Translations under genes and position numbers: made by a program
The notes under the pieces: model-generated
Database searches by the model: none
Told to the model about the DNA's origin: nothing
Seen by the model: only the letters and a program-made list of their open reading frames with translations
Source of the DNA: Erysipelotrichaceae bacterium
GTDB taxonomy: Bacteria > Bacillota_I > Bacilli_A > Erysipelotrichales > Erysipelotrichaceae
Assembly: GCA_003446295.1 (NCBI GenBank)
Contig: DMBB01000357.1
Location: 1 to 14,878, forward strand
Direction of reading: 5' to 3'
DNA length: 14,878 nucleotides
Shown here: one piece after another, positions 1 through 14,878 of the stretch
Numbering within the stretch: the first letter of the stretch is position 1
Layout of the letters: each line of letters begins with the position of its first letter

Positions 1-78
1 ATTGCACGCAATGCAAGTTATCTGTCGATGAAGCAGGAAAAGAAATTATGCGGGGATGTGTTGGATCACAGCCTGTGA
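1..78 (+). CDS. Possible C-terminal tail of an upstream gene
   Basis: The first frame is open from the window edge to a TGA at 76-78 and would encode 25 residues. Frame 3 is also open from the edge, to a TGA at 163-165, and its translation contains a CxxC-like start. I cannot tell which frame, if either, is coding, and neither tail matches a family I recognise. The choice matters because the thrS promoter and T-box leader begin between about 123 and 160, so the longer frame would run into the leader. This favours the shorter tail. Confidence is low. Confidence 0.2.
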   Translation: MARNASYLSMKQEKKLCGDVLDHSL

Positions 79-119
79 AAGAGGTTTTCCGCAAATATTT
101 CTTGCATACATCCTCTTTC
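77..119 (+). terminator. Weak hairpin after the possible upstream tail
   Basis: GAAAGAGG (77-84) can pair with CCTCTTTC (112-119), an 8 bp perfect stem that begins at the TGA of the frame-1 tail. The 27-base loop is long and the T-rich stretch downstream is broken, so this is a poor intrinsic terminator. It could end the upstream transcript or be chance. Confidence 0.2.
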
Positions 120-122
120 TCA

Positions 123-151
123 TTGCTTTTACGGTTTGTTTGCGTTAAGAT
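123..151 (+). promoter_or_regulatory. Probable promoter of the thrS T-box transcript
   Basis: TTGCTT at 123-128 and TAAGAT at 146-151 are separated by exactly 17 bases, as expected for a SigA-type promoter. Both boxes are imperfect. Transcription would begin near 158, just ahead of the structured T-box leader, which is the right place. The position and spacing are seen directly; promoter activity is inferred. Confidence 0.45.
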
Positions 152-157
152 TCATAC

Positions 158-359
158 AAAGCTTTGATCAGGACACGTTTCCCTGATTGTTTCTGCCCAG
201 AGAACAGACGGCCGGTGCGAGTCTGTCAGAACGTTTCGGAAATACTACCTGTGAGCCGCACCCGAAAGGGAAAGCCGTAATCCGCGTTAAGGAACAGAGG
301 CAGCGTATGCTGTGAATAAAGGTGGTACCACGGTCTTCGTCCTTTGGCGGGACTTTTTT
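158..359 (+). promoter_or_regulatory. T-box riboswitch, threonine type, upstream of thrS
   Basis: This untranslated leader binds uncharged tRNA-Thr and lets transcription continue into thrS when threonyl-tRNA is scarce. The T-box core, GGTGGTACCACGG, lies at 321-333 and includes the TGGT (323-326) that pairs with the free tRNA acceptor end. A small hairpin CAGC-GTAT-GCTG (301-312) sits just before it, as Stem III does in T-boxes. Upstream, CAGAC (205-209) pairs with GTCTG (221-225) around a loop containing GGTG, resembling the distal part of Stem I. The specifier region has ACT (244-246) followed by ACC (247-249), both threonine codons, which agrees with the thrS gene downstream. I have not folded the leader, so the Stem I boundaries and the 5' end are approximate. 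Confidence 0.93.
339..359 (+). terminator. T-box terminator of thrS leader
   Basis: GTCC (339-342) pairs with GGAC (350-353) and is followed by six T residues (354-359). The stem is short for an intrinsic terminator, but it sits directly after the T-box core, where the regulated terminator belongs. It competes with the antiterminator that uncharged tRNA-Thr stabilises. Confidence 0.7.
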
Positions 360-384
360 CTTTATACTAGGGAGGAATGGAAAT

Positions 385-2139
385 ATGAGAGACTTTTTAA
401 ACGAAGAAGAACTGCACATGTTGAATCACTCCTGCGCCCATGTCATGGCTCAGGCAGTGAAGCATCTCTGGCCGCAGGCTAAGTTCTGGGTCGGACCGGT
501 CGTCGAAGAGGGATTCTATTATGATATGGATCTCGGCGATGTAACCCTGAATGATGCTGATCTTGAAAAGATCGAAAAAGAAATGAAGAAGGTCTGCAAA
601 GACGGCAAGAAGATCGTCAGACACGAAATTTCAAAAGAAGAAGCGCTTGCACAGTTTGCGGATGACCCTTACAAAGTTGACCTGATCAACCGTATGGAAG
701 ACGGCGTGCAGATCTCCATGTACACACAGGGTGATTTCACGGATCTTTGCCGCGGACCTCACGTAGATAATACAAAGCTCTGCAGAAACTTTAAGCTGAT
801 CAAGCATTCCGGTGCTTACTGGAAGGGTGACAAAAACAACAAGGTTCTGCAGCGTGTATACGGTGTATGCTTCCCGACAGCTGAAGAACTGGAAGAATAT
901 CTCCAGTTCCTTGAAGACGCAAAACAGAGAGACCACAGAAAGCTCGGCAAAGAACTGCAGATGTTTATGTTCTCCGATACAGTCGGCAGCGGACTTCCGA
1001 TGTGGCTGCCCAACGGCTTCACTGTCAGACGCCTGCTCTCCGATTACATCATGGACAAAGAACTGCAGCAGGGATATGTGCATGTCATGACACCGTCAGT
1101 CGTATCCACAAAGCTCTATAAGATCTCCGGACACCTTGCACATTACAAGGATGATATGTTCCCGATCATGGAACGCGACAATGAAGAATTCTGCCTGCGT
1201 CCTATGAACTGCCCTGAACATATGATCATGTACAGAAGCAAACTTCATTCCTACCGTGATCTGCCGGTACGCATTGCCGAGATCGCAAATGACTTCCGCT
1301 TCGAAGCAAGCGGCGCCCTGACAGGTATCGAGCGTTCCCGCGCATTTACGCAGAATGACTCCCATATCTTCTGCCGTCCCGACCAGATCGCAGATGAGAT
1401 CAAGAATGTCACAAAGCTGATCCTTGATGTATATCATGACTTCGGCTTCGGTGAATACCAGTTCCGTCTCTCACTGAGAGATCCCGAAAACACAGAAAAG
1501 TATTTCGGAAACGATGAACTGTGGGAAAAGAGTGAAGCACAGCTCAGAGAAGTCCTGAAGGAAATGGGTGTTCCGTTCTATGAAGCACTCGGTGAAGCCG
1601 CATTCTACGGACCGAAGATCGACGTGCAGGTCAAGAGCGCGATCGGACATGACGTTACGCTGTCCACGATCCAGCTTGACTACCAGCTGCCTGAAAGATT
1701 TGAACTGGAATATGTCGACAGTGACGGACAGAAGAAGCGTCCCGTTGTTATCCACAGAGCGATCCTCGGATCCATTGACCGTTTCGTTGCCTTCCTGCTG
1801 GAAGAAACAAAGGGCATCTTCCCGACATGGCTCGCTCCGACACAGGTCCATCTGATCCCTGTCAGCATTGAAGCACATGACGACTATGCACAGAAAGTCG
1901 CACTGGACCTCAGAAAAGCAGGATTCCGTGTGCACAATGACAACAGAAACGAAAAACTCGGCTACCGTATCAGAGAAGCACAGACAAACAAGATCCCGTA
2001 TTCCCTGGTGCTCGGTGACAAAGAAAAGGAAAACAACACTGTCACTTACCGCAAATACGGAGAAAAAGAACAGATCACGGTAACAGAAGACGAATTCATC
2101 GCACTCCTGAAAGGAATCTGTGAAAATCATTCACTGTAA
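385..2139 (+). CDS. thrS: Threonine--tRNA ligase (TGS-less form)
   Basis: This cytoplasmic class II synthetase charges tRNA-Thr with threonine. The start is the ATG at 385, 9 bases after GGAGG (371-375); the frame stays open upstream, but only through the T-box. The product is 584 residues. It begins almost directly in the editing domain: the HxxxH pair is H15/H19 and the CxxxH pair is C122/H126, the site that clears mischarged serine. The catalytic domain follows, with the zinc ligands C276 (MNCPEH), H327 (QNDSH) and H457 (VVIHRAILGS), then a C-terminal anticodon-binding domain from about residue 483. Typical bacterial ThrRS is about 640 residues; the missing part is the N-terminal TGS domain of about 60 residues. 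Expression is controlled by the upstream T-box. No terminator is evident after the stop, and comN follows behind its own promoter. Confidence 0.97.
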   Translation: MRDFLNEEELHMLNHSCAHVMAQAVKHLWPQAKFWVGPVVEEGFYYDMDLGDVTLNDADLEKIEKEMKKVCKDGKKIVRHEISKEEALAQFADDPYKVDLINRMEDGVQISMYTQGDFTDLCRGPHVDNTKLCRNFKLIKHSGAYWKGDKNNKVLQRVYGVCFPTAEELEEYLQFLEDAKQRDHRKLGKELQMFMFSDTVGSGLPMWLPNGFTVRRLLSDYIMDKELQQGYVHVMTPSVVSTKLYKISGHLAHYKDDMFPIMERDNEEFCLRPMNCPEHMIMYRSKLHSYRDLPVRIAEIANDFRFEASGALTGIERSRAFTQNDSHIFCRPDQIADEIKNVTKLILDVYHDFGFGEYQFRLSLRDPENTEKYFGNDELWEKSEAQLREVLKEMGVPFYEALGEAAFYGPKIDVQVKSAIGHDVTLSTIQLDYQLPERFELEYVDSDGQKKRPVVIHRAILGSIDRFVAFLLEETKGIFPTWLAPTQVHLIPVSIEAHDDYAQKVALDLRKAGFRVHNDNRNEKLGYRIREAQTNKIPYSLVLGDKEKENNTVTYRKYGEKEQITVTEDEFIALLKGICENHSL

Positions 2140-2162
2140 TTGTGGAAAAGTGCTTCAGGAAT

Positions 2163-2194
2163 TTGTATTGGAAAAGCGATGATTCTGCTATAAT
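2163..2194 (+). promoter_or_regulatory. Extended -10 promoter ahead of comN-secDF
   Basis: A perfect TATAAT lies at 2189-2194 and is preceded by TGC (2186-2188), giving an extended -10 element (TGnTATAAT). The -35 is less clear: TTGTAT at 2163-2168 gives a 20-base spacer and TTGGAA at 2168-2173 gives 15. Extended -10 promoters tolerate a weak -35. The start point would be near 2201, only about 17 bases before the comN ATG. This uncouples comN-secDF from the threonine T-box. Confidence 0.65.
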
Positions 2195-2217
2195 ATACAA
2201 GTTACCGGGAGAAAAAG

Positions 2218-2505
2218 ATGGGAAGCGAGCGTTTTAATGTGAATCACATTCAGGTGCAGATGGCAATGGTGATCAAACTGCAGTCCCTGCAGAGAGACGG
2301 TCTGCCTGCATTGACGTATCGCAATCTGGAAGAGTATATCTGCAGAAATCTCTGGGCTGATAAAACGCCTAGATCTCTGCATGTTGCCGTGAACGATGTC
2401 CTGTCTGTCAAAGCGGAGGATATCGTCCGTTTCCTGGCTAAGGAAGCTGCGGCGGCTCGCGGCAGCAGTCTGGAAGAATTCTCAGACGTAATTGGAGGAA
2501 AGTAG
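2218..2505 (+). CDS. comN: ComN-like post-transcriptional regulator
   Basis: This small cytoplasmic protein has 95 residues and no signal peptide or membrane segment. It resembles the ComN (YrzD) family, which in Bacillus subtilis regulates late competence messenger RNA after transcription and is encoded beside secDF. The supporting segment is residues 39-75: an aromatic/Leu-rich helix (EEYICRNLW), then TPRSLHVAVNDVLSVKAEDI, which has the family's basic-Pro-Arg and 'NDxLSVK' character. The start is ATG 2218, 6 bases after GGGAG (2207-2211). The stop lies 5 bases before secDF, and the secDF ribosome-binding site overlaps the end of this gene, so the two are probably translated together. Family assignment rests on the remembered motif plus gene order; the cellular role in this organism is unknown. 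Confidence 0.65.
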   Translation: MGSERFNVNHIQVQMAMVIKLQSLQRDGLPALTYRNLEEYICRNLWADKTPRSLHVAVNDVLSVKAEDIVRFLAKEAAAARGSSLEEFSDVIGGK

Positions 2506-2510
2506 TATCA

Positions 2511-4799
2511 ATGGAAACAAATAAGAAAAAGGGAGGGCTGACCGGCATTTACGCTGTGGCTGCGGTAATTGCGATTCTCATCGCATCCACATTCTCAATG
2601 ATCAGAAACAGCCTGAATCTCGGCCTTGACCTGCAGGGCGGATTCGAAATCTTGTATCAGGTTTCGCCGTTGAACGAAAATCAGGATCTGGATATGACTG
2701 CTGTCATCAACAGCATCCAGAAGAGAGTAGACGTTCTCGGCGTCAACGAACCGGAAATTACGGTTGAAGGTACTGACCGTGTCAGAGTACAGCTGGCCGG
2801 TGTTGCCGATCAGGAAACAGCACGTGAGATGCTCGGCACAACAGCTAACCTGACATTCCGTGATATCAATGACGAACTTCTGTCCGACTCATCGATCGTA
2901 CAGGAAGGCGGCGCTTCACTGGCTTACCAGGACGGCAGACCGATCGTATCCCTGAAGATCGCTGATGCGTCAAAGTTCGGCGAGATCACATCAAAAGTCT
3001 CTTCCATGACAAACGGTGAAAACATCATGATCATCTGGCTTGACTGGGAAGAAGGCGACACATACAAAGCAGAACTTCAGAAGTCGATCCAGGGTGAAGA
3101 ACCCAAGTACATCAGTGCCGCAAGCGTCAGAAACGAGATCAGCGGCGACTGCATCATTCAGGGCAACTTCACGGAAGCAGAAGCCAGAACACTGGCAAAC
3201 CTGATCAATTCAGGCTCTCTGCCCGTAAAGATGACTGAGATCAGCTCCAACGTTGTCTCCGCTCAGTACGGCAGCGACGCACTGCGCACGACCGCACTGG
3301 CAGGTCTGCTCGGTGTCCTTGCAGTTATCTGCTTTATGATCTATCAGTACAGGGTACCCGGAATCATCGCCGGAATCATGCTGCTGGCATATATCTGGGC
3401 AATCTTCGGAACATACGCTCTGATGGGTGCTGTATTCACACTGCCCGGCATCGGCGCTCTCGTGCTTGGTGTCGGTATGACAGTTGACGCAAACATCATC
3501 ACCTATGAACGCATCCGTCAGGAACTTTATAAAGGCAGATCCGTACGTTCCGCAGCAGCGGAAGGTCAGAAGCTGTCCTTCACATCCATCCTTGATGCAC
3601 AGCTGACAACATTGATCGCCGGACTGATCATGTACTGGTTCGGAAACGGCGTTGTAAAAGGCTTTGCAACAATGCTGGTCATCACTGTCATCATGACGCT
3701 GGTCGTCAACGTAGCACTGTCCAGATGGCTGCTGAATATGTTCATCAATTCCGGCGTGGCTGACAACAAACCGACATGGTTCGGCGTCAAACCGGAACAG
3801 ATCCCGAATCTCGCAAAAGGCGAAGAGCAGTTCTATTACGGCTTCAAGAGACAGGATTTCCTCGGCAAATCCAAGTATCTGATCCGTACATCACTGATTA
3901 TCTTCGTAGCAGCTGTCGCATTGTCTATCTTCAACGCTGCCAGCGGCAAAGGCCTGATGAACCTCGGCATTGACTTCGCTTCAGGTACCAAACTGACAGT
4001 GACCAGCGAAAATGCGATCACAGTCGATGAAGTCCGCACTGAAATGGAAGCGATGGGCTATAACTCATTCACATATCAGTCTGCAGGCGATACATCAGTT
4101 TATGCGACAACAAAAGAATCACTGACAACAGATCAGCTGAGCGAGATCAAAGATACATTCATTGAGCTCTACGGCCAGGAACCCGGCGACAACGTTGTTA
4201 CACCGGTCGTAGGCAAGGAACTTGTTCAGAATGCGATCATCCTGACACTGGTTGCCTGGATCGCAATGCTTGCATACATCGCATTCCGCTACGAATGGGA
4301 TTACGCACTCGGATGCCTGATCGCTCTGGTACATGACGTATTCATGGTCCTGAGTGTATTCGCAATCCTGCGTCTGGAAGTCAACACCGAACTGATCTCA
4401 GTCCTGCTGACGATCATCGGTTACTCGATCAACAACTCGATCGTTGTATTCGACAGAGTCCGTTCAACAGTGAAAGATTCTGATCACCTCAGCGAAAAGA
4501 AGTACAGCGACATTGTCAACGAAGCGCTCAACAGCACATTCAGAATGTCGATCTTCTCATCCATCTCAACATTGCTGCCGGTCATCTTCCTGCTTGTACT
4601 GGGAAGCAGATCGATCTTCACATTCAACTTTGCAATGCTGGTCGGTATGATCGCAGGTACGTTCTCCTCACTGTTTGTCGCTCCGGCTGTATGGTGGTAC
4701 ATCCGTACGCACTACACGCCGAAAGCTAAGGCTAAGCCCAAGAAAAAGGCTGAAAAAGAACAGCTTGACGAGTATACGTTCAAAGGAATCAACGCTTAA
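2511..4799 (+). CDS. secDF: Fused protein translocase subunit SecDF
   Basis: SecDF is a membrane protein that helps the SecYEG channel pull exported proteins outward, normally driven by the proton-motive force. The 762-residue product fuses SecD (1 to about 445) and SecF. Hydrophobic segments fit 12 membrane helices: one near 12-31, five between about 258 and 405, one near 458-476 and five between 573 and 728. SecD motifs are LGLDLQGG (37-44) and GMTVDANI (322-329). SecF motifs are GIDFASG (486-492) and GYSINNSIVVFDR (637-649). A Lys-rich cytoplasmic tail spans 738-750. The SecD aspartate is present (D326). The SecF aspartate, expected in 'N-D-S/T', is N642, and the arginine expected in the next helix is M679, with an Arg one residue earlier (R678). 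The start ATG 2511 has GGAGG at 2494-2498, a longish spacing of 12 bases. Confidence 0.95.
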   Translation: METNKKKGGLTGIYAVAAVIAILIASTFSMIRNSLNLGLDLQGGFEILYQVSPLNENQDLDMTAVINSIQKRVDVLGVNEPEITVEGTDRVRVQLAGVADQETAREMLGTTANLTFRDINDELLSDSSIVQEGGASLAYQDGRPIVSLKIADASKFGEITSKVSSMTNGENIMIIWLDWEEGDTYKAELQKSIQGEEPKYISAASVRNEISGDCIIQGNFTEAEARTLANLINSGSLPVKMTEISSNVVSAQYGSDALRTTALAGLLGVLAVICFMIYQYRVPGIIAGIMLLAYIWAIFGTYALMGAVFTLPGIGALVLGVGMTVDANIITYERIRQELYKGRSVRSAAAEGQKLSFTSILDAQLTTLIAGLIMYWFGNGVVKGFATMLVITVIMTLVVNVALSRWLLNMFINSGVADNKPTWFGVKPEQIPNLAKGEEQFYYGFKRQDFLGKSKYLIRTSLIIFVAAVALSIFNAASGKGLMNLGIDFASGTKLTVTSENAITVDEVRTEMEAMGYNSFTYQSAGDTSVYATTKESLTTDQLSEIKDTFIELYGQEPGDNVVTPVVGKELVQNAIILTLVAWIAMLAYIAFRYEWDYALGCLIALVHDVFMVLSVFAILRLEVNTELISVLLTIIGYSINNSIVVFDRVRSTVKDSDHLSEKKYSDIVNEALNSTFRMSIFSSISTLLPVIFLLVLGSRSIFTFNFAMLVGMIAGTFSSLFVAPAVWWYIRTHYTPKAKAKPKKKAEKEQLDEYTFKGINA

Positions 4800-4804
4800 T
4801 ATTA

Positions 4805-4833
4805 AGAGCGGCCGGAAACGGCCGCTCATTGTT
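4805..4833 (+). terminator. Probable terminator after secDF
   Basis: GAGCGGCCG (4806-4814) pairs perfectly with CGGCCGCTC (4819-4827) around a GAAA tetraloop, an unusually stable 9 bp hairpin starting 6 bases after the secDF stop. The following ATTGTTT is only partly T-rich, so termination may be incomplete. The hairpin could also protect the 3' end of the secDF messenger while some transcripts continue into the HAD gene. Confidence 0.6.
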
Positions 4834-4847
4834 TAGAGGTATCTATT

Positions 4848-5516
4848 ATGACTGAGATCAAAGCTGTACTGTTTGACTGCGACGGACTGATGTTCGATAC
4901 GGAACGCATCTCACAGCAGATGTGGACCGATGAGGCAGAACAGTGCGGAGTAACGCTTCCGCCGGATTTCTTTGTCAGGATCACCGGAGGATCAAGTGAC
5001 GAAGACCGTGCATACATCCATTCAATTCCCGGATTCGACAAACTGTTCAGTGTCCGCTCACGCAGGCGCTTTGACAATGAATACTGGAAACAGTACGCGC
5101 CGGATGGCCTGAATAAACCCGGACTGACAGAACTGTTTGCCTGGCTGAATGAACATGGCTACAAGATCGCAATCTGTTCTTCCAGCAGAAGAACTTATGT
5201 TGAAACACTGATTTCAACGGTAACAGGCGGTCTGAAATATGACGAGATCATATGCGGCGATATGGTCACAAAAACCAAGCCGGATCCTGAGATATTCCTG
5301 ACGGCAGCCGGAAAGCTCGGAATCAGTCCCGAGCACTGTCTGGTGCTGGAAGACAGCAGACAGGGGATCTTTGCGGCTGATGCCGCAGGCATGCATTCCT
5401 GCTTCATTCAGGACACGATCATACCGGATGAAGCAATGCGTGCAAAAATACAGAATGAAAGGCATGACCTGAAAGAAGTGATCGATCTTCTGGAAGAGTG
5501 GAACAGACAGTGCTGA
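4848..5516 (+). CDS. HAD-superfamily phosphatase, beta-phosphoglucomutase-like
   Basis: This 222-residue cytoplasmic haloacid-dehalogenase-type hydrolase probably acts on a small phosphorylated metabolite. Motif I is LFDCDGLMFDT with the nucleophile D10 and acid/base D12. Motif II is CSSSRR near S111-S112, motif III is K144 in TKTKPDPEIF, and motif IV is LEDSRQG with E168/D169. An alpha-helical cap lies between motifs I and II (about 17-90), which places it in the subfamily that includes beta-phosphoglucomutase and many sugar-phosphate phosphatases. The substrate cannot be read from the sequence. The start ATG 4848 lies 8 bases after AGAGG (4835-4839). It follows the secDF hairpin by about 20 bases and is 51 bases upstream of murL. 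A link with the cell-wall genes is possible but unproven. Confidence 0.88.
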   Translation: MTEIKAVLFDCDGLMFDTERISQQMWTDEAEQCGVTLPPDFFVRITGGSSDEDRAYIHSIPGFDKLFSVRSRRRFDNEYWKQYAPDGLNKPGLTELFAWLNEHGYKIAICSSSRRTYVETLISTVTGGLKYDEIICGDMVTKTKPDPEIFLTAAGKLGISPEHCLVLEDSRQGIFAADAAGMHSCFIQDTIIPDEAMRAKIQNERHDLKEVIDLLEEWNRQC

Positions 5517-5567
5517 AATGCTGTATACTTTTGGTGACAGACAACATACATGAAAAGAGTGTGACAT

Positions 5568-6953
5568 ATGGACTACAACGACCTGAGACTCCAGCATCTG
5601 GTTTTCTATTATCATGATTATGAAATCATAGAAGAAGAACATGAGATACAGGTGAGATTTGATTTTGAGATCGGATCCCTGTCCCATTTCAATCCCTCGT
5701 TCCTGATCCAGAAGCCGGAAGGCACTGACGGTGCCGCGGAACTGGAGCTGTTCAGGGAAGCTGCTTTTTCGCTTGGTCTTGCAGAGCTCGTCAGCTATTG
5801 GAAACTGACATGCTCGCCTGTGGTGATCGTTGAAGCAGGTCATCTTGATGAAGCACAGATCAGATGGTGGAAAAAACTGTATTTCAACGGACTCCGTGAT
5901 TTTTTCCGGACCAACGGCATCACTGCGGATCCGGAAGGGTTTATGGACCTGAGATCGGCCGGCAGAAATATCGGAGGCAGACCCGACGCGCGCACATACC
6001 ACGGAAACCTGATCCCGGTCGGAGGCGGAAGGGATTCCTTTGTATCCCTGGAAGTCCTGTCTTCCATGAAACAGGAAAACCATGCCTTTGTCATCAATCA
6101 TGTCATGTCAGCCATACACAGCGCTGAAGCCGCCGGATACCGGGGCAGCAGGCTGATCGTTGCCGAACGGACACTCGATGCCAGAATGCTTGACTTCAAC
6201 AAGCAGGGCTATCTGAACGGAACGACACCCTTCAACGCGCTCACCGCATTCGCAGCCTATCTGACGGCTGTTGTCTACGGCAAGAAATATATCTGCCTTT
6301 CGATCGAAGCAGGCAGCGAAGAAGATGACGATGACGCACTGGGCCAGATGTATGCCAAAACCTTTGGTTTTGAGAAAGACTTCCACGCCTACACAGAGAC
6401 ATATCTGAGCCGCGATATCATGTGCTTCTCCTTGCTGAGACCGTTAAGCGAGCTTCAGATCACAGGGATCTTCTGCAATTACCGGCAGTACCACAGGGTG
6501 TTCCGTTCCTGCAACGTCGGCTCCAAGACCGAGACATGGTGCACGCACTGCGGCAGATGTCTGTATGTTGGAGTCATGCTGTCGGCATTCCTGGACGATG
6601 CACAGCTGAACGCGGTCTTCGGAAGGGATATGCTGAATGATCCCGGAATGCTGGATCTTTTTGAACAGCTGACAGGCATGAACGAACCCGTTACGCAAGC
6701 CTCTGCAGGTACTTCGAGAGAAGAGATCAACACTGCTGTATGCATGTCCGTAAAGGCTCATCTGAAGGCAGGAAAGGAGCTTCCGCTGCTGTACCGCCAA
6801 TATGCTTCGACACCGAATTATGAATACTACCGTGACCGTACCGGGCTCCTGAATGCATGGAATGATGACAACCTCGTGCCGGAAGAATACCGGAAACTGG
6901 TCAGAGAAAAACTGGAGGAGATCCATTATGAATCTGAAAACATGGACAGATGA
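5568..6953 (+). CDS. murL: UDP-MurNAc-L-Ala-L-Glu epimerase MurL (predicted)
   Basis: MurL, first characterised in Xanthomonas, uses ATP to invert the terminal L-Glu of UDP-MurNAc-L-Ala-L-Glu to D-Glu, giving the normal peptidoglycan intermediate. The 461-residue product is cytoplasmic, with no membrane segment. It carries a PP-loop-like nucleotide motif, PVGGGRDSFVSLE (150-162), with Arg where I would expect Lys in GGGKDS. A Cys cluster follows: C315, then CTHCGRC (C325, C328, C331). The strongest support is the next gene, a MurD-type ligase of the MurD2 kind, which overlaps it by 26 bases; this pair defines the pathway. The ATG at 5568 has only a weak AAAGAG (5554-5559) ahead of it. A TATACT at 5524-5529 could be a -10 box, but no good -35 is seen. 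The assignment combines motif memory with context; an uncharacterised PP-loop enzyme is the alternative. Confidence 0.75.
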   Translation: MDYNDLRLQHLVFYYHDYEIIEEEHEIQVRFDFEIGSLSHFNPSFLIQKPEGTDGAAELELFREAAFSLGLAELVSYWKLTCSPVVIVEAGHLDEAQIRWWKKLYFNGLRDFFRTNGITADPEGFMDLRSAGRNIGGRPDARTYHGNLIPVGGGRDSFVSLEVLSSMKQENHAFVINHVMSAIHSAEAAGYRGSRLIVAERTLDARMLDFNKQGYLNGTTPFNALTAFAAYLTAVVYGKKYICLSIEAGSEEDDDDALGQMYAKTFGFEKDFHAYTETYLSRDIMCFSLLRPLSELQITGIFCNYRQYHRVFRSCNVGSKTETWCTHCGRCLYVGVMLSAFLDDAQLNAVFGRDMLNDPGMLDLFEQLTGMNEPVTQASAGTSREEINTAVCMSVKAHLKAGKELPLLYRQYASTPNYEYYRDRTGLLNAWNDDNLVPEEYRKLVREKLEEIHYESENMDR

Positions 6954-8232
6954 ATTCGCAGGACGCAGAATCCTGATCTGGGGATACGGCAGGGAAGGAA
7001 AGTCGACTTATGAATGGATCCGCCATCTGTGTCCGGATCTGCCGCTTGATATCACGGATGGAGGAAAAGGGCTGGATGACGCACGCAGATCGACTGTCAA
7101 TACAAGGTGCATCCGTGAGGATGAGACTGACTTCGGCAGCTATGATCTGATCATGAAATCACCGGGTATCGTACTGAAGCCCGGAATGGGAACGGAACAT
7201 ATCTGCTCACAGACAGAACTGTTTCTCAAACATCTGGGAGACCGTACGATCGGCATTACCGGCACCAAAGGCAAATCAACGACGACATCGCTGATCGCAG
7301 CTGCCCTGGCAAAAAAGTACCGTGTGCATCTGGTCGGCAACATCGGCATTCCGTGCTTCAACGCGCTGTATGATTTCGGTGATGAGGACCTTGCTGTATT
7401 CGAAATATCCTGCCACCAGCTGGAATATACCGAATACTCCCCGCATATAGCGGTCTATCTGAACCTTTTCCAGGAACATCTTGATCACTACGGAAGTTTT
7501 GAAGCATACGGAGAAGCGAAAAATCACATTTACCGGTACCAGAAACCGGGGGATATCGTGATGCTGGGCGATATGCTGGAACAGCAGAAGAAGGAATGCC
7601 CGAATGCATTGATCATCGGAAAGGATATCTATGCCGATGGAAATATCCTGCATGCAGAAAATGCTTCAGTGGAAGTGAAGGAAACAAAACTGATCGGCGC
7701 TCATAACTATACCAATCTGGCAGTAGCCTATGAAACTGCACATAACCTGTACGGAGTTTCAGATGCGGACTTCCTGGAAGCCGTCAGGGATTTTGAACCG
7801 CTGGCTCACAGACTGCAGGATCTCGGTGTGCACAAAGGGATCAGATTCGTTGATGATTCGATCTCAACGATCGGTCAGGCATGCATCAAAGCGCTGGAAT
7901 CACTGCCTCTGACAGACAGTGTTCTGATCGGCGGAATGGACCGCGGAATCGATTACACAGATCTGCGCGAATACCTGGCTGAGCGCAAAGACCTGCACGT
8001 GATCTTCATGTACGCTTCAGGCAGAAGGGTCTATGAAGAAATGCAGGCAGAACATACGGTACATGAACATATGTACTATGCAGAAGACCTGAAGGAAGCT
8101 GTCAGAAAGGCTTACGAGGTCACATCAGAAGGCCATATCTGCCTGCTGTCACCGGCCGCAAGCAGCTATGATCATTTCAAAAACTTCGAAGAACGTGGAG
8201 ATATTTTCAGAAAGCTGGCGTTTGAGTTATGA
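6928..8232 (+). CDS. murD2: UDP-MurNAc-L-Ala--L-Glu ligase MurD2 (predicted)
   Basis: A Mur ligase of 434 residues that would add glutamate to UDP-MurNAc-L-Ala using ATP in the cytoplasm. The N-terminal Rossmann region contains WGYGREGKST (18-27). The ATP loop is TGTKGKSTTT (111-120), the family His is in AHRLQ (293-297), the lysine carbamylated in MurD aligns with K198 (EAKNH), and the C-terminal signature is LLSPAASSYDHFKNFEERGD (406-425). Two places differ from ordinary MurD: DSKATN is DSISTI (310-315), and the Lys of GG.DKG is R339 (GGMDRG). Both lie where MurD holds D-glutamate, fitting a ligase with changed amino-acid preference. The start ATG 6928 lies 8 bases after GGAGGA (6914-6919), inside murL, so the two are probably translationally coupled. 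Ordinary MurD is the alternative, but the murL neighbour argues for MurD2. Confidence 0.8.
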   Translation: MNLKTWTDEFAGRRILIWGYGREGKSTYEWIRHLCPDLPLDITDGGKGLDDARRSTVNTRCIREDETDFGSYDLIMKSPGIVLKPGMGTEHICSQTELFLKHLGDRTIGITGTKGKSTTTSLIAAALAKKYRVHLVGNIGIPCFNALYDFGDEDLAVFEISCHQLEYTEYSPHIAVYLNLFQEHLDHYGSFEAYGEAKNHIYRYQKPGDIVMLGDMLEQQKKECPNALIIGKDIYADGNILHAENASVEVKETKLIGAHNYTNLAVAYETAHNLYGVSDADFLEAVRDFEPLAHRLQDLGVHKGIRFVDDSISTIGQACIKALESLPLTDSVLIGGMDRGIDYTDLREYLAERKDLHVIFMYASGRRVYEEMQAEHTVHEHMYYAEDLKEAVRKAYEVTSEGHICLLSPAASSYDHFKNFEERGDIFRKLAFEL

Positions 8233-9818
8233 CGAAAAAAATACTGAACATAGACAGCAGTGAATTGGAAAAGAAGTACGGTATCTCATCTCCTGCCGCA
8301 AAGCTGATCTGTGCAGCAGGACTGAATGATGAACAGATCAAAGATCTCCTGTCACATGATACAGATATCCTGACCTCACATAGTGAATGTGTCAGAAAGT
8401 GCTGCGAGATCCTGATGGAATGCAGGAAAAACAATACAAAAGTATTTGTCGGCGGTGATTATGATGCGGACGGCATCACATCTACCGCGATCATGAAGGA
8501 TATTCTGGACAGGCTCGGCATTGAAAACGGATATTACATCCCGGACCGTTTCAAAGAAGGCTATGGACTGAAGCCGGAAACAGTAGAACTTGCCGTAAGC
8601 AAAGGATATGGTCTGATCATAACGGTCGACAACGGCGTCAGTGCTTTTGAGGCGGTCGAAAAATGCCATGAACTCGGCGTGCCCGTGATCGTCACAGATC
8701 ACCACAGGATCGAACAGGAGGTCAAGGCCGACCTCGTCGTTCATCCGGATTATATGGAAGCTGAATTCGCATATCTCTCCGGGGCAGGGGTAGTGCTGCA
8801 GATCTCAAGAAACCTGTTCGGTGAAGTGGACAAGCATACCGCATTATGCGCCATTGCACTGCTTGGCGACGTCATGCCGCTATGGCGTCAGACGCGCCGT
8901 ATCGTGCGGAAGGGACTGGACCTGCTGAACCAGGGTATTCTGCCCTCAGTCAGCGCAATGCTGTACAACGGATCCTATGTAACGCGCTCAAGCGTGATAT
9001 TCCAGATCGTGCCGAAACTCAACAGTGTCGGACGCATGAATGACATGTCGAATGTCAATACGCTCGTACCGTTTCTGCTGAGCACAAACCAGCAGCAGAT
9101 CGACAGTTATGTCCGCCAGCTGGATAATGTCAATCAGACCAGAAAGAACCTTTCCGCGGTCATGACAAGACAGTGCGAGGATATGCTGGATGATGACCTG
9201 ATGCCTGTATTGTTCCGTGAAGACTTCCACGAAGGCATCTGCGGTCTGGCGGCAGGAAAGATCGCCAACAAAGAACACAGACCGGTGCTCGTCATGGCAA
9301 AAAGCGGGGACATGATCAAAGGAAGCGGACGCTCCGTACCTGGATTCGACATGTTTGAATTCTTCTCTGACTTTGAGGAACTGGAGAGCTTCGGGGGACA
9401 CGAACAGGCTGTCGGACTTTCCGTCAGGGAAGAATCGTTTGATTCATTCCGCAGACATGTTCAGGAAAAAATGGCCGCTGCCGGCTTCGTATTCCGGGAA
9501 CAGGAAGAAACTGCCATCCGGATCGGCTCTGACGATATGACATTGGAAAACATCCTCGATGTGGAAGCGCTCGAACCGCTTCCGAAAGAACTCGGAGACG
9601 CGCTGTTTGCGATCGAAGATCTGGTCGTGCGTGATATTTATGAATCACCGAAGATCACACGCTATCATTTCCTGAATCAGAGCGGCGGATTTGACGGACT
9701 CCTGTTTGCGTCGGTATCTCCTGCAATCAGCCAGCCCCACTGTATCTTCGGCCGTCTTTCTGTAAACAGATGGAAAACAAATGTCATTCCGCAGATTGAA
9801 ATTACCGATCTTCTGTAA
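8229..9818 (+). CDS. recJ: Single-stranded-DNA exonuclease RecJ, short form
   Basis: RecJ degrades single-stranded DNA 5' to 3' in recombination and mismatch or excision repair. The 529-residue product has the DHH phosphoesterase motifs in order: VGGDYDADGITS (74-85) with D77, D79 and D81; TVDNG (132-136) with D134; VTDHH (155-159); and GDV with D214. The second half has HEGICGLAAGKI (334-345), KGSGRSVPGFD (364-374) and FGGH (388-391), the DHHA1 region, and then a C-terminal part that would hold the OB-like fold. It is shorter than Escherichia coli RecJ (about 577) and far shorter than Bacillus RecJ (about 786), so a Bacillus-type C-terminal extension is absent. The start ATG overlaps the murD2 stop in ATGA (8229-8232), with no clear ribosome-binding site, implying coupled translation. 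Its usual neighbours secDF and apt are kept. Confidence 0.9.
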   Translation: MTKKILNIDSSELEKKYGISSPAAKLICAAGLNDEQIKDLLSHDTDILTSHSECVRKCCEILMECRKNNTKVFVGGDYDADGITSTAIMKDILDRLGIENGYYIPDRFKEGYGLKPETVELAVSKGYGLIITVDNGVSAFEAVEKCHELGVPVIVTDHHRIEQEVKADLVVHPDYMEAEFAYLSGAGVVLQISRNLFGEVDKHTALCAIALLGDVMPLWRQTRRIVRKGLDLLNQGILPSVSAMLYNGSYVTRSSVIFQIVPKLNSVGRMNDMSNVNTLVPFLLSTNQQQIDSYVRQLDNVNQTRKNLSAVMTRQCEDMLDDDLMPVLFREDFHEGICGLAAGKIANKEHRPVLVMAKSGDMIKGSGRSVPGFDMFEFFSDFEELESFGGHEQAVGLSVREESFDSFRRHVQEKMAAAGFVFREQEETAIRIGSDDMTLENILDVEALEPLPKELGDALFAIEDLVVRDIYESPKITRYHFLNQSGGFDGLLFASVSPAISQPHCIFGRLSVNRWKTNVIPQIEITDLL

Positions 9819-9843
9819 ACAAAAATATAAAAAAGTGTATAAT
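9814..9843 (+). promoter_or_regulatory. Probable apt promoter
   Basis: A consensus TATAAT lies at 9838-9843 in the short gap after recJ. The best -35 is TGTAAA at 9814-9819 with an 18-base spacer, a weak match overlapping the recJ stop codon. The surrounding DNA is A/T-rich. Transcription would start near 9850, about 29 bases before the apt start. Confidence 0.5.
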
Positions 9844-9878
9844 ACTTTTATTCATTCGTTCTTAAAAAGGAGGAACAT

Positions 9879-10406
9879 ATGTCTCTCGATCTTACACAGT
9901 ATATCGCTTCAATCAAAGATTTCCCGACAGAAGGAATCATGTTCCGTGATGTTACGCCGATTGTAGACAATCCTGAAGCATATCACGAAGCGGTCCGTTT
10001 GATCGCTGATTATGCAAGAGAAAGAAAAGCAGACCTGATCTGCGGACCCGAAAGCCGCGGCTTTGTATTCGGCTGTCCTGTTGCCTATGAACTCGGACTC
10101 GGTTTTGCTATGGTCAGAAAACCCGGCAAGCTTCCGAGAGAGACAGTTTCCTGCAAATACGATCTCGAGTACGGTTCAAACGAACTGTTCATGCATAAGG
10201 ATTCCGTCAAGCCCGGACAGCGTGTAGTAGTCGTAGACGACCTGCTCGCTACCGGCGGTACAGCAATGGCTACAGCCAAAATGATCGAAGAACTCGGCGG
10301 CGTTGTAGCTGGTTTTGCATTCATCATTGAACTGGAAGGTCTGCCCGGCAGGGAGAACCTGAAAGACTATGATGTATTCGCTGCAACGGTGATGACAGAC
10401 AAGTAA
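9879..10406 (+). CDS. apt: Adenine phosphoribosyltransferase
   Basis: Apt makes AMP from adenine and PRPP in purine salvage in the cytoplasm. At 175 residues it has the usual length (about 170-180). The features are [13 protein letters not shown] (15-27), typical of the N-terminus; GPESRGF (56-62); the flexible hood segment [10 protein letters not shown] (80-89); and the PRPP-binding loop [14 protein letters not shown] (116-129), which is unaltered. The start ATG 9879 has a strong AAGGAGG at 9867-9873, 5 bases away. A TATAAT upstream and an intrinsic terminator right after the stop indicate that it can be made as its own short transcript. Its place between recJ and rel is a familiar Gram-positive arrangement. 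By consuming PRPP and making AMP it feeds the same purine pool on which the neighbouring Rel enzyme draws. Confidence 0.97.
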
Positions 10407-10417
10407 CAAATGTCCTG

Positions 10418-10443
10418 AACCGGAGAGCGATCTCCGGTTTTTT
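10418..10443 (+). terminator. Intrinsic terminator after apt
   Basis: AACCGGAGA (10418-10426) and TCTCCGGTT (10431-10439) form a perfect 9 bp stem with a GCGA tetraloop, followed by a run of six T (10438-10443). It lies 12 bases after the apt stop and only 31 bases before the rel start codon, so rel expression needs read-through or a promoter buried in this gap or in apt. Confidence 0.92.
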
Positions 10444-10474
10444 CTGAACTGCATAAAGGAAGGAGGGGTGCTCA

Positions 10475-12673
10475 GTGGCTGCACATAAATCAATGACGCG
10501 TGACGATGTCATGAACGAAGTCGGCAAATACATAACAAATCCGGAAAGTATCGCACTGGTCACAAAAGCGGCTGACTATGCCTATGAGCATCACGCAGGG
10601 CAGTTCCGCAAGAGCGGCGAACCTTATACGATTCATCTGGACAACGTGGCATATATTCTTGCAGAATTACGCTGCGGACCGAAAACGGTCGCAGCCGGTT
10701 TTCTGCATGACACGATCGAAGATACGGGCATCACAAAAGAGGAACTCCAGGAAGAATTCGATGAAGAGATCGCCGACCTGGTAGAAGCGGTCACCAAGAT
10801 CGGTGCCCTGAAGTTCCGTGATAAAAACGATCCGGAATATCAGGCAGCCAATCACCGCAAGATCTTCATCGCAATGGCAAAGGACGTCCGCGTCATTCTG
10901 ATCAAGCTGGCTGACCGTCTGCACAATATGAGAACACTTGAATTCCAGCCGGCTGCTTCACAGAAGCGCATTTCACAGGAAACACTGGATGTGTATGCGC
11001 CGATCGCGCATCGTCTTGGTATCAGTGCCATTAAAAACGAACTGGAAGATCTCTGCTTCCTGTATCTGAATCCCGATGAATATCATCGCATTGCGCATCT
11101 CGTAGAAGCCAAGAAGGCAGAACGTGATGAAAGCGTGCAGCGCATGATCTCGGATATCACAAAGCTTCTGACAGAACACAATCTTGAGTTCCGCATATTC
11201 GGAAGATCCAAGCATCTGTATTCGATCTATCACAAGATGGTATCCAAGCAGAAGCGGTTTGATGAGATCCTGGACCTGCTTGCGATCAGGATCGTTACCA
11301 AAACAGAACTCAACTGCTATGAGATCCTCGGATATATCCATGCGACGTATCCGCCGATCCAGGGCAGACTGAAAGATTATATTGCAGTACCGAAACAGAA
11401 CATGTACCAGTCGATCCACACCACGATCATCGGCGTCAACGGAAAGATCTTTGAAGTACAGATCCGTACAGAAGACATGGACGCTGTCGCTGAAAGGGGT
11501 GTTGCCGCACACTGGAGATACAAGGAAGGAAACCGGTATGATGCCAGGACCGAACAGAAGGAGATCGAAGAAAAGCTCTCCTGGTTCCGTGATTTCTCTG
11601 ATTTCGCGGAAGACAACGAGTCCGCAAGTGAATACATGGATTCCCTCCGCCGTGACGTATTCGAAACAAGTGTTTATGTCATGACGCCGATGGGCAGGGT
11701 CATAGACCTGCCGACCGGCGCAACACCGATCGACTTTGCCTACCGTGTTCACACAGAAGTCGGACATACCGCAGTCGGTGCGATCGTCAATGATGCAATG
11801 GTTCCGCTGAATACGGAACTGCACACAGGCGATATTGTCCAGATCAGGACAATGAAGGGAACAGGCCCCTCTGAAGACTGGCTGAAGATCGTCAAGACCA
11901 ACCAGGCCAGAAACAAGATCCGTGCCTACCTCCAGCATAAAGAAAACGAGAAGAAGGCGGAAAAGATACCGACCGGTGAAAAGATGCTGATCGAAGAACT
12001 GAAGAAACGCAGCTTCGATCCCGATGAGTATCTGGAAAAAAGACGTCTGGAAGCAGCGCTCCCTGAATTCAAGCTCAAAGATATCAACGATCTGTTCTAT
12101 GCGATCGCTGTCAAATCAGTCAATCCGGTCAAAGTCGTTGAAAAACTGACCAATGAAAAACGCAGCGCACCCGAGGAAATGCTTTCCAGGATCCTCGCGC
12201 GTGAAGCTCCGAAGAAAAAGCAGACCTCCGCAAACGGCATCATCGTGCCCGGCATCGAGTCAATGAAGCTGGCGCTTGCACAGTGCTGCTGCCCGGTCTA
12301 CGGGGATGAGATCCGCGGCTATATTACAAAAGGCGAGGGCGTTAAAGTCCATCGTGCCGACTGTCAGAATATTGCCGGCATGAAGCAGAGAATGATCGAT
12401 GTCCAATGGGACAACGAAGATGTCGAACGGCAGTATGAAAGCAACCTGACGATCATAGCACATGACAGAAACTTCCTGCTGACGGATATCGTAACCTGCA
12501 CATCACAGTTCAAAACACCCATGAATACCGTCAACGCGGCAGTCAACCGGGAAAACCTGACAACAACGATCAAGATGAATGTTTCGGTTCATAACCTGGA
12601 CCAGCTCAGAAATCTGATCGCGAATCTCAGAAAAGTAGAATCTGTGATCACAGTGGAACGGAATTCGCATTAA
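10475..12673 (+). CDS. rel: Bifunctional (p)ppGpp synthetase/hydrolase (Rel)
   Basis: Rel makes and removes the stringent-response alarmone (p)ppGpp, sensing uncharged tRNA on starved ribosomes. The 732-residue protein has the long RSH layout. The hydrolase HD domain (about 30-155) keeps H54, HD at 78-79, ED at 82-83 and D147 in ADRLHN. The synthetase domain (about 240-350) has GRSKHLYSIYHKM (243-255), RFDE (261-264) and E327 in FEVQIRT. RFDE is the charge type of bifunctional Gram-positive enzymes, not the EFDD of synthetase-only RelA. TGS spans about 398-460, the zinc-finger region has CCC (604-606), H626 and C630, and a C-terminal ACT domain spans about 655-730. All active-site residues I can check are present. 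The start is GTG at 10475, 8 bases after AAGGAGG (10460-10466). An in-frame ATG at 10493 is too far from that site. Confidence 0.96.
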   Translation: MAAHKSMTRDDVMNEVGKYITNPESIALVTKAADYAYEHHAGQFRKSGEPYTIHLDNVAYILAELRCGPKTVAAGFLHDTIEDTGITKEELQEEFDEEIADLVEAVTKIGALKFRDKNDPEYQAANHRKIFIAMAKDVRVILIKLADRLHNMRTLEFQPAASQKRISQETLDVYAPIAHRLGISAIKNELEDLCFLYLNPDEYHRIAHLVEAKKAERDESVQRMISDITKLLTEHNLEFRIFGRSKHLYSIYHKMVSKQKRFDEILDLLAIRIVTKTELNCYEILGYIHATYPPIQGRLKDYIAVPKQNMYQSIHTTIIGVNGKIFEVQIRTEDMDAVAERGVAAHWRYKEGNRYDARTEQKEIEEKLSWFRDFSDFAEDNESASEYMDSLRRDVFETSVYVMTPMGRVIDLPTGATPIDFAYRVHTEVGHTAVGAIVNDAMVPLNTELHTGDIVQIRTMKGTGPSEDWLKIVKTNQARNKIRAYLQHKENEKKAEKIPTGEKMLIEELKKRSFDPDEYLEKRRLEAALPEFKLKDINDLFYAIAVKSVNPVKVVEKLTNEKRSAPEEMLSRILAREAPKKKQTSANGIIVPGIESMKLALAQCCCPVYGDEIRGYITKGEGVKVHRADCQNIAGMKQRMIDVQWDNEDVERQYESNLTIIAHDRNFLLTDIVTCTSQFKTPMNTVNAAVNRENLTTTIKMNVSVHNLDQLRNLIANLRKVESVITVERNSH

Positions 12674-12676
12674 CAC

Positions 12677-12705
12677 TTGAGCAAATTGTCCCGCAAGGGT
12701 ATAAT
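12677..12705 (+). promoter_or_regulatory. Promoter of the hisS-aspS T-box transcript
   Basis: TTGAGC (12677-12682) and a perfect TATAAT (12700-12705) are 17 bases apart. It begins 4 bases after the rel stop codon. Transcription would start near 12712, at the 5' end of the T-box leader. This is the best SigA-type promoter in the window. Confidence 0.88.
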
Positions 12706-12711
12706 TCCTGT

Positions 12712-12934
12712 TGTAAATTTGATGACAAAGAGATCTCCGGCGGACGACGGAAAAGCGACGGTGGCATGGTGAAAGCACCGGTCTGAACCCTGAGAAAGAC
12801 ACTTTCGAGAAGATGTCCTGAACGATCAGTAGGGACGTCCGCAGACCTGCGTTAAAGGATCAAGCGCATGACTATGTCATGAACTAAGGTGGTACCGCGC
12901 AAACAGCGTCCTTGGATCAAAGGGCGCTTTTTTT
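12712..12934 (+). promoter_or_regulatory. T-box riboswitch, His (and possibly Asp) type, upstream of hisS-aspS
   Basis: This leader reads the charging of tRNA and controls hisS and aspS. The T-box core AAGGTGGTACCGCG lies at 12886-12899, with TGGT (12890-12893) for the tRNA acceptor end. A perfect 6 bp hairpin CATGAC-TAT-GTCATG (12867-12881) directly before it fits Stem III. The specifier region reads GACAC at 12798-12802: CAC (12800-12802) is a His codon and overlaps GAC (12798-12800), an Asp codon. These are exactly the amino acids of the two genes downstream. The specifier lies after a GGTGG-containing hairpin (about 12759-12782) and a GAAC, as in Stem I. I did not fold the full leader. 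T-box identity is certain from the core; dual reading is inferred. Confidence 0.94.
12905..12934 (+). terminator. T-box terminator of hisS leader
   Basis: AGCGTCCTT (12905-12913) pairs with AAGGGCGCT (12920-12928), 9 bp with one T-G wobble, followed by seven T (12928-12934). It lies 5 bases after the T-box core and is the regulated terminator that uncharged tRNA prevents from forming. Confidence 0.92.
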
Positions 12935-12954
12935 ACCAGAAGAGGAGGAATGAA

Positions 12955-14220
12955 ATGAGTTATCAGACACCCCGCGGAACATATGATATTCTCCCCGATG
13001 AGATCGGTGCATGGCACGAGATGGAAGACATCATCCGTGATGTCACGGAAAAATACCGTTACCGGGAGATCCGCACACCGTATTTCGAAGATACATCTGT
13101 CTTTGCCAGAGAAAATGATTCTTCGGATATGGTAAACAAAGAGATGTATACATTTACACCCGGGTCAGATTCCTACACGCTGCGTCCGGAAGGAACAGCA
13201 GGTGTGATCCGTGCCTTCGACCAGCATAAGCTGTACGGTTCGATGGAACTCCCCGCAAAGTTCTACTACATGGGACCGATGTTCCGCCACGAACGTCCGC
13301 AGAAGGGCAGACAGCGCCAGTTCACACAGTTCGGTGTAGAAACGATCGGCGTCAAAAGTCCTCTGGTCGATGCTGAAACGATCGCGCTCGGAATCGATAT
13401 CGTAAAGCGCATGGGCATTTCCAGCGTCAAGGTACAGATCAATACGCTCGGTGATGACGCAAGCCGCGCAGCCTACAGAGAAGCTCTGCTTGCACACTTT
13501 GCGCCGCACCTTGATGAGCTCTGCCCTGACTGCAGCAGACGCTATCAGCAGAACCCGCTGCGCATCCTTGACTGCAAGGTCGACCATGACAAACCTGCAT
13601 TAAAGGAAGCACCGCGTCTGAGCGATTATCTGAATGAAGAATCCAGAGAGTATTTCAGACAGGTGCTCGAAGCACTGGACGGAATGGGCATTGAATATGA
13701 AGTCGATGACAGACTGGTCAGAGGCCTTGATTACTATACACACACAGTATTCGAAGTACAGTCCACAAGACCTGATTCCGGCGCACAGGCAACGATCTTC
13801 GCAGGCGGCAGATACGACCATCTGGTAGAGTATTTCGGAGGTCCTGAAATGTCCGGCATGGGCTTTGCGATCGGACTTGAAAGGCTGCTTGATCTCGCCA
13901 AAAAAGACGGGTTTACGCCGAAAGAAACCAATAACGCTGATATTTATGTGATCTCACTGGGAAATACAGGCAGCACGCCTCTGCAGGTCGTTCAGCAACT
14001 CAGACATGATGGCTTTGTAGCTGAGGCAAATCTCACAGCAAGATCACTGAAAGCACAGTTCAAGAGCTCCGACAGAGCAAACGCAAAATATACTGTCATC
14101 ATCGGTGAAGAGGAGCTGAAGAACGGGGCAGTCAACGTGAAATGCGCAGCAGATAAAACACAGAAAACAGTCAGGCTTGAAGAACTGACAGATACAATCA
14201 GAGAATGGGAGAAAAACTGA
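12955..14220 (+). CDS. hisS: Histidine--tRNA ligase
   Basis: This class II synthetase charges tRNA-His in the cytoplasm. At 421 residues it has the usual bacterial length. The N-terminus [10 protein letters not shown] (5-14) is typical. Motif 2 lies in [14 protein letters not shown] (110-123), the histidine-recognition segment is [14 protein letters not shown] (254-267), and motif 3 is [11 protein letters not shown] (301-311). The anticodon-binding domain follows from about 328. The start is ATG 12955, 6 bases after AGAGGAGG (12941-12948). The frame stays open upstream only through the T-box and its terminator, and an ATG at 12950 hits a stop at once. It is transcribed behind the His/Asp T-box. 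Its TGA overlaps the aspS ATG by one base, so the two synthetases form an operon. Confidence 0.97.
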
Positions 14221-14878
14221 TGGAAAGAACATGCAGAAACGGAACCCTGCGCCTGAGCGATGCAGGGAAACAGGTAACACTGATCGGATGGGTCAGCAGA
14301 AGAAGAAACCTGGGAGCGCTGGTATTTGTTGACCTGCGCGACAGAAGCGGTATCGTACAGATCGTCTTTGACGAAAATCTGAGCCCGCAGGTAAAGGAAG
14401 TCAGAAGCGAATACATCCTGCAGGTAACAGGTACCGTACAGGAGCGCGGACAGCACAACCCTAAGCTGGCTACAGGTGAGATCGAAGTTCATGCAGAGAG
14501 CGTAAAGATCATCAACTCTGCAGAAACTCCGCCGATCACGATCGCAGACGACACAGATACACTGGAAGATACCAGACTGAAATACAGATATCTTGATCTG
14601 AGAAGACCTGTACTCCAGAACAATATGATCCTGCGTCATAAGATCTGCATGATCGCAAGAAATACGCTGGATGCAGAAGGCTTCATTGAAGTCGAAACAC
14701 CGATCCTTGCAAGAAGCACCCCGGAAGGCGCAAGAGACTACCTCGTGCCTTCACGTATCTACAACGGCAAGTTCTGGGCACTGCCGCAGTCACCGCAGAT
14801 CTACAAGCAGCTGCTGATGATCGGCGGACTGGAACGTTACTTCCAGATTGCAAGATGCTTCCGTGATGAAGACCTGCG
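14220..14878 (+). CDS. aspS: Aspartate--tRNA ligase, N-terminal part (cut by window edge)
   Basis: The gene starts at ATG 14220, sharing one base with the hisS stop; GGGAG (14207-14211) is 8 bases upstream. The window holds 219 codons and then ends, against about 590 for the full bacterial enzyme, so the truncation is only the window boundary. The N-terminal OB-fold anticodon-binding domain is visible ([20 protein letters not shown], 22-41). The class II core begins with [20 protein letters not shown] and QSPQIYKQ, ending near motif 2 ([10 protein letters not shown]). Residue 31 is Leu, where enzymes that also charge tRNA-Asn often have His. This hints at an Asp-specific enzyme, but one residue is weak evidence. 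The bacterial insertion domain and motif 3 lie beyond the edge. Confidence 0.95.

What the first reader, a model, noticed from the sequence alone, without database searches (positions are those of the whole stretch)
5568..8232. MurL-MurD2 pair: an epimerase route to D-glutamate in peptidoglycan of a Gram-positive
A PP-loop/Cys-cluster protein (GGGRDS at 152-157; C315, C325, C328, C331) overlaps by 26 bases a MurD-type ligase with altered glutamate-site motifs. This is the pairing known from Xanthomonas MurL/MurD2, where L-Glu is added first and then inverted on the UDP-MurNAc dipeptide. Here it sits in a classic Gram-positive secDF-recJ-apt-rel neighbourhood. If the genome lacks glutamate racemase, this pair would be the only D-Glu source and essential.
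Basis: partly seen in the sequence, partly recalled or inferred. Interest (0 to 1): 0.75.

Follow-up and report, generated by a model that had tools for sequence, protein, structure and literature searches.

The report
Alternative D-glutamate route for cell walls
A Firmicute bacterium appears to carry a two-enzyme detour for the D-glutamate of its cell wall, adding ordinary L-glutamate first and flipping it afterwards; the route is known from Xanthomonas and a few other bacteria, and in a group of this bacterium's relatives it seems to stand in for the usual racemase.

Summary
5568-6953 encodes a MurL homologue (NCBIfam E 6e-46, below that model's Xanthomonadales-only cut-off). 6928-8232 encodes a MurD-type ligase overlapping it by 26 bases. 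The ligase has Glu and Arg at E. coli positions 182 and 348, which set L-glutamate use in Xanthomonas MurD2, plus Ile at 319. Ile319 and Arg348 occur in 103 of 103 ligases next to murL; Asp182, Lys319 and Lys348 occur in 40 of 40 MurDs sampled from murI-bearing relatives. In 195 genomes of the family, murL (32) and murI (142) never co-occur. So this is very probably the MurL/MurD2 route: a new member of a known kind, and not the first in a Gram-positive, since actinobacterial pairs were assayed. The window's genome is not held. Its four nearest tested relatives carry a D-amino-acid-transaminase-like gene, so 'only D-Glu source' is unproven. Two extras: the MurL model resembles QueC-family enzymes, above all QatC; and six family genomes, one a Bulleidia, keep a MurD2-type ligase with no detectable murL or murI, leaving their D-glutamate supply unexplained.

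The parts
5568..6953 (+). [quoted passage not shown]
   Evidence: NCBIfam NF041275 156.8 bits, E 6.1e-46, profile 55-385 of 447, cut-off 700 not reached; AlphaFold model pLDDT 90.6; QueC/QatC-like fold
6021..6038 (+). GGGRDS, PP-loop-type motif (residues 152-157)
   Evidence: G153, G154, D156, S157 in 67 of 67 chosen sequences; resembles the SGGxDS motif of QueC and QatC described in PMC13329287 and PMC13279940
6510..6560 (+). Cys cluster C315, C325, C328, C331, predicted Zn site
   Evidence: 67 of 67; the region aligns with the Cys motif of E. coli QueC in hhalign (E 0.0017, probability only 15%)
6928..8232 (+). [quoted passage not shown] start at 6928 by homology and ribosome-binding site)
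   Evidence: TIGR01087 268 bits; E/I/R at E. coli positions 182/319/348
4848..5516 (+). HAD-superfamily phosphatase upstream of murL; role unknown
   Evidence: PF13419 E 1.6e-25; by inspection a similar ORF lies upstream in L012, L095 and L096 and a shorter one in L092, but none in L011 and L094
8229..9818 (+). recJ, overlapping the end of murD2 by 4 bases
   Evidence: TIGR00644 E 9e-100, 334.5 bits, below its cut-off 396.9

Best explanation
The pair makes the D-glutamate residue of peptidoglycan on the nucleotide precursor. The MurD2-type ligase joins L-glutamate to UDP-MurNAc-L-Ala. MurL then uses ATP, probably through a PP-loop active site of QueC type, to adenylate the alpha-carboxylate of that glutamate, epimerise C-alpha, and release the D-Glu dipeptide by hydrolysis. 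Shown here: gene identity, adjacency, diagnostic residues, exclusion with murI in the family, predicted fold. Inferred: the reaction, its direction, and that it is the main D-Glu source in this cell.
For: MurL profile match E 6.1e-46 over residues 60-385. A MurD-like ORF lies next to murL on the same strand in 104 of 110 MurL loci, window included and one locus held twice. E. coli positions: I319 and R348 in 103 of 103 MurL-adjacent ligases and E182 in 95 of 103, against D182/K319/K348 in 40 of 40 MurDs that I sampled from the 142 murI-bearing family genomes and in 16 of 16 from other loci without murL. The literature ties E197/R358 (E. coli 182/348) and loss of K319 to L-Glu use (PMC8788868). 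Of 195 family genomes, murL in 32, murI in 142 at E<=1e-15, both in 0. Each of the 32 has one MurD match at E<=1e-45, with up to 8 candidates scored per genome. MurI over cut-off in 0 of 28 chosen MurL-bearing genomes, Clostridia and Bacteroidales included; 8 of 14 control genomes. On the ligase tree the MurD2-type rows are split from the canonical ones with SH-aLRT 100 (quick method, no bootstrap).
Against: No activity has been measured. The MurL match is far below the cut-off of a Xanthomonadales-only model. G001-G004 have a D-AAT-like gene (about 200 bits, cut-off 277), and so do 3 of the 32 MurL-bearing family genomes at E<=1e-30. R348 alone is not diagnostic: a D-Glu ligase structure (3lk7) has Arg there too, as has S. 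mutans MurD (PMC8788868); positions 182 and 319 must be counted with it. Eight of 103 MurL-adjacent ligases keep D182. murL stands without an adjacent ligase in L017, L019 and L038. Second MurDs with canonical residues occur in G005, G006, G017 and G028. The exclusion statistics are not corrected for shared ancestry.
Confidence: 0.88

Rival explanations
1. The pair works as stated but is not the sole source: a D-amino-acid transaminase also makes D-Glu, and the ligase accepts both enantiomers.
For: G001-G004, the closest relatives tested, hold a 200-bit full-length D-AAT-like protein; the two examined (G001, G004) match D-AAT models best.
Against: It scores below the D-AAT cut-off; the one MurD found in each of these genomes has the MurD2 residues; MurL-bearing relatives G007-G013 give only low hits to the D-AAT model (under 50 bits, none in G010).
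Confidence: 0.25
2. An aspartate/glutamate racemase of the PF01177 superfamily supplies D-Glu and the MurL homologue does something else.
For: PF01177 proteins occur in all three MurL-bearing genomes (G001, G004, G011); G001's is best matched by PRK10200, named aspartate/glutamate racemase.
Against: In the six PF01177 proteins examined, TIGR00035, PRK10200 or CuyB models score far above the MurI model, which matches two of them at about 43 bits (cut-off 147). The E. coli D-Glu auxotroph WM335 exists (PMC8788868) although E. coli has ygeA, the PRK10200-type gene (recalled). The ligases have L-Glu residues, and murL tracks them.
Confidence: 0.05
3. The first gene is a QatC- or QueC-like protein with a different substrate, next to an ordinary MurD.
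Against: The sequence matches the MurL profile at E 6e-46, while PADLOC and Pfam QueC models touch only 2 and 1 of 67 members weakly; I see no qat-like neighbours in the ORF list (by inspection); the ligase residues are not ordinary.
Confidence: 0.04

Closest known systems
MurL / MurD2 of Xanthomonas oryzae (XOO_1319 / XOO_1320) and the assayed Micromonospora and Salinispora pairs
   Same: Homologous epimerase, adjacent ligase with E and R at the two specificity positions, no MurI over cut-off in the MurL-bearing relatives tested
   Different: Distant: 157 bits against a 700-bit Xanthomonadales cut-off; Firmicute, in a secDF-recJ-apt neighbourhood; invariant Ile at the K319 position (the Xanthomonas residue there was not seen here)
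QueC family: QueC, Cap9 and especially QatC of qatABCD defence
   Different: Sequence identity 10-16% in these alignments; no qat partners seen; expected substrate is a nucleotide-linked peptide; MurL occurs 0 times in the two QueC-family papers consulted
Canonical MurD + MurI
   Same: Same step in the pathway, homologous ligase
   Different: Sampled canonical ligases of the family have D182, K319, K348; no MurI co-occurs with murL in 195 family genomes

Membership tests
MurL epimerase | Profile match to the curated MurL model | tested here: met
   NF041275 E 6.1e-46, residues 60-385 of 461
MurL epimerase, Xanthomonadales equivalog NF041275 | Score over the curated cut-off of 700 bits | tested here: not met
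   156.8 bits; so it is a MurL homologue outside the xanthomonad subgroup. UniRef gives a Pseudobutyrivibrio relative (P0123) a name that begins like the MurL enzyme name (cut off in the listing)
MurL epimerase | Genetic pairing with a MurD2-type ligase | tested here: met
   Window overlap of 26 bases; 104 of 110 loci
MurL epimerase | Host lacks MurI and D-AAT | tested here: inconclusive
   Window genome not held; MurI over cut-off in 0 of 28 MurL-bearing genomes, but G001-G004 have a D-AAT-like gene
[quoted passage not shown]
   Needs enzyme assay
MurD2 ligase | MurD family membership | tested here: met
   TIGR01087 268 bits, cut-off 212
MurD2 ligase | Glu and Arg at E. coli positions 182 and 348 | tested here: met
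   Window E and R; changing both switched the specificity of X. oryzae MurD2 (PMC8788868)
MurD2 ligase | L-Glu substrate | not testable with these tools
   Needs enzyme assay
QueC superfamily (PF06508) | Fold with PP-loop motif and Cys4 Zn motif | tested here: met
QueC superfamily (PF06508) | Sequence profile membership | tested here: inconclusive
   PF06508 matched 1 of 67 members at E 0.019; hhalign with E. coli QueC E 0.0017, probability 15%

The most novel reading that the evidence does not exclude
Six family genomes, one of them Bulleidia sp. zg-1006 (a genus whose species B. extructa shows a peptidoglycan wall), keep an L-Glu-type ligase with no detectable murL and no MurI; three of the six have no Asp/Glu-superfamily racemase at all, and five have no PF01063 transaminase. 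Either an unknown enzyme now inverts the glutamate, or their stem peptide is built with L-Glu or with imported D-Glu. In parallel, MurL is a QueC-family carboxylate-activating enzyme related to QatC, which would extend that superfamily's chemistry to peptide epimerisation.
Probability: 0.3. Interest if true: 0.82.

Novelty: new member of a known kind. Interest (0 to 1): 0.55.

Why it matters
It places the MurL/MurD2 route in a branch of Firmicutes. The two reviews consulted name proteobacteria and actinobacteria, and low-similarity orthologues in a fungus, cyanobacteria and an amoeba. It gives a residue signature (E182, I319, R348) for spotting the ligase. It suggests re-examining anaerobes reported to lack murI, such as Roseburia intestinalis (PMC7478625, passage; not tested here). 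The predicted QueC/QatC-like fold gives a structural basis for the proposed adenylation mechanism. The MurL-less Bulleidia case makes an open question directly testable.

Tried and rejected

What I saw of papers: PMC8788868 parts 1 and 2 of 3; PMC5808125, PMC7478625, PMC13279940 and PMC13329287 passages; PMC12786226 passages and one section; PMC5885031 search listing only. The original discovery papers (Feng 2017, 2019) were not read.

Rows dropped or chosen before counts: ligases under 380 aa or in pieces (L058, L097, L098) were left out of the residue table; L097 was also left out of the tree, which used 74 of 125 sequences (E. coli included). L101 repeats L011. The 16 'no murL' ligases include L130/L131, which lie in genomes (G005, G006) that have murL elsewhere. 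MurI was counted at E<=1e-15; 83 of the 142 pass the curated cut-off. One search used 28 of the 80 loci. The 67 sequences of A3 and the 40 murI-bearing genomes were my choice. The ORFs and of alignment A2 run from stop to stop, so some carry short false N-terminal stretches. G045, the positive control, is one of the sequences from which that profile was made.

Full report
OBSERVATION. 5568-6953 encodes 461 aa with GGGRDS at 152-157 and Cys at 315, 325, 328, 331. The ligase ORF is open from 6853, but homologues and a GGAGGAG ribosome-binding site point to ATG 6928, giving the stated 26-base overlap. murD2 and recJ overlap by 4 bases. A terminator-like stem at 4806-4827 lies between secDF and the HAD gene (a consensus scan), so HAD-murL-murD2-recJ may be one transcript (inference).

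IDENTITY OF THE FIRST GENE. The only strong NCBIfam match is the MurL model NF041275: 156.8 bits, E 6.1e-46, residues 60-385. The model is named for Xanthomonadales and its cut-off is 700, so this is a MurL homologue outside that subgroup. For a Pseudobutyrivibrio relative UniRef gives a name that begins like the MurL enzyme name, so automatic annotation seems to have reached Firmicutes already.

IDENTITY OF THE SECOND GENE. It is a MurD (TIGR01087 268 bits). The minireview of Ogasawara and Dairi (PMC8788868, parts 1 and 2 of 3) states that E197 and R358 of X. oryzae MurD2 (D182 and K348 in E. coli MurD) set L-Glu specificity, that the double change to the E. coli residues gives a D-Glu ligase, and that K319T in E. 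coli MurD or K330T in S. mutans MurD lets L-Glu in. The window ligase has E, R and I at these places. In 103 ligases next to murL, I319 and R348 are invariant and E182 is in 95. In 40 MurDs that I sampled from the 142 murI-bearing genomes of the same family, and in 16 other MurDs from loci without murL, all have D182, K319, K348. Arg348 alone is not diagnostic: the D-Glu ligase structure 3lk7 has it too. The isoleucine at 319 is a natural counterpart of the laboratory substitutions at that position.

GENOME CONTEXT. The window's genome is not held, so relatives were used. The closest (85-87% in MurL) are three Solobacterium MAGs, two of them from goat and dairy-cattle gut by their titles. In a sample of 195 genomes of the family of Lactimicrobium massiliense (G011), murL occurs in 32, murI in 142 at E<=1e-15, 83 of them over the curated cut-off, both in none, neither in 21 (Fisher p 6e-23, not corrected for ancestry). 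Each of the 32 has one MurD at E<=1e-45, up to 8 candidates per genome being scored. In 28 MurL-bearing genomes across Erysipelotrichaceae, Clostridia and Bacteroidales no MurI passes its cut-off, against 8 of 14 control genomes. murL is followed by a MurD-like ORF in 104 of 110 loci; two of the six exceptions stop near a contig end (L023, L036) and one has only 1.3 kb downstream (L074). In one of the remaining three, L017 in G015, a ligase with the MurD2 residues lies elsewhere in the genome. In a wider phylum sample the route looks rare: 1 of 398 genomes, the seed itself (possibly an undercount).

LIMITS. D-AAT-like genes (about 200 bits, cut-off 277) occur in G001-G004, and 3 of the 32 family genomes have one at E<=1e-30 (200.8 to 252.7 bits). 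Of the 12 weak MurI-model hits, three were examined and are aspartate-racemase-like (PRK10200 or CuyB type). G005 and G006 carry a second, canonical MurD on short contigs, and two Bacteroidales, G017 and G028, also do; three Clostridia genomes (G016, G019, G021) have a further MurD-like ligase of another residue type. So 'sole source and essential' is plausible in much of the family but is not shown for the window.

ORPHAN LIGASES. Of the 21 family genomes with neither murI nor murL, six hold a ligase of MurD2 score (G059, G103, G153, G218, G211, G086). A broader MurL profile finds nothing in them at E<=1; G045, whose MurL is part of that profile, scores 684 bits. Five have intact ligases, all with E182, I319, R348; the sixth is in two pieces. 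In G059, G103, G153 and G218 the ligase sits between secDF (with or without the HAD gene) and recJ, where murL would lie (genes named by inspection). On the ligase tree the five intact ones sit inside the MurL-linked branch, needing three changes (quick method); the one of G211 groups with Pseudobutyrivibrio. G059's ligase is identical to a protein named for Bulleidia sp. zg-1006, whose longest contig is 1,545,033 bases, about the size of the whole genome, so a gap in assembly is unlikely. PF01177 racemases were found in G153, G218 and G086 and not in G059, G103 and G211; PF01063 transaminases in G086 alone of the six. A related species, Bulleidia extructa, has a visible peptidoglycan wall (PMC12786226, passages and one section); MurI occurs 0 times in that paper. 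How these cells obtain D-Glu is unexplained. Chlamydia DapF, described in a title as also having glutamate racemase activity (PMC5885031, search listing only), shows that unexpected enzymes can do it; DapF was not searched here.

VERDICT. Known in kind, but well supported in a new branch, with a clean residue signature, a plausible enzyme fold and an open puzzle next door.

Noticed in passing
L092, L093, L094, L095, L096, L097: MurD2-type ligases without murL in six family genomes, one of them with a ligase identical to that of Bulleidia sp. zg-1006; no murI found, and in three no PF01177 racemase at all.
   Followed up: partly
window 155-347 and 12713-12916, + strand: T-box leaders (RF00230, 95.5 and 96.4 bits) upstream of the ORFs that look like thrS and hisS.
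   Followed up: no
window 4848-5516: HAD phosphatase between secDF and murL; by inspection also upstream of murL or of the orphan ligase in L012, L095, L096, but not in L011 or L094.
   Followed up: no
L169, L175, L130, L131: A second MurD with canonical D182/K319/K348 residues in MurL-bearing genomes G017, G028, G005, G006; either real or binned contamination.
   Followed up: partly
L167, L171, L173: MurD-like ligases with N at E. coli 182, I or A at 319 and K at 348 in three MurL-bearing Clostridia genomes: a third residue pattern of unknown specificity.
   Followed up: no
L141 248-2184, L145 1465-3393, L146 251-2178: A PF01177 racemase gene (CuyB type in G011 and G218; not profiled further in G153) lies next to an ORF of about 400 aa; the one of G011 matched no NCBIfam model at 1e-10.
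   Followed up: no
window 2218-2505: Small ORF matching PF13797 Post_transc_reg (40 bits) just before secDF.
   Followed up: no
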